DNA from: Deltaproteobacteria bacterium GWA2_45_12
GTDB lineage: Bacteria > UBA10199
Assembly: GCA_001797365.1 (NCBI GenBank)
Contig: MGPH01000037.1
Coordinates: forward strand, 9,897 to 67,466
Direction of reading: 5' to 3'
DNA: 57,570 bases
In this document: positions 1 to 57,570 of the stretch, piece by piece
Layout of the letters: every line of letters starts with the position of its first letter
Numbering within the stretch: the first letter of the stretch is position 1
Notes under the pieces: generated by a model
Seen by the model: the letters and a program-made list of their open reading frames with translations, nothing else
What the model was told of the DNA's origin: nothing
The model's database searches: none
Position numbers and translations under genes: made by a program

Positions 1-606
1 GCAAAAGTGGAAAAAGTTTTTTTCTCGCTTACTGCTAAAAATCCTGCGGATACCGTTTATATAAACCGCAAACTGGCCGAATATCTTAAAACGCACAATA
101 AAAATTTTCCACTTCACCTTCGATATCAACCTGCAGGGACTGAGGATCTTCTCTTATCCACTTCGGTTCATCTGGGAACTTTGCTTGTGGAGGGCTTAGG
201 CGATAGTTTGCAGATCCAAGGTGTTCCCTTTTTGGATAATCTCAAACTGGCCTACAATATTTTGCAAGGTTGTCGTCTGCGTATTTTCAAAACGGAATAC
301 ATTTCCTGTCCCTCGTGTGGGCGCACACTCTTTGATCTTCAGACCACCACGCAAAAAATTCGTGAAGTGACGGGCCACCTCAAAGGTGTGAAAATCGCCG
401 TCATGGGTTGCATTGTCAATGGCCCGGGTGAAATGGCCGATGCTGATTTTGGTTATGTGGGCACTGGCCCCAAAAAAATAAGTTTGTATGTCGGCAAGGA
501 ATGTGTGGAACGCAATATCCCCGAAGAAGATGCCGTCGATCATTTGATCGGACTTATCAAAACCCACAATCGTTGGGTAGAAAATCAAGCCCCTTCCTCT
601 CTTTAA
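1..606 (+). CDS. ispG: IspG, 4-hydroxy-3-methylbut-2-enyl diphosphate synthase (C-terminal part, long form)
   Basis: The 5' end lies outside the window; the frame is open from base 1. IspG makes HMBPP in the MEP isoprenoid pathway using a [4Fe-4S] cluster. The C-terminal iron-sulfur domain is complete: CPSCGR (about residues 101-106) supplies two cluster cysteines and GCIVNGPGE the third cysteine and the conserved glutamate. The preceding segment (LHLRYQPAGTEDLL, GTLLVEGLGD) resembles the end of the extra barrel domain of the long IspG form known from plants, chlamydiae and Bacteroidetes rather than the short E. coli form. It ends 14 bases before a low-complexity C/G repeat. Confidence 0.95.
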   Translation, partial: AKVEKVFFSLTAKNPADTVYINRKLAEYLKTHNKNFPLHLRYQPAGTEDLLLSTSVHLGTLLVEGLGDSLQIQGVPFLDNLKLAYNILQGCRLRIFKTEYISCPSCGRTLFDLQTTTQKIREVTGHLKGVKIAVMGCIVNGPGEMADADFGYVGTGPKKISLYVGKECVERNIPEEDAVDHLIGLIKTHNRWVENQAPSSL

Positions 607-620
607 ATTCTTAAAATAAT

Positions 621-665
621 TGGGGATTTTACCCCCCCATCTCGAAGGGGAAATTGGGGAATTTT
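621..665. repeat. Degenerate CCCC/GGGG palindromic repeat
   Basis: GGGGATTTTACCCCCC is followed by GAAGGGGAAATTGGGG. This looks like a decayed member of the C-run/G-run family seen more clearly near 8111, 39341, 46639, 52239 and 55255. It sits directly after ispG. Confidence 0.4.
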
Positions 666-729
666 TCTTATTCCACAAAGGGTATAAATACAACCCATTG
701 AAATTATTAATCTTTAATTATTCTCTGTC

Positions 730-745
730 AGGCACCTTTCTTGCT
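730..745 (+). promoter_or_regulatory. Candidate sigma-54 promoter (-24/-12) of the lipoprotein gene
   Basis: AGGCAC, five bases, TTGCT, with the GG and GC dinucleotides exactly 10 bases apart as sigma-54 requires. Only the first base differs from TGGCAC. Predicted transcription starts about 20 bases before the ATG at 776, leaving room for the AAGGAG ribosome site. Five exact relatives occur elsewhere in the window. Confidence 0.6.
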
Positions 746-775
746 TATATTAAGAATGTACGAAAAGGAGCTTTT

Positions 776-1960
776 ATGATGAAAAAACTTTTTACAAAAT
801 TTTTAATGGTTCAATTGGGCCTTCTTATCGCGTCTTTTCTGCCAGCTTGTAGCGGTGGCAGTTTAAGGATTGATTGTAAAGACGGTGAGTTTTGGGAACG
901 TGAATCCAAGCAATGTGTGCGTACAGATACCATTACTCAAAATATAGGAGGAAACACATGCAATCCAGAGGGTGGTGGTGATAACAATTCACCTCCTGCC
1001 AATGAATGTTCAGAAGAAATTATTACCGCCCGTACCGAAATGGCCTCGTGGATTCCTGATACAGCTAAAGTTTATGGATTTGCCAGATACGATAGTCAGG
1101 ATGTTCTTTGGGATGTAGCTCCAACCGGGGAATTTAAAGAAAAGATCAACAGTTTTATTGATGGTTTAGGAAAAGGTATGGCGGCCTTTGGCTTCATGGA
1201 GAAACAAGGCATGCACATGGCTGTTTATTCAACCAAAGAAGCGCCAGAAAATGAAGATGAGGGTGATAATTGGATGAAACAGTTGGATGCCATGATTTTT
1301 TATTTCCCTCAAATCAGGGATGAGTCTGTTGTATTTGCCGCTGGTCAAAATTTGGTAGTTGAAGGGCAAGAAGACGATCCTTTGCTTGTATTAAACGCGG
1401 ACGTTTTGGAAGGAGGGCAGTACCAAAAGCTAATCGTGCAGGATGAGGAAATTGTCCAGACTGTTTATGTAGCGAGCCATTTTATTGTGGTTACCCTCTC
1501 TCCAGAAAATGTAGAAAATATTGAAAATGTCCGTCTGGGAAGGGCTAATTCGGTTAATACTTTATCCCGGGCTCAATCCATTATTCGCGACTGTGGGTCC
1601 ACCATCCATGTCATGGCCAAAACCAATTGGCTTAAAAAAGCAGAAGATGTGGATGTGGCCAAACTGGACGAATTAATTACCAAATATGCCAAGGGCGACG
1701 TAAGTGTAAAAAAATATTTTACAGCGGATGCCCAGGATGTGGCTATTGAGTTGGCTCTGCGTGGTTTTCGTAAAGACGATACGGTGAGACCCGAGAATGT
1801 ACTGGGATACAAATTTGCCGAATTAAGCGGGGCTTTCTGGGATGGTGAAAACCGTGAAACAAAACTCCAGGTTGAAATCTCGGACAAAGCGATTGCCTAT
1901 TTGATGATTTTGTTTAATTTGGATGATGAAGATGGGGCTGCGCCGCCTCCGGCTCCTTAA
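776..1960 (+). CDS. Predicted lipoprotein of unknown function
   Basis: A 394-residue protein with a lipoprotein signal peptide: two lysines, a hydrophobic stretch, then the lipobox LPAC at about residue 25. The start at 776 is chosen over upstream in-frame codons because AAGGAG lies 6 bases before it and the signal peptide begins there. The first 60 mature residues are cysteine-rich and Gly/Asn/Pro-rich, a likely surface linker. The rest is acidic and mixed alpha/beta with no recognised motif, ending in AAPPPAP. A candidate sigma-54 promoter lies just upstream, and the next gene is convergent 2 bases away. The family is unknown to me. Confidence 0.8.
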   Translation: MMKKLFTKFLMVQLGLLIASFLPACSGGSLRIDCKDGEFWERESKQCVRTDTITQNIGGNTCNPEGGGDNNSPPANECSEEIITARTEMASWIPDTAKVYGFARYDSQDVLWDVAPTGEFKEKINSFIDGLGKGMAAFGFMEKQGMHMAVYSTKEAPENEDEGDNWMKQLDAMIFYFPQIRDESVVFAAGQNLVVEGQEDDPLLVLNADVLEGGQYQKLIVQDEEIVQTVYVASHFIVVTLSPENVENIENVRLGRANSVNTLSRAQSIIRDCGSTIHVMAKTNWLKKAEDVDVAKLDELITKYAKGDVSVKKYFTADAQDVAIELALRGFRKDDTVRPENVLGYKFAELSGAFWDGENRETKLQVEISDKAIAYLMILFNLDDEDGAAPPPAP

Positions 1961-1962
1961 TT

Positions 1963-2733
1963 TTACCGGAAAACGCCGTTTCGGTACTTAAGCGAGATGA
2001 GAAAATCGTAGAGCCAGTCCGGCAAGATCTGAATCACCTTCGTTAAAATCTGTAAAGGCCAGGGAAACACAAACCTGGCCTTTTTCTTTTCAATTGCGCG
2101 CACCATCCGCTCTGCCGCATCGCGGGCGCCAATCACTAAAGGCATGTGTTTGTTCTTGGCTGTCATGGGCGTGTGCACATAACCCGGATGAATGCTGGTG
2201 ACATGGATGCCATGGTGTTTTAAATCGCAGCGAATGGATTCCAAATAAGTCGTGAGCGCTGCTTTGCTCGAAGAGTAAGCGCTGGAGGCCGGCAGCCCGC
2301 GAAACGAAGCCACACTCGACACTCCCACCAAATGCCCGCAACCCTGTTTGAGCATGATGTTCTTGGCCGCCTCCAAGCTCGCCACGCATCCCATGACATT
2401 GGTGGCCAAGATGCTGAGCGTTTTTTCCGTGTGATCCTCCCACGCCGGAGTCGAAGCCCCAATGCCTGCGTTGGCGATGAAGATGTCGACTTGTTCCAAT
2501 TCGTGGAATAGGCCTTGAATCACTGGAGCGACTTGAGGAAGGTTTTGAACGTCACAAGCAGCAATAAAAATTTTTGTCCCCGGGAATTGGATTTCGATTT
2601 CCTTCTTTAAACTTTCAAGCAACTCCAACCGTCGCGCCGTCAGTCCCAGCGAATACCCTTTTTGAGCATACACAAAAGCCATTTCGCGCCCGAGTCCCGT
2701 TGAAGCGCCGGTGATGATGACGGTGGGTTGCAT
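1963..2733 (-). CDS. Short-chain dehydrogenase/reductase (SDR) family oxidoreductase
   Basis: A 256-residue classical SDR. The N-terminal TGASTGLG is the Rossmann nucleotide-binding glycine motif, NAGIG is the structural NAG motif, and SAYSSSK is the catalytic YxxxK with its upstream serine (SSVASF). An arginine after the second strand (TARRLELL) favours NADP(H). The C-terminal region is basic and hydrophobic (WPLQILTKVIQILPDWLYDFLI), which may touch the membrane. It stands alone, convergent with the lipoprotein gene. The substrate cannot be deduced. Confidence 0.9.
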   Translation of the reverse strand: MQPTVIITGASTGLGREMAFVYAQKGYSLGLTARRLELLESLKKEIEIQFPGTKIFIAACDVQNLPQVAPVIQGLFHELEQVDIFIANAGIGASTPAWEDHTEKTLSILATNVMGCVASLEAAKNIMLKQGCGHLVGVSSVASFRGLPASSAYSSSKAALTTYLESIRCDLKHHGIHVTSIHPGYVHTPMTAKNKHMPLVIGARDAAERMVRAIEKKKARFVFPWPLQILTKVIQILPDWLYDFLISLKYRNGVFR

Positions 2734-2848
2734 AGGGGCACCCTAAAGCAGTAAAAGGGGCAAAGCCAATGAAAATGTGATGAAAATGTGAGCAACTTTA
2801 TTTTTAAGAAATCGATAACCCTCCCACACTTTTTAAGAGAGGATTTTT

Positions 2849-3790
2849 ATGGCATTTTCACCATCATCTTTGGTGCGTCTTGGGACGAATAGAGGAATTA
2901 ATCTCCTTGGAGGTCATTCCCTTTTTAACCGCCCTGTTGCGAGCCCACCTGTATCCCATGATCACCGACCCTTAGGCCTGCCGCACTCTATTCATGGCCC
3001 CAAGAAGACAATGGATCCAGTTCAGATAACCTACGATGCCAGTCATTATAACCCAGTTGAAAATCCACTTTTAGGGAACGGAGACGATCTCTTCATGGGT
3101 TCTGCCGATCTTATTTTGGAGGATGTTATTCAAAGCCCAAGGGTTCATGCAAGTAAGCCAGAATACACTACGGAAGATGTGGAGGCCATGTTGCGGACTT
3201 ACACCGCTCATGTTGTAGCGCGGCCAATGGAAGAAGTGTTTTCATCAGACGAACTTGCTGAGATGGCAGCAACAGAGGCAGGCTGGAAGCGGGTTACGCC
3301 GGAGGGAATCCCTATTCTTCGCCCAGGAGATGGAAAAACGAGATCCCTCTTTGAGCAAATCATGAAACGCCTTACAGCAGCGGTCCCGCTCGATGAAAAA
3401 GCCGCTTCTGCCGATGTTCCTGTGGCATCTGACATGCTGGCGGCTCGACAAGTCGATGTGGCGACTCCAGCTGATATGGTTGCGGAATGGGCTCAAGTGG
3501 ATGAGGAACCTTTGACCGTTCTAGATTGCTTTCTGATTTCCGATGCAGTGTTACAATCGGATCGTCTCCCTAAGGGACTCACACTGGAAGTGGCCCGAGC
3601 CATGGTGGAATTTTTAAGGAGAGTCCAAGCAGCCCGTTCTGAAGATAGGCCTGTTGATGTCCCCTTTTTAGGGGACTCTCTAGCTAATTTTTTTGACTCA
3701 ATGACGGATTCAAGACTGGAGGCAATGATTGAGCTTTGTCAGGGCATTGTGGAAAGAATCAAAGCACAAGAAAAAGAGGGGGACTTGTAG
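2849..3790 (+). CDS. Hypothetical protein with Pro/His-rich N-terminus
   Basis: A 313-residue protein I do not recognise. The first 55 residues are rich in Pro, His, Gly and Arg without a signal peptide; the rest is acidic and mostly helical by composition (MVEFLRRVQAARS, LEAMIELCQGIVERIKAQEK). GAGAGGAT precedes the ATG. The stop codon TAG is the first part of a GTAG-type palindromic repeat, so the repeat sets the C-terminus. Four other proteins of the window (start codons near 24095, 43256, 46588 and 50949) begin with a similar kind of leader. Confidence 0.7.
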   Translation: MAFSPSSLVRLGTNRGINLLGGHSLFNRPVASPPVSHDHRPLGLPHSIHGPKKTMDPVQITYDASHYNPVENPLLGNGDDLFMGSADLILEDVIQSPRVHASKPEYTTEDVEAMLRTYTAHVVARPMEEVFSSDELAEMAATEAGWKRVTPEGIPILRPGDGKTRSLFEQIMKRLTAAVPLDEKAASADVPVASDMLAARQVDVATPADMVAEWAQVDEEPLTVLDCFLISDAVLQSDRLPKGLTLEVARAMVEFLRRVQAARSEDRPVDVPFLGDSLANFFDSMTDSRLEAMIELCQGIVERIKAQEKEGDL

Positions 3791-3853
3791 GGGCGCCGCT
3801 TGCTGCGCCCGTCAATAGGAACAAATCACGGGCGAACACAAGGTTCGCGGGAC
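3787..3853. repeat. BIME-like pair of GTAG palindromes
   Basis: The first unit is GTAGGGGCGCCGC followed by TTGCTGCGCCC; the second is GGGCGAACACAAGGTTCGC. The first is the same sequence found inside nrdJ at 7864 and inverted at 24144. GTAG followed by a hairpin is the hallmark of REP elements mobilised by RAYT transposases; no RAYT gene lies in the window. Confidence 0.75.
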
Positions 3854-3913
3854 AAATCCCTTGACAATGAAGGGTTAAATCCGCGAAAAGAGCACCCACA
3901 CTTGGAGGAATTC

Positions 3914-4147
3914 ATGGCCACCAAAGAAGACAAAGTAAAAGATAATGCCCCGGGAAGCTGGTATGTCGATGCGCAATGTATCGACTGCGATTTATGTCGT
4001 ACAACGGCTCCTGCCAATTTTAAACAGAACCCCGATGAAGGTTATTCCTATGTTTATAAGCAGCCGGAAAACGATGAGGAACGTAAATTGTGCCAACAGG
4101 CCTTGGAAGAATGCCCTGTAGAAGCCATCGGGAGCGATGCCGAATAA
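3914..4147 (+). CDS. Ferredoxin, single [4Fe-4S] type
   Basis: A 77-residue acidic electron carrier. CIDCDLC (residues 17-23) and the later ECPVEAI supply four cysteines for one [4Fe-4S] cluster; the second half of a duplicated bacterial ferredoxin is replaced by a cysteine-poor stretch, as in the Desulfovibrio ferredoxin I type. The start at 3914 follows GGAGG by 5 bases; the in-frame sequence upstream is repeat DNA. It lies ahead of nrdJ but is separated from it by a terminator, so it is probably its own unit. Its redox partner is not evident. Confidence 0.9.
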   Translation: MATKEDKVKDNAPGSWYVDAQCIDCDLCRTTAPANFKQNPDEGYSYVYKQPENDEERKLCQQALEECPVEAIGSDAE

Positions 4148-4188
4148 AAAATCTCGTTTAACCACTTGATTTAAGTTTAAAATTTTTA

Positions 4189-4225
4189 AACACCCCTTTT
4201 TTGAAAGGGGTTGTTCTTTTTTTTT
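4189..4225 (+). terminator. Rho-independent terminator after the ferredoxin gene
   Basis: CCCCTTT pairs with AAAGGGG across a short loop, extended by AACA/TGTT, then a run of about nine T residues. It separates ferredoxin from nrdJ. Confidence 0.85.
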
Positions 4226-4269
4226 CAAATTTTTTTTTATATCAAAATCAGTTATTTATCATTTCTTCT

Positions 4270-4378
4270 AAAAACCTCCTTGATACCCACTAAGCCTTGT
4301 GGTTGAATCCAACCTCACCACAAGATGTAGTAGTTTCCTCAAATTGAGGGGGGAATCCACAGCACCTTAGGTTTTTTT
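4270..4378 (+). promoter_or_regulatory. Candidate structured leader upstream of nrdJ
   Basis: The segment can close on itself: AAAAACCT (4270-4277) pairs with AGGTTTTT (4369-4376). Inside are a 7-bp hairpin CTTGTGG/CCACAAG (4296-4302 with 4318-4324) and CCTC/GAGG (4337-4340 with 4346-4349). The closing strand ends in a T run, so the whole could act as an attenuator. It is not a cobalamin riboswitch by its conserved boxes. The nrdJ start is about 160 bases further on. Confidence 0.4.
4317..4333. promoter_or_regulatory. Possible NrdR box
   Basis: ACCACAAGATGTAGTAG resembles the NrdR operator (consensus near ACACWATATATWGTGT), which often precedes ribonucleotide reductase genes. Only one box is seen where two are usual, and it overlaps the candidate leader structure. 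Confidence 0.3.
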
Positions 4379-4428
4379 AAAAAGAGCGATTTTTTTACGC
4401 TTAAGGGGTAGTTTTTGGCTTTTTTATG

Positions 4429-4513
4429 GTTCGACGGGGCTCACCATGTCCATATTATGAAGGACACCCTGAGCCGACGTGCTGAGCCAGTCGAAGCATT
4501 GTCGAAGGGTCAA
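4429..4513. repeat. Dispersed repeat with GCTCACCATGTCCAT and CTGAGC/TCGAAGGG blocks
   Basis: GGTTCGAC and GCTCACCATGTCCAT recur near 49718-49773. The second half, with ACCCTGAGCC and GTCGAAGGGT, is a relative of the CTCAGG/TCGAAGG repeat at 51774 and 53982. It lies just before the ribosome site of nrdJ. Confidence 0.6.
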
Positions 4514-4536
4514 CAATTTAAGTTTAGGGGGTTTTC

Positions 4537-7500
4537 ATGAAAATCAAACGCGTTCTCACCAAAAAAGGTCAGTCACCTTATCAAGATATTCGTTTTGTTC
4601 CTCGTCATTCTGAAATTAGAAACCCTGATGGATCCATTGCCTTTCATATGGATAATGTCATCATCCCCGAAAGCTGGTCGCAGGTGGCCACTGATGTTTT
4701 GGCGCAAAAATATTTTCGTAAAACAGGAGTGCCCTTGGATCAAGAAGGGGCTTCTATTAGCTATCACCGTCAGCCGGCTGCAAAGCCATCCAAAGAAGCT
4801 AAATTGGGCTCGGAACATGATGCTCGCCAGGTTTTTCATCGCATGGCGGGTTGTTGGACTTTTTGGGCTGAAAAATACGGTTACTTTGATACGCCCGAAG
4901 ACGCAGATGTCTTTTACGATGAAGTTTCCTACATGCTTGCCAATCAAATGGCCGCACCCAACAGCCCTCAGTGGTTTAATACGGGGCTCCATTATGCCTA
5001 TGGGTTGGATGGTGGCAGCCAGGGGCATTATTTTGTTAATCCAAAGACAGGGGCTTTGGAAAAATCAACCAGTGCGTATGAACGCGGGCAAGTGCATGCG
5101 TGTTTTATCCAGTCAGTCCGTGATGATTTGGTCAACGAAGGGGGTATCATGGATTTATGGACCAAGGAGGCCCGCCTTTTTAAATATGGTTCGGGTACGG
5201 GGTCAAACTTTAGTGCCATTCGCGGCAAGGGAGAAAGACTTTCCGGGGGCGGGCGTTCGTCCGGTTTGATGAGCTTTTTGCAAATTGGAGATCGCGCTGC
5301 CGGGGCCATCAAGTCAGGGGGAACCACACGCCGTGCGGCCAAGATGGTCGTGCTTGATGTGGATCATCCGGATATTGAAGAGTTTGTTAATTGGAAGGTT
5401 ATTGAAGAACAAAAAGTGGCGGCCTTGGTGGCGGGATCGCGTATTTCCCACCGGTGTTTGTCGGCCATCATGACCGCTTGCCAAAACAAGGAATTGGGCG
5501 AGGACCGGTTTGAACCCAAAAAGAATCCCGAGTTGAACAAGGCCATTTTCCAGGCGCGTACCAATGAAATTCCGCTCAATTATGTTTATCGAGTTATTCA
5601 GTATGCACGGCAGGGTTACAACCATATTGAATTCCGTGAATACAATACCGAATGGACTTCCGAGGCTTATCAAACCGTTTCCGGACAAAATTCCAACAAT
5701 TCGGTCAGGCTTTCCAACGATTTCATGAAAGCCGTCATTGAAGACGAGGAATGGAACTTGGTCAACCGTTCCGATAAAAAAATTTCCAAAACCATGAAGG
5801 CCCGGGATTTGTGGGATCAAATTTCTTATGCGGCTTGGGCTTGTGCTGACCCCGGGGTTCAATATGACACCACGGTAAACCAATGGCATACCTGCCCCCA
5901 GGGCGGGCGCATCAACGCCAGCAACCCGTGTTCGGAATACATGTTCTTAGATGATACGGCTTGCAATTTGGCTTCCTTAAACCTGATCAAGTTTTACGAT
6001 TTGGAAAAGGAACAATTCAATATCGAAGCCTACCGTCATGCGACTCGTTTGTGGACGGTCATTTTGGAAATATCGGTGCTCATGGCCCAGTTTCCAAGCA
6101 AGGAAATTGCCATCAAAACACACGAGTACCGCACTCTTGGTTTGGGCTATGCCAACCTGGGAGCGCTTTTAATGGTTCAAGGGATCCCCTATGACAGTAA
6201 AAAAGGCCGGGCCATTTCAGGAGCCCTGACGGCTATTTTGTGCGGGGAATCCTATGCGACTTCGGCTGAGATGGCCAAAGAGTTGGGGGCTTTCCCTCGT
6301 TTTGAAGAAAATAAAAATGCCATGCTGCGTGTGATACGCAACCACCGGCGTGCGGCTTACAATGTCAGCGAAAGTGAATATGAAGACCTGACCATCAGCC
6401 CCATGGGGATTGACCATCGTGAATGCCCGGCTGATTTGTTGCGTTCGGCCCGTGAAGCTTGGGATCGTGCCCTCAATTTGGGGGAACGTCATGGGTACCG
6501 CAATGCGCAGTCCACCGTTATTGCTCCTACAGGGACGATCGGGTTGGTGATGGATTGCGATACCACCGGCATCGAACCTGATTTTGCCCTGGTCAAATTC
6601 AAAAAATTGGCAGGGGGAGGGTATTTTAAAATTATCAATCAAAGTGTTCCGCCGGCTCTTAAAAGATTGGGATACAATGAAGACCAGATTTTGGAGATTA
6701 TCCGTTATTGCCGTGGGACAGGCACTCTTAAAGGAGCTCCTGTCATTAATCACGAAAGCCTCAAGTCCAAGGGGTTTACCGAAGATGTTTTGGAAAAAAT
6801 CGAAGGCCAGCTCTTGCAGGCTTTTGACATTACCTTTGTGTTTAATAAATGGACTTTGGGAGAAGACTTTATTCATGATGTGCTTGGCATCGCCGATGAA
6901 AAATCAAATGCGTTCTCCTTTAATCTTTTGAAGGAAATTGGTTTCACCGATGAAGAAATTGCCAAGGCCAATGATTATTGCTGTGGCACGATGACTTTGG
7001 AAGGGGCTCCCTTCCTGAAGGAAGAACATCTGGCCGTGTTTGACTGCGCCAGCAAGTGCGGCAAATATGGGAAGCGCTACATTCATACCAATGGACACAT
7101 TGAGATGATGGCGGCGGCCCAGCCCTTTATTTCGGGGGCCATTTCCAAAACCATCAACATGCCCAATGAGGCCACCATCCAAGACGTCCAGGAAGCTTAC
7201 ACCAAGTCGTGGCGCATGATGCTGAAGGCCAATGCATTGTATCGTGACGGTTCCAAACTATCACAACCTTTGAATTCTGTAGCCAAGGATTTGTTGGACG
7301 ATATCCAGATCACGGAAGAAAAAATTGGGGAACGTCCCACCCCTCTTCAGATTGTCGAAAAGGTGGTTTACCGCTATCTGTCCAAACGGCGCACACTCCC
7401 TGGGCGTCGTAATGGATTTACCCAAAAAGCGGAAGTGGGAGGGCATAAGGTTTATCTTCGCACGGGCGAATTTGCCGATGGTTCGCTTGGTGAAATTTTC

Positions 7501-8106
7501 CTTGATATGCATAAAGAAGGGGCTGCTTTCCGAAGCTTGATGAACTGTTTTGCCATCGCCATTTCCATTGGTCTTCAATACGGGGTTCCCTTGGAAGAAT
7601 TTGTGGAAGCTTTCACTTTCACCCGTTTTGAGCCCAACGGCATCGTGAAGGGCCACGACAATATCAAGATGTCGACCTCTGTCATTGATTACATTTTCCG
7701 TGAGCTGGCCATGAGCTATTTGGGCCGCTATGATTTGGTGCACGTCAATCCCGAAGACTTGCGTAACGATGCGGTAAAGAGGCAGGAAAAGGATTTTGAC
7801 AGCGAGGAAGTTGTCTCCGTCCGAAAGATCCCGGCGGCCACCGCCGATGGCGGGCAGATGGAGGTAGGGGCGCCGCTTGCTGCGCCCATACATGCGGGCA
7901 ATGGGGGTAACGGAGGGATGCAGGGAGTACCCCTCACCATGCGCGCCGCGCTCAAAGACTTCGATGTCACTGCGACAAAACTCCAGGAAGCCCGCCTCAA
8001 AGGTTACGAAGGCGACCCCTGCCCCGAATGCGGACAGCTGACGCTGGTGAGGAACGGCAGTTGCCTTAAATGCAACAGCTGCGGAGCCACAACGGGATGT
8101 TCCTGA
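4537..8106 (+). CDS. nrdJ: Adenosylcobalamin-dependent class II ribonucleoside-diphosphate reductase
   Basis: An 1189-residue class II RNR that reduces ribonucleotides with a B12-derived radical, with or without oxygen. [16 protein letters not shown] lies in the barrel; NPCSE near residue 463-467 is the N-x-C-x-E active-site motif with the thiyl-radical cysteine; VHACF and ACNLAS supply the disulfide-forming cysteines. The C-terminus ([13 protein letters not shown]) is a zinc-ribbon-like tail of the large NrdJ family. GGGG precedes the start by about 6 bases. Oddity: residues 1110-1117 are encoded by a GTAG palindrome, in a Gly/Ala-rich linker before the tail. No nrdAB or nrdD lies in the window. 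Confidence 0.96.
7864..7890. repeat. GTAG palindrome inside nrdJ
   Basis: GTAGGGGCGCCGC plus TTGCTGCGCCC, identical through the hairpin to the intergenic copy at 3787. It is read in frame as VGAPLAAP and adds no stop. Confidence 0.85.
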
Positions 8107-8110
8107 TTCG

Positions 8111-8147
8111 CCCCCTCTTAGGTTAAGAGGGGGTTGGGGGGAGTTAC
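8111..8147. repeat. Hairpin of the CCCCCTCTT/AAGAGGGGG family after nrdJ
   Basis: Nine-base arms CCCCCTCTT and AAGAGGGGG with a 5-base loop, then TTGGGGGGAG. No T run follows, so it reads better as a dispersed repeat than as an intrinsic terminator, though it could stop or stabilise the nrdJ transcript. Confidence 0.55.
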
Positions 8148-8156
8148 GTCTTTGAT

Positions 8157-8423
8157 ATGAACTTCGTCGAGGATTATAATCAAATCCACCAAAATCCGGT
8201 GAATCGCGCTCTGCACATGGTGGGGATTCCCGCAGTGCTTCTTTCTTTGCCCCTTTTCTTTTGGGATTGGCGATGGGCGTTAGGCTTGTTTAGTGTCGGA
8301 TGGATTTTTCAATTTGTAGGCCATGCCTTTGAAGGCAAACCCCCCGCATTTTTTTCACATCCTGCTTATTTGATTGCCGGGATCGGCTGGTGGTTTCGTA
8401 AAGTCTTCAGAATAAAAAACTAG
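8157..8423 (+). CDS. DUF962 / Mpo1-like small membrane protein
   Basis: An 88-residue protein matching the DUF962 (YGL010w/Mpo1-like) pattern: a conserved H near the N-terminus (YNQIHQNPVNRALHMVGIP), two hydrophobic segments and the FVGHAFEGKPPAFFSHP block with conserved His and Glu. Yeast Mpo1 is an iron-dependent dioxygenase of 2-hydroxy fatty acids; the bacterial role is unknown. GGGGGAG is the possible ribosome site, which falls in the repeat after nrdJ. It probably follows nrdJ by readthrough or stands alone. Confidence 0.8.
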   Translation: MNFVEDYNQIHQNPVNRALHMVGIPAVLLSLPLFFWDWRWALGLFSVGWIFQFVGHAFEGKPPAFFSHPAYLIAGIGWWFRKVFRIKN

Positions 8424-8467
8424 GGTTCTTTTTTTACTTGAACAATAAAGAAAGCGATGTGGGTTTT

Positions 8468-8584
8468 TTACTTCTTTGTAGTAGCAGTCGTAGAAGAACT
8501 TTTCTTTTTGCTTTTAGGCCTTTTTTTGCCGTGAGAGCCTTTAAAAATCTTTCCGCGTTTTGATCTTTTGTCGCCTTTTCCCAT
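8468..8584 (-). CDS. 30S ribosomal protein bTHX
   Basis: A 38-codon gene reading MGKGDKRSKRGKIFKGSHGK and ending in Lys/Ser/Thr-rich residues. The MGKGDK-(K/R)-x-(K/R)RGKI start and the basic tail are the signature of bTHX (THX), the small peptide buried in the head of the 30S subunit in Thermus and many other bacteria. GGAGG lies 6 bases before the ATG. It is a single-gene unit, easily missed because of its size; the tail SSSTTATTKK is an extension. Confidence 0.88.
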   Translation of the reverse strand: MGKGDKRSKRGKIFKGSHGKKRPKSKKKSSSTTATTKK

Positions 8585-8649
8585 AAATTCCTCCAAAAAA
8601 GTTAAAAAGTGTTGGCATTTGTATCATTGTTTATTTTTTGAAGCAAGAA

Positions 8650-8909
8650 AGTTAAAACTGACCTTTGGACACAATTGGCTTGGTCTTTATTTTCAATGGT
8701 TTCCCGTTGTTTTAATTAAAATAAAAAAATAAAATCGTCATTCCCGCCACGTGACTCCGCAACGCGGAGTTCTGTTAGTGGGAATCCGTTATTGGGCCCC
8801 CGCCCTCAGAAATCCTCGGAATACCGAGGATTGGCCCTCGATAAAACCATTCGAGGGCAGGCTTGGCGGGGATGACTTTGATAGATGTGTCCAAAGGTCA
8901 GAGTTAAAA
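8650..8909. mobile_element. MITE-like element with 16-bp TIRs and 8-bp target duplication
   Basis: CTGACCTTTGGACACA at 8658-8673 is repeated as its perfect complement at 8886-8901, bounding a 244-bp unit. The octamer AGTTAAAA flanks both ends directly (8650-8657 and 8902-8909), as expected for a target-site duplication. The interior has no reading frame but several hairpins (ACTCCGC/GCGGAGT, CCTCGGAATACCGAGG, CCCTCGA/TCGAGGG). The internal TCATTCCCGCC/GGCGGGGATGA arms suggest further nested repeats. Confidence 0.8.
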
Positions 8910-9077
8910 AGTTAAAAATCTCGCAACTCTTTTTAGACTTTGCCGATAATCAAAACGTAAGGTTTAAAAAGGGAGTCTTTCCGGGGGTATTTCAGTCTAT
9001 ATAATATAAAAAAGGGTTCAGTCCTGACATTTTAAGTATAAGTGTTCAATTTAATGACACGAAGCGTTAGTTTCGCG

Positions 9078-9107
9078 TTGACCGATACGTGTTAAATGTG
9101 ATACAAG
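9078..9107 (+). promoter_or_regulatory. Candidate sigma-70 promoter of carD
   Basis: TTGACC, 18 bases, TACAAG with an upstream TG (extended -10). It lies about 50 bases before the carD start. Confidence 0.45.
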
Positions 9108-9155
9108 AACGCCTTCTTTGTCAGGTGAAACAACCAAAATGGAGGTTTTAATCCC

Positions 9156-9701
9156 ATGACCACTCAACGTTACGTAAGTGCTTCTTCCAACAAATCTTCA
9201 AAAGTTCCGAGCCTGCCTTTTAAGGTGGGTGATATGGCCGTCTATCCCGCTCATGGCGTGGGTGAGGTGACCGGTATTGAATCTCGTGAAATTTCCGGTT
9301 CCAAACAAATATTTTATGTTCTTCAAATTCTCGATAGCGGCATGAAAATCATGGTGCCTACCACCAATGTGAATGCTGTGGGTTTGCGAGAAATTATTTC
9401 TGAATCAGAAGTAAAGGCTGTATACGCTATTTTAAAAGAACGCGATGTTGCCATTGATAATCAAACCTGGAACCGTCGCTACCGTGAATACATGGACAAA
9501 ATCAAAACCGGTTCGGTCTATGAAATTGCCGAGGTGTATCGTGATTTGTCCCTGCTTAAGAGCGAAAAGGAATTGTCTTTTGGTGAACGCAAAATGTTGG
9601 ACACAGCAAAGAATCTTTTGGTCAAAGAACTCGCTTTTGCCGAAGATTGCGATGAGGATGAAATTGAAGAAAAGCTGGAAGACATTTTTGCTGATGAATA
9701 A
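9156..9701 (+). CDS. CarD family transcriptional regulator
   Basis: A 181-residue protein. Residues 20-85 (FKVGDMAVYPAHGVGEVTGIE, MVPTTNVNAVGLREI) form the CarD/RID Tudor-like domain that binds the RNA polymerase beta subunit; the rest is the helical DNA-binding region, with an acidic end (EDCDEDEIEEKLEDIFADE). CarD proteins modulate open-complex stability at housekeeping promoters; in Myxococcus a CarD acts in light and development responses. GGAGG lies about 10 bases before the ATG, a rather long spacing. Single-gene unit, closed by a strong terminator. The extra N-terminal 17 residues are Ser/Lys-rich. Confidence 0.93.
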   Translation: MTTQRYVSASSNKSSKVPSLPFKVGDMAVYPAHGVGEVTGIESREISGSKQIFYVLQILDSGMKIMVPTTNVNAVGLREIISESEVKAVYAILKERDVAIDNQTWNRRYREYMDKIKTGSVYEIAEVYRDLSLLKSEKELSFGERKMLDTAKNLLVKELAFAEDCDEDEIEEKLEDIFADE

Positions 9702-9727
9702 TTAAACCAATTGTAAAAAATCAGATT

Positions 9728-9759
9728 AAAAAACCCCCTCCCTTGAGAGGGGTTTTTTA
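9728..9759 (+). terminator. Rho-independent terminator of carD
   Basis: AAAACCCC and GGGGTTTT arms, with CTC/GAG inside, followed by six T residues. Confidence 0.9.
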
Positions 9760-9911
9760 TTGCCCAGTGTGTGTTAATTTGACACGTAAGTGTTTAAACT
9801 TTGTCACTTTTTTTGATTTGGATCGCTTGAACTAAGGGGGTGTCAAAAAAATGATTTCAAAAAAAGATAAGTTATTCCAATAACATAAGGTGTTAGTGCC
9901 AAAAAAAAAGA

Positions 9912-9940
9912 GTGACAATTTTTTGAAACCCCTTTACACT
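9912..9940 (+). promoter_or_regulatory. Candidate sigma-70 promoter of the kinase-activator cluster
   Basis: GTGACA, 17 bases, TACACT, about 60 bases before the kinase start. Upstream, TGACACGTAAGTGTT and TTATTCCAATAA are small palindromes that could bind a regulator. A sequence with TAAGTGTT and TGACACG also precedes carD (about 9046-9062). Confidence 0.45.
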
Positions 9941-10002
9941 TACTCCCTACCTGCCGTTTTGTTGGAGATCAAGATACTTAAGTTTTAAGGAGAATTACCC
10001 AT

Positions 10003-11202
10003 ATGGTGGTAAGCGCAATGCCTATGGAAGCTTTTACGCCTTCTGAAAAGAGTCAAAAAGCTGAAGGAATGGATTTCTTTGTTCGTGAGCTTAAAGAACA
10101 AGAGAAAAAAATTCGTGATTTGGAGCAACTGGTAGAAACCATTGGTCGTGGGAAGTACATGTGGGAGTCGACCTTTGATGCCATTGCAGATCCGGTGATG
10201 ATTGTTTCTCCAGAATATAAAATTCTACGTGCCAATAAAGCCGCTGCCAATGCAGGAAACATTGATGTTCGTAAAATGATTGGAACAACCTGCTACGAAA
10301 CATTGGCTGGTTTTAAGAAACCTTGCCGGGGTTGTCCTTTAAAAGAAACGATTAAATCAAAAAGCAATCAAACTTTTTCTCTTGACCCTTTTTTAAATGG
10401 GGGGAGGCATTATCAGGTGCACTCCTATCATATTCGTTCTGAGTTGGCGCCGGATCAGGTGGTGCTTTACTATCGGGATGTAACCCAGGAAAAAAAGTTG
10501 CATCGCGAGCTTTTACAAATTGAAAAAATGGCCGCCATTGGCACTTTGGCTGGGGGGGTGGCTCATGAGATCAATAATCCTTTGGGTGGAATTCTGGCTT
10601 TCGTGCAATTGGTGATGCGGGAAATAGCCAAAGATCATCCATCTCAAAACGATCTGAAAGAAATAGAAGAAGCGGCACTTCGCTGCAAACGCATCGTCCA
10701 AGATTTGCTTGATTTTTCCCGTCAACATCGCGATGAAAAATTTGGCCCCATTATTTTAAATGACATCATTGAAAAGATGGTCCCCTTAATTAAAATTCAG
10801 GCCAAAAATATCGGTGTCGAAATCAACCTCAAATTTGATCCCCATCTTTTACCCGTGGAAGGAAGCTCACACAAATTACAACAGGTTTTCCTCAATTTGA
10901 TCACCAATGCTTATTACGCCATGAAAAAAGGGGGCGTACTCACCATTAAAACCTACATGAATGCATCCAAGACAAAAGTTTTGTGCGATGTGAATGATAC
11001 AGGGGAGGGAATTCCTTCCGCCATTTCAGATAAAATTTTTGATCCTTACTTTACCACCAAAAAACAAGGGGAAGGGACGGGCCTGGGCTTGTCCATCACC
11101 TATGGCATTATTCAAGAACACAAAGGACATATCGATGTTTTTAGCAAATTAGGGGTGGGAACAACGTTTACTTTTTCTTTTCCAGTGTCGGGGAATGGTT
11201 AA
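10003..11202 (+). CDS. Cytoplasmic PAS-domain sensor histidine kinase
   Basis: A 399-residue kinase without membrane segments. A short coiled coil (residues 26-47) leads to a PAS domain (about 55-165), then HisKA with VAHEINNPL (H188 the phospho-acceptor), then the HATPase domain with N-box ITNAYYAM, G1 DTGEGIP and G2 GTGLGLS. The PAS carries C97 and a CxxC (C108, C111; PCRGCPL), a recurring pattern in anaerobe kinases that may bind metal or sense redox. TAAGGAG precedes the ATG. The NtrC-type regulator 21 bases downstream is the obvious partner. This first gene probably starts an operon running at least to 14027. Confidence 0.93.
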   Translation: MVVSAMPMEAFTPSEKSQKAEGMDFFVRELKEQEKKIRDLEQLVETIGRGKYMWESTFDAIADPVMIVSPEYKILRANKAAANAGNIDVRKMIGTTCYETLAGFKKPCRGCPLKETIKSKSNQTFSLDPFLNGGRHYQVHSYHIRSELAPDQVVLYYRDVTQEKKLHRELLQIEKMAAIGTLAGGVAHEINNPLGGILAFVQLVMREIAKDHPSQNDLKEIEEAALRCKRIVQDLLDFSRQHRDEKFGPIILNDIIEKMVPLIKIQAKNIGVEINLKFDPHLLPVEGSSHKLQQVFLNLITNAYYAMKKGGVLTIKTYMNASKTKVLCDVNDTGEGIPSAISDKIFDPYFTTKKQGEGTGLGLSITYGIIQEHKGHIDVFSKLGVGTTFTFSFPVSGNG

Positions 11203-11223
11203 AAAAATGAAAAGGGGAAATTT

Positions 11224-12615
11224 ATGACTATGAAAGGCCGTATTCTTGTTGTTGATGACGAAGAAGTGATTGTCAAAGCATTGGTTAAGTATTTAACCCA
11301 GGAAGGATTTGATGTTGAAAGCGCTCCAGATGGCCCCCAGGCCATTGAAATGTGCAAGGACAAGCACTTCGATCTCATATTAACTGATCTGAAAATGCCA
11401 TCGATGGATGGTATTGAGCTTATCAAAGAAGCCAAAAAGATAAGCCCGGACCTTAGTTTTATTGTGATGACGGGGCATGGTTCCATTAACAATGCTGTGC
11501 AAGCCATGAAGGTGGGTGCCTTTCATTACATTACGAAACCCTTTGAGTTAGAGGATGTGAAACACACCATTTTAAAGGCGCTTGAAAATTCTAGTCTCAG
11601 TTACGAAAACAGATTATTGCGCAAGCAGGTTAAAACCCGTTACGGCATGGACAATATCATTGGAGCCAGTGAAGAACTGGAAGAAGTCTTTAAACTGGTG
11701 GAAAAAGTGGCTGAAACGGATTCGACAGTTCTTATTCTGGGTGAATCAGGAACCGGGAAAGAACTCATTGCCCGCGCCATTCATTATAATAGTGCCCGGT
11801 CGGGCAAACCCTTGGTTACTGTTAACTGCGGAGCCATTCCTGAAAACCTTCTTGAATCAGAATTATTTGGACATGTGAAAGGTTCATTTACAGGGGCCAC
11901 TCACACTAAAATGGGACGGTTTGAAATGGCCAATGGGGGAACTATTTTCTTGGACGAAATCGGAGACATGAGTTTAAAGCTTCAGGTCAAGCTCTTGCGT
12001 GTTCTTCAAGAAAGAAAATTTGAGCCTGTTGGGTCCACCAAAACAGTTGAAACGGATGTGCGTGTAATTGCGGCAACAAACCGTAATCTTGAAGATCTTG
12101 TGAACAAGGGGGAGTTTAGGGAAGATCTCTATTACCGACTGAATGTGATTCCCATCAACATACCGCCCTTGCGTCAACGCGTGTGTGATATTCCCATTTT
12201 GGTAGAACATTTTCTAAAAAGCTACTCACAGAGTAACGGGGTGAAGGAACCCAAAATTTCCCAGGAGCTCATGAGTCTTTTAATGAACTACAAATGGCCA
12301 GGCAATGTACGCGAACTTGAAAACACCATGGAACGCCTGGTGGTATTGCGTCCCGGGCAGGAAATACAGGTTTCAGATTTGCCGGATAAATTTTTGAATG
12401 TATCCGATTCATTGTTCAAAAATTCGGCCCTTCATATCCCTGAGGCAGGCATCAATCTTAAAAATGCGGTGAATGATTTTGAAAACACCCTCATTTTAAA
12501 AGCCCTGGAAAAAACCGGATGGAATAAAAACAGGGCGGCCACGCTTCTTAAGCTGAATCGAACAACTCTGGTTGAAAAAATAAAGAAGAAACAACTTGAA
12601 AGATACACAAGTTAG
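11224..12615 (+). CDS. NtrC-family sigma-54 response regulator (complete receiver)
   Basis: 463 residues: receiver (1-125), AAA+ sigma-54 activator domain (about 145-370), Fis-type helix-turn-helix at the C-terminus (NRAATLLKLNRTTLVEKIKKK). The receiver is intact: DD at 11-12, phospho-acceptor D55 in LTDLKMPS, T83 and K105. Walker A GESGTGKE is at 173-180; the sigma-54 contact loop reads GSFTGA. It should therefore respond to phosphorylation, most simply by the kinase encoded 21 bases upstream, and open sigma-54 promoters. It carries GGGGAAA as ribosome site. Confidence 0.95.
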   Translation: MTMKGRILVVDDEEVIVKALVKYLTQEGFDVESAPDGPQAIEMCKDKHFDLILTDLKMPSMDGIELIKEAKKISPDLSFIVMTGHGSINNAVQAMKVGAFHYITKPFELEDVKHTILKALENSSLSYENRLLRKQVKTRYGMDNIIGASEELEEVFKLVEKVAETDSTVLILGESGTGKELIARAIHYNSARSGKPLVTVNCGAIPENLLESELFGHVKGSFTGATHTKMGRFEMANGGTIFLDEIGDMSLKLQVKLLRVLQERKFEPVGSTKTVETDVRVIAATNRNLEDLVNKGEFREDLYYRLNVIPINIPPLRQRVCDIPILVEHFLKSYSQSNGVKEPKISQELMSLLMNYKWPGNVRELENTMERLVVLRPGQEIQVSDLPDKFLNVSDSLFKNSALHIPEAGINLKNAVNDFENTLILKALEKTGWNKNRAATLLKLNRTTLVEKIKKKQLERYTS

Positions 12616-12632
12616 AATGAAAGTAGTTTTTC

Positions 12633-14027
12633 ATGAGCCAGTCAGGTTGTGATTTTTTGTTTGTCGATCCAGACGGTGATGTTCTTTTCTCCCTTACTCA
12701 AAAGGCTTCCCAGCAAGGATGGTCTTTTAAGACATGCACCAGGGCCCAAGCTGCTTTGGATATCCTTGAAAAAGAACAAATTAAAGTTGTTGTTGCCGAA
12801 CTGAATCTTCCCGATTTTTCATCCCTTCAAATTCTTGAATGGCTTCAAACACAGGCGATGAAGCCTGAAGTCATTTTAATGACCGCGCAGGCCAGTGTGG
12901 AAACGGCTATCAAAGCCATGAAGATGCATGCTTTTGACTATTTGATGAAACCATTTTCAGAAAATGAGGCTGTTGTTTTTTGCATGCGACAGGCTCTCGA
13001 TAAATATCATCTGGTGAATAAGATGACTTCTGGGAATACGCAGGGCACGGAGTTTTTATTTTCAGGCATTGTTGGGCAAAGCCAAAAACTAAAAGCCGTG
13101 CTCGATATGGTAACCAATGTAGTCCAAAGTGATACCACCGTTTTAATTTTGGGAGAGTCAGGCACAGGCAAAGAGCTGGTGGCCAAGGCTCTTCATCAGT
13201 TGAGCCACCGTAAAGATAAGCCTTTTGTTGCTATTCATTGTGCGGCCATGCCAGAAACGCTTCTTGAAAGTGAACTTTTTGGATATGTGCGCGGTTCTTT
13301 TACAGACGCAGGTGATGACAAAGAAGGTTTATTTGAAGTGGCTAATGGTGGAATTGTTTTTTTGGATGAAATTGGGGAAATGACCCTGACGACCCAAGTC
13401 AAATTGTTGCGTGTTTTGCAGGAAGGGGAAGTAAGACGTGTCGGGGATACTGTTTCAAAAAAAGTGGATGTGCGCATTGTGGCAGCCACAAACTCCGATT
13501 TAACAGACATGGTGGCCAAAGGTCTTTTTAGGGAAGATCTTTTTTATCGGCTTAATGTTATTGCGGTAACATTGCCACCCTTGCGTGAACGTGGGGAAGA
13601 TATTATTTTACTGGCGAATCATTTTCTTCACAAAATAGCCTCCAAGCTAAACAAGCCGGTTCATAAACTTTCTGTGGATGCTTTGGAAGCTTTAAAGGTC
13701 TATCCATGGCCTGGCAATATTCGAGAACTTGAAAATACCATCGAGCGGGCTGTTGTTTTAAGTGAAGAAGATACCATTCGTGCTAAAAATTTAACTCCAT
13801 CCATTCTGTCCCGGTCTTTTTATACGCCTCCTGTCCCCAATGAAAATTTGAGTTTTCTGGCCTATAAAGAAGCCAAAAAAAGGGCTGTTGACCAATTCAA
13901 CAGTGGTTACATTACAGACCTAGTCGACCGCTGTCAGGGGAACATGACTCAAGCTGCCCTGAAAGCCGGCATGGATCGCAGTAATTTCAAAAAAATATTC
14001 AAAAAATATATCAAAACAAAATCTTAA
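12633..14027 (+). CDS. NtrC-family sigma-54 activator with altered receiver
   Basis: 464 residues with the same receiver, AAA+ and helix-turn-helix layout as its upstream neighbour, from which it is 17 bases away. The phospho-acceptor aspartate is replaced by glutamate (E56 in VVAELNLP), while the acidic pocket (VDPDGD) and the lysine (LMKPF) remain. Asp-to-Glu changes sometimes mimic phosphorylation, so the protein may be active without a kinase. Walker A GESGTGKE is intact; the sigma-54 loop reads GSFTDA, a variant also seen in functional activators. The ribosome site is weak, suggesting coupling. Confidence 0.93.
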   Translation: MSQSGCDFLFVDPDGDVLFSLTQKASQQGWSFKTCTRAQAALDILEKEQIKVVVAELNLPDFSSLQILEWLQTQAMKPEVILMTAQASVETAIKAMKMHAFDYLMKPFSENEAVVFCMRQALDKYHLVNKMTSGNTQGTEFLFSGIVGQSQKLKAVLDMVTNVVQSDTTVLILGESGTGKELVAKALHQLSHRKDKPFVAIHCAAMPETLLESELFGYVRGSFTDAGDDKEGLFEVANGGIVFLDEIGEMTLTTQVKLLRVLQEGEVRRVGDTVSKKVDVRIVAATNSDLTDMVAKGLFREDLFYRLNVIAVTLPPLRERGEDIILLANHFLHKIASKLNKPVHKLSVDALEALKVYPWPGNIRELENTIERAVVLSEEDTIRAKNLTPSILSRSFYTPPVPNENLSFLAYKEAKKRAVDQFNSGYITDLVDRCQGNMTQAALKAGMDRSNFKKIFKKYIKTKS

Positions 14028-14105
14028 CCGGTAAACTTGTTTAAAATTTTTTTCAATTATTTCTAGTTTGACTCTTTTTTTTGGATATGGTCCATAAGAG
14101 TTTTC

Positions 14106-15515
14106 ATGCCTATGACTAAAGAACTTGTCCTTCTCTGCGGTACTTATACAAAAGCCCTTGAGGATATTCCCTCTGTTCTGGCCAAAGAAGGTTTAAAAAC
14201 CCAGAATGTTTTGCCCCATGAATTGGTTCCTCAAATTTCCCAGGCTCAAGGGGATCTGGTTGTATTAAGCTTTCCCAAAAATGAACTCGATGCGGTTTTT
14301 CCCTTGGTGGAAGCCATCAAGCAGGAAAATGACAGCCTTCCCATTTTTGTTGTTTCTGACAACGACCAGGCCGGCCCTGCTGTCAGTCTTATTAAAAAAG
14401 GGGTGGCTGAATATATTTCTTACCCGCTTGATAAATCGTTTAAAAATCTGGTCCAGCATGCTCTTCGTTATTACAACCTCACCAAAAAAGTTTTTTTGTT
14501 GGAAGATAGATTAGGGATTGCCACTTCTTTTGAAGGAATGATCGGTCGCAGTGAAAGAATGATTGAAAATTTCAGGATGATCCAGGCCGTGGCCAAGTCG
14601 AATGCCACGGTTCTCATCACAGGAGAGTCCGGTACAGGCAAAGAACTTGTGGCCAAGGCCATTCACCGGCGCTCTGACCGCGCCTCTTTTCGTTTTATTG
14701 ACCTCAATTGCGGAGCCATTCCGCGTGACCTTCTGGAAAATGAATTGTTTGGCCATGAGCGGGGAGCTTTTACGGGGGCCCATAAAAGATATCAGGGTAG
14801 TTTTGAGGCGGCGCATCGGGGAACGCTTTTTTTGGATGAAATTAGCGAAATGGATCCCCTGCTTCAGGTGAAATTATTGCGCGTACTCCAGGAACGCAGC
14901 TTCATGCGTATTGGGGGCACTGAAAAAATTGATGTGGATGTACGCATTGTGGCGGCCACCAACCGCAATCTGCACGAATCCATCGAAAAAGGTCTCTTTC
15001 GTGAAGATCTTTTCTATCGTTTGAATGTGGTGAATATTAACATTCCTTCGCTTCGCGACCGGCGTGCAGATATTCCCCTTTTAGCCCATCACTTTTTGGA
15101 ACTTTATTCGGCTAAAAATAACCGTATTTTTCTTGATTTTGCGGATGACTGCATGGAAGCCCTTATCAATTATGACTGGCCGGGCAATGTGCGCGAATTA
15201 GAAAACACAATCGAACGTGTGGTTGTGTTGCATAACGACAGCCAGGTTAAACTTAAATTTTTATCCAAACAAATCCAGCGCGTGAGTCGTGCCATCAGTT
15301 TTAAGGAGGTTGCCAGGTCGGGCATGAGTTTGGATGATTCAAAAATTATTCCTTTAGATGATCTGGAACGCAAAGCCATTGAAGGGGCGCTTATCAAATT
15401 TCAGGGCAATATCGGGGTTGCGGCCAAAAAGCTTCAGATAGGGCAGGCCACTCTTTATCGAAAAGTAAAAAAGTACGGGCTTATTCAATTGGGAAAACTG
15501 GCCAAGGAAATTTAA
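14106..15515 (+). CDS. NtrC-family sigma-54 activator with pseudo-receiver
   Basis: 469 residues. The first 125 have a receiver-like alternation of strands and helices but no acidic pocket, a serine region where the aspartate should be (VVLSFPKNEL) and tyrosine in place of the lysine (YISYPLD), so phosphorylation is unlikely. The AAA+ domain is complete: GESGTGKE, canonical GAFTGA, and a Fis-like C-terminal helix-turn-helix (NIGVAAKKLQIGQATLYRKVKKYGL). A 78-base gap separates it from the previous gene, so it may have its own promoter. Only 3 bases separate it from the STAS gene, linking it to the partner-switching pair. Confidence 0.93.
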   Translation: MPMTKELVLLCGTYTKALEDIPSVLAKEGLKTQNVLPHELVPQISQAQGDLVVLSFPKNELDAVFPLVEAIKQENDSLPIFVVSDNDQAGPAVSLIKKGVAEYISYPLDKSFKNLVQHALRYYNLTKKVFLLEDRLGIATSFEGMIGRSERMIENFRMIQAVAKSNATVLITGESGTGKELVAKAIHRRSDRASFRFIDLNCGAIPRDLLENELFGHERGAFTGAHKRYQGSFEAAHRGTLFLDEISEMDPLLQVKLLRVLQERSFMRIGGTEKIDVDVRIVAATNRNLHESIEKGLFREDLFYRLNVVNINIPSLRDRRADIPLLAHHFLELYSAKNNRIFLDFADDCMEALINYDWPGNVRELENTIERVVVLHNDSQVKLKFLSKQIQRVSRAISFKEVARSGMSLDDSKIIPLDDLERKAIEGALIKFQGNIGVAAKKLQIGQATLYRKVKKYGLIQLGKLAKEI

Positions 15516-15518
15516 TGT

Positions 15519-15863
15519 ATGATTACAGCCGCCGCGGAAAAAGATGGGGTTTTGGTTTTGGTTTTGGAAGGAAATCTGGAAATATCCAAGCAATCCAAGC
15601 TTAAGGATGAACTTCAAAAGCAAATAGCTCTTTCTTCCAACATGCAAATTCTTGTCGATTTACGCAAAGTCTCCTTTGTGGATAGCGCTTGTTTGGGTGT
15701 GTTTATTGGGCTGGCCAGGCAGGTGCGTAAGGATGGTGGAGATATCAGGCTTGCGGGTCTTAACGATGAAGTGATGGCTATTTTTCAGATGACCCGGTTA
15801 GACAAGGTCTTCCAGATTTTTGCTGCCAATGAGCAAGGTATTTCCTCATACCAATCTTCATGA
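15519..15863 (+). CDS. STAS-domain anti-sigma factor antagonist (RsbV/SpoIIAA-like)
   Basis: 114 residues forming one STAS domain. VSFVDSACLGVF holds the serine (S56) that partner kinases phosphorylate; LVDLRKV is the preceding strand. In partner switching the unphosphorylated form binds the HATPase kinase. The gene sits between an activator and a fused kinase-phosphatase whose start overlaps its stop by 4 bases, so it is surely the substrate of that protein. Confidence 0.92.
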   Translation: MITAAAEKDGVLVLVLEGNLEISKQSKLKDELQKQIALSSNMQILVDLRKVSFVDSACLGVFIGLARQVRKDGGDIRLAGLNDEVMAIFQMTRLDKVFQIFAANEQGISSYQSS

Positions 15864-17539
15864 AAAATTCAAACCTAAGATGGTCTTTTTCTTTTTCAAA
15901 CGAAGGGGCCATTCTATCCTCGTTTGAAAAAATCCTTAAAAAAGTCATTACCAAACAAAACAAGCGTTATTTTTCCAAACAATTCATTCAGGATTTGCTG
16001 ACTGCTTTTACAGAAGGGGTCGCCAATGCCATTCGGCATGCCCATGAGCTTGAAAAACACGGCAAGATAGAATGCACCTTGTGTGTTGATGCCCAGGGGG
16101 TTGAGATGACCATTGAAGACCATGGCCCCGGCTTTAACCTGACCCGTGTTCCCCTTCCAAAATTTAGGACTTATGCTGAAAGTGGGCGAGGGGTGTTCAT
16201 GATGCGCCAGCTCATGGATACTGTTTCTTATCAGCGGGGCTCTAAAAAAAATAAACTTATCCTGAAACGATCTTTTGTAAATGCCGGTTCGGGGGATGTT
16301 GATTTGCTTTATGAAATAAGCGATGCCATTTTGCAGAGTCCCAATCCGGAACATGCCTACGATATTATCCTGGAAAAAATGGTGGGGGTTTTCGGTGTGG
16401 AAAAAGCCTCCATTCTTCGATACGATCCTGAACTTAAAAAATTAAAAGTTGTTGCCAGCCGTGGTTTAAAGAAGAATGTCAAGGAACTGACCCTTATTCG
16501 CCCCGGGGAAGGTATTTCGGGGTATGTGTTTCAACATGCCAAGCCCTGTTTGATTGAAGACATGGAAAAAAACCAGTCGGGATGGCGAAAAAAGAAAAAA
16601 TACAAGAGCCGTTCTTTTATTTCGGCACCCCTTGTGTGCTTTCCCATGATCAGGCAGGAAACCCTGGGTGTTATCAACATGACCGATCGTATCAACGGCA
16701 AACCCTTTACCAAAAAGGATTTACGCCTACTGACGACCATTGCTAATCAGGCCACGGCCTATCTTCATATTTGCCAGTTTCATTCCAAGGCCAAAAAGGC
16801 GGAAGTACTTAACCGTGAACTTGAAATTGCCCGAAAAATTCAACAAAGCTATCTTCCCTCCAAACCTCCCCAGGTTTCCGGGTTTGAGCTGGCCGGATGG
16901 TGCGATATGGCCCAATCGGTGGGAGGGGATTATTATGATTTTTTACCGGCAGAGGATGGTTCGCTCTATGTCGTGGTGGCCGACGTTTCCGGGCACGATG
17001 TGGCGGCAGCCCTTACCATGGCCAACTTGCGCAGCAATCTGAAGGCCCATCTCACAAACAATGCAGACCCGGGTGTTGTGCTAGAGCTTTTGAATAAAAG
17101 CCTATTTGACGATCTTGTGCGGCATGATCAATTTATTTCAATCGTTCTCGCAAAATTTTCACAAAATCGGGATGAAGTCTTTATTGCCAATGCAGGACAT
17201 CCGTATCCCTTTTTATTAAGGGAGGGGAAGTCTGTCTCTGTTTTCCCCAATCTGGCTTCACAATCCGTCTTGGGGACAATCCAGAATGAAAAATACAAAA
17301 TGCTTCCGTTTAAGCTTTCTTCCGGGGACACTCTTGTTTTTTTTACGGATGGGATTCTTGAAATGATGGGACAGAAAGGGAGTCGATTGGGTCGGATGGG
17401 ATGGACCCAATTACTGGAAAATCATGCATCCAAATCGTTGGCATCCATGATAGCCGCGCTCCAAGAAGATCTGACTTCCTTTAGAGGGCCCATGGCTCCC
17501 CACGATGATGTCACTGCCGCTTTTGTCCGGTTGCAATAA
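15860..17539 (+). CDS. Fused anti-sigma kinase - GAF - PP2C phosphatase
   Basis: 559 residues. Residues 1-140 are an RsbW-type HATPase (EGVANAIRHAH, DHGPGF, SGRGVFMMRQL). Residues 150-300 are a GAF domain (AYDIILEKMVGVFGVEKASIL). Residues 320-559 are an RsbU/SpoIIE-type PP2C phosphatase, with an RsbU-like linker (REIEIARKIQQ-type, here RELEIARKIQQSYLP), GGDYYDF, ADVSGHD and FTDGILEM carrying metal-binding aspartates. One polypeptide can thus both phosphorylate and dephosphorylate the STAS protein, with GAF as the sensor. It overlaps the STAS gene by ATGA. No sigma-B-type factor lies nearby, so the final target is open. Confidence 0.93.
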   Translation: MKNSNLRWSFSFSNEGAILSSFEKILKKVITKQNKRYFSKQFIQDLLTAFTEGVANAIRHAHELEKHGKIECTLCVDAQGVEMTIEDHGPGFNLTRVPLPKFRTYAESGRGVFMMRQLMDTVSYQRGSKKNKLILKRSFVNAGSGDVDLLYEISDAILQSPNPEHAYDIILEKMVGVFGVEKASILRYDPELKKLKVVASRGLKKNVKELTLIRPGEGISGYVFQHAKPCLIEDMEKNQSGWRKKKKYKSRSFISAPLVCFPMIRQETLGVINMTDRINGKPFTKKDLRLLTTIANQATAYLHICQFHSKAKKAEVLNRELEIARKIQQSYLPSKPPQVSGFELAGWCDMAQSVGGDYYDFLPAEDGSLYVVVADVSGHDVAAALTMANLRSNLKAHLTNNADPGVVLELLNKSLFDDLVRHDQFISIVLAKFSQNRDEVFIANAGHPYPFLLREGKSVSVFPNLASQSVLGTIQNEKYKMLPFKLSSGDTLVFFTDGILEMMGQKGSRLGRMGWTQLLENHASKSLASMIAALQEDLTSFRGPMAPHDDVTAAFVRLQ

Positions 17540-17547
17540 GTCAAGCT

Positions 17548-18762
17548 ATGCAGTCTTATCAAAGTATTTTATCTGAAATTTGTAACCTTAAAAATTTGGG
17601 GATTCGCCAAAACCTGGATCATGTTTGTACGGCGCTTGAAAAATTGGGCAACCCCCATCTTGGTTATCCTGCCATCCATGTGGCTGGAACCAATGGCAAG
17701 GGATCAACCTGCGCCATGATTTCTTCAATCCTTCAAAACAGCGGTTTTAAAGTGGGATGGACTCTTTCACCCCATCTCGTTGACTTTCGTGAACGCATTC
17801 AAATTAATAATGAGTTCATCCCAAAACCTGATGTTGTTCGATATCACAAACTCATAAAACAAAAACTGGGGTTGGGTTTTTTGACTTATTTTGAATGGGT
17901 GACGATCATGGCTTTTCTTCACTTTAAAGAGCAAAAAGTGGATGTGGCTGTTTTGGAAACAGGGATGGGGGGTCGTTGGGATACGACCAATGTGTGCCAG
18001 CCCTTGGTGGGGGTTATCACCAATGTCAGTTATGACCATGAAGCCATTTTGGGAGATACGCTGGAAAAAATTTTGGGTGAGAAGATGCAGATTGTCAAAA
18101 AGGGAATGGATGTGTGGACGGGGATAAAGGAATCTCATTTACTGGCTCAACTCAAAACTCATTGCGAGCAGGTGAGGGCCTTTTTTCATCAGGCCGATCT
18201 TGGGGTAAGGGCAATTCATGAATTGCCCCTACAAGGACGGCATCAAATACAGAATGCCGCCTTGGCCATGGGGGTTTGCCAGTCATTACGTCAAAGGGGC
18301 TGGGTCATTTCCGATGAAAATATAAAAACTGGAATGAAGGCCACTGTGTGGCCCGGAAGACTGGAGATTATCTCCGAGAAGCCTTACATTTTGCTGGATT
18401 GTGCCCATAACCCGGCGGGGGTGCAGGTTTTAGCTGATTTTTTAAAAACCCAATCCCGAAAATATAAACTCATTTTTACAACCCTTTCGGATAGACCTTT
18501 TAAAAGCATGTTAAAGGCACTCCTTCCCTCTATTACCGAGGTGCACATTCCCTTTTTGAAAGAAAATCGGGCATGGTCCTCCGACGATTTGCGTCAAAAG
18601 ATCGAGGCGATGGCACTGGATATCCCTGTTTTTTTCATGGATTTGAATAGGCCATCGTGGGAAAATTTTAAAAGTCGGTTAAAACTTGATGACTCTGTTT
18701 TGGTGACAGGGTCCATTTATCTGGTTTCTGAAATTCGACAAATGCTTAAGGAGTATTCATGA
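17548..18762 (+). CDS. folC: Dihydrofolate synthase / folylpolyglutamate synthase
   Basis: 404 residues of the Mur ligase fold. HVAGTNGKGSTCAM is the ATP-binding loop, SPHLVDFRERI the folate-site motif, LETGMGGRWDTTN and TNVSYDHEAILGDTLEKI are family signatures, and LDCAHNPAG lies in the C-terminal domain. It adds glutamate to dihydropteroate and folates. A 28-bp palindrome at 18205 is read in frame as residues 220-229, between the ATPase and C-terminal domains. It starts 8 bases after the phosphatase gene and overlaps the next gene by ATGA. Confidence 0.95.
   Translation: MQSYQSILSEICNLKNLGIRQNLDHVCTALEKLGNPHLGYPAIHVAGTNGKGSTCAMISSILQNSGFKVGWTLSPHLVDFRERIQINNEFIPKPDVVRYHKLIKQKLGLGFLTYFEWVTIMAFLHFKEQKVDVAVLETGMGGRWDTTNVCQPLVGVITNVSYDHEAILGDTLEKILGEKMQIVKKGMDVWTGIKESHLLAQLKTHCEQVRAFFHQADLGVRAIHELPLQGRHQIQNAALAMGVCQSLRQRGWVISDENIKTGMKATVWPGRLEIISEKPYILLDCAHNPAGVQVLADFLKTQSRKYKLIFTTLSDRPFKSMLKALLPSITEVHIPFLKENRAWSSDDLRQKIEAMALDIPVFFMDLNRPSWENFKSRLKLDDSVLVTGSIYLVSEIRQMLKEYS
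18205..18232. repeat. GTAAGGG palindrome inside folC
   Basis: GTAAGGGCAATTCA with its near-complement TGAATTGCCCCTAC; the intergenic copy at 56534 is the same but for one base. Codon 220 of folC begins exactly at its first base. Confidence 0.9.
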
Positions 18763-19904
18763 AGTCTCTTTCAAAAATTATTTTGCTGGTTCTTTTTTTA
18801 TTTTCCCATTCGGTCCAGGCAGAAATGCTTGAACCCACTTTGCTTGAAGTGACCGAACTTACCTATAGCGACCGTTTTGATGAAGCCATAAGTCTGGCTG
18901 ATTCCTATATAGCTTCCCATCCATCCGATCCCCGGGGTTTGGTTGTAAAAGCCATGGCCATGGACTGGAAACAAAAAATAACGGCAGGTTTTGAAAAGAA
19001 ATTAGATGGTCAAATTTTAGAAATGCTCAAAAATGCCAATCTTATGGCTTTTATCCAGTGGGAAAGGGATCCAAAAAACATTGATAAAATGATCACCCTT
19101 GGAAACAGTTATTTATACCTTTCAAAAAAATGGGTTGATCTTAAAAAACAGGGACGCGCGGGGCTCATTTTAAAAAAATGTCGCAAGCATTTGGAAGAAG
19201 CTATTTCGTTAGATCCTAAGCGATATGATGCTTACCTGGCTTTGGGACTTTTTAATTTTTATATGGCTAATATTCCCCCCGGATTTAAATTTCTGGCCGG
19301 TTTATTGGGAATGACGGGGAATGAAGCAGTTGGATTAAAACAGTTAAAAATGGCTTCGGAAAACAAAAACCTTCATTGGGTGGATGCCAAATTTATTTTG
19401 GCCTATGCGTTTGGAAAAACCAAAAAAGATTACCCTTCAAGCCTGGCCATCATGAATGATTTGGTGACCCGTTATCCTAAAAATGTTTTTTTCAGGCATT
19501 TTAAGGCAGAATATGAAACCAAAGCCAAACAATATGCCCTGGCGCGCGCTGATTTTTCAAAATTCTTGGGAATGTGTTTGGCCCGCCTCAAAAATCCCTG
19601 TTCTGGTGAGCTCTTGTTTGAAGCCCATTATTACTTGGCCTCAGGTTATATTGTTGAATCAAAATGGAATGAAGCGGCCAAGGAAATCGCCCTTGCTGAA
19701 GGCATCTCTTTTACATCTCACCCTGATATGCTGGTAAAACTTTATTACAACAAGGGCATCGTGTTTAAAGCTTTGGGAAAGAAAAGTGAGGCCATTGTTG
19801 AATTTAGAAAAGTAGAAAATAAAAAAGAGCTTAATACAAAAGCCTGGGAACAAGCCAAAAAAGAATTGTTGGAAATGGGGGAAAAAATAGAAAATAGAAA
19901 ATAG
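18759..19904 (+). CDS. Secreted TPR-repeat protein
   Basis: 381 residues with a cleavable signal peptide (cleavage probably at HSVQA-EM). Helical repeats follow, with TPR-like units such as RYDAYLALGLFNFYMANIPP, LAIMNDLVTRYPKNVFFRHF and YNKGIVFKALGKKSEAIVEFRKVE. Probably periplasmic and a protein-binding scaffold. Its start overlaps the folC stop by ATGA. The end runs into an (AAAATAG)-type triple repeat. Confidence 0.8.
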   Translation: MKSLSKIILLVLFLFSHSVQAEMLEPTLLEVTELTYSDRFDEAISLADSYIASHPSDPRGLVVKAMAMDWKQKITAGFEKKLDGQILEMLKNANLMAFIQWERDPKNIDKMITLGNSYLYLSKKWVDLKKQGRAGLILKKCRKHLEEAISLDPKRYDAYLALGLFNFYMANIPPGFKFLAGLLGMTGNEAVGLKQLKMASENKNLHWVDAKFILAYAFGKTKKDYPSSLAIMNDLVTRYPKNVFFRHFKAEYETKAKQYALARADFSKFLGMCLARLKNPCSGELLFEAHYYLASGYIVESKWNEAAKEIALAEGISFTSHPDMLVKLYYNKGIVFKALGKKSEAIVEFRKVENKKELNTKAWEQAKKELLEMGEKIENRK

Positions 19905-19938
19905 AAAATGGAGGAAAAATTTCCTTTGGAAATTTTTG

Positions 19939-20021
19939 TGCCGGAGGTGGGAGTTGAACCCACACACACTTGCGTGCATCGGATTTTGAGTCCGACGTGT
20001 CTGCCATTCCACCACTCCGGC
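19939..20021 (-). tRNA. tRNA-Leu (CAA)
   Basis: Acceptor arms GCCGGAG and CTCCGGC pair; the anticodon arm TCGGA-CTCAAAA-TCCGA gives anticodon CAA; a long variable arm and the T-arm GGGTTCAACTCCC complete a class II tRNA. CCA is not encoded. It reads UUG codons. Confidence 0.95.
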
Positions 20022-20120
20022 AAAGCAACCAAAACAAAGAGAAGGGGGAGTTTCCTACTTCTATTTTCAGGACAGTTCAAATGATTTTTTGAGGCATTTT
20101 TTGAGGCATTTTGACGGGGG

Positions 20121-20261
20121 CTTTCCTGAAAACATTTTTTTGTGGATGAAACAATTTGAAATCCGGTTTCAATAAAAAGTTCGGTTGGAATGTTTCTTGG
20201 GCTTGAAAAAGATTCTTATGAGGCAAATTGTTTCATCCACAAAAAAATGTTTTCAGGAAAG
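20121..20261. repeat. 37-bp perfect inverted repeat around a 67-bp spacer
   Basis: The arm at 20121-20157 begins CTTTCCTGAAAACA and ends GATGAAACAATTT; the arm at 20225-20261 is its exact complement. The spacer has no gene. It lies 16 bases past the stop of the minus-strand gene at 20278, and after two direct TTTTTTGAGGCA copies. It could be a very long hairpin in the transcript, an invertible segment, or a fragment of a mobile element; no target duplication is seen. Confidence 0.9.
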
Positions 20262-20277
20262 ATTAAAAAGACAGAAT

Positions 20278-20601
20278 TTACTTATTACTTACTTTAGGTT
20301 GGGACTTGGTTTCAAGTTCGTCCATCATTTCCATTTCACGAACCATGGGGTCTATTTCTCCCCCGTAACGGCGTAGGTTTTCATCAGTACGAGAAACGAC
20401 AACCTCATATTCCTGTTTGGGGAGATGAACGTAGGCTGTGTTGATTTTGTGCGTGGGAGTATAGGTTTTGTAATGAGGGAGATATTGTCCCCCACAGGAG
20501 AGAATTTCAGAAGATTCCCCCAAACGATGGTAGACCGACTGGGCTTTTTCATAAGCTGGCAGCAGAACTGAACCGCATAATGTTTCTCTCCATCGACTCA
20601 T
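20278..20601 (-). CDS. Hypothetical protein, putative sigma-54-dependent gene
   Basis: 107 residues from the ATG at 20601, preferred over the one at 20607 because AAGGAG ends right against the latter and 6 bases before the former. No known motif: SRWRETLCGS start, Tyr-rich centre (YLPHYKTYTP), acidic-methionine block (MVREMEMMDELE). No signal peptide. A sigma-54-type promoter lies about 28 bases upstream and a perfect 37-bp inverted repeat just downstream. The family is not recognised; the case for a real gene rests on the promoter, ribosome site and composition. Confidence 0.65.
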   Translation of the reverse strand: MSRWRETLCGSVLLPAYEKAQSVYHRLGESSEILSCGGQYLPHYKTYTPTHKINTAYVHLPKQEYEVVVSRTDENLRRYGGEIDPMVREMEMMDELETKSQPKVSNK

Positions 20602-20628
20602 ATCCATCTCCTTACACCCATAAAGAGA

Positions 20629-20644
20629 AGCAATTCACATGCCA
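20629..20644 (-). promoter_or_regulatory. Candidate sigma-54 promoter
   Basis: TGGCAT-GTGAA-TTGCT on the minus strand, with exact spacing. The transcription start would be near 20618, followed by TAAGGAG and the ATG at 20601. A palindrome GCCATTTT/AAAATGGC (20641-20664) overlaps the -24 element and could be an operator. Confidence 0.7.
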
Positions 20645-20833
20645 TTTTATGCGCGGAAAATGGCGTCTTTTTATATAATAATTCCAGTTACTTATGATTT
20701 TTATGAGTGGAGGGTAGAAACATCTTTCCAAAAGAAGGGAAACTTTCTTCCCTTTTCAAGTCAATTTGTTGACAAAACTGATGACAAAACTGATGTCTTA
20801 AAGCCTTAAAGATTGTAAGAATATTCAAATCTT

Positions 20834-21586
20834 ATGACGCAAGCAGCCCAACTCATAGCGGTCATTTATGAAGACACAGAACTGATACTTCTTGATAAAG
20901 CAGCTGGAATGCCTGTTTTTCCTCAAAGAAAGGGCGAGGATGATCAAAAAACGGTGCGGCATTGGCTTTGTGCTCATTATCCAGAACAGAAAAGAATTGT
21001 TCCCTTTGAAGAAGCGGGGATTGTTCATCGGCTGGATAATGATACTTCCGGAATCTTGGTGGTGGGCAAAACTCAATTGGCCTATGATTTTTTGCGCAAG
21101 ATATGGAATACGCTGCAAGTAACAAAAGAATATGGGGCTCTCGTGTTGGGAGCCATCACTTCCCCCCTTTTGATAAATCTTTCCATTGCGCATCATCCAT
21201 CACGTCATAACAAGATGGTGGTGTGCCAAACAGAACAAAAGACCCTCGAACTGAAAGGAAGGCAGGCGTATACAAAAGTGGAGCGCCTTGGGCTTTATCA
21301 AGACAAAAGAGGGTATAATTACAGCCTTGTTTCTGTTGAAATCAAAACAGGGGTACGGCATCAGATTAGAGCGCATTTGGCGGGCCAGGGGCATCCCTTG
21401 GCGGGAGATGGGCTTTATCAAAACTCATTGAAGAAGAAACAGGATCTTTTGGGAATGCCGCGGCATTTTCTTCATTTAAGGCGCATACAATTACCCCACC
21501 CGATGACAGGGGAAAAAATGGCATGGGTGACGGAATTCCCCCATGATTTGATGAATGTATTAAATCAGTTAAGAAGGGTGAGTTAG
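20834..21586 (+). CDS. RluA-family pseudouridine synthase
   Basis: 250 residues. IVHRLDNDTSGILVV holds the catalytic aspartate of the HRLDxxTSG motif; GVRHQIRAHLAGQGHPLAGD is the second RluA block. No S4 RNA-binding domain precedes it, as in the RluA/TruC type. It isomerises uridine in rRNA or tRNA; the site is not deducible. Upstream, GACAAAACTGAT occurs twice in tandem (about 20771). The 3' end overlaps the convergent next gene by 4 bases. Confidence 0.92.
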   Translation: MTQAAQLIAVIYEDTELILLDKAAGMPVFPQRKGEDDQKTVRHWLCAHYPEQKRIVPFEEAGIVHRLDNDTSGILVVGKTQLAYDFLRKIWNTLQVTKEYGALVLGAITSPLLINLSIAHHPSRHNKMVVCQTEQKTLELKGRQAYTKVERLGLYQDKRGYNYSLVSVEIKTGVRHQIRAHLAGQGHPLAGDGLYQNSLKKKQDLLGMPRHFLHLRRIQLPHPMTGEKMAWVTEFPHDLMNVLNQLRRVS

Positions 21587-21909
21587 ATTTTTTTTATCCT
21601 GAACACATCCACGGCCGAACCAATCCATACAAGACCAAGAAGGGAAAACCCGATTTTGTAAAAGGTTTGACGTTGGACCCAAAGATGGGACGCCATTTCA
21701 GGGGCATGGGATATATAATGTTTCAAATTGGTTATTTGTTGCACCTGACGATAAGCATCCATTTCAAAAACAACAATCATGGCCAAAAGAATACCGGCTA
21801 CGACAACACTAATGAGGGTTCCCGCTATTTTTCGACGAAGATAAAAATGCCCCATTCCAGGAAAAACAAATAGGTTAAGAGCAAATGCGATAAGTGTTTT
21901 TGAATTCAC
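21583..21909 (-). CDS. Small membrane protein, TM2-like
   Basis: 108 residues with a GTG start. An N-terminal hydrophobic segment with FPGMGHFYLRRKIAG resembles the GxGxFYLG motif of TM2-type proteins, then a second hydrophobic segment (TLISVVVAGILLAMIVV) and a third near the C-terminus. It is convergent with the pseudouridine synthase. The role is unknown. Confidence 0.65.
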   Translation of the reverse strand: MNSKTLIAFALNLFVFPGMGHFYLRRKIAGTLISVVVAGILLAMIVVFEMDAYRQVQQITNLKHYISHAPEMASHLWVQRQTFYKIGFSLLGLVWIGSAVDVFRIKKI

Positions 21910-21974
21910 CTAAAGGAAAGAATGACACACGGACCTGTTTTTACAAAATGAAATTGTTGCTTCTTGAAAAATCT

Positions 21975-22238
21975 TTATTTAAAGGAAGAATAGACTTTAT
22001 CAAGGGTTTGAAGATAAAGGTCGCTTGAATCCGGGCCCAAAGATTTTACAATTTGTTTATAAGATGACACTTCCGAAGATGTACCGTGTTCCATGATATC
22101 TTCTTTACGTGTAAAAAAGCGACGCAACATGGAGCGCGAGCTTTTTTTGAAGGCTGTATCCTGGAAAGTGTTAGAATTACTTCCGATGCGAAATTTATTA
22201 TTTTTGTCTTTTTCTAAACAAACAAATTTATAAGCCAT
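21975..22238 (-). CDS. Small hypothetical protein, putative sigma-54-dependent gene
   Basis: 87 residues from the ATG at 22238, chosen over the in-frame ATG at 22250 because GTGAGG then lies at normal distance and the predicted sigma-54 transcription start is near 22250. Lys/Ser-rich, hydrophilic (KKSSRSMLRRFFTRKED), no signal peptide or known motif. It is divergent from the exonuclease gene, with a shared 185-base control region. The family is not recognised. Confidence 0.65.
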   Translation of the reverse strand: MAYKFVCLEKDKNNKFRIGSNSNTFQDTAFKKSSRSMLRRFFTRKEDIMEHGTSSEVSSYKQIVKSLGPDSSDLYLQTLDKVYSSFK

Positions 22239-22260
22239 AAAGAACCTCACTATTTAGTAG

Positions 22261-22276
22261 AGCAAAAAGGGTGCCA
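22261..22276 (-). promoter_or_regulatory. Candidate sigma-54 promoter
   Basis: TGGCAC-CCTTT-TTGCT on the minus strand, an exact consensus match including TGGCAC. The expected transcription start is near 22250, leaving a 12-base leader with the ribosome site. Confidence 0.75.
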
Positions 22277-22298
22277 TAAGAAATGAGAGTGTGTCTTT

Positions 22299-22324
22299 AT
22301 AAGTTATTGGTATAATTAACTTAT
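22299..22324 (+). promoter_or_regulatory. Extended -10 promoter framed by an inverted repeat
   Basis: TGGTATAAT (22308-22316) is an extended -10 element. ATAAGTTA before it and TAACTTAT after it form a perfect 8-bp inverted repeat with a 10-base centre, so a repressor bound there would cover the -10. It serves the downstream exonuclease gene. Confidence 0.5.
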
Positions 22325-22423
22325 TTATAGTTCTTTTTATTGAAGAGCTTATTAGTTAAGGTTTTTTGGGGAGATTTTAAATTTTTAGGGGGCCCAAACC
22401 CCCAATTAATTCAAGGGAATTTT

Positions 22424-23020
22424 ATGGGAGATCGACGCGTTGTTCTCGATTTAGAAACAAAGAAAACCTTTGATGAAGTCGGTGGCAGGGAGCACATTGA
22501 TCAATTAGGTATTAGTGTGGTGGGTATTTATGATTATGAATGCAGCAAATATCGCACCTACGAAGAAAAAGAATTGGGGCAGTTACAAAATTTTTTGATC
22601 GATGCCTCCCTGATCATTGGTTTTAATCATATCAATTTTGATTTTGCCGTGCTGCAAGCCTATTTTTCAATCGATGTCGAAACACTTCCCGCTTTTGATA
22701 TTTTGGCTGATTTTGAAAAAAAAGCGGGCCATCGCATTGGCCTTGATTCGCTGGCCAAAGCCACGCTTAATGTGGGGAAAACGGGACATGGATTGGATGC
22801 CATCCGTTTTTACAGGGAAGGGCGCATGGAGGAATTGAAATCGTATTGCCTGAATGATGTCAAAGTCACGCGCGACATTTTTGAATATGGCATTGAAAAC
22901 GGAAAAATTTTTTATTTTTCAAAAATAGGACAGCAAAAAAAGGAAATGGCGGTTGATTGGAAACAATACAAAAAACCAAAAATCGTAAATCTGGCTTCTG
23001 CCCAATATAAACTTTTTTAG
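22424..23020 (+). CDS. DEDD-type 3'-5' exonuclease (RNase H-like fold)
   Basis: 198 residues. VLDLETK gives the DxE of motif I, GFNHINFDFAVL motif II, and YCLNDVKVTRD motif III with YxxxD, so this is a DEDDy exonuclease of the predicted YprB-like group. GLDSLAKATL is also typical. The start at 22424 follows AAGGGA by 6 bases; the longer in-frame extension upstream lacks a ribosome site. DNA or RNA could be the substrate. Confidence 0.82.
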   Translation: MGDRRVVLDLETKKTFDEVGGREHIDQLGISVVGIYDYECSKYRTYEEKELGQLQNFLIDASLIIGFNHINFDFAVLQAYFSIDVETLPAFDILADFEKKAGHRIGLDSLAKATLNVGKTGHGLDAIRFYREGRMEELKSYCLNDVKVTRDIFEYGIENGKIFYFSKIGQQKKEMAVDWKQYKKPKIVNLASAQYKLF

Positions 23021-23027
23021 AAGTGTC

Positions 23028-24095
23028 CTAAATAATAGGTGCGTGGGAAGGGCCTATGTTAATAACGATGTAATCGTTAAGAATATAAATCGTCCAACCC
23101 AAGAGATGTTCAAATAGAGAAATAGATTTTGGTGCCTGAATGTTTCTTGGTGTTAAACGAGACCCTTTTAACACATAAAGACGGCCATTCCAGCTACGTA
23201 TAAGGGTTTCCGGTTGAAAAAGATGTTCATAGAAACGAAGAACGTTTTCGGCCAACTCTTTGTACCCGCGTTCGACCCAATAACCACGTTTTTCCTTTTC
23301 GACAAAGACAGTCTGGGGAAGGGCGCTCACTCTTTGCCTTAAATAAGAATCGGTAATCCAATCCTCCGGTTTGGAAAAAAATGAAGTAATCAAGCTTGAA
23401 TCCCTGAGGAAAGTTTCACAAGAATTAACGAGGGCTTTAACAATGGCCAAATCATCACCGTAAAGCCCTGGGGCCTTTTCGCATTGGCGTAAAAGACTCT
23501 CAATATTTTCAATCATGGAATCAAAACGTTCAACGATACTTTGAACTATTGGGGTTTCTTCAAGTGAATCTATTTGAAGCAGTGCTTTTACGGTGATTTC
23601 TACTAATTTTTGGATGAGTTGATTTACATCATTAAGAATTTCCACCTTTTGCATTGCTTGGCCTGCGAGGGCCAGATCGAACCTTAAGGCTGTAACTTTT
23701 GTGTCCAATGCATCATAAGTTGAAAATAATTGCTCTACAGATACTGGAGGAACCGGAGATAACCCTACTACAGGAGGTGTAGGAGGTACGTGTCTTAACG
23801 CGAGGGGATCCAAATTTGAACCAGAAAAAAAATACATATCACCAGAAAGAGATACCCTGGGTTGAACGAGAGAAATCGGGGGGGACGAAAAATTAATATG
23901 ATCTTGCTGTTGCTTCCCTCGATTTAAAGGTGGAAGCCTTCTGACGGTTATTCTGGGGTGAGGATGAGGTTGATATTTTTTAAGTGGTATCGCAGCAAAG
24001 GAGGGCCCAAACTTATTATAGCTGTCAGGCCTATGATGAACACGCATGTATCCTGAACGAGGAAAAAACATTTGATCTTCTATCGAAAGAAGCAT
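23028..24095 (-). CDS. Hypothetical protein with Pro/His/Arg-rich N-terminus
   Basis: 355 residues, or 347 from the second ATG at 24071. The first 110 residues are basic and rich in Pro, His, Gln and Ser without a signal peptide; residues 115-355 look helical (VNQLIQKLVEITVKALLQID, IVERFDSMIENIESLLRQ) with an aromatic C-terminus (WTIYILNDYIVINIGP). No motif recognised. No clear ribosome site before either ATG. The leader resembles those of the proteins starting at 2849, 43256, 46588 and 50949. It is convergent with the exonuclease, 7 bases apart. Confidence 0.65.
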   Translation of the reverse strand: MLLSIEDQMFFPRSGYMRVHHRPDSYNKFGPSFAAIPLKKYQPHPHPRITVRRLPPLNRGKQQQDHINFSSPPISLVQPRVSLSGDMYFFSGSNLDPLALRHVPPTPPVVGLSPVPPVSVEQLFSTYDALDTKVTALRFDLALAGQAMQKVEILNDVNQLIQKLVEITVKALLQIDSLEETPIVQSIVERFDSMIENIESLLRQCEKAPGLYGDDLAIVKALVNSCETFLRDSSLITSFFSKPEDWITDSYLRQRVSALPQTVFVEKEKRGYWVERGYKELAENVLRFYEHLFQPETLIRSWNGRLYVLKGSRLTPRNIQAPKSISLFEHLLGWTIYILNDYIVINIGPSHAPII

Positions 24096-24143
24096 CCCAA
24101 AGCAATACGCAAAGCGTCATTTTTCACTTTTTTTATCATAGAA

Positions 24144-24167
24144 GGGCGCAGCAAGCGGCGCCCCTAC
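24144..24167. repeat. GTAG palindrome, inverted copy
   Basis: GGGCGCAGCAAGCG followed by GCGCCCCTAC is the reverse of the units at 3787 and 7864. It lies in the gap (24096-24350) between a hypothetical gene and the TolC-like gene, about 48 bases upstream of the former. Confidence 0.8.
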
Positions 24168-24350
24168 GAGAGGATGGTATGTTTGACCAGGGCACAATGC
24201 AGGCTCACAAAATCGCTATGAGCCAAGACGTAGGAGAGTGAATGACGTTTTTCCCGTGTGTGGGCGTATCGCGCAATCGATGACTTGAAGCCAAGTCCCC
24301 CAGATCCACGGTGGAAGAATCTAAAAAAACGATGTGGGGTTTTGTTTTCG

Positions 24351-25793
24351 TCATTCAAGAATGGTTCCTTGGGCCAATTGAAGGGTCAGTTCTGCCATAT
24401 GGCGGTCAACCTGGGACTTGAGCTCTAATTTTTGGGCTTCAATCAAATCACTTTGGGCCCGTATGAGTAAATCGCTTGACGTACGTCCTTGTTCAAAGCG
24501 CAATTCTTCTTCTTTAAGTCTTAAAGTTTGGGCCAGTCTTGCTTTGTGTGCTTGGTTTTGTTCAAGAATCAGGTTTTTAAGTTGAAGGTAAGTTTCACGA
24601 ACTTGGCGTACGATTTCCAATTCTTTTTCTTTAAGGGCATATAGAGCTTTGGTTTGGTCAATTTTTGATTGGGATAAAGCATTGCGGGCCTTTCTGTTTT
24701 GAAGGGGAAATGAAAATTCCATGCCCACTTTCCACTGGCGATGTTCATTTTCGATGTTGTTCAAGGCGTTACCGTAGGTGTTATCCAAACCGTTTAAGGC
24801 ATAAGTCCCCACCAAATCCATTTCGGGCCAGAGGGCGTTTTTGTTTGTGGATACTTTTAATTTGTGAACCTCAATTTCTTTTTTGAGTTGTTGATAGTCG
24901 GGCCTTTTTTCAAAGGCGGTGTTCAATGCTTCATCCAAAGATGAAAATTTTTTTTGAGGGATGGAAGTTTGTGAAAGTTCAAGGGTCCTATTTTTGTCCA
25001 AGGCCAAATTTTGTTGCAAGATTTGTTGGCTGGTAATGAGTAGGTTTTGTGCGTTTAAAGAGAGCGTATCCCGTGTGTAATAATTGGCTTCAAAAAGATA
25101 CACATCGGCTTTATTTGCCAAACCCAATTCATTTTTTTTAAAATTGCTTTTTTGAAGTTCGAGGGCTTTTTGGGATCCCTTTTTCTCAAAGGAAGCATTG
25201 TGGAAAGCCCAATAGTAATTCCAGTAGTCGACCAGATTTTTATACAGGGCCACCTGGATTTGGGCCTGGGTAGACGCCTGTAGGCTTTCAGCCTGTTTTT
25301 TGGCCAGAGCAATATTTTTTCGCGTGGCAAATCCAAAAAAGTTTTTGGCCATGGGTTGACGAAGGTCTATCTGGCCAATGGTATTGTAAGACGGATTGAT
25401 GGTTGTAAAAGAAGAATTGGTACGATTCCGCTGATTTAAAAAACTGGCGGTGATTTCAGTCCCCAAAGGTGTGTTCTGGCTTACAGAGGCATTATAATTG
25501 AAATTATGGTTGTTATTGCCAAAAACAACGGAAGGCTGCTGAAATTTGTCGCGTGTATAGTTTATTTCTGAAGAAAAAACCGTGTCGTAAATGGATTTGG
25601 CTTCTCCGACAATGGTTTTTGTTTTTTTCTGTTCTTCGAGGGCTTTTTGGATTTCAAGGTTTTGGAGAAGGCTTAAGTTTTTTACGGTGGTTTCGTCGAG
25701 GGGTAATGTTTGGGCATGGACAAAAAAAGGAATGAGCCAAGAGATCAGGCTTATAAAGGCCAGTTTCCCAACTGCTTTTATTTTTTCACTCAT
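24351..25793 (-). CDS. TolC-family outer-membrane efflux protein
   Basis: 480 residues with a signal peptide (cleavage near FFVHAQ). Two repeated halves of long helices and amphipathic strands, with family features such as TLELSQ..PDYQQLKKEIEVHKLKVSTNKNALWPEMDLVGTY split here, EFSFPLQNRKAR, and a C-terminal coiled coil (KEEELRFEQGRTSSDLLIRAQ). It should form the trimeric outer-membrane tunnel of an efflux or type I secretion system. No inner-membrane partners lie beside it. It is isolated in the minus orientation. Confidence 0.85.
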   Translation of the reverse strand: MSEKIKAVGKLAFISLISWLIPFFVHAQTLPLDETTVKNLSLLQNLEIQKALEEQKKTKTIVGEAKSIYDTVFSSEINYTRDKFQQPSVVFGNNNHNFNYNASVSQNTPLGTEITASFLNQRNRTNSSFTTINPSYNTIGQIDLRQPMAKNFFGFATRKNIALAKKQAESLQASTQAQIQVALYKNLVDYWNYYWAFHNASFEKKGSQKALELQKSNFKKNELGLANKADVYLFEANYYTRDTLSLNAQNLLITSQQILQQNLALDKNRTLELSQTSIPQKKFSSLDEALNTAFEKRPDYQQLKKEIEVHKLKVSTNKNALWPEMDLVGTYALNGLDNTYGNALNNIENEHRQWKVGMEFSFPLQNRKARNALSQSKIDQTKALYALKEKELEIVRQVRETYLQLKNLILEQNQAHKARLAQTLRLKEEELRFEQGRTSSDLLIRAQSDLIEAQKLELKSQVDRHMAELTLQLAQGTILE

Positions 25794-25818
25794 TAGTTAT
25801 AGGGACTCGCGTCGCCCC

Positions 25819-25870
25819 CTCCATCCCGCGCCGCGGGATGGAGCCTCCCCCTCAACGCGCCTGTGGCGCT
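25819..25870. repeat. Long palindrome between the TolC-like gene and mqnD
   Basis: CTCCATCCCGCG and CGCGGGATGGAG form 12-bp perfect arms around one base, followed by a GGCGC/GCGCC arm pair (AACGCGCCTGTGGCGCT). It lies downstream of mqnD and may end its transcript, but it has no T run; it reads as a repeat family member. Confidence 0.7.
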
Positions 25871-26757
25871 TAATTGGAATCTACAAATTGTACATTCACT
25901 TTGTGAGGAATAAGTTTTTTATCATGGGCCATGTCCAAAAACAACTGCACGGCTTTTTTGCCATCGGCTTCATAATCCAGTGTACGCTGGTTTACATACA
26001 TTCCTACAAATGTGTCGGCGGTTTCGGGGCTTAATCCACGGGCATACTTCATGGCGTGAGCCAAGCCATCTTTTCGGTGTTCCAGGCCATAGGCAATGCT
26101 TGCTTTTTGGATGCGGGCCAATTTTTTCATCATTTCAGGCCCAAGATTCCTTCGCACCGCGTTTCCACCCAACGGAAGAGGCAGCCCACCTGTAAGGCCT
26201 GCCCACCATTTTCCCAAATCGACAATGAGTTTAAAACCCATGTCTTGGTATTGCAGTTGTCCTTCGTGGATGATAAGCCCGCAGTCAGCCTTGCCTTCTT
26301 TGACAACATCCAAAATCTGATCAAAAGGGACAACAATGTGTTCAAACTGGGGTTCTAAAATTTTTAACGCTAAAAAAGCACTGGTCATGGTGCCAGGCAC
26401 GGCCACAAGTTTTTGTTTTATATCGGAAATGGGGAAAGATTCTTTGGCCACGACCATGGGGCCATAGTTTTCACCCATGGAGGCCCCGCTGCCTAAAAGG
26501 GCGTATTTATCGGCCAAGTAAGCATAGGCATGAATGGAGACGGCCGAAATTTCATAGGTTCCCTTCATGGCTTCGCGGTTTAAGGTTTCGATGTCTTTAA
26601 GGACATGTTCAAAGGTGAAGCCCTCATTGGGCACTTTGTGTTCGGCCAGACCATAAAACATGAAAGCATCGTCTGAATCAGGGCTATGGGCAATATGAAT
26701 GAGCATAAGGGGTTTGTTGCTAACAAAGACCTCTTGATTTAGCAACTTTTTTGGCAA
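25870..26757 (-). CDS. mqnD: 1,4-dihydroxy-6-naphthoate synthase (futalosine menaquinone pathway)
   Basis: Up to 295 residues. [14 protein letters not shown] is the substrate-binding signature of MqnD, followed by [27 protein letters not shown]-type blocks and [13 protein letters not shown], as in the periplasmic-binding-protein fold of this enzyme. MqnD converts cyclic dehypoxanthine futalosine to 1,4-dihydroxy-6-naphthoate, an intermediate of menaquinone made by the alternative route. Start uncertain: a TTG at 26757 has GGGGAAG at good distance, while the ATG at 26705 has none. No other mqn genes lie nearby. Confidence 0.87.
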   Translation of the reverse strand: [295 protein letters not shown]

Positions 26758-26760
26758 ATT

Positions 26761-26794
26761 CTTCCCCTACTTTTGGGGGAAGGGGGTTTTTTTT
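26761..26794. promoter_or_regulatory. Hairpin covering the putative mqnD ribosome site
   Basis: CTTCCCC and GGGGAAG form a stem. On the minus strand the GGGGAAG is the likely Shine-Dalgarno of mqnD, so the stem could hide it. On the plus strand it is followed by a T run and could work as a terminator for readthrough from the other side. Confidence 0.4.
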
Positions 26795-26920
26795 GTTTGT
26801 CCTTTAGAGACCCTTTGTTAGACCCAAGCATGGGGTTTTGAGTTCCCCATTTCAAAAACGGAAAAGAGCCAATATGTTAAAAAACTTAATAATTTCATAT
26901 ATTTAATAAAATTTAAGAGC

Positions 26921-26936
26921 TGGCACAGGGCTTGCT
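26921..26936 (+). promoter_or_regulatory. Candidate sigma-54 promoter
   Basis: TGGCAC-AGGGC-TTGCT, exact consensus match. Transcription would start near 26947, inside or just ahead of two hairpins, and continue into the CNNM/CBS gene at 27154. Confidence 0.75.
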
Positions 26937-26940
26937 TTAG

Positions 26941-27015
26941 TATAAGGGTGGTTGATTAAACCTCCTTATACCCTCCGAGCCGTCTACGGTTTGAAACAAA
27001 AGAATCGTAGGCGGC
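26941..27015 (+). ncRNA. Structured leader or small RNA after the sigma-54 promoter
   Basis: Hairpin 1 pairs TATAAGG (26941) with CCTTATA (26964-26970). Hairpin 2 pairs GCCGTCTACG (26979-26988) with CGTAGGCGGC (27006-27015) with one G-U. Together they occupy the start of the long (about 200-base) leader of the CNNM/CBS gene. The loop CCTCC resembles an anti-Shine-Dalgarno sequence. Function unknown. Confidence 0.4.
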
Positions 27016-27153
27016 TTACCCCCAAATTCCCATTAAACACCAAAAATAGAACATCAAACATTGAAGAGTTTTTTACGATCTTCGAAGTCCAAACTTCGAT
27101 GCCCGAAAAAGGCTTGGGATTTTAGTCCAATCCATTTAAGATCGCCTCGGTTT

Positions 27154-28215
27154 ATGCCTGAATTTGGAATTATTCATGATCATACTTTTTCTCTCGTTCT
27201 TACCATTGTTTTTGTGGTGTTGAATGGTTTTTTTGTCGCGGCTGAGTTTGCCTTGGTAAAAGTGCGTGCTACTTTCCTGGAAGTTCTTGTCAAAAAAGGA
27301 AATACCCTAGCCAAACTAGCCTTTGGAATGGTGAAGCACCTGGATGCTTATCTTTCGGTCACGCAGTTGGGGATTACACTTGCTAGCCTTGGGTTAGGGT
27401 GGATCGGAGAGCCTGCCTTGGCGGATTTATTTCATGGAATTTTGGTGAAAGGGAATATTCATATTTCTGATGTTACCTTGCATTCCATATCTTTTGCTGT
27501 GGCTTTTATTTTATTGTCAGGCTTGCACATTGTTGTTGGGGAGTTGGTGCCTAAATCAATCGCCATCCGCGTTGCTGATAAGATAATTCTTTTGGTGGCC
27601 CTTCCCATGCGGTTTTTTTACATTATTTTCTTTCCGTTCATGTGGATCTTAAATGGTATTTCGAATACCATTCTTAAAATAATCCGCATTCCACCTGCGG
27701 GAGGGCCTGCCAGGGCTCATTCAGAAGAAGAAATAAAACTCATTGTTGAAGACTCGTTTGAAGAAGGGGCCATTGGTCCGCGCAAACGATTGCTCCTTGA
27801 TAAAGCCATCGATTTTTCGCACAAAAAAGTTCACAACATCATGATCCCTGCCGATAAAATGGTTTGTTTTTATGTCGACGACCCTGTTCGTATCAATATC
27901 GACAAGGCCATGGAATCGGGTCATACGCGGTTTCCCCTGATTGATACTGATAAAAAGAAGATATTGGGTTTTATCCACATGAAGGATATTATTTGGAATC
28001 TGGAACATGAGAAGGTGATCAATCTTTTTGATTTGCGCCGGCCCATCTTGAGTTTGGATGTGGACATGGGACTGGATGCCGCCCTCCGGCGTTTTCAAAA
28101 CGCCAAAATCCATATTGCCATTGTTGAAGACGTTCATGGGAACGTGCAGGGGCTTGTGACCTTGGAAGATGTTATTGAACAGATTGTGGGCGAGATTGAA
28201 GATGAATTTGAATAA
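27154..28215 (+). CDS. CNNM/CBS-domain membrane protein (HlyC/CorC family, short form)
   Basis: 354 residues from the ATG at 27154; an upstream TTG would add 31 charged residues unlike a membrane start. Residues 10-200 hold the CNNM transmembrane domain (TIVFVVLNGFFVAAEFALVKVR, SVTQLGITLASLGLGWIGEPA, VVGELVPKSIAI). Residues 215-350 are a CBS pair (VHNIMIPADKM, GFIHMKDI, GLVTLEDVIEQIVGEIEDEF). The C-terminal CorC_HlyC domain is absent. The family moves or senses magnesium or other cations. A sigma-54-type promoter and hairpin leader lie upstream. Confidence 0.88.
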   Translation: MPEFGIIHDHTFSLVLTIVFVVLNGFFVAAEFALVKVRATFLEVLVKKGNTLAKLAFGMVKHLDAYLSVTQLGITLASLGLGWIGEPALADLFHGILVKGNIHISDVTLHSISFAVAFILLSGLHIVVGELVPKSIAIRVADKIILLVALPMRFFYIIFFPFMWILNGISNTILKIIRIPPAGGPARAHSEEEIKLIVEDSFEEGAIGPRKRLLLDKAIDFSHKKVHNIMIPADKMVCFYVDDPVRINIDKAMESGHTRFPLIDTDKKKILGFIHMKDIIWNLEHEKVINLFDLRRPILSLDVDMGLDAALRRFQNAKIHIAIVEDVHGNVQGLVTLEDVIEQIVGEIEDEFE

Positions 28216-28217
28216 AT

Positions 28218-28245
28218 GTAGGGACAATCCTAGGATTGTCCCTAC
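28218..28245. repeat. GTAGGGACAATCCT palindrome (28 bp)
   Basis: GTAGGGACAATCCT followed by its exact complement. Same family and sequence as 46860, 48994 and, with one base change, 51063. It lies between two convergent genes. Confidence 0.9.
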
Positions 28246-28255
28246 ACAGATTATC

Positions 28256-29116
28256 CTAACGTGAGACAAACGCTTTCAATAAAACAAAAAATTTCTCACA
28301 AAAATTAAGTTTTATTTTTTTATCATAAACCGGGTAACGGTGTTTTTTGATTTTAAATAAAATTTTCTGGTAAACATATCCCATGATACGGGCGGCCAAA
28401 AGTTTCCCTTTTTTATCTTTTTTGAATTCTTCAAAACTAAGCTGATAGTAGGAAAGCGCCCGGTCAAATTCAAAATCCATGAGCTTGATGAAAGTTTCAT
28501 CATGCCGGCGATCAAAAATATCTTGGGTGGTAAGACCAAATTTTTTTAAATCTTCTTCTGGCAGGTAAACACGGCCTTTTTCGAGATCGACACCCACATC
28601 ACGAATAATATTGGTGAGCTGAAGGGCCAGCCCCAGGTTAATGGCCATTTGGTCTGCAGTGGGGCTTTCGTACTCAAAAATCTTCATGCAGGTAAGCCCC
28701 ACAATGCCCGCGACGCGGTAACAATATTGATAAAGTTCGTCAAAGGTCCGGTAGGTTTTTTTGCCGATATCCATTTCACAACCTTCAACCAGTTTTAAAA
28801 AATAATCCTGCGGAATCTTGAAGTGTTGAACGGTTTTTTGAAGCTCGCATAAAAGGGGAAGGGTTGCTGTTTCTGTATAAAGTTTGTGGATTTCCTCTTT
28901 CCAATAATTGATCAATTCTTGCTGGCGTGCGGGGTTGTTTTCTTCATCAACGACATCATCAACCACCCTAAAAAAAGCATATACTGACTGGATGGCCAGT
29001 CTTTTCTCACGGGATAAAAAGAAGAATGAACTGGAAAAATTTGATTTGCTTTTGGAAGTGATGGCCCGGGCGCTGCTTTGGGTAAGAATGACGGGTGAAG
29101 TTTGGGATTGAATCAT
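28256..29116 (-). CDS. Squalene/phytoene synthase family enzyme (HpnD-like)
   Basis: 286 residues from the ATG at 29116, which overlaps the preceding stop as ATGA. Both aspartate motifs of prenyl head-to-head synthases are present: DDVVDE (first) and NIIRDVGVDLEKGRVYLP (second), with AIQSVYAFFRVVDD and ALQLTNIIRD. This makes presqualene diphosphate or phytoene from farnesyl or geranylgeranyl diphosphate. Pairing with a degenerate homolog argues for the hopanoid-type HpnC/HpnD pair, though no hpnE or shc lies in the window. Confidence 0.85.
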   Translation of the reverse strand: MIQSQTSPVILTQSSARAITSKSKSNFSSSFFFLSREKRLAIQSVYAFFRVVDDVVDEENNPARQQELINYWKEEIHKLYTETATLPLLCELQKTVQHFKIPQDYFLKLVEGCEMDIGKKTYRTFDELYQYCYRVAGIVGLTCMKIFEYESPTADQMAINLGLALQLTNIIRDVGVDLEKGRVYLPEEDLKKFGLTTQDIFDRRHDETFIKLMDFEFDRALSYYQLSFEEFKKDKKGKLLAARIMGYVYQKILFKIKKHRYPVYDKKIKLNFCEKFFVLLKAFVSR

Positions 29117-29967
29117 AAGTGATACGGGGCCTGTTGCAACATTAATGGCCAAAGGTCTCTTTTCTCCAACGGGGGATTATTGTCAAAGATATTTTCCCAA
29201 TTATTTTTTATGTTTTCTAACCAGGTATTCCCTTGGTGATATAAGACCGTTAAGGCTCCCCCCGTATTTGTTGGGATTTTATTTAACAAAGAAGAGGATT
29301 CTTCATACAAATTTCTGATTTTGTCCGTGTGGTGCATGACAAGTCTTCTCAAATTTTCATTAACTTTTTTCCCTTGATAGTTTTTTTCATCATAACGGAA
29401 AAGCCCCATGTCTTCCTGGGCAAAGATCATTTTTTCTGATTGGTGATACAGGGGAATCTTCTTTAAACGGATGGTTAATTCCAAAGCTGTGGCTAAAATC
29501 CTGGCTTGTTCAATAAGTTTTGGGGCCGGGTAACCCATAAGATGCATGGCGATTTCTGTGAATGGGCCGACTGTTGCAGAGGATGTATGAACCAAATCGG
29601 AAAAACGGTCCCATTTCTTTTTGATCCAATCTTTTTTACGACCCCGAATCATCAAAACCGGCAACGATGGAGAAATTTGATGTTGATTGGCTGATAAAAC
29701 AATTTCTTTGAAGAAAGGATCTTCTTGCGGATTGACGGCAAGACTTTCCCACTGGGTCAGGATCGACATGACGTTGATATTTTTTTGCCAGGTGATATTT
29801 TCGAGTTGGATATGGAATGAATAAAATATTTCAAGGGTTGAAAAGATTTGGGGAGACAACTGTTTTTTCAAAAATTCTGGGAGGATGGAATTATTATGGG
29901 CAAAAAAAGGTTGAGAGGATTTTTTTCTAATTTTCAAATTTTGAAACCAGCTGATGCCCAAAGTCAT
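29113..29967 (-). CDS. Degenerate squalene/phytoene synthase homolog (HpnC-like position)
   Basis: 284 residues. The middle (SSATVGPFTEIAMHLMGY, LIEQARILATALELTIRLKK) aligns with the family core, and EKMIFAQEDMGLF sits where active enzymes have the RIYLPQEDL block. But both aspartate-rich motifs are lost: the second reads LTIRLKKIPLYHQ and no DDxxDE is visible in the first third. It should not bind magnesium-diphosphate normally. Translational overlap with the HpnD-like gene suggests a structural or accessory subunit, or decay. Confidence 0.65.
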   Translation of the reverse strand: MTLGISWFQNLKIRKKSSQPFFAHNNSILPEFLKKQLSPQIFSTLEIFYSFHIQLENITWQKNINVMSILTQWESLAVNPQEDPFFKEIVLSANQHQISPSLPVLMIRGRKKDWIKKKWDRFSDLVHTSSATVGPFTEIAMHLMGYPAPKLIEQARILATALELTIRLKKIPLYHQSEKMIFAQEDMGLFRYDEKNYQGKKVNENLRRLVMHHTDKIRNLYEESSSLLNKIPTNTGGALTVLYHQGNTWLENIKNNWENIFDNNPPLEKRDLWPLMLQQAPYHL

Positions 29968-29979
29968 AATAGAGAGCTC

Positions 29980-30306
29980 TTATTTTTGTTTTTGGGATGC
30001 TTTTTGAAAACGAATGATGCCCTTGATTTTTTCTTTGTCTTTGTGGATGAGTCTTGAGGCTTCAGAATTACTCAATTCGCTGTGTAACCCTGTGGAAGAC
30101 TCTTCGGTAAAAAATTCATCCGGTTTTTTACGGGCGCGGCTGGTCAGCTTGACCTTGCGGGCTTCTTTTCTTAAGGCGGGATCGGCATAAACGCCATCAG
30201 CAAGTTTAATAAACCCGATATCGCGTACCCCTCCCATTGGCTCGTAATCGTCCGGGTCAAGCTTGTCACCTTTTTCCCAATTGAATTTTTTCTTTTTCGC
30301 GGCCAT
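29980..30306 (-). CDS. Small basic hypothetical protein
   Basis: 108 residues from the ATG at 30306 (AAGKKKKF-type basic start MAAKKKKFNWEKGD). Highly charged, with EEFFTEESSTG-like acidic patch and a Lys-rich end (IIRFQKASQKQK). No signal or membrane segment. It ends 12 bases before the squalene-synthase-like gene. The family is not recognised; a GTG 9 bases upstream is an alternative start. Confidence 0.6.
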   Translation of the reverse strand: MAAKKKKFNWEKGDKLDPDDYEPMGGVRDIGFIKLADGVYADPALRKEARKVKLTSRARKKPDEFFTEESSTGLHSELSNSEASRLIHKDKEKIKGIIRFQKASQKQK

Positions 30307-30325
30307 TGGAGTCACCCTACATCAA

Positions 30326-30365
30326 TAAAAAAGGCAGCAAACTTTTTGAAAGGTTTGCTGCCTTT
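30326..30365 (-). terminator. Strong rho-independent terminator of the HU gene
   Basis: AAAGGCAGCAAAC and GTTTGCTGCCTTT form a 13-bp stem with a 10-base loop; on the minus strand it is followed by a T run. Confidence 0.92.
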
Positions 30366-30386
30366 GACTATAGCATAAGCCATTCG

Positions 30387-30659
30387 TTAAGCGACCAGAT
30401 TTTTGAGAGCTTGGCCGGCTTTGAATTTTGGAACACGGGATGCCTTGATTTTAATTTCGGCACCCGTTTGAGGATTGCGTCCAATGCGGGCTTTTCTCTT
30501 GGCAATGGAGAAAGTGCCAAAACCTGTAAGGGTGATTTTGTCACCTTTCTTCAGGCATTTTGCAACGGCATTGGTTGCAGAGTTCAACGCATTTTCAGCC
30601 AAAGCCTTGGCGCAACCACAGTCTTTGGCAATTTGATTGATAAGTTCAGCTTTTGTCAT
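30387..30659 (-). CDS. HU-family DNA-binding protein
   Basis: 90 residues, the typical length. MTKAELINQIA opens the helical dimerisation part; GFGTFSIAKRKARIGRNPQTGAEIKI contains the beta-arm with the Arg-Asn-Pro tip that kinks DNA. AAGGAGG lies 6 bases before the ATG. It is divergent from gyrA. Two cysteines (CGCAKA, KCLKK) are unusual for HU. Confidence 0.95.
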   Translation of the reverse strand: MTKAELINQIAKDCGCAKALAENALNSATNAVAKCLKKGDKITLTGFGTFSIAKRKARIGRNPQTGAEIKIKASRVPKFKAGQALKNLVA

Positions 30660-30755
30660 TTTCTACCTCCTTGAAGGCGTTAGAGTAGGTCTTTATTGTT
30701 TGCGAAAAATATTTTTCAAAAACTTTAAAGACCAAATTTTTTGGAGAACTCTATC

Positions 30756-30799
30756 AGTGTCTGATGACACTTAAAAAAGTGATCACCGGCAAACGCCGA
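30756..30799. promoter_or_regulatory. Cluster of small palindromes in the HU-gyrA divergent region
   Basis: AGTGTC-TGAT-GACACT (30756-30771), GTGATCAC (30779-30786) and CGGC-AAAC-GCCG follow each other within 45 bases, about 100 bases upstream of HU. They could be operators in the 371-base gap between HU and gyrA. Nothing else but a gyrA promoter is seen in the gap. Confidence 0.35.
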
Positions 30800-30954
30800 T
30801 AAAATAAGTGAAAGCTATGATAGAAGACAGCAAACCAAAGTCAAGGTTAAAAAAGCGGGCGAAGCATTTTTTTAAACTTTTTCCAGTTTTCAATTTTTGA
30901 CAAGTTGTCCCTGAATGTTCAGTTTTTACTTTCGGCTTTTGAACTCTTTTCGCG

Positions 30955-30983
30955 TTGACATTTGGGGGGGGATACCCTAATTT
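30955..30983 (+). promoter_or_regulatory. Sigma-70 promoter of gyrA
   Basis: TTGACA, 17 bases, TAATTT, ending about 48 bases before the gyrA ATG. The spacer holds a run of eight G residues. Confidence 0.7.
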
Positions 30984-31030
30984 TCAACCTAGTTTTTTCT
31001 GGGTAAATTCCCCGGTTTTTCTACTCAATT

Positions 31031-33496
31031 ATGGTCGAATCAAAAGAAGTTATTCCCGTCAGTATTGAAGATGAAATGCGGCATTCCTACCTTGATTACG
31101 CCATGAGCGTCATCGTTGGTCGTGCCCTCCCTGATGTGCGTGACGGGCTAAAGCCCGTTCATCGCCGCATCCTTTACGCCATGTTCCGCGAAGGGATTCT
31201 TTCATCCAAGCGCTATTCCAAGTGCGCCGGGGTGGTGGGGGAAGTGCTCAAAAAATATCATCCCCATGGGGATTCGGCTGTTTATGAAACCCTGGTGCGC
31301 ATGGCCCAGGAATGGAACATGCGTTATCTGCTCATTGACGGGCAGGGTAATTTTGGCTCTGTTGATGGCGATTCCCCTGCAGCCTACCGTTATACCGAAT
31401 GTCGTTTGATGGCCTTGGCTGAAGAAATGATGGCCGACATCGACAAGAATACGGTCGATTTCACCCCTAATTTTGATGAATCAACCCTGGAGCCCATTGT
31501 TTTACCCACAAAGATTCCCAATCTCTTGATTAATGGTTCGGAAGGGATTGCCGTAGGGATGGCCACCAAAATCCCTCCGCATAATTTGTCTGAAATTATT
31601 GATGCCCTTATCTTGCTCATCAACCAGCCCGAGACCAGTTTGGATGACATCATGAAAATTGTCCCGGGGCCTGATTTTCCCACGGCAGCTTTTATTTATG
31701 GCCGCCAGGGTATTCGCCAAGCCTACGAAACAGGGCGGGGAATTATTCATTTAAGAGCCCGTGCCGAAATCGAAAAAATGGCCAAGGGGGAACGGGAAGC
31801 CATTATTATTTCCCAAATACCGTTTCAGGTGAATAAAGCCCGTCTTATTGAGTCAATTGCCGGGTTGGTTAATGAGGACAAAATCGACGGGATTTCGGAA
31901 ATCCGTGATGAATCAGATCGGGAAGGCATGCGTATTGTCATCGAGTTAAAAAAGAATGTTGAGTCGGCCGTGGTTCTCAATCAACTTTACAAGCATACGG
32001 CCATGCAGTCTTCCTTTGGGATCATCATGCTTACCATTGTGGGTGGGCAACCCCGCATTTTGGCACTGCGCGATGTTTTAAAACTCTTTTTGGAACATCG
32101 AAAAGAAGTGGTGGTCCGTCGTACCATTTTTGAATTGGAAGAAGCCCAAAAACGCGCCCACATTTTAGAAGGTCTGAAAATCGCGGTTGAAAATATTGAT
32201 GCGGTCATTGAACTCATCAAAAAATCCCCCAATCCTCCCATAGCCAAAACAGGGTTAATGGAAAAGTTCGGGTTAACCGAGATCCAAGCCCAGGCCATTT
32301 TGGAAATGAGGTTGGGTCGGCTCACAGGTCTGGAACGGGACAAGATTTTACAGGAATACAAGGAAGTTTTGGTTCTTATCGAAAAGTTAAAATCCATTCT
32401 GGGTAGCGAAAAGCTGGTGTTTGAAATCATTGTCCAGGAATTAAATGAAATAAAAGAAAAATATGGTGATGTCCGGAAAACAGAAATTATCGCCAATACT
32501 GTAGATCATTTCTCTGATGAAGATTTGATTCAGGAAGAAGATGTGGTGGTGACCATCAGCCACCTGGGTTACGTCAAACGCAACCCCATTGACACCTACC
32601 GTGCGCAAAACCGTGGTGGACGTGGGAAAATGGGTATGGACGTGCGTGATGACGATTTTGTAAAGGAAATTTTTATTGCAAGCACCCACAGTTATCTTCT
32701 GGTGTTCACCAATTTGGGGCGGGTTTATTGGTTGAAAGTGCATGAAATCCCCGAGGCAGGCCGCACGGCACGGGGAAGGGCCATTACCAATCTGATTGCC
32801 CTTAAAGGCGATGAAAAAGTGGCCGCCATTTTGCCTGTGCGAGAATTTTCGCCCGGTCAATTCATTGTTTTTGTCACGCTTAAGGGCACAGTTAAAAAAA
32901 CCAGCCTGGATGCCTATGCCAATATCCGTATGGGGGGCATTATCGCCCTGGGTATTGACCAGGGGGATGAACTTGTCGAGGTAAAATTAAGTGACGGGAA
33001 ACGAGATGTGCTCATTGGCACCAAGGAAGGGCAAACAATCCGCTTTACCGAAGATGAAGTGCGTTCCATGGGCCGCCAAGCCACCGGGGTTCGGGGCATT
33101 AGCCTGGCGGATAATGATGCTGTGGTGGGGATGGGCCTTGTAGATGCGGGATCCACGGTTTTGACCGTTTCTGAAAACGGTTATGGCAAGCGCACCAGTA
33201 CCGATGAATACCGTGTGCAGGGGCGTGGGGGTAGTGGCGTTGTAACCATGAAGACGACCGAAAAAACAGGTTTGGTCATTGGAACATTGCAGGTAAAAGA
33301 CACTGACGATGTCATGCTGATGACCACCATGGGTAAAATTATCCGTCTTCATGTAAATCAAATTTCAATGATTGGCCGCAATACGCAAGGGGTACGGCTT
33401 ATCCAAATGGAGCCTGGCGAAAAAGTGGTGAGTGTGGCCATTTTGGCTGAACAGGAAAATTCTGAAGGCCCCAAAGAAGGGGATGTTCAGGCATGA
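31031..33496 (+). CDS. gyrA: DNA gyrase subunit A
   Basis: 821 residues. MSVIVGRALPDVRDGLKPVHRRIL opens the breakage-reunion domain in two conserved blocks; YRYTE carries the catalytic tyrosine; HPHGDSAVYETL is the quinolone-resistance-determining region, with Ser and Glu at the positions equivalent to E. coli 83 and 87. The C-terminal pinwheel includes the GyrA box as QNRGGRGKMG, arguing for GyrA rather than ParC. gyrB is not in the window. It overlaps the next gene by ATGA. The ribosome site is not obvious. Confidence 0.97.
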   Translation: MVESKEVIPVSIEDEMRHSYLDYAMSVIVGRALPDVRDGLKPVHRRILYAMFREGILSSKRYSKCAGVVGEVLKKYHPHGDSAVYETLVRMAQEWNMRYLLIDGQGNFGSVDGDSPAAYRYTECRLMALAEEMMADIDKNTVDFTPNFDESTLEPIVLPTKIPNLLINGSEGIAVGMATKIPPHNLSEIIDALILLINQPETSLDDIMKIVPGPDFPTAAFIYGRQGIRQAYETGRGIIHLRARAEIEKMAKGEREAIIISQIPFQVNKARLIESIAGLVNEDKIDGISEIRDESDREGMRIVIELKKNVESAVVLNQLYKHTAMQSSFGIIMLTIVGGQPRILALRDVLKLFLEHRKEVVVRRTIFELEEAQKRAHILEGLKIAVENIDAVIELIKKSPNPPIAKTGLMEKFGLTEIQAQAILEMRLGRLTGLERDKILQEYKEVLVLIEKLKSILGSEKLVFEIIVQELNEIKEKYGDVRKTEIIANTVDHFSDEDLIQEEDVVVTISHLGYVKRNPIDTYRAQNRGGRGKMGMDVRDDDFVKEIFIASTHSYLLVFTNLGRVYWLKVHEIPEAGRTARGRAITNLIALKGDEKVAAILPVREFSPGQFIVFVTLKGTVKKTSLDAYANIRMGGIIALGIDQGDELVEVKLSDGKRDVLIGTKEGQTIRFTEDEVRSMGRQATGVRGISLADNDAVVGMGLVDAGSTVLTVSENGYGKRTSTDEYRVQGRGGSGVVTMKTTEKTGLVIGTLQVKDTDDVMLMTTMGKIIRLHVNQISMIGRNTQGVRLIQMEPGEKVVSVAILAEQENSEGPKEGDVQA

Positions 33497-33957
33497 AACA
33501 CTTTTTTGTTGTCATCAGCTTTTTATTTATCTTTGCCTGCCAGGGTTCTCATGAAAAAAAACAGCCTTCTTTGCCACCCCCTCCTTCTCAACCCACAGCA
33601 AGTCTTGCCACCAAGCAGGGAAATTTTGTCTTGCAATTGGAAATTGCCAATACCCCCGAAAAACGGGAACAGGGCTTGATGCACCGCACCGATCTTGGTG
33701 ATGACAAGGCAATGCTTTTTATTTGGGATGAAAATGTCTTAAGTTCTTTTTGGATGAAGGATACACCTACGGCTTTGGACATTATCTTTCTTAACGATAA
33801 AAAAGTGGTGACCTATATTGCTCCGGATAACAAACCTCTTTCGGAAGATCTTATCACCCCCTTAAAGCCCTTTCGCTATGCCTTGGAAGTAAAGGCGGGG
33901 TTTGCTCTCAAAACAGGCCTGAAGGTGGGGGACATTATTGAATTTTCTTTGCCATAA
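33493..33957 (+). CDS. DUF192 lipoprotein
   Basis: 154 residues. A signal peptide ends at the lipobox IFAC (about residue 16). A Pro/Gln-rich linker leads to the DUF192 domain: EIANTPEKREQGLMHR, FIWDENVLSSFWMKDTPTALDIIFL and KVVTY are its conserved blocks. DUF192 proteins are small secreted beta-proteins of unknown role. It overlaps gyrA by 4 bases and precedes the FHA activator by 11, so the three may be one operon. Confidence 0.85.
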   Translation: MKHFFVVISFLFIFACQGSHEKKQPSLPPPPSQPTASLATKQGNFVLQLEIANTPEKREQGLMHRTDLGDDKAMLFIWDENVLSSFWMKDTPTALDIIFLNDKKVVTYIAPDNKPLSEDLITPLKPFRYALEVKAGFALKTGLKVGDIIEFSLP

Positions 33958-33968
33958 GGGGGCTTCCC

Positions 33969-35582
33969 ATGCCAATCCTTCAAGTTTTCCAAAGAGGACA
34001 TTTTTGTTTCAAGGTGGAGCTTCCACGGGCGAGATTTCTTATAGGCCGGTCCTCTGAATGTGACCTGTGTCTTCCTGACGCTGAAATATCACGCAAACAC
34101 GCCGAAATTTTTTTTGAAAACAATTATTATGTTCTTAACAACATCAGTTCAACCCATACTCTTTTAAATGGGTCTGAAATCAGTTCCCCTTCGGTTCTTC
34201 TAGAGGGGCAAAAAATTGATATTGGTTCTTGGCAGCTCAAGTTTAAACAATCCAAAATCCCGGACGAAGAAAGTCAGGGTTCCTACAAAACAGCCCTTAC
34301 CTATGTATCAGGAGATACGACACGTCTTTTAAGTTTAAATCCTGAAACAGACACCTGTCTTCTTGAAAAGACGATTCTTGTTATCAAAAACCCCTCTGGA
34401 GATGAACTCAGAGTGCCTTTTTCAAAAAGAAAAATGCTTTTGGGCTCGTCGTCTTCTTGTGATGTTGTGGTCAAAGATGATTATGTTTCCGGAAGGCACT
34501 GTGAAATGAGCCTTCAGGACGAAGGAATTGTTGTTACAGATCTTCATTCAACCAATGGGACCCATGTTGCGGGGAACAAGATTGTGTCTTGTCTGCTTAA
34601 AGCAACCCAGTCCTTTACTGTGGGTCAGACCGCCCTTACTTTTTGTGTGCAACAACAGGAAGAAACCTTGAACCCCATTCCAGAGCCGGAGTTTTGTGGG
34701 ATGGTTGGCAAAGCGCTGTCCATGCAAAAATTATTTGCAAAAATTGCCAAGGTGGCCCCTACCACGCATACCGTGCTGGTTCAGGGAGAAACAGGAAGTG
34801 GTAAGGAGCTGGTCGCAAGAGCTTTACATCTCTTGTCTTTGCGTCGAGGCAAACCCTATCTTGTTTTAAATTGTGGGGCCATTTCGCGAAGCCTCATTGA
34901 AAGCGAACTTTTTGGGCACGAAAAGGGATCCTTTACAGGAGCTGTGGTCAAACGGATGGGGGCTTTTGAGCAAGTCCAGGGCGGCAGTCTTTTTTTGGAT
35001 GAAATTGGAGAATTGCCCCTTGAATTGCAGCCGGCCTTGCTGCGGGCTCTTGAAAACCGGACCATCCGAAGGGTGGGGGGCAATGCTGAAATTTCCGTGG
35101 ATGTAAGGGTGATTGCAGCGACCCATCGTGATTTGTTGAATTTGGTGAAACAGGGGCGTTTTAGAGAAGATTTATATTACCGGCTTTTTGTGGTGCCATT
35201 GGAAATTCCTTCTTTAAAAGAAAGGAAGGAAGATATTCCGCTTTTGATTTCCCATTTTTTAAAAGAAGCGGGGGTATCCAAGACTTTTTCGGAGAAAGCT
35301 TTGGCCAAATTTTCAGATTATGAGTGGCCAGGAAATATCAGGGAACTAAAAAACAGTGTGTTAAGAAGTCTTATTTTTTCTGAGAAGGAAATTATTGAAG
35401 CAAGTGAGGTGGATCTTGTTTTAAAAGAAGAAGAAGCAGAGAGCATCAATCTGGATGAAGTGGAAAAAAACAAGATTGACCAAGCCCTTTTAAAAACGGA
35501 AGGCAATAAAGCCAGAGCGGCTGAACTTTTGGGCATTGCCAAATCGACCCTTTTTAAAAAATTAAAAGATTATAATATTTGA
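33969..35582 (+). CDS. Sigma-54 activator with two FHA domains
   Basis: 537 residues. FHA 1 (about 1-95: LIGRSSECDLCLPDAEISRKHAEI) and FHA 2 (about 130-225: LLGSSSSCDVVVKDDYVSGRHCEM, STNGTHVAGNKI) recognise phosphothreonine; then the AAA+ domain with GETGSGKE, loop GSFTGA, and a Fis-like helix-turn-helix (NKARAAELLGIAKSTLFKKLKDY). This architecture, common in Myxococcus, links Ser/Thr kinases to sigma-54 promoters. The partner kinase is not in the window. Confidence 0.94.
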   Translation: MPILQVFQRGHFCFKVELPRARFLIGRSSECDLCLPDAEISRKHAEIFFENNYYVLNNISSTHTLLNGSEISSPSVLLEGQKIDIGSWQLKFKQSKIPDEESQGSYKTALTYVSGDTTRLLSLNPETDTCLLEKTILVIKNPSGDELRVPFSKRKMLLGSSSSCDVVVKDDYVSGRHCEMSLQDEGIVVTDLHSTNGTHVAGNKIVSCLLKATQSFTVGQTALTFCVQQQEETLNPIPEPEFCGMVGKALSMQKLFAKIAKVAPTTHTVLVQGETGSGKELVARALHLLSLRRGKPYLVLNCGAISRSLIESELFGHEKGSFTGAVVKRMGAFEQVQGGSLFLDEIGELPLELQPALLRALENRTIRRVGGNAEISVDVRVIAATHRDLLNLVKQGRFREDLYYRLFVVPLEIPSLKERKEDIPLLISHFLKEAGVSKTFSEKALAKFSDYEWPGNIRELKNSVLRSLIFSEKEIIEASEVDLVLKEEEAESINLDEVEKNKIDQALLKTEGNKARAAELLGIAKSTLFKKLKDYNI

Positions 35583-35623
35583 CAGGGATTTCTGAAATTT
35601 CATTTCAACAGAAGAATCTTCAA

Positions 35624-35836
35624 TCAGACCTTGATAACATTTTGAGCGACAGGCCCTTTGGGGCCATCTTGAAGTTCAAATTCAACTTCTTGCCCGTCTT
35701 TGAGTGATTTATAACCATCTGCTTGAATAGCAGAGAAATGAACAAATACATCTTTTCCACTGGCGGAATCGGATTCGATGAATCCAAAGCCCTTGGAGTC
35801 GTTAAACCATTTAACTTTACCTTTAAGACGTGACAT
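35624..35836 (-). CDS. Cold-shock-domain protein (CspA family)
   Basis: 70 residues, one cold-shock domain. KGFGFIE (RNP1) and VFVHF (RNP2) bind single-stranded RNA or [18 protein letters not shown] is the standard start. AAGGAGG lies 7 bases before the ATG. It is downstream of the L,D-transpeptidase gene but probably transcribed separately. No long cold-shock leader is evident in the 66-base gap. Confidence 0.96.
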
Positions 35837-35902
35837 AAAACCCCTCCTTACAGCAATTTTTTAAGGCATTTATCATAAAAAAAAGATCAGCTGCAAGATA
35901 AT

Positions 35903-37558
35903 TTAGGGAATGTGCAAAAAGGCCATCATTTCTTTGTCGGCTTCATACACATCATTTCTTAATTGAAGCACTTCCTGCTCATCAATCCAGGCTGTTCGAT
36001 AAACAAGATGGATGGCAAGGGGGTTTTTGAGGGGGACGTACTGTTCTTCTTTGTTGGTAATAGCCGCGTTTATTTTTTCACTTGTCCATTCCTTGTTCCC
36101 ACGAAGGACATAGTCGGCGAGTTCCATGGGTTTTTCAATGCGTATGCATCCAGAACTAAAATTGCGGAACTGTCTGGCAAAAAGTTCGGGTTGGGAAGTG
36201 TCGTGTAGGTAAACATTGTGTTTGTTGGGAAACATGAACTTGATCGAACCAAGGGCATTGCCTTCGCCTGGTTGCTGAATGATGCTGTAAGAAAAATTCT
36301 CTGGGGTTATTTCAGCCCAGTTGACAGTCGAAGGATCAATTTCCTTGAGGGATTTTCCTTCGGAGCTGTAAAGTTTCATGTCGTTGTTGGCCAGAAAATT
36401 GGGATCTTTTTGAAGGAGGGGGAGTTTGTCTTTCACTGCAATGGACGTGGGGACATGCCACTTGGGGCTGATCACCATATAGGTGATTTTGTGGCTTAAA
36501 AGAGGGGAGGGACGTTCTTTGCGGCCGGTTATGGTTTTCATGGTGAGAACAACATTGCCTTTTTCGACAAGATTTAAATAGAAAGCCGGAATGTTGACAT
36601 AAATATAACTCGGTCCCGGATCATTGGGGAAAGCCCGCATGCGGTCCAAATTGGACACAATCTGGTTAAGTCTGGTTTGGGCGGATACATTAAAGCTGGA
36701 AATGGTTTGATCCCCGATGACTCCATCTTCAAAAAGGCCATTATTGTGTTGATAGGTTTTTACGGCTTCAACCAGTTTTTCGTCATAGAAGTGTTTGTCT
36801 TTTTGACTTTTTGGAAAATAATCCTCAATGGAAAGCCGTTCCCTTACCAGGGGAATGCGGGGAGAATGTCCTAAAGGTTCTATTTTGGGCCCCAAAGGAA
36901 TCGATTTCCATCCCCCATTGGCCACAATTTCTTTATATTTTTTTACGGCTTCCTTTAGTTGGGAATAGCCGGTTTCGCGCGGTAGCAAGGAATACAGGAC
37001 ATTTTTCAGGTTTTTATTGTTAACAGCCTTGTAAAGAGTCTGAATGAGTGGTCCCTGCCCTTCGCTATTAAACCATACGGGTTTGAAGCTTTCCTGGTTT
37101 ACAAAACCATAGGCCAAATGGGAGGCATAAATCAAAAAGGCATTTGAAAAAAGAAGGTCAAAGCGCGCCAGAGAAATTAAATTTTGGGTGGTTAGTTTTT
37201 TACCACGGACCTCGGCTATTTTTTGTGAAAGAGGGCCTGTGGGATAATTTTCAGGGATAAGACCTTCCTCACTGGCTGATTCTAGGGCCACAATGAGTTG
37301 TCGAGCCTGTGATTTTACCTTACCTTCATTGGACCACAGGGGTTTATAGCCATTGTTTGCGTATAAGGGTTTTAAGGCAGAATAAGCTTTCCATTCCCCC
37401 TGCTTTTTTGGTGCAATACTTAAAGCTCCTTTGATGGATGTGGCAATGATGTCATTGATGGAAACGGCATTTGCCTGGGCAGGGGTCACTTTCAAGGCAG
37501 AAAAGCCCAAAGAAAGAACCAAAACACAAACAGCGTGTAGCAAAAAAGCTGGGTTCAT
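35903..37558 (-). CDS. L,D-transpeptidase of the YcbB (LdtD) type
   Basis: 551 residues. A signal peptide (MNPAFLLHAVCVLVLSLGFS) is followed by a scaffold domain, a peptidoglycan-binding segment (NNGLFEDGVIGDQTISSFN) and the YkuD catalytic domain with HDTSQPELF and SSGCIRIE, which hold the catalytic His and Cys. These enzymes form 3-3 crosslinks in peptidoglycan or attach proteins to it. The ribosome site is weak. A poor sigma-54-like match upstream (37589-37604) has one GG base changed. Confidence 0.92.
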   Translation of the reverse strand: MNPAFLLHAVCVLVLSLGFSALKVTPAQANAVSINDIIATSIKGALSIAPKKQGEWKAYSALKPLYANNGYKPLWSNEGKVKSQARQLIVALESASEEGLIPENYPTGPLSQKIAEVRGKKLTTQNLISLARFDLLFSNAFLIYASHLAYGFVNQESFKPVWFNSEGQGPLIQTLYKAVNNKNLKNVLYSLLPRETGYSQLKEAVKKYKEIVANGGWKSIPLGPKIEPLGHSPRIPLVRERLSIEDYFPKSQKDKHFYDEKLVEAVKTYQHNNGLFEDGVIGDQTISSFNVSAQTRLNQIVSNLDRMRAFPNDPGPSYIYVNIPAFYLNLVEKGNVVLTMKTITGRKERPSPLLSHKITYMVISPKWHVPTSIAVKDKLPLLQKDPNFLANNDMKLYSSEGKSLKEIDPSTVNWAEITPENFSYSIIQQPGEGNALGSIKFMFPNKHNVYLHDTSQPELFARQFRNFSSGCIRIEKPMELADYVLRGNKEWTSEKINAAITNKEEQYVPLKNPLAIHLVYRTAWIDEQEVLQLRNDVYEADKEMMAFLHIP

Positions 37559-37641
37559 AAAGGATGGGATGCATATATCTTAAAGAAGGGCAATTCAAGT
37601 GCAAGTTTTATTATGCAAAGCGCGATATTCTTTGATTGTCG

Positions 37642-38337
37642 CTATCTAAAAATTTCTAGTTTTAATTTTTTTGTTCCCTTTAAAAGGGATTTTGGATTTT
37701 TCTTTTGAATGTAGGGGAAAACGCCGAGGAGGGGAACGTTGTATTGTTTCAAAATGCCCGGGTTTGTTTTGTCGGCTAAACTTAAGGAAGATTTTGTCTG
37801 GTTTAAAATGACTCCAGCCACCTTGATTTTATTTCTTTTAAGGACGTCCAGTGTCAACAAGGTGTGGTTTAAGGTGCCAAGTCCAAGACGTGCGACGACA
37901 ATCACGGGGAGTTTTAGGGATTTGATTAAATCAAGGTTTGTTTGAAGCCCCTTGATTGGCGCTAGCAAACCGCCCGCCCCTTCAACAAAAACAGTTTTGT
38001 ACTTTTTTTGAAGATTTTTTAAGCCCTGTTTTATTTTTGGAAATGAAATCTGAATTCCCGCTCTTTTTGCGGCCAAAGCGGGAGTAAGAGCTTCTTTAAA
38101 CCAATAAAGATTGATTTCATCTAAGGGTTCCTTCATGCCGGCACATTTTTGCAGAAAAGAAGAATCGTTTCGGTGAATATGATTTGGAGTCAAACGGCTA
38201 GCGCATCCTGATTCCAAAGGTTTGAAAGCCCCGATGGGTTTTTTTTTGTGGCAAAAATAAAGGCACAGGGCGCCTGTGACAAGTGTTTTGCCAACGCCTG
38301 TGTCCGTACCACAGATGAAAAAAGTGTTTTGCTTCAA
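37642..38337 (-). CDS. bioD: Dethiobiotin synthetase
   Basis: About 231 residues. FICGTDTGVGKTLVTGAL is the P-loop, KPLESGC the substrate motif, VEGAGGLLAPI the second nucleotide motif. It closes the ureido ring of dethiobiotin in biotin synthesis. The likely start is the TTG at 38337, giving MKQNTFFICGTDTG; the frame stays open upstream but overlaps the preceding small gene. That gene stops 7 bases upstream, so coupling is likely. No other bio genes are nearby. Confidence 0.9.
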   Translation of the reverse strand: MKQNTFFICGTDTGVGKTLVTGALCLYFCHKKKPIGAFKPLESGCASRLTPNHIHRNDSSFLQKCAGMKEPLDEINLYWFKEALTPALAAKRAGIQISFPKIKQGLKNLQKKYKTVFVEGAGGLLAPIKGLQTNLDLIKSLKLPVIVVARLGLGTLNHTLLTLDVLKRNKIKVAGVILNQTKSSLSLADKTNPGILKQYNVPLLGVFPYIQKKNPKSLLKGTKKLKLEIFR

Positions 38338-38344
38338 ACTAAAA

Positions 38345-38530
38345 TTAATTGAGCAAAGGTTCCCATTTGGAGATGTTGTTTTCCAATTCAACCAATGTGG
38401 GCAGGTCAAATTCCTTGAGAGCCTTGCGAAGCAAGGCAATTTCGGAAAGAATGACACCCTGGTTCTTGGTGATTTGCTCCAATTGAGAAGAAATATTTTT
38501 TAGCAAAACGAGAATTTCGTTGTTGACCAT
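38345..38530 (-). CDS. Small predicted coiled-coil protein
   Basis: 61 residues: ILVLLKNISSQLEQITKNQG and VILSEIALLRKALKEF have heptad-like hydrophobic spacing. No known family. A plausible start at 38530 has AAGG close by. It ends 7 bases before bioD, which argues for a real upstream gene. A TTTCATCC/GGATGAAA hairpin lies about 50 bases upstream. Confidence 0.5.
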   Translation of the reverse strand: MVNNEILVLLKNISSQLEQITKNQGVILSEIALLRKALKEFDLPTLVELENNISKWEPLLN

Positions 38531-38581
38531 ACCTTATACCCCGTAAAACTACTCTCCCTGATGATAAAAGCCTCCATCCCC

Positions 38582-38606
38582 TTTCATCCACAAACAATGG
38601 ATGAAA
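38582..38606. repeat. Hairpin TTTCATCC/GGATGAAA
   Basis: Perfect 8-bp arms with a 9-base loop (ACAAACAAT). The left part, TTTCATCCACAAA, also occurs in the 37-bp inverted repeat near 20231. It lies in the upstream region of the small coiled-coil gene. Confidence 0.6.
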
Positions 38607-38785
38607 TCTCACATCACGCCGATGCATGAAATAATATGACTGTCTGCGTTATCGGTAACACACAGAAAAAAGTTGCGTGGATTTCTAATAATTTTGAAAA
38701 AAATTCAAGAGTGGATTTTATGACATCAATAAAAATGGTTATTTTTTTGACTTGTATTTAATTTTGGAAGGTAGAAATAAATTTT

Positions 38786-39250
38786 TTAAACGCCATCCGG
38801 AAGAATGTTACCCAATACGCCCTGGGTTTTTGTGTAGGCCAAAGGGCATGTCTTATCTTCGGGGGCGGTGCATTCACCCTGGGCTTTGCCTCCCCCAAAA
38901 GTGAGTGTGCAGACAATTTTTTCGTGTTCACGGAAAGTGAATGTGAGTTTCCGTTTTTTGAACTTAAGCAGTAATTCATCAAATTCTTCCGTAATATTAA
39001 ACCTAGTGATTTTGTCTCCTGTGACAATCATGGTGATATCAACAGGTTCATCTCCAAAACAGCCTTCGACGCCTTCATCGGGTGCATATCTGCCAGATTC
39101 ATCCTCGCTTATGGATCCATTGACGGCAATGGTACTAAAATCCCTTTCTTCGCCAGCACCCGGTTTTGTATCCACTTTATCAGCCGAACCGCTGCAGGAA
39201 ATCAGAAAAGCGGAAATTCCTAATATAATGAAATTATTTAGTTTTTTCAT
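38786..39250 (-). CDS. Small predicted lipoprotein
   Basis: 154 residues. The signal peptide ends in the lipobox LISC (about residue 19). The mature part is acidic with cysteines (EGCFGDE, IVCTLTF, GECTAPEDKTCPLAY) that could pair as disulfides outside the cytoplasm. No known domain. AGAGGAT precedes the ATG. Confidence 0.75.
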   Translation of the reverse strand: MKKLNNFIILGISAFLISCSGSADKVDTKPGAGEERDFSTIAVNGSISEDESGRYAPDEGVEGCFGDEPVDITMIVTGDKITRFNITEEFDELLLKFKKRKLTFTFREHEKIVCTLTFGGGKAQGECTAPEDKTCPLAYTKTQGVLGNILPDGV

Positions 39251-39340
39251 AAATTTATCCTCTAACCCTCACCTCTGTTTATATTATCGAACCTAAACAG
39301 AATTTGTTGCGTCTTGTCAAAAAGATTTTATCTGTTTTTT

Positions 39341-39529
39341 TCCCGTGTATGATGTCCCCCTTTAAAAAAGGGGGATTAAGGGGGATTTGTTTCCGTTCCT
39401 GTTTTTGGATCCGCTTTCGCATTTGTTCCTCAGTATGCGGGGAGGGTGCGGAATCAAATCCCCCTGCCCCCCTTTTTTTCAGCCAAAGGACTGATCCGTC
39501 CTTCGGCGGAAAAGGGGGATGATACGGGA
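39341..39529. repeat. Composite CCCCCTTT/AAAGGGGG repeat element
   Basis: The ends are related inverted repeats (CCCGTGTATGATGTCCCCC and GGGGGATGATACGGG). Inside, CCCCCTTT/AAAGGGGG, GGGGGATTT/AAATCCCCC and CGGAaag-type hairpins are nested. No gene. Related blocks lie at 46639 and 52239. Confidence 0.65.
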
Positions 39530-39531
39530 AA

Positions 39532-41406
39532 TTATTTAAGCGATTGTGATCCTGATTGCAGATGCTCTTGAATAGCCGTTTGGAAAATTTTTCCGAAGCT
39601 TTCGAGTTTTTTTGTGCCGACGCCGGTAATCTGAAGGAAAGCCTCGTGGTCTGTAGGGCGGTCCCTGGCCATTTGGCGTAGAGTGGCGTCTGAAAAAATG
39701 ATATAGGCGGGGACGTCTTGCGCATCGGCTAATTCTTTTCTCAAAACACGCAAGCGTTCGAAGAGTTCTTCGTCATAACTGCTATCTTCGTTTCGCTTGA
39801 TGGGGTCTACTTTTGTTTTTGGGGTTTGCGAGAGCATCACGGTTTTGCGTTCTCTTAAAATGAGCCGACCTTTTTCGCTTAATTCCAAAGCTCCAAATTG
39901 ATCGTCCCTGCAAATGACAAGCCCCAAGCGGATGAGTTCACGGCCGATGGAGAGCCATAAGTTCCGGCTTATGTCTTTCCCGATGCCGTAGGTGGAGAGG
40001 TTTTGGTGGGTGAATTTGAAGATCTTTTCGTTTTGTGCGCCGACTAAAATATCAACTGTGTGGTTCAAGCCCATCCCAAAGGTGTTTTTCTCGCGGATAC
40101 GGTAGATGCACGAGAGGAATTTTTGCGCAGCCATTGTACCATCTACCTGTGCCTTGGGGGAGAGGCAGTTGTCGCATCCACCGCAATTTTCTTTTTCGAA
40201 CTTTTCTCCGAAATAATTGAGAAGGATTTTTCTGCGGCAGATTGCTCCTTCGGCATAGTCGACCATCTGCTGAAGTTGAGCCCAGGCGATTTTCCGTTCT
40301 TGGGGGTCTTCTTTTTCATCAATGAAACGCTTTTGTTTGACCACATCCCCTGCACTGAAAAGAAGGAGGCATTCCGAGGGAAGCCCATCGCGCCCGGCGC
40401 GTCCTGTTTCCTGGTAGTAACCTTCCACATTTTTTGGCAGATCGGCATGAATGACAAAACGGACATTGGATTTGTTGATGCCCATGCCAAAAGCAATCGT
40501 GGCGCAAACAACCTGGATTTCATCCCGTGAAAAAAGTTCCTGATGCCGGCTTCGGAGTTCGGGGGAGAGGCCTGCATGGTAAGGTTTGGCGCGAATGCCG
40601 ACGGCACTTAATTTTTCCGAGAGGGTTTCGGTCCCTTTTCGGCTGTGGCAGTAAATAATGCCACTTTGCCCGGGCCGGGCCCGCACAAATTGAATCACCT
40701 GGCCCGCCGCTTTGTCTTTGGGAGTGACGCGATAATTTAAATTGGGCCGGTTAAAGCTGGCGATGAAGGTACGAGGATTCTGAAGCTTAAGGTGGCTTAA
40801 AATATCCTGATGCACGCGCCCCGTGGCGGTGGCGGTCAAGGCCAGGATGGGAATATTGGGGAAATATTTCTTAAGCTCTGAGAGTTTCCGGTATTCCGGC
40901 CTAAAATCGTGTCCCCATTCACTGATGCAATGGGCTTCGTCAATGGCGATCAAAGAAATGTCCCAGTTCTTTACCCTTTCTAAAAAATGCGGGAGCATGA
41001 GCCGCTCTGGTGCGATGTAGAGAAGACGGTAGTGCCCCGATTCCACATCACGCAATCGTCTGCTGAATTCTTCCGCATCCAGCGACGAGTTCAGAAAGGT
41101 GGCTGCAATGCCACTGGCAACAAGGGCATCCACTTGGTCCTTCATCAAGGCAATGAGGGGAGAAATGACCAAAGTAAGCCCCGGTTTGATCAACGCGGGA
41201 AGTTGAAAGCAAAGTGATTTGCCTCCGCCCGTGGGAAGAAGCGCAAAGACATCGCGATTATCTAAAACTTCATTGATGATTTCTTCCTGCAACGGCCTGA
41301 AATGGGAGAATCCAAAATGTTTTTTTAAAGCGGAGAGAAGGAAAGAAGACTCAACCATGAACGGGGATGTAACAGAACCAAAATGGGAGACAAGGGATTT
41401 ATTCAT
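39532..41406 (-). CDS. recQ: ATP-dependent DNA helicase RecQ
   Basis: 624 residues. LLPTGGGKSLCFQLPAL is Walker A, IDEAHCISEWGHDFRPEY the DEAH box, ATATGRV motif III, and QETGRAGRDGLPSECLL motif VI. The zinc-binding RQC part follows (CRRKILLNYF, CGGCDNCL), then an HRDC domain at the C-terminus (AYIIFSDATLRQMA). It unwinds DNA in recombinational repair. The start at 41406 or the ATG at 41358 are both possible; neither has a good ribosome site. Confidence 0.96.
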   Translation of the reverse strand: MNKSLVSHFGSVTSPFMVESSFLLSALKKHFGFSHFRPLQEEIINEVLDNRDVFALLPTGGGKSLCFQLPALIKPGLTLVISPLIALMKDQVDALVASGIAATFLNSSLDAEEFSRRLRDVESGHYRLLYIAPERLMLPHFLERVKNWDISLIAIDEAHCISEWGHDFRPEYRKLSELKKYFPNIPILALTATATGRVHQDILSHLKLQNPRTFIASFNRPNLNYRVTPKDKAAGQVIQFVRARPGQSGIIYCHSRKGTETLSEKLSAVGIRAKPYHAGLSPELRSRHQELFSRDEIQVVCATIAFGMGINKSNVRFVIHADLPKNVEGYYQETGRAGRDGLPSECLLLFSAGDVVKQKRFIDEKEDPQERKIAWAQLQQMVDYAEGAICRRKILLNYFGEKFEKENCGGCDNCLSPKAQVDGTMAAQKFLSCIYRIREKNTFGMGLNHTVDILVGAQNEKIFKFTHQNLSTYGIGKDISRNLWLSIGRELIRLGLVICRDDQFGALELSEKGRLILRERKTVMLSQTPKTKVDPIKRNEDSSYDEELFERLRVLRKELADAQDVPAYIIFSDATLRQMARDRPTDHEAFLQITGVGTKKLESFGKIFQTAIQEHLQSGSQSLK

Positions 41407-41436
41407 TTTTAGCTATCTAAGTTTTTTCTTTGGACA

Positions 41437-41952
41437 TCACGGATGATTTAAAAATCCGATTTTCCTGCTTTTTGGAGTAGGTGTTTCAATCAATTTTCGG
41501 ATCGTATCAAAAACACTTTTAAATTGGGTGTCGTATTTTTTCTCAAGTTCCATGAGCTTTCGAGCGAGAGCTTTGTGGGTTGCCAAGATCTCTCGCAGAC
41601 TCACAAAAGCACGAACAACTTGTACACTTGCTTGGACGGCAATGTCACTATTCAAAATAGCGGCTAACATAATAGCCCCGTGTTCCGTAAACGCATAAGG
41701 TTGGGTGGGAGAAAACTTAAAATAGGAGAGGTGTCCGCAATTTGCGGAGACTTCACTGGTTTCCTCTTTAGTCAATTGGAACATGAAATCTTCCGGAAAT
41801 CTGGCTAAATTACGCCTTAACTGCTCCCTAAGCCTTTTTGCGGAAACGCCATAAACTCGAGCCAAATCCGCATCAATCATTACTTTTTGCCCACGAATCC
41901 AAAGAATCGTCTGTTCAATCTGCCCCACTGGAATTATTTCAATAGCTACCAT
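41437..41952 (-). CDS. ORF6N-domain protein
   Basis: 171 residues. TILWIRGQKVMIDADLARVYGV, RLREQLRRNLARFPEDFMFQLT and PYAFTEHGAIMLAAIL are the blocks of the ORF6N (KilA-related) DNA-binding domain, followed by a coiled coil (ARKLMELEKKYDTQFKSVF). Such genes come from phages and mobile elements and sit in many bacterial chromosomes. AAGAGGGG lies 7 bases before the ATG. A sigma-54-type promoter lies 24 bases upstream, unusual for this family. Confidence 0.9.
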   Translation of the reverse strand: MVAIEIIPVGQIEQTILWIRGQKVMIDADLARVYGVSAKRLREQLRRNLARFPEDFMFQLTKEETSEVSANCGHLSYFKFSPTQPYAFTEHGAIMLAAILNSDIAVQASVQVVRAFVSLREILATHKALARKLMELEKKYDTQFKSVFDTIRKLIETPTPKSRKIGFLNHP

Positions 41953-41975
41953 GAAACCCCTCTTAAACGGTAAAT

Positions 41976-41991
41976 AGCAATTGTTATGCCA
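41976..41991 (-). promoter_or_regulatory. Candidate sigma-54 promoter of the ORF6N gene
   Basis: TGGCAT-AACAA-TTGCT on the minus strand, exact spacing. Transcription would begin near 41965, giving a 13-base leader that still contains the ribosome site. Confidence 0.7.
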
Positions 41992-42034
41992 TCTATCAGG
42001 AGCTGAAATTCCAAGGGTTTATTGAAAATAGAAG

Positions 42035-42085
42035 GTAAAAGCGTCTAAAAAAGAGACGGTGGGAGTTCGATTTGTGGATGGTGGG
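42035..42085 (-). repeat. Double-hairpin repeat, copy A (upstream of the ORF6N sigma-54 promoter)
   Basis: CGTCT/AGACG and a GTTCGATTTGTGGAT block, closely matching 43981-44032. Its distance to the sigma-54 element differs by only one base between the copies, so promoter and hairpins moved or evolved as one unit. It may hold activator binding sites. Confidence 0.6.
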
Positions 42086-42098
42086 ACGCGACACCCAT

Positions 42099-43256
42099 CT
42101 AAAACTTTTTGATGCGTCCATCCTTCATGATTAAGAGGGCCAGGCTATGTATTTTAGGATCAGGATCGTTTAAAATTTCAGAAAGTATAGGATCAGGAAG
42201 GCCAACCCAAGCCATATGTCGAATGGCATGCGTGATATAAGACCGGCGAGAAGGGTGAGAGGGATCATATCCTTTTTTTATTATTTGAACGAATAAGGGC
42301 ACAATTTGAAAAGCTTGGTCAGTAAAACAGCTTAGAGCCTCGATAGCAGCTTTCATAGTTGATTCATCGGGATCATCCAAATGACGGATTAAATTTGGAA
42401 TGACCGAAGGAACCCCCAGATTCCCTAACATTTTGGCTGCCAAAGCACGGACGGAAGGGATTTCGGACTCAAGGAGATTTTTAAATTTTTCAAATGCCCC
42501 TGCGAACTCCTCGCTCGTTTCAAAAACCTCATTGAAAATTTTTGGGTCATAAAGATCAGTTGCATCAATATAAGCGTCTCCAAATTTTTCCCAATTGCCG
42601 GCTAAGAATTTTTCACGGATTCTCGTAATCGTTTGGTTATGGGTATAGTAATTTGCGACAGCGACGGATTCCTGCGGATTAATACAATAAGAGCTGTCCC
42701 GTAGGCCATGATCACGAAAACGAGACCTCAAATAACGAAGGCGCTTTTCGTCCCGCAAAATACGGCATGCAGCCCCAAATTTATCACGAAATTCCTGAAG
42801 CTCTGGGATCCGACATAGGTTCTGGTTCTTATCCAATAAAATGGGGTGATTCGGTTGCCGTTCCGACGCGTAATACTCATCGAAATCCTTGGGGTTGTTA
42901 GGATCGACATATGTAAAATCATCGATGGCATGATTTAGTTCGTGTAGGACGATTTCACGAGTTAAGTCCTCGCCCGAAAGATGCACGGTATTATCATCTG
43001 GTTCATAATAGGCCTGGGAAAAAGGGCATTCCTGTTCGATTCTGGATGGTTCGCTCAAGACAATGGAGAGAGGTTGTTCCTTGGAGATACCTTGGCTCAA
43101 AAGTTTCAAATATTCACTAGCTTCGGCGAAGGATTCTTCGAGCAGGCGAAAATTATCATTGGTCATGAACTTCGCCTCTCCCCGAACTTTAAAAGTATAG
43201 CCAAAGACGCTGAAGCTTCTTGTCACAAAATCATGGTGTAAAACGGGGGCACCCAT
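42099..43256 (-). CDS. Putative zinc metallopeptidase fused to HEAT repeats
   Basis: 385 residues. HELNH (105-109) is an HExxH zinc site inside VLHELNHAIDD, and E196 in NPQESVAVANYY is at a fitting place for the third ligand of a gluzincin. Residues 250-385 form HEAT-like repeats (VRALAAKMLGNLGVPSVIPNLI, STMKAAIEALSCF). No signal peptide; the start MGAPVLHHDF resembles the other leader-type proteins of the window. GGGAGGA precedes the ATG. The combination is not one I recognise. Confidence 0.7.
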   Translation of the reverse strand: MGAPVLHHDFVTRSFSVFGYTFKVRGEAKFMTNDNFRLLEESFAEASEYLKLLSQGISKEQPLSIVLSEPSRIEQECPFSQAYYEPDDNTVHLSGEDLTREIVLHELNHAIDDFTYVDPNNPKDFDEYYASERQPNHPILLDKNQNLCRIPELQEFRDKFGAACRILRDEKRLRYLRSRFRDHGLRDSSYCINPQESVAVANYYTHNQTITRIREKFLAGNWEKFGDAYIDATDLYDPKIFNEVFETSEEFAGAFEKFKNLLESEIPSVRALAAKMLGNLGVPSVIPNLIRHLDDPDESTMKAAIEALSCFTDQAFQIVPLFVQIIKKGYDPSHPSRRSYITHAIRHMAWVGLPDPILSEILNDPDPKIHSLALLIMKDGRIKKF

Positions 43257-43321
43257 ATTTTAAATCCTCCCGACTATTATCGGTATCTTATGGGAAAAGG
43301 TTTCCATTAAATTGATGGGAG

Positions 43322-43582
43322 TTAAGACTTAAACACGGCTTTCTCCAAACGGGTAATGCGTTCCAAGATTCCGTTTTTTTCTTGAAGAAGATATGCCCTT
43401 AAAGCCTGGTTGAGGATTGTTTGGTACTTATTTCCGCTTTGAAGCGCCATGTCGCGTAGTGCTTCCAAGACATCTTTGTCCAGGTTAGTAGTAATCCTGA
43501 TTTTTGCCCGGGCCAGTTCTTCTTTGGAGAGGACAGGGCCCTTGATCCTTTTCATCTTACTGGGGTCAGGTATTTTTTTCAT
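43322..43582 (-). CDS. BrnA-type antitoxin
   Basis: 86 residues from the ATG at 43582, which has GGAGAAA at proper distance; it overlaps the end of the toxin gene. KIRITTNLDKDVLEAL is the ribbon of a ribbon-helix-helix fold and KYQTILNQALRAYLL the helices, as in BrnA/CopG antitoxins that bind the toxin and repress the promoter. A coiled-coil tail follows. Confidence 0.85.
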   Translation of the reverse strand: MKKIPDPSKMKRIKGPVLSKEELARAKIRITTNLDKDVLEALRDMALQSGNKYQTILNQALRAYLLQEKNGILERITRLEKAVFKS

Positions 43583-43859
43583 AATATTTTCTCCAATAGG
43601 CTGCACCGAAAACCCTGATCGTACTGCCGCGTAAAGTGTATCGCACGGTGATTATTTTCCCCTCTAGAGTTTTACCGATGGCATAAAGTCTGTTTTCTTC
43701 AGAAGAATGTTTGTCATCTTCGACATGGATTATTTTCGGATCTGAAAAAACCTCTATGGCTTTTCCAAAGGGGATGCCATGCTTTTTAATACTTTCCAGC
43801 TCCTTTTTTATATGCCACTCAAAAGTATAGCCCCTATCGTGATGTATGATTTTATGCAT
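43566..43859 (-). CDS. BrnT-type toxin
   Basis: 97 residues from the ATG at 43859. FEWHIKKELESIKKHGIPFGKAIEVFSDP and EENRLYAIGKTLEGKIITVRYTLRG are the BrnT RNase fold blocks (RelE-like). The toxin-first order and the overlap with the antitoxin are standard for brnTA. The family's usual end (RIISAR..E) reads TIRVFGAAYWRKYYEK here. A sigma-54-type element lies about 65 bases upstream. Confidence 0.88.
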   Translation of the reverse strand: MHKIIHHDRGYTFEWHIKKELESIKKHGIPFGKAIEVFSDPKIIHVEDDKHSSEENRLYAIGKTLEGKIITVRYTLRGSTIRVFGAAYWRKYYEKNT

Positions 43860-43922
43860 ATAAGTATGTATAGACAAGAACTATTTAAAAATCTGTGGTT
43901 CCTGCCCATCGAAAATGACTAA

Positions 43923-43938
43923 AGCAATTTGGATGCCA
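43923..43938 (-). promoter_or_regulatory. Candidate sigma-54 promoter upstream of brnTA
   Basis: TGGCAT-CCAAA-TTGCT on the minus strand. The start would be near 43911, giving a leader of about 50 bases before the toxin ATG. Same element and same upstream hairpins as the ORF6N gene. Confidence 0.65.
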
Positions 43939-43957
43939 GGATTAAGTGGCTGAAATA

Positions 43958-44149
43958 TCAGCAGGAGGCGCAGTGGAAGTGTAAAAAGCGTCCAAAAAAA
44001 AGACGGTGGAGTCCGATTTGTGGACGGTTGTTAGGGGTTTGGATCCCGCCCAAGATTAGTCCCGGTGCCCGGCCCACATAACAACCGTCTTCATCGGACC
44101 ACTCGACGATTTTGAGATATTGGTTATTTTTTTTCTTCTTTTTCGCCAT
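43958..44149 (-). pseudogene. Truncated HicB-family antitoxin
   Basis: It starts as a typical HicB antitoxin (KNNQYLKIVEWSDEDGCYVG, then RAPGLILGG) and then departs into translated repeat sequence (IQTPNNRPQIGL...) just where the double-hairpin repeat begins, losing most of the domain and the DNA-binding end. No intact hicA is present. Upstream, a short frame ending KTLKLALKEIYGEKEEKK overlaps its start and may be another gene remnant. Confidence 0.7.
43981..44032 (-). repeat. Double-hairpin repeat, copy B (upstream of the brnTA sigma-54 promoter)
   Basis: CGTC/GACG and GTCC-GATTTGT-GGAC hairpins; aligns with copy A at 42035-42085 with a few changes. It has broken the hicB frame. Confidence 0.65.
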
Positions 44150-44242
44150 AAATTTCTTTTAATGCCAGTTTAAGTGTTTTTTCCTGATAGGGTTTGGCAT
44201 CATCCCCTTCTTTATAATTCTAGCCAACCAGAGATTTCTGAA

Positions 44243-46588
44243 TTAACGATGTGGTTCTAAAATAAGACCATCAATTTCTCGGTGATATCCTAAATTTTCC
44301 CATTCAATAGAATCAAAAGCTTTTATAATTTTTAAAGAAGAATGATTGGATGAATCTTCCGGTACTATTTCATAAAGATATTCAACAGGCCCACCTCGTG
44401 GGTTAAAAACTTGAGGATCTGTAGTTGATGGAGTTACCGTTACCACTTCAGATGAAAGATAACTCAGAGCTCCGGTTTGTGCCACTTGTTGAAGATGGGC
44501 TAATTGGACATGATATCTGAAAACATTCAAGAGAGGGATCGATGCCACTGAGTATTCCACCTCAAACCAAGGATTACGAGTTTCGGGATAACGTCGTTGA
44601 AGATGTCCAATGACTGGTTGAAAACACATGGCAGCAAATTGGGTGAGAACCATCGATGAGACAACGAAAGCTACTTTATCTTTTGCATAAACAGGCCCCA
44701 GCGATGCCAAACGGGATAAGTTAAATTCAGATATATATTGCAAAATTCTTTGTACAGTTTGTTCTGCCGTTGTGCTTGTATCAAAAATATTCATGAGTTC
44801 AGCTACAACTTCCTGAAAAAGTCCCCCCGTGAAATCGCGATGATCTAATTGAACAAATGGTTTTATTTCAGCAGGAAGTCTGTGATGAGCTAATTGCATG
44901 GGTTCTAACTGAACATCGTTAAGAATGACGGTGTAGCCAGCGGCAACCATTTCCTCAATGGGTATTTCGCGACAATGACCAGCACCGAGTACCAGAACTT
45001 TGGGGCGGCGCTCCGGGTCAGCATGGCTTGGAAACCCATGATAGGCGGTTACTTGGCCGAGTGCTTCTAGAATATTTTCCTTACTTTTTTGAATGAAGGG
45101 GCCTTCTTGGGGTGAAAATTGCGCCGCTCTTTTGTAATCAATAGACTTTCCCAAGTATATCCAATCTCTAATCTCATCAAAGCTGGCGCGTTTGCGGGCT
45201 GTGGCTTGAAGCGATGTTGATGACTTTGGGGCTAGGACCATGCCTTGAATATTGGATATCCGTTCTGGATGGCTCCAAGTCCATGGGGCAAAGGTAAGAA
45301 CGGGTTGAAGGGTGAGATCATCGGGAATAATTTCAGCTAAAGCTTGTGCTGCCGTATTTGAAGTTTTTAAAAGGATGGCATACAGCTTTATGCTAGGGGG
45401 AAAAGATACAAAAACATCTGAGGACAAGTATGTCGGCCCATTAAATTTAGCCAGAGCTCTTACATGTGCTTTAATTCCCTGCACTTTCAAATTAAACATA
45501 GAGGGCAGGATTGCTTGCATGTATGTTGTTGAAACTTGCTGATGCCCTCCGGTTACTTCGTAATGGTTGGCTAAACGGTTGGCAATGGCGTGAACAAGTG
45601 ATTCGGTGAATTGGGTAAGGACCATCGACGAAACAACGTATTCGGCATCTTTCCATGGGCCCATCAAATCCATGGCATCAAATCGTTCTTGGCTAAAGTT
45701 GTCCAAAAGGGTTCTCAAGTTTTGCACAGCTTCTTCGATGGTAGAACTTGTAGCCATGATGTCGTCAATTTCAGGGATAATTTCTAAAAGCAGATCGCCA
45801 GTAAAATCTCTTTCGTCCCGAATGGCATATTTTCTTAAGTTAAAGTCAAGATCGTTGACGGCTTGTTTGAGAGCAGTATCGTTTATATCGGATAAGATCA
45901 CAGTGTAACCGGCCTCAATCAGTTTTTTTAACGGAATTTCTTTGCAGCGACCTGCACCTAAAACAAGTATTTTTGGCCTTTGATTGGGATCTGGATCTTT
46001 TAATTGACCATGGCGCGGGGTTACGAATTGCAATCCGGCAAGAATATTCTCATGACTTTTGTCGATGAATTCCTTTTGCTTGATAGCAAGGACACGATTG
46101 GCTTTTTCAGCTTTTAATTCTGATTCAAAAGCCACATCCAACCCTGTCCAAGCTAGAGCCTTGGCGATGGTGACTTTTTTTCTTGTTGATGTTCCGGAGG
46201 TGACTGTTTCCCCGGCACCCGTAACCAGCTCATCATTTCCCGCCATCCGATAACCCGAGGCATCGTCATACCCCGCCAAATTTCCGTTCCCATCATACAC
46301 CGCTTGCCGGGCCATGTGAGCGGCACCATGATGGAAGGGGTCTATGGCAGGGATTTCGGGAAGAGCGGGATTTTCGACTTCTAAAGTGGCTATGCCGGGT
46401 GTTGAGTTGCGTGCAGCCAAGCCAGCCAAAGTGTGGCCAGGGTTTACAGTTAAAAAAGTGGAAGTGTGGGTTTGTCTTTGGGGTGTGCTTCTTCGGGGAA
46501 AAGCGAGCAAACTGCCGGCAGGATGGTATCCCGCATGAGTCAACCCAAGCCCTCCCGGGCGTAATAAGTTAAACGTAGGTCCTGCCAT
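44243..46588 (-). CDS. Tandem methyltransferase-like (Rossmann) protein
   Basis: 781 residues made of a Pro/Gly/Thr-rich leader (1-100), a linker, and two homologous units. Unit 1 begins RPKILVLGAGRCKEIP (204) and unit 2 RPKVLVLGAGHCREIP (528); each continues with AGYTVIL(S/N)D, (D/H)RDFTG and VVSSMVLTQF. The GxGxCxEIP glycine loop and acidic strand end look like an S-adenosylmethionine-binding Rossmann fold. The target is unknown. The ribosome site is weak. AGTGTA/TACACT (46621-46636) is a possible operator 33 bases upstream. Confidence 0.75.
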   Translation of the reverse strand: MAGPTFNLLRPGGLGLTHAGYHPAGSLLAFPRRSTPQRQTHTSTFLTVNPGHTLAGLAARNSTPGIATLEVENPALPEIPAIDPFHHGAAHMARQAVYDGNGNLAGYDDASGYRMAGNDELVTGAGETVTSGTSTRKKVTIAKALAWTGLDVAFESELKAEKANRVLAIKQKEFIDKSHENILAGLQFVTPRHGQLKDPDPNQRPKILVLGAGRCKEIPLKKLIEAGYTVILSDINDTALKQAVNDLDFNLRKYAIRDERDFTGDLLLEIIPEIDDIMATSSTIEEAVQNLRTLLDNFSQERFDAMDLMGPWKDAEYVVSSMVLTQFTESLVHAIANRLANHYEVTGGHQQVSTTYMQAILPSMFNLKVQGIKAHVRALAKFNGPTYLSSDVFVSFPPSIKLYAILLKTSNTAAQALAEIIPDDLTLQPVLTFAPWTWSHPERISNIQGMVLAPKSSTSLQATARKRASFDEIRDWIYLGKSIDYKRAAQFSPQEGPFIQKSKENILEALGQVTAYHGFPSHADPERRPKVLVLGAGHCREIPIEEMVAAGYTVILNDVQLEPMQLAHHRLPAEIKPFVQLDHRDFTGGLFQEVVAELMNIFDTSTTAEQTVQRILQYISEFNLSRLASLGPVYAKDKVAFVVSSMVLTQFAAMCFQPVIGHLQRRYPETRNPWFEVEYSVASIPLLNVFRYHVQLAHLQQVAQTGALSYLSSEVVTVTPSTTDPQVFNPRGGPVEYLYEIVPEDSSNHSSLKIIKAFDSIEWENLGYHREIDGLILEPHR

Positions 46589-46638
46589 AAATTTTTTTCT
46601 AGTGGGGTTTTAACTTTTTAGTAGTGTACATTTACACT

Positions 46639-46769
46639 GCATCCCCCTTTAAAAAAGGGGGACACAGGGAGATTTTACCCGTATTCTTTTCTGCATCGGG
46701 GGAGATATAAACAAAGCGGGCACGAAAACAAATCCCCCTTAATCCCCCTTTTTTAAAGGGGGAAAGATA
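46639..46769. repeat. CCCCCTTT/AAAGGGGG repeat pair
   Basis: Two outward CCCCCTTTAAAAAAGGGGG-like hairpins with GGGAGATTTT and AAATCCCCC between them. It fills much of the 295-base gap between nth and the methyltransferase-like gene. Confidence 0.65.
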
Positions 46770-46859
46770 AGGTCTGAATCAAAAGTTAAACTGCTATAGT
46801 AGTTTGACTATCATCGGCAAATGGGAAGAAGAGTTGCGGGAAATTTTAAGGGATTGGGT

Positions 46860-46887
46860 GTAGGGACAATCCTAGGATTGTCCCTAC
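46860..46887. repeat. GTAGGGACAATCCT palindrome (28 bp) ending nth
   Basis: Identical in its palindrome to 28218 and 48994. On the minus strand its first GTAG supplies the TAG stop of nth. Confidence 0.9.
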
Positions 46888-47543
46888 CGCGATTTATTTA
46901 CTTCCATCCTTTGGCAATGTTTTCTCACCGGGCATTTAGAACACCACGGTGAAATAGGGACACACAGGTTTTGGCCGAAGGTGACCAGAATGTCGTTATA
47001 GGTTTTCCAGTGTTTTTTGGGGAGTTTTTGGCGAAGGGCCATTTCGGATTCGTCCGGTGTTTTTGTTTTGATGAATTCCCAGCGGTTTGAAATGCGGTGA
47101 ACGTGAGTATCCACACAGATGCCGTAATCATTAAATCCCACCGTCAAAACGAGATTGGCTGTTTTCCGCCCGACACCGGGAAGGGCTAGCAGCTCCTCCA
47201 TCGAACGCGGGACCTTTCCATCATATTTTTCCATCAAGATCGCACAGGTTTTCAAAATGCTCTTTGCCTTGGTTTTGTAGAAGCCGGCGGGGTAGATGAG
47301 TTTCTCAATTTCTTGCGGTTTTAATTTCAGAATTTCTTGCGGCGTTTTGGCTTTTTCAAATAACCGGAGGGAAGCGGCCATGGTCACGGCATCCTTTGTG
47401 CGCAGCGACAAGATGGTGCTGATCAAAGTTTCAAACGGCCGATCAACGGCATTCTCGGCAATCACGCCCACGACGGGGACCTTCCATTGCTTGATTTTTT
47501 TCCTGAGAATAATCAGGGTTTTTTCTATTGTGGAAATATCCAT
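46884..47543 (-). CDS. nth: Endonuclease III
   Basis: 219 residues. LPGVGRKTANLVL is the helix-hairpin-helix with the catalytic lysine, VDTHVHRI holds the catalytic aspartate, and C-x6-C-x2-C-x5-C near the end (CVPISPWCSKCPVRKHC) binds the [4Fe-4S] cluster. It removes oxidised pyrimidines from DNA. It is divergent from fumC with 56 bases between. The C-terminus is cut off by a palindromic repeat. Confidence 0.96.
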   Translation of the reverse strand: MDISTIEKTLIILRKKIKQWKVPVVGVIAENAVDRPFETLISTILSLRTKDAVTMAASLRLFEKAKTPQEILKLKPQEIEKLIYPAGFYKTKAKSILKTCAILMEKYDGKVPRSMEELLALPGVGRKTANLVLTVGFNDYGICVDTHVHRISNRWEFIKTKTPDESEMALRQKLPKKHWKTYNDILVTFGQNLCVPISPWCSKCPVRKHCQRMEVNKSR

Positions 47544-47599
47544 TGTTTTGTATCCGTAGGGCCGTCTTTATTTGAACCATTTTAAAAGGAAAGGATATT

Positions 47600-48988
47600 A
47601 TGAAAACACGCACCGAATCCGATTCCATGGGGGAAGTTCAAATTCCTGAACAATTTTTATATGGCGCCTCAACACAGCGCGCGGTGGATAATTTCCATGT
47701 TTCAAAACGCCGGTTTGACCGGGGGTTTATCAAAGCGCTGGGCCTTGTCAAATGGGCGGCGGCCGAGGCCAATTGTTCCTTGGGGCGCTTAGACGCCAAG
47801 CTTTCCAAAGCCATTGCCGAAAAATCCCTCGAAGTCGCCGAAGGAAAACACGATACCCACTTCATATTGGACATTTATCAAACCGGTTCCGGCACTTCCA
47901 CCAACATGAATGCCAATGAGGTTATTTCGAACCTGGCAAATCCCTCTTTGGGCGGGATGGTGGGCTCCAAAAAACCGGTGCATCCCAATGACCATGTCAA
48001 CATGGGGCAGTCATCCAATGATGTTATTCCCACGACCATCCATGTGGGAGCGGCTCTGGGCATGGCAAAGGGGCTTATTCCCGCGCTCAAAGAACTGCAT
48101 AAAGCGCTTGGTGATAAAGCTAAAGAATTTAAGGATGTGGTCAAAATCGGGCGGACCCATTTACAGGATGCAACCCCTGTGACTTTGGGGCAGGAATTTT
48201 CAGGTTATGCTTCACAAATTGAGCACAGCTTTAAACGCCTGGCCCATGCCCTTGAAGGGCTTTTGGAGCTTCCCATTGGGGGAACCGCTGTGGGTACGGG
48301 AATTAATACGCACCCTGAGTTTTCCAAAAAAGTGTGTGAAAATCTGACCAAACAAACAGGCTTAAAATTCACCGAGGCCGAAAATCATTTTGAAGCCCAA
48401 GCTGCCAAAGACGCCTGTGTCTTTGCCAGTGGGGCTTTAAAGACCATTGCTGTTTCATTGATGAAGATTGCCAATGATATCCGTTGGCTTTCTTCCGGCC
48501 CTCGCTGTGCCATTACCGAAATTTATCTGCCCGAACTTCAACCCGGTTCTTCCATTATGCCCGGCAAGGTAAACCCGGTCATTCCTGAATCGGTCATGCA
48601 AATTTCAGCACAGGTGCAGGGAAATGATTTGGCAGTGCAAATTGGCGCGCAGCACGGCAATTTCGAGTTAAACGTCATGATGCCCGTGATTGCAGGGAAT
48701 TTATTTGAGTCGATCGAGCTTTTGACCAATGGCAGCGTGATGTTGGCTGATAAATGCATCAGGGGCATTGCTGCCAACAAAGAACGGTGCACCGAGCTCA
48801 TGGAAAAAAGCCTGGCGCTTGTCACCAATCTGAATCCTGTCATTGGTTATGACAAAGCAGCGGCCCTTTCCAAAAAAGCCTTTAAAGAAAACAAAACCAT
48901 TCGGGAATTATTAAAGGCCGAAAAGACTCTTTCAGATGCCGATATTGAAAAATATCTGGATCCAAAGACAATGTTGTCGCCGAGGTAG
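47600..48988 (+). CDS. fumC: Fumarate hydratase, class II
   Basis: 462 residues, the usual length. GSGTSTNMNANEVI, SSNDVIPTTIHV, GRTHLQDATPVTLGQEFSGY and the superfamily signature GSSIMPGKVNP are present. It interconverts fumarate and malate in the TCA cycle. VNPVIPE after the signature recalls aspartases, but the remaining blocks favour fumarase. AAGGAAAGG lies 6 bases before the ATG. A palindromic repeat follows 5 bases after the stop. Confidence 0.93.
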   Translation: MKTRTESDSMGEVQIPEQFLYGASTQRAVDNFHVSKRRFDRGFIKALGLVKWAAAEANCSLGRLDAKLSKAIAEKSLEVAEGKHDTHFILDIYQTGSGTSTNMNANEVISNLANPSLGGMVGSKKPVHPNDHVNMGQSSNDVIPTTIHVGAALGMAKGLIPALKELHKALGDKAKEFKDVVKIGRTHLQDATPVTLGQEFSGYASQIEHSFKRLAHALEGLLELPIGGTAVGTGINTHPEFSKKVCENLTKQTGLKFTEAENHFEAQAAKDACVFASGALKTIAVSLMKIANDIRWLSSGPRCAITEIYLPELQPGSSIMPGKVNPVIPESVMQISAQVQGNDLAVQIGAQHGNFELNVMMPVIAGNLFESIELLTNGSVMLADKCIRGIAANKERCTELMEKSLALVTNLNPVIGYDKAAALSKKAFKENKTIRELLKAEKTLSDADIEKYLDPKTMLSPR

Positions 48989-48993
48989 GGTAA

Positions 48994-49021
48994 GTAGGGA
49001 CAATCCTAGGATTGTCCCTAC
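48994..49021. repeat. GTAGGGACAATCCT palindrome (28 bp)
   Basis: Identical to the copies at 28218 and 46860; lies between fumC and the next convergent gene. Confidence 0.9.
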
Positions 49022-49030
49022 GGGATAGGG

Positions 49031-49651
49031 TTATTTTTTTGCCGGTTTTTCGTCCAACACACTTGCATCCACACTATATTGCTGGCTCAACATTTTTAAA
49101 ACAGCAATGGCATTTGCACTATTGTTGAATACAACGGGGGTTTTTGCTGCTTCGACCATTCCGTTTGATTTAAATTCTTCAATAAATTGATGATAAGTGG
49201 AAAAGTTAACATCTCCCAACGTAGCTAAAGCCTGAGCTAAAGGTTCATTGCCTGTAAAACCATTACTATTATCGGTTAAATAAAGGGCTATCAGGTAATC
49301 CACGGCAAAATAAGCATAAACATCCGCTTCAGTCACTTTTGTTTTTGGCCCCCCCATTTTTTTCTGAAACATTTTTGTTACGGGGTTTTTTTCTGAAAAA
49401 TCCACGAGAAATTTGAGTTTTTTGGAGAAATCATCACAAGTAAAAGGAGTGAGTTGTTGATTTCCATACATTGCTGAAACGGTTTTGGCTTGAGTGAGAT
49501 CCGCTTTATTATCGGCCAATACTTTTTTTACATCTTCCTCAGCCTGACAAACATGCCCACGCGTCCCTCCAAGAGGAATATTTGAATATTTTCCGTCGAT
49601 TGCTCCATCCAATTTATCAAGTCTTTGTAAAAGATTGGTCATAGTTCCCAT
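49031..49651 (-). CDS. Hypothetical protein
   Basis: 206 residues from the ATG at 49651, preferred because AAAGGAC lies 7 bases upstream; the frame is open 22 codons further into repeat DNA. MGTMTNLLQRLDKLDGAIDG suggests a helical start; two cysteines (HVCQAEE, FTCDDF); the rest is helical. No signal peptide or known domain. Confidence 0.65.
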   Translation of the reverse strand: MGTMTNLLQRLDKLDGAIDGKYSNIPLGGTRGHVCQAEEDVKKVLADNKADLTQAKTVSAMYGNQQLTPFTCDDFSKKLKFLVDFSEKNPVTKMFQKKMGGPKTKVTEADVYAYFAVDYLIALYLTDNSNGFTGNEPLAQALATLGDVNFSTYHQFIEEFKSNGMVEAAKTPVVFNNSANAIAVLKMLSQQYSVDASVLDEKPAKK

Positions 49652-49717
49652 AAAAAAGTCCTTTCGATAATTTTGGTGAACTGCAGTCGAACCATCAATG
49701 GCGTGATGCCAAATCAT

Positions 49718-49773
49718 GGTTCGATCACCGCGTAGCGGGATTCCGTTTGCGGAACGGAGCTCACCATGTCCAT
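49718..49773. repeat. GGTTCGA ... GCTCACCATGTCCAT repeat
   Basis: Shares GCTCACCATGTCCAT and GGTTCGA with 4429-4457. Between them is a TTCCG-TTTG-CGGAA hairpin. Lies in the gap between two hypothetical genes. Confidence 0.55.
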
Positions 49774-49842
49774 TTTTTTAATTACGCCATTTACTCGTGA
49801 ACCCCGTATTACGAGCGATGAGTCCACGAGAACATTTCTCGA

Positions 49843-50949
49843 TCAACCTTCGTGACGTTCCCAAAATTGCCTTACACGCCTCATGAGTATCCTTCCCTCA
49901 TCGTTTCCAAAGGGATTATGGTGTCCCTGAAATCTGTAAAGCACATGCTGTGGGTTTTCGTTGAGAGATTCATTCCAGTGCCTCATGGCTTCATCCATGT
50001 CGATCCATCCATCTCCTTCGGGGGACACGGCCAAGAGAGTGGGTGGATAAGGCAGCGCATGTTCATCGGCGTCCGTCATGTTCAAGCCTCGGATTTTTTG
50101 TGCCATTCCCTTCACAAAACCGCAAAAGTCCCTGGCAAATATCCGTCCCATATGGGTGGAACGTATCCCTTCTCGCGTGAATTCTTGAATCAACCGGCCC
50201 TCGGTGCTTTCTTTGTCAATGCCGGGAGGGAAGATCCATTTGGGGGGGATCAAATAAAAGAAAAAGCTGAAGAGGGAGGCCCATTCCATAAAACGATTCA
50301 TCCGAATGGCAGGGCTGATGAGGGTGGAGGTGGCAATCTCGGTGTGATTTTCTTCGGATGTCCAGATCGCATGGGGACCGGATTCTGTCATCATAAGGTC
50401 GTGGGCATAAACCATAAATCCCGCTCCTCGACTAAACCCAAGTTCGTGGATGGGAAGGCCGCTGAGGAAGGGGAGGGCTTCAAAAGCTTCCCGAAATCCT
50501 CGGTAATAAAAGGTAACGAAGGCATCAAACATGTCTTCCACAGAGGTAATGGGGTCCACATGGGGGGCGTGGCCTAGATTTTCGTGATAGATGACGGCCG
50601 TATCGCCGATTTGGTCCCCTGCCGTATTCAAGAGAATGGGAGGCAAAAGACCCACCGCGGCTGTTGCAAAGCTTCCGTTGTTTCCGTCCTCAATGGCAAT
50701 GACTCGGCGTGGGGTGGGCGGGCTGATGGTAATGACATTGGTTGAGCCCGTCCAAGGGGAATCAGGCCGCAAACTCTTCAAAGCCCCATGCGCTTGGCGT
50801 TCGATGGGGAGAGGGTTGGAATGGATATGGAATTGATCCACATCCACCCGGGGCATGGCGCGACGAAGCACACTTCTGTATTGCCCAACAATTTGGGTGG
50901 GGGTTGCTCTGTGAGGCAGGGCTCTAGGGGCTAAAAATGGTATTGGCAT
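49843..50949 (-). CDS. Putative alpha/beta-hydrolase with Pro/Arg-rich N-terminus
   Basis: 368 residues. GFSRGAG (S173) is a nucleophile elbow (GxSxG) after a hydrophobic strand (LPIHEL); an Asp in SPEGDGWID and a His in FQGHHNPFGND are placed to complete a triad. The first 75 residues form a Pro/Arg/His-rich leader like those of other proteins here. A hydrophobic stretch (WASLFSFFFYLIPP) may reach the membrane. The substrate is unknown. Confidence 0.65.
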   Translation of the reverse strand: MPIPFLAPRALPHRATPTQIVGQYRSVLRRAMPRVDVDQFHIHSNPLPIERQAHGALKSLRPDSPWTGSTNVITISPPTPRRVIAIEDGNNGSFATAAVGLLPPILLNTAGDQIGDTAVIYHENLGHAPHVDPITSVEDMFDAFVTFYYRGFREAFEALPFLSGLPIHELGFSRGAGFMVYAHDLMMTESGPHAIWTSEENHTEIATSTLISPAIRMNRFMEWASLFSFFFYLIPPKWIFPPGIDKESTEGRLIQEFTREGIRSTHMGRIFARDFCGFVKGMAQKIRGLNMTDADEHALPYPPTLLAVSPEGDGWIDMDEAMRHWNESLNENPQHVLYRFQGHHNPFGNDEGRILMRRVRQFWERHEG

Positions 50950-51053
50950 ATTTTTACGTACATATCGATTTCCTTGCCAGAAAGTTGCTTAAAATTTCAT
51001 CAAAATAAAAAATATTTTTAATACGGATCTTTGACTCACTTATTCCCCATGAT

Positions 51054-51809
51054 ATGAGAAAAATAGGGACAATCCTAGGATTGTCCCTACGGAATATGGT
51101 TTCATCACACTCCATTGCTTTTTTTGACGTCGATCACACCCTGATGCCGTGCAATTCGGGGTATTACACCACTTTGCGTTTGGTGCGCCGTGGGTATATG
51201 AAAAAGCGCCGCCTGATTCAGGCCGTTGGTTATTCGCTTATCTCAATTTTTCACGACCCCGATGTCCAAAAAGTTTACAAAAATGCCATTGCTGATTTGG
51301 TGGGGTTGTCCCTTGAAGAACTTTTTAAAGTGGGGCGTGAAACCTATGATCGCGATCTCAAACACCTTATCTATTCCGAGGCCATCAATCAAATTGAACA
51401 TCATCGGAATGAAGGGCATAAAATTATTTTACTCACCAGTGCGCCCTACATGACAATGAAAATTCTGATGGATGAATTAAAAGTGGACGATGTCTATTGC
51501 ATGGGGCCGGAAATAGAAAACGGGATTTTATCCAATCGCCTGTGTTTACCCTTATGTTATGGGACCAACAAGGTCCATTATGCAATCAAAGCCGCTAAAA
51601 AACACCAAGTGGACCTTAAAGATTGTTATTTTTATACCGACCATTGGCGGGATGTTGCGCTTTTATACCAGATTGGGCACCCACGCGTGGTGAATCCGAA
51701 GCGAAAATTGGAAAAAATAGCGTTAGAGAAAAAATGGCCGATTTTGAGGTGGAAAAAAATGGCGAATGATGCTGGGACCGGTCCTTCGACTCCGCTCAGG
51801 AACCGGTAA
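51054..51809 (+). CDS. HAD-superfamily phosphatase (HAD-IB, SerB-like)
   Basis: 251 residues, or 237 from the ATG at 51096. FFDVDHTL is motif I (both aspartates), LLTSAP motif II, NKVHYAIKAAKKH motif III, YTDHWRDVAL motif IV. The family removes phosphate from small molecules or lipids. Oddities: if translation starts at 51054 the first 13 codons lie in a palindromic repeat, and the C-terminal dozen (GTGPSTPLRNR) is translated from another repeat. No strong ribosome site for either start. Confidence 0.85.
   Translation: MRKIGTILGLSLRNMVSSHSIAFFDVDHTLMPCNSGYYTTLRLVRRGYMKKRRLIQAVGYSLISIFHDPDVQKVYKNAIADLVGLSLEELFKVGRETYDRDLKHLIYSEAINQIEHHRNEGHKIILLTSAPYMTMKILMDELKVDDVYCMGPEIENGILSNRLCLPLCYGTNKVHYAIKAAKKHQVDLKDCYFYTDHWRDVALLYQIGHPRVVNPKRKLEKIALEKKWPILRWKKMANDAGTGPSTPLRNR
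51063..51090. repeat. ATAGGGACAATCCT palindrome (28 bp) at the HAD gene start
   Basis: Same as the GTAGGGACAATCCT units except for its first base. It lies between the two candidate start codons of the HAD gene. Confidence 0.85.
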
Positions 51810-51855
51810 CGGGATTATTTAAAGAGAGGTCCCTGAGCGTAGTCGAAGGGCCGGG
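51774..51855. repeat. Inverted CTCAGG/TCGAAGG repeat at a convergent gene junction
   Basis: CCGGTCCTTCGACTCCGCTC and, in inverse, CTGAGCGTAGTCGAAGGGCC, with AACCGGTAACGGG between. The two genes end inside it: the HAD protein and the YgfZ-like protein each take their last residues from it and overlap by 14 bases. Confidence 0.75.
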
Positions 51856-52584
51856 GTGACGTTCAAGAATTCTCGCCATCTTTCCACCAATTTCAAACAC
51901 CGTTCCCGCTTCCTTCATCTTATACGGCACATACCCCAGACAAATTGGTTTTTGATATTTTGTTGAAAAAGTCGACGAGGTCACTTTGCCCACAATTTGT
52001 TCATCCTTCATGATGAGAGTTCCGGGTTCCGGCACTTCTTTCCCTTCGATGACTAACAATTCCAAAATCTTATTCACATGCCCCTTGTAATGAAGCCTCG
52101 CGATGATTTCTTGGCCTAGATAGCAGCCTTTAGTGAAGCTTAAAGCATGGTCTAATTTTCCTTCTTGGGGGAGATTTTCCTCGGTGACATCCACGCCCAC
52201 TTTGGGAATGCCGTTTTCGATGCGTTCGGATTCGAGGCATCCCCCTTTAGAAAAGGGGGACCGAGGGGGATTTTTCCCGTCCCCTGGAGGACGGATAATT
52301 TCAACTTTCGACAGGGGAGCTAATCTCTTAAAGTGATCCAGGACTTTTTCCACGAAAATTCGGGGTACCCATACTTCAAAGTCATCTTCGTTCCGAAGGA
52401 CATGCATATCTGCCACGACTTTTCCTTTGATGGTGAGGAGGAGATTGTAATTTGTCTCACCCGTTTTCAAATTTTTGATGTCGTTGGTGAGTTGTCCATT
52501 TAAAAGCGAACAGGCTTTTTCACCTTTAAAAACAAGGGGCACAAGATCTGTTTGAAAATAAATTTTGAGAGGTTGATCATTCAT
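51796..52584 (-). CDS. YgfZ/GcvT-family folate-binding protein
   Basis: 262 residues. TKGCYLGQE (151-158) is the YgfZ signature K-G-C-Y-x-G-Q-E; LLNGQLTNDIKNL and LGYVP are other conserved parts. YgfZ helps build or repair certain [4Fe-4S] proteins. An in-frame insertion (about 101-120, GDGKNPPRSPFSKGG) comes from a CCCCCTTT-type repeat, and the last 20 residues come from a second repeat. The core fold should tolerate both, as they lie in a loop and at the end. Confidence 0.88.
   Translation of the reverse strand: MNDQPLKIYFQTDLVPLVFKGEKACSLLNGQLTNDIKNLKTGETNYNLLLTIKGKVVADMHVLRNEDDFEVWVPRIFVEKVLDHFKRLAPLSKVEIIRPPGDGKNPPRSPFSKGGCLESERIENGIPKVGVDVTEENLPQEGKLDHALSFTKGCYLGQEIIARLHYKGHVNKILELLVIEGKEVPEPGTLIMKDEQIVGKVTSSTFSTKYQKPICLGYVPYKMKEAGTVFEIGGKMARILERHPGPSTTLRDLSLNNPVTGS
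52239..52285. repeat. CCCCCTTT/AAAGGGGG repeat inside the YgfZ gene
   Basis: CCCCCTTTAGAAAAGGGGG then CCGAGGGGGATTTTTCCC. Read in frame on the minus strand as GKNPPRSPFSKGG, a peptide characteristic of translated repeats of this kind. Confidence 0.85.
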
Positions 52585-52610
52585 GAAGAAATAACCTAGA
52601 ATGCATAAAT

Positions 52611-52697
52611 CTTGTTCCCACGCTCCAGCGTGGGAACGTAAAAGGCGACGCTCTAGCGTCGAAAACTTGTGTCCCCACGCTGGAGCGTGGGAACAAG
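52611..52697. repeat. BIME of three CCCACGC/GACGC palindromes
   Basis: CTTGTTCCCACGCTCCAGCG followed by its complement, a central GACGCTCTAGCGTC, and an inverted closing copy (CACGCTGGAGCGTGG). The order outward-inner-inverse is that of a classical REP cluster. It lies in the promoter region between the YgfZ gene and the lipoprotein. Confidence 0.85.
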
Positions 52698-52727
52698 AGG
52701 TATGGGTTTGCCCCTACACGTTATCAA

Positions 52728-53978
52728 ATGTTTCGAATATTATTTCTTCTCGTTTCCATTTTTTTAGTTTCCTGTCAATCGACACCTTCTTTGTCATCTT
52801 TATTTAAAGTGCCTGGTTTTGGTGGAAATGGGGATGATGATAACGGTCATGAAACTGTGCGTAATATCGGAGGTAATCCTTCCGCGGGCTCTCGGAATGT
52901 GTATGCCTCTGCCGATCTAAAAGCCCTTTGCGTGGATAACGATATCTGCGAGCCTTCCTATGCTCCGCTTTCGGGAAATTATTTATATACCTCGGGGCAG
53001 GATCTTTTGGATGCTACAGGCTGTAATTACGATTATGACCCCAATCTTACCTCGACTTTTGTTTTAAACCGCGTGGATGGTTCGATCAATGGACTGCGTC
53101 TTCTGTTTTCAAAAGAGGATTTGTTTTTTCTGGCGTGGGAATCGGTGCGCCACCAGATCAATCCTTATTTTTTGATGGGTATTTTGTCGCAAGAGTCGGC
53201 GGGCAATTGTTCCGCTGTGTCTGCAAGCCATGGGGAAGGTTGTTTTCAGATTACCAATACCTTTGGCCAGGCTCAGTTAGATGAAAGTTATTCCGACCGT
53301 GTGGCAAGCTGGTTTTGGACCGACCGGTCAGGCACCTATTACCCCGATGATGTGTTCATTGATGAGCTCACTTATTTTGGAAGCGAACCCGCAAGCGAGC
53401 AGTACCGGTTGACATTGGACCCTTCCGCGCATGAAATCGAGGGTGTTTCCATTTCAAGTGTGGCCAATTTTAATTTTGGCATTATTGCCGCGGGCCTTTA
53501 TTTCCATTGGCAGCCGTATTTTGTTTATGAAAATTATTCAAGTTTACGCGATGAATTAAGGGATCTTTTCCAGACCAAAGATGGAAAAAGTTCTTGGCAG
53601 GCGGCGGCCTATAATGGAGGTATTACGCGGGCGCGCCAGGCCATTGGTGATGCTGGCAATGATTTTCTAAATGAAATGCGTGAAGAAACCCAGGATTATG
53701 TCCCCTCGGTTTTGGATTATTGCCGTGAATACGAAGAAGGGGAACTCACCGACAGTGCCACCTACACCGAAGACGAGGTGGATTTCATCATCGATCTTCT
53801 CTCCTACACCTATTCCAGCGATTCGGGCATTGATTGGGAAGCAGTCAAAGACGATGTGCATCAGGTTTTCTTTGAAGATGGGACCGAAGAACTCACCTTT
53901 GTCGATGACGTGAAAGCCCTTGTGTATGTCATTTCCACTCATGCAGCCGACCTTGGGCCAGAGTGGGCGGTGTTTTAA
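52728..53978 (+). CDS. Lipoprotein with lytic-transglycosylase-like domain
   Basis: 416 residues. The lipobox LVSC lies at about residue 16. The domain INPYFLMGILSQESAGNC, EGCFQIT and AAAYNGGITRAR matches the SLT/GEWL fold, with E in QESAG as the catalytic acid and AYNGG as the late motif. It should cleave peptidoglycan at the outer membrane. A Gly/Asp linker precedes the domain; an acidic region (TYTEDEVDFIIDLLSYTY) follows it. The BIME lies directly upstream, and no clear ribosome site is seen. Confidence 0.85.
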   Translation: MFRILFLLVSIFLVSCQSTPSLSSLFKVPGFGGNGDDDNGHETVRNIGGNPSAGSRNVYASADLKALCVDNDICEPSYAPLSGNYLYTSGQDLLDATGCNYDYDPNLTSTFVLNRVDGSINGLRLLFSKEDLFFLAWESVRHQINPYFLMGILSQESAGNCSAVSASHGEGCFQITNTFGQAQLDESYSDRVASWFWTDRSGTYYPDDVFIDELTYFGSEPASEQYRLTLDPSAHEIEGVSISSVANFNFGIIAAGLYFHWQPYFVYENYSSLRDELRDLFQTKDGKSSWQAAAYNGGITRARQAIGDAGNDFLNEMREETQDYVPSVLDYCREYEEGELTDSATYTEDEVDFIIDLLSYTYSSDSGIDWEAVKDDVHQVFFEDGTEELTFVDDVKALVYVISTHAADLGPEWAVF

Positions 53979-53981
53979 AGC

Positions 53982-54080
53982 TGGTCACCGATCTTTAAGC
54001 GGTCATTGAGCGGAGTCGAAATGCCGCTCCCTTCGACCCCTCGACTCCGCTCGGGGACCACTCCGCTCAGGGATCGACCA
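53982..54080. repeat. CTCCGCTC/GAGCGGAG repeat cluster
   Basis: GAGCGGAGTCGAA, CTTCGACCCCTCGACTCCGC and CTCCGCTCAGGG, related to 51774 and 4429. It separates two convergent genes. Confidence 0.7.
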
Positions 54081-54083
54081 ATA

Positions 54084-55241
54084 CTAAAATTGAATACTGA
54101 TGCTGTCGTTTCCCACCTTCGAATAACCCAAATCACCGGTGGCTGATGCAGGAGTATAGATGGTATCTCCATTGCCACTACCATCGGTATAGACATCGAT
54201 ATTTTGAAAAGCCTCAGCCGAAGTAAAAAGCTCGTCGGCAACAAAGGTGGTGAGGTCTGCTTGAATGGTCAAAAGAGAAACATAACCATCCGATTGCGGG
54301 ACATAACCATAAAGGGTTCCGTCCGAGGTTTTTGTGACAAGCACGGACCCAATGGCTGAAGAAATGCTGTTGGTGCTGTTGATTTCACCGTCATCGGCTG
54401 TGTTATTGCTTTCAGGTACAGGAATTGCAGTCGATGAATCGAAGGTGGCGGCTACCTTATGTACCAAAACTCTTTGAAGGTTTGATTGTTTAACCAGCAT
54501 TACTTTATTATTGTCCTCATCAAGATTACTGTTGGTAATAACGCTGATATCGTCCGTGGGCACATCCAAATCAATCGTTGATGTGGCAAAGCTGACCACA
54601 TTGACAACGGTGATGAGTTGTTCGGCGGCATCTGTAGAACTATTGGCCACATATAAACGGTTTCCATTCAGGCTCATTTCATTAGGGGCCCCTAAAATGG
54701 CAATGGAAGTATTGTCCTCTGTGCCATCTTCGGCATTAAAGAAATAAAGATCCTCCCCCGTGGTGTCGGTGACATACACGCGCAAATTGGTGTTGTCAGC
54801 TTCCAGCCCGCCTAAAACATTGGTCTCTCCGGCGCCCACTATAATGGGCGAAAACGAGGCTTCCGTGATGGTGGTGCCATCAAAATCAAGAACAAGAATG
54901 CGGTTGGAAACAAGGTCCCCATCATCATTGGCCAACAATCCGGAAATAAAGAGCCGGGAGGTGCCTCCCACGGTGACAACGGCCACATGGGTGGGAACCG
55001 ATGGCAACAAGTCATAAATGGTTTCATTGCGGTGCTTGTTGACTAAAGGAGAATTGACAAGGGTTGAACGTGAAGAGGCGCTTAGGGCAAACAGGCGGCC
55101 TTCTTTTTCCAGAATGAAAAGGCGGTTATTGGTTGAATCAACGGCCACCAATACGGGCTGGTTGTATCTGTTGCTCACTTGGGACGAGCTGCAGGAAAGG
55201 GAAGAAAATAAAATTGAAAAAATAATGAGAATTCGAAACAT
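54084..55241 (-). CDS. Beta-propeller-like lipoprotein
   Basis: 385 residues with a lipobox LSC (about residue 17). It consists of repeated units of short beta strands: VAVDSTNNRLFILEKEG, LRVYVTDTTGEDLYFFN, NRLYVANSSTDAAEQL. The pattern is of a propeller without known active residues. Surface or periplasmic. Likely binds proteins or ligands. Similar in style to the gene 112 bases upstream, which shares no close sequence identity that I can see. Confidence 0.7.
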   Translation of the reverse strand: MFRILIIFSILFSSLSCSSSQVSNRYNQPVLVAVDSTNNRLFILEKEGRLFALSASSRSTLVNSPLVNKHRNETIYDLLPSVPTHVAVVTVGGTSRLFISGLLANDDGDLVSNRILVLDFDGTTITEASFSPIIVGAGETNVLGGLEADNTNLRVYVTDTTGEDLYFFNAEDGTEDNTSIAILGAPNEMSLNGNRLYVANSSTDAAEQLITVVNVVSFATSTIDLDVPTDDISVITNSNLDEDNNKVMLVKQSNLQRVLVHKVAATFDSSTAIPVPESNNTADDGEINSTNSISSAIGSVLVTKTSDGTLYGYVPQSDGYVSLLTIQADLTTFVADELFTSAEAFQNIDVYTDGSGNGDTIYTPASATGDLGYSKVGNDSISIQF

Positions 55242-55254
55242 AAAATTTTTATCC

Positions 55255-55346
55255 TATTCCCTCTCCCTTGAGGGGAGAGGGTTAGGGAGAGGGTGGTTTC
55301 AATTGGCACCCTCCCCTTAGTCCCCTCCCCTCAAGGGAGGGGAGAT
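55255..55346. repeat. CCCTCTCCCTT/AGGGAGAGG repeat pair
   Basis: CTCTCCCTTGAGGGGAGAG at one end and CCCCTCAAGGGAGGGGAG at the other, in inverse relation to TTAGGGAGAGGG and CCCTCCCCTTAG between them. It lies between the two propeller lipoprotein genes. Confidence 0.7.
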
Positions 55347-55352
55347 TTGAAA

Positions 55353-56501
55353 TCATGGGAACGACGCCACGACCTGCAATGTGCCGGCATTGATTACAGT
55401 AATGTTATTGGAATCAATATTGGCTACTAAAACGAGCTCGGTCGCTCCCCCATTAAAAGCACCCGTGGCCAGGGCAAACGGCTGGGAGCCTGTTTCAAAA
55501 CCCGTATCCGCTTCTTTTAAAGAAATGCGCTGGATTTCTTCAAGCAAAGTCAAGTCAATGACCGAAATGGATTTGTCGGACGAATTAGCCACAAAGGCCC
55601 GGTTCGTATTCGTGTTAATGACAATCCCATTGGGGTTTAATTCAACGTCGATCAATTTTACCAGAATATCGGCATCATCAATTTCCAGGGGGTCGGCGTC
55701 ATCGACCAAATCGGCATCAAAAACAAAAACAGAAGGGGGACTGCCATCGGTTGAATAAATGAAATGGTCGTCAAAAAGAATCCCGCGGGTGTTTAAAGGT
55801 TCCTGAGTGCCACCGGGATTGGGGGTTGAATCACTGACAACATGGGTGAGCGTGTTGGTGTCCAAATCGACGATAATAATTTTTCCTTTACGGTTTGAAA
55901 TGAAAGCTCTGTCATTGGTGGTATCGACCGCAATGTTTTCGACATATTTTGTGCTGGCTTTGCGAACACCAGAATCAGAAGCGCTTGTTAAATCGATATC
56001 GGTCAGGCTGTTTAGGTCGGTGTCCAAAATGTTAAGCTCTTTGTCGCTGACCACAAGAACTTCCCCGTTATGAACAGCGGTTCCAAAAGGGTTTTTCCCA
56101 ACGGTTCCCGTGGCTGTCTGGTCAATGGTCCCGGTCCCGACGGTGTATTTGATTAATTGATCGTTTTCACGAAAAGGGACATACAAGGAAGCTGCACCGT
56201 CAAAGGCGGCAGTGCCTGCATAGCGGGGCGTTGTGACAAGATCGGTTGCCGTAAGAACAGGGGCATTCGGGTCGGTGGCATCCACCGAAATGGTGATGAT
56301 GGAACCGTTTTCGTAAAAGAAATCAACGTTGGAGTTGACAAGAATAATCTGTTCATTGGCGGTATCGGCAACAACACTAATAGGATTTGGAAGGGCAATG
56401 TGGGCACTGTCAAGCGCTGTGGGCAAATCGGGGAAAATATTCTGATTGGAAGCGCAGGAGGTGCACAATAAAAAAAGAAAAATTGTTTTTTTAAGAGTCA
56501 T
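55353..56501 (-). CDS. YVTN-type beta-propeller lipoprotein
   Basis: 382 residues from the ATG at 56501, chosen because the signal peptide (MTLKKTIFLFLLCTSC, lipobox CTSC) begins there. Repeats such as NRAFVANSSDKSISVIDL, DTTNDRAFISNRKGKIIIVDL and NNITVINAG match the YVTN/NHL-type propeller blades of seven-bladed surface proteins. Function unknown; probably exported and surface-exposed. Confidence 0.78.
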   Translation of the reverse strand: MTLKKTIFLFLLCTSCASNQNIFPDLPTALDSAHIALPNPISVVADTANEQIILVNSNVDFFYENGSIITISVDATDPNAPVLTATDLVTTPRYAGTAAFDGAASLYVPFRENDQLIKYTVGTGTIDQTATGTVGKNPFGTAVHNGEVLVVSDKELNILDTDLNSLTDIDLTSASDSGVRKASTKYVENIAVDTTNDRAFISNRKGKIIIVDLDTNTLTHVVSDSTPNPGGTQEPLNTRGILFDDHFIYSTDGSPPSVFVFDADLVDDADPLEIDDADILVKLIDVELNPNGIVINTNTNRAFVANSSDKSISVIDLTLLEEIQRISLKEADTGFETGSQPFALATGAFNGGATELVLVANIDSNNITVINAGTLQVVASFP

Positions 56502-56533
56502 TGAATCAATCACCCTTCGACAAGCTTGTATAT

Positions 56534-56561
56534 GTAAGGGCAATTCATGAATTGCCCTTAC
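56534..56561. repeat. GTAAGGG palindrome (28 bp)
   Basis: GTAAGGGCAATTCA and its exact complement. The folC-internal copy at 18205 differs by one base. It lies between ppdK and the propeller gene, upstream of the latter. Confidence 0.9.
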
Positions 56562-56593
56562 ATGGATATGGTAAGCTACGTCGAACCATATAA

Positions 56594-57570
56594 TTATTTT
56601 TCCAACGCCGCGTGGGCTGCTGCCAGGCGTGCAATGGGAACACGGTAAGGGGAACAGCTGACATAATCAAGCCCGATGCGATGGCAAAATTTGACCGATT
56701 CGGGGTCGCCACCATGCTCGCCACAAAGGCCCAGTTTCAAATCTTTTTTAACCTTGCGGCCTTTTTCAAGCCCCATGCGGACAAGTTCCCCGACTCCATT
56801 TTGATCAAGCGAAACAAATGGATCGATGTCGAGAATGTGGTGGTCTACATAAAAAGGCAAGAACTTGCTGGCATCATCACGGGATAAACCATACGTTGTT
56901 TGAGTCAGGTCATTTGTGCCATAGCTGAAGAAGTCGGCATATTCAGCAATTTCATGGGCTGTGATGGCCGCACGAGGGAGCTCGATCATGGTGCCGATGA
57001 GGTATTTTATCTTTACGCCTTTTTCCTTCATGACCTGTTGGCAGACGGTTTCGGCATTTTTTCTCATCAACTTCAATTCATTGACGTGCCCGACCAAAGG
57101 AATCATGATTTCGGGGATGATTTTGAATTTTTCTTCCTTCACCAGCTCGCAGGCGGCTTCCATGATGGCGCGTACCTGCATGTCATAAATTTCAGGGAAG
57201 GTGATTCCCAAACGACAACCACGGTGGCCCAGCATGGGGTTGAATTCTTTGAGTGAATCATTTTTACGTTTCAAGATTTCGGCAGAAAGTCCCATTCTTT
57301 GGGCCAGGGCCGAAATTTCTTCGTCGGTATGGGGCAGGAATTCATGAAGAGGGGGGTCTAAAAGGCGGATGGTAACCGGCAAGCCCTTCATTTCACGGAA
57401 GATGCCCTTAAAATCACCCTTTTGCATGGGGAGAATTCTGGCCAGCGGTTTTTCGCGTGCCTCCCGCGTTTCCGCCAAGATCATTTCACGCACGGCTTCA
57501 ATACGTTCGGCTTCAAAAAACATGTGCTCGGTGCGGCAAAGCCCAATGCCTTCGGCTCCAAAATCACGGG
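56594..57570 (-). CDS. ppdK: Pyruvate, phosphate dikinase (C-terminal part)
   Basis: The frame runs past the window edge, so the N-terminal nucleotide and phosphohistidine domains are missing. The PEP/pyruvate-binding barrel is clear: [15 protein letters not shown] at the edge, [48 protein letters not shown], and [12 protein letters not shown] with the catalytic cysteine. It interconverts pyruvate, ATP and phosphate with PEP. The 3' end is separated from the next gene by a palindrome. Confidence 0.95.

Follow-up and report, generated by a model that had tools for sequence, protein, structure and literature searches.

How did a long inverted repeat with perfectly complementary arms come to lie in the gap between a tRNA-Leu gene and a small open reading frame in a 57,570-nucleotide stretch of the Deltaproteobacteria bacterium GWA2_45_12 genome (hereafter the window), and do its arms point to a switch, a mobile element, a functional RNA or a copying event?

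A perfect, single-copy inverted repeat

The preliminary description of this locus had reported a perfect inverted repeat with 37-bp arms and a 67-bp centre. The lack of any mismatch holds, while the description falls one base pair short, the arms measuring 38 bp and the centre 65 bp. The repeat and the two features that flank it are as follows:

19938 to 20021, minus strand: tRNA-Leu (CAA), with the repeat about 100 bp upstream of its 5' end
20121 to 20158, plus strand: left arm, 38 bp
20159 to 20223, no strand: centre, 65 bp, with no promoter-like site and a fold of its own no better than that of shuffled sequences
20224 to 20261, minus strand: right arm, 38 bp, the perfect reverse complement of the left arm
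20278 to 20607, minus strand: ORF109, a 109-aa open reading frame whose stop lies 17 bp from the repeat, present in 8/8 genomes compared of the order

Complementarity between the arms is 100% over 38 bp across the 65-bp spacer, compared with a longest perfect arm of 11-16 bp in 20 dinucleotide-shuffled versions of the window (spacer <=300), and chance is therefore excluded; the repeat is confirmed as a genuine feature of the assembly that far exceeds random expectation. It is also the longest perfect inverted repeat in a 352-kb background sample of the same genome, composed of the window and the first <=20 kb of contigs 1-20, where the next longest measures 25 bp. Loci of related and more remote genomes, 1.24 Mb in total, yielded a single perfect arm of 26 bp or more, a 32-bp one in L131. 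The G+C content of the 141-bp repeat is 32%, versus 44% in the whole window; by hand count the centre stands at about 35% and the arms at about 29%, so that the centre, called AT-rich in the preliminary description, is less so than the arms.

No second copy of the arm was detected in the whole genome with up to 3 mismatches allowed, and partial matches that score lower reach E-values no better than 0.2. Of the weak matches on C21, C48 and C60, the four inspected are located inside predicted ORFs or at their ends and seem to be chance similarities. A search of relatives for the arms, proposed in the preliminary description, was run on 45 other genomes of the class (none of the same genus or family) and found them in none, and the repeat is likewise conserved at none of the relatives' ORF109 or tRNA loci. 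Two exact 24-mers of the arm had no match in viral contigs, the repeat had none in the phage collection, and plasmids returned weak matches only (32 bp at E 0.5 among the matches listed). Within the 352-kb sample, fragments of the arms are confined to the two arms themselves. Other long hairpins of the sample have cores found there repeatedly, among them CCCCCTTTAAAAAAGGGGG (10 counts), GTTCCCACGCTCC (5 counts), CTTCGACTCCGCTCAGG (5 counts) and GTAAGGGCAATTCA (14 counts).

A rearranged gap between ORF109 and tRNA-Leu

Read along the minus strand, the gene order is ORF109 (20607-20278), the repeat and tRNA-Leu CAA (20021-19938), and the repeat faces only the 5' end of the tRNA and the 3' end of ORF109. 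Outside the order, a single one of the class relatives searched has an ORF109 homologue; the ORF matched no Pfam family, and no carrier was found in contigs of named genomes. The protein family bears the N-terminal motif MSRWRETLCG.

In four genomes of the order (L022, L023, L024 and L025), ORF109 is followed by a convergent ICMT/PEMT-type methyltransferase gene on the opposite strand and then by tRNA-Leu CAA. The window lacks this methyltransferase gene and has the repeat in that position, the one homologue elsewhere in this genome being distant (C5, 31% identity). Beyond the tRNA-Leu/ORF109 block, genes for a DUF6677-like protein and an exonuclease are found in L022, L024, L025 and the window alike, and by comparison with L022 and L025 the block itself is turned around in the window with respect to the genes beside it. 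The loss of the methyltransferase gene and the inversion of the block thus mark the gap, as judged from gene order, as a rearranged, lineage-specific spacer.

The window also carries a pseudouridine synthase gene (20834-21586, plus strand) between ORF109 and the DUF6677 gene, for which no homologue was found at the corresponding loci of L022, L024 and L025. Between tRNA-Leu and the repeat, positions 20084-20107 hold a perfect 12-bp tandem duplication, ATTTTTTGAGGC, possibly a second copying slip in the spacer.

We also considered the spacer as a decayed methyltransferase gene, given a resemblance by eye to the C-terminal part of ICMT-like proteins (FPENIFLW, KKFG...RFL), and rejected this candidate: frameshift-tolerant profile alignment of the spacer against shuffles was unsupportive. 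On the expected plus strand the score was 24.2 versus a mean of 23.3 in shuffles of the spacer minus the right arm, with 107/300 shuffles reaching 24.2. The other strand, whose orientation is not the one predicted by synteny, gave a marginal score of 31.0, reached by 21/600 shuffles with both strands counted.

Template switching as the favored origin

We favor, with moderate confidence and from comparison of sequences, a lineage-specific inverted duplication produced by replication template switching (fold-back synthesis) in one event within the rearranged gap. The polymerase would have left its template during replication and, before resuming there, copied about 38 bases of DNA close by in the inverted orientation, one of the two arms presumably being the copy. 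The site of the event would be a gap already rearranged in the lineage, with the ORF109-tRNA block inverted and the methyltransferase gene gone. This reading fits best because the repeat is single-copy, perfect, unconserved, devoid of transposon hallmarks and located in a rearranged spacer, and the recent duplication suggested in the preliminary description is in keeping with it, perfect arms, a single copy and lineage-specific occurrence being the marks of a template switch. Against it, few template-switch insertions of such length are known in bacteria.

Template switching is reported to make perfect stems in a single event and to re-establish pairing where stems already exist (PMC8794818), and in E. 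coli template-switch mutations associated with quasipalindromes are reported (PMC7202029). Such hairpins and quasipalindromes (PMC8794818, PMC7202029) resemble the repeat in having close, perfect reverse-complement arms, no family members and a plausible origin in one event, whereas here the event is read from the present sequence of one genome. The perfect pairing would accordingly reflect youth, or re-homogenisation by template switching, rather than demonstrated selection. The repeat gives no pointer to a new switch or system; it is a clean case of a long, perfect, single-copy inverted repeat within a bacterial spacer that has been rearranged, and as such useful for studies of template-switch mutation.

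Alternative explanations

Viewed in one genome, a selected functional hairpin would appear identical to a template-switch product. The predicted RNA fold of the repeat has z-scores of -11.2 on the minus strand and -8.9 on the plus strand and a minimum free energy of -60.5 kcal/mol for the minus-strand hairpin. A hairpin at the 3' end of the ORF109 transcript, its perfection maintained by selection, would block 3'-5' exonucleases or be cut by RNase III, parting the ORF109 mRNA from the downstream same-strand tRNA-Leu precursor; the minus-strand energy and z-score speak for such a role, as does a stem 17 nt past the ORF109 stop on the strand shared with the tRNA. We nevertheless consider it unlikely, as the hairpin is conserved at no relative's ORF109 or tRNA locus, is followed by no U-tract, coincides with no terminator call and matches no Rfam family at gathering score. 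Sub-threshold Rfam microRNA matches were set aside as generic, reflecting only the long perfect stem. Nor does the repeat resemble a Rho-independent terminator, its stem being AT-rich with no T-run after it on either strand. Improbable in our estimate is the narrower proposal of a dedicated 3' hairpin, placed between a small lineage-specific gene and a tRNA-Leu transcribed together with it, that would stabilise the mRNA or serve as an RNase III cleavage element. Of the long dsRNA-like stem at a 3' end put forward in the preliminary description, the position thus survives as a possibility, whereas selection for the stem is unsupported. Under the template-switch origin, an ORF109 transcript that reads through would carry a 38-bp stem just past its stop codon, which could stabilise or define its 3' end; because the predicted hairpin is very stable, this side effect is plausible.

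An orphan miniature transposable element, with a 65-bp core within 38-bp terminal inverted repeats, would account for the 141-bp size and MITE-like architecture in a genome where other hairpin repeat families are present, and the stem-loop repeat families and REP/ERIC-like elements described elsewhere (PMC2267715, PMC3733652) are similarly intergenic with long stem-loops. Those families are multi-copy, however, whereas this repeat, unlike several other hairpins of the window, has one copy in the genome; no target-site duplication of 3-11 bp (the sizes scored) occurs within 5 bp of its ends, and phage and viral collections lack it, with weak plasmid matches only, which makes such an element quite improbable. 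An inverted chimeric read incorporated in the contig is less credible still: the genome is a draft assembly of 68 contigs, yet syntenic genes continue on both flanks, and placing an inverted copy inside a contig, between two unique flanks, requires two switch points and consensus support. Least credible of all is a phase-variable invertible segment with a promoter in its centre, as had been proposed for this locus. Like invertible promoters (PMC8748976), the repeat is a short segment between inverted arms, but it differs from them in having no promoter-like site (a scan of 20121-20261 for sigma-70-type sites gave no match), no tyrosine (PF00589) or serine (PF00239) recombinase on contig 37, and no gene to switch, the tRNA alone reading outward. 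Genome-wide, three PF00589 matches and one PF00239 match occur, all on other contigs.

Where att sites are known at tRNAs, they are located within the tRNA, usually in the 3' half. The suggested recombination site at tRNA-Leu is therefore unsupported, since the repeat lies outside the tRNA, some 100 bp from its 5' end. The supposed nearness to a sigma-54-controlled gene is likewise unsupported: none was shown near the repeat, and the sigma-54 activator gene (14106-15515) is about 4.6 kb off rather than adjacent.

Other features of the window

Other long imperfect hairpins occur in the window at 52604-52704, 46642-46763, 55260-55342, 51778-51854 and 39365-39479, some of which share cores with multi-copy REP-like repeats in the genome. 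On the plus strand, three sigma-54 activator genes lie in tandem at 11371-15515, with genes of STAS, SpoIIE/HATPase and folylpolyglutamate synthase-like type after them; the activator tandem and its gene order are seen again in several uncultured bacteria (L054, L056, L057). Among named entries, the sigma-54 activator neighbouring the repeat is closest to uncultured 'Deltaproteobacteria' metagenome assemblies, several of them from groundwater, with a best protein identity of 65%.
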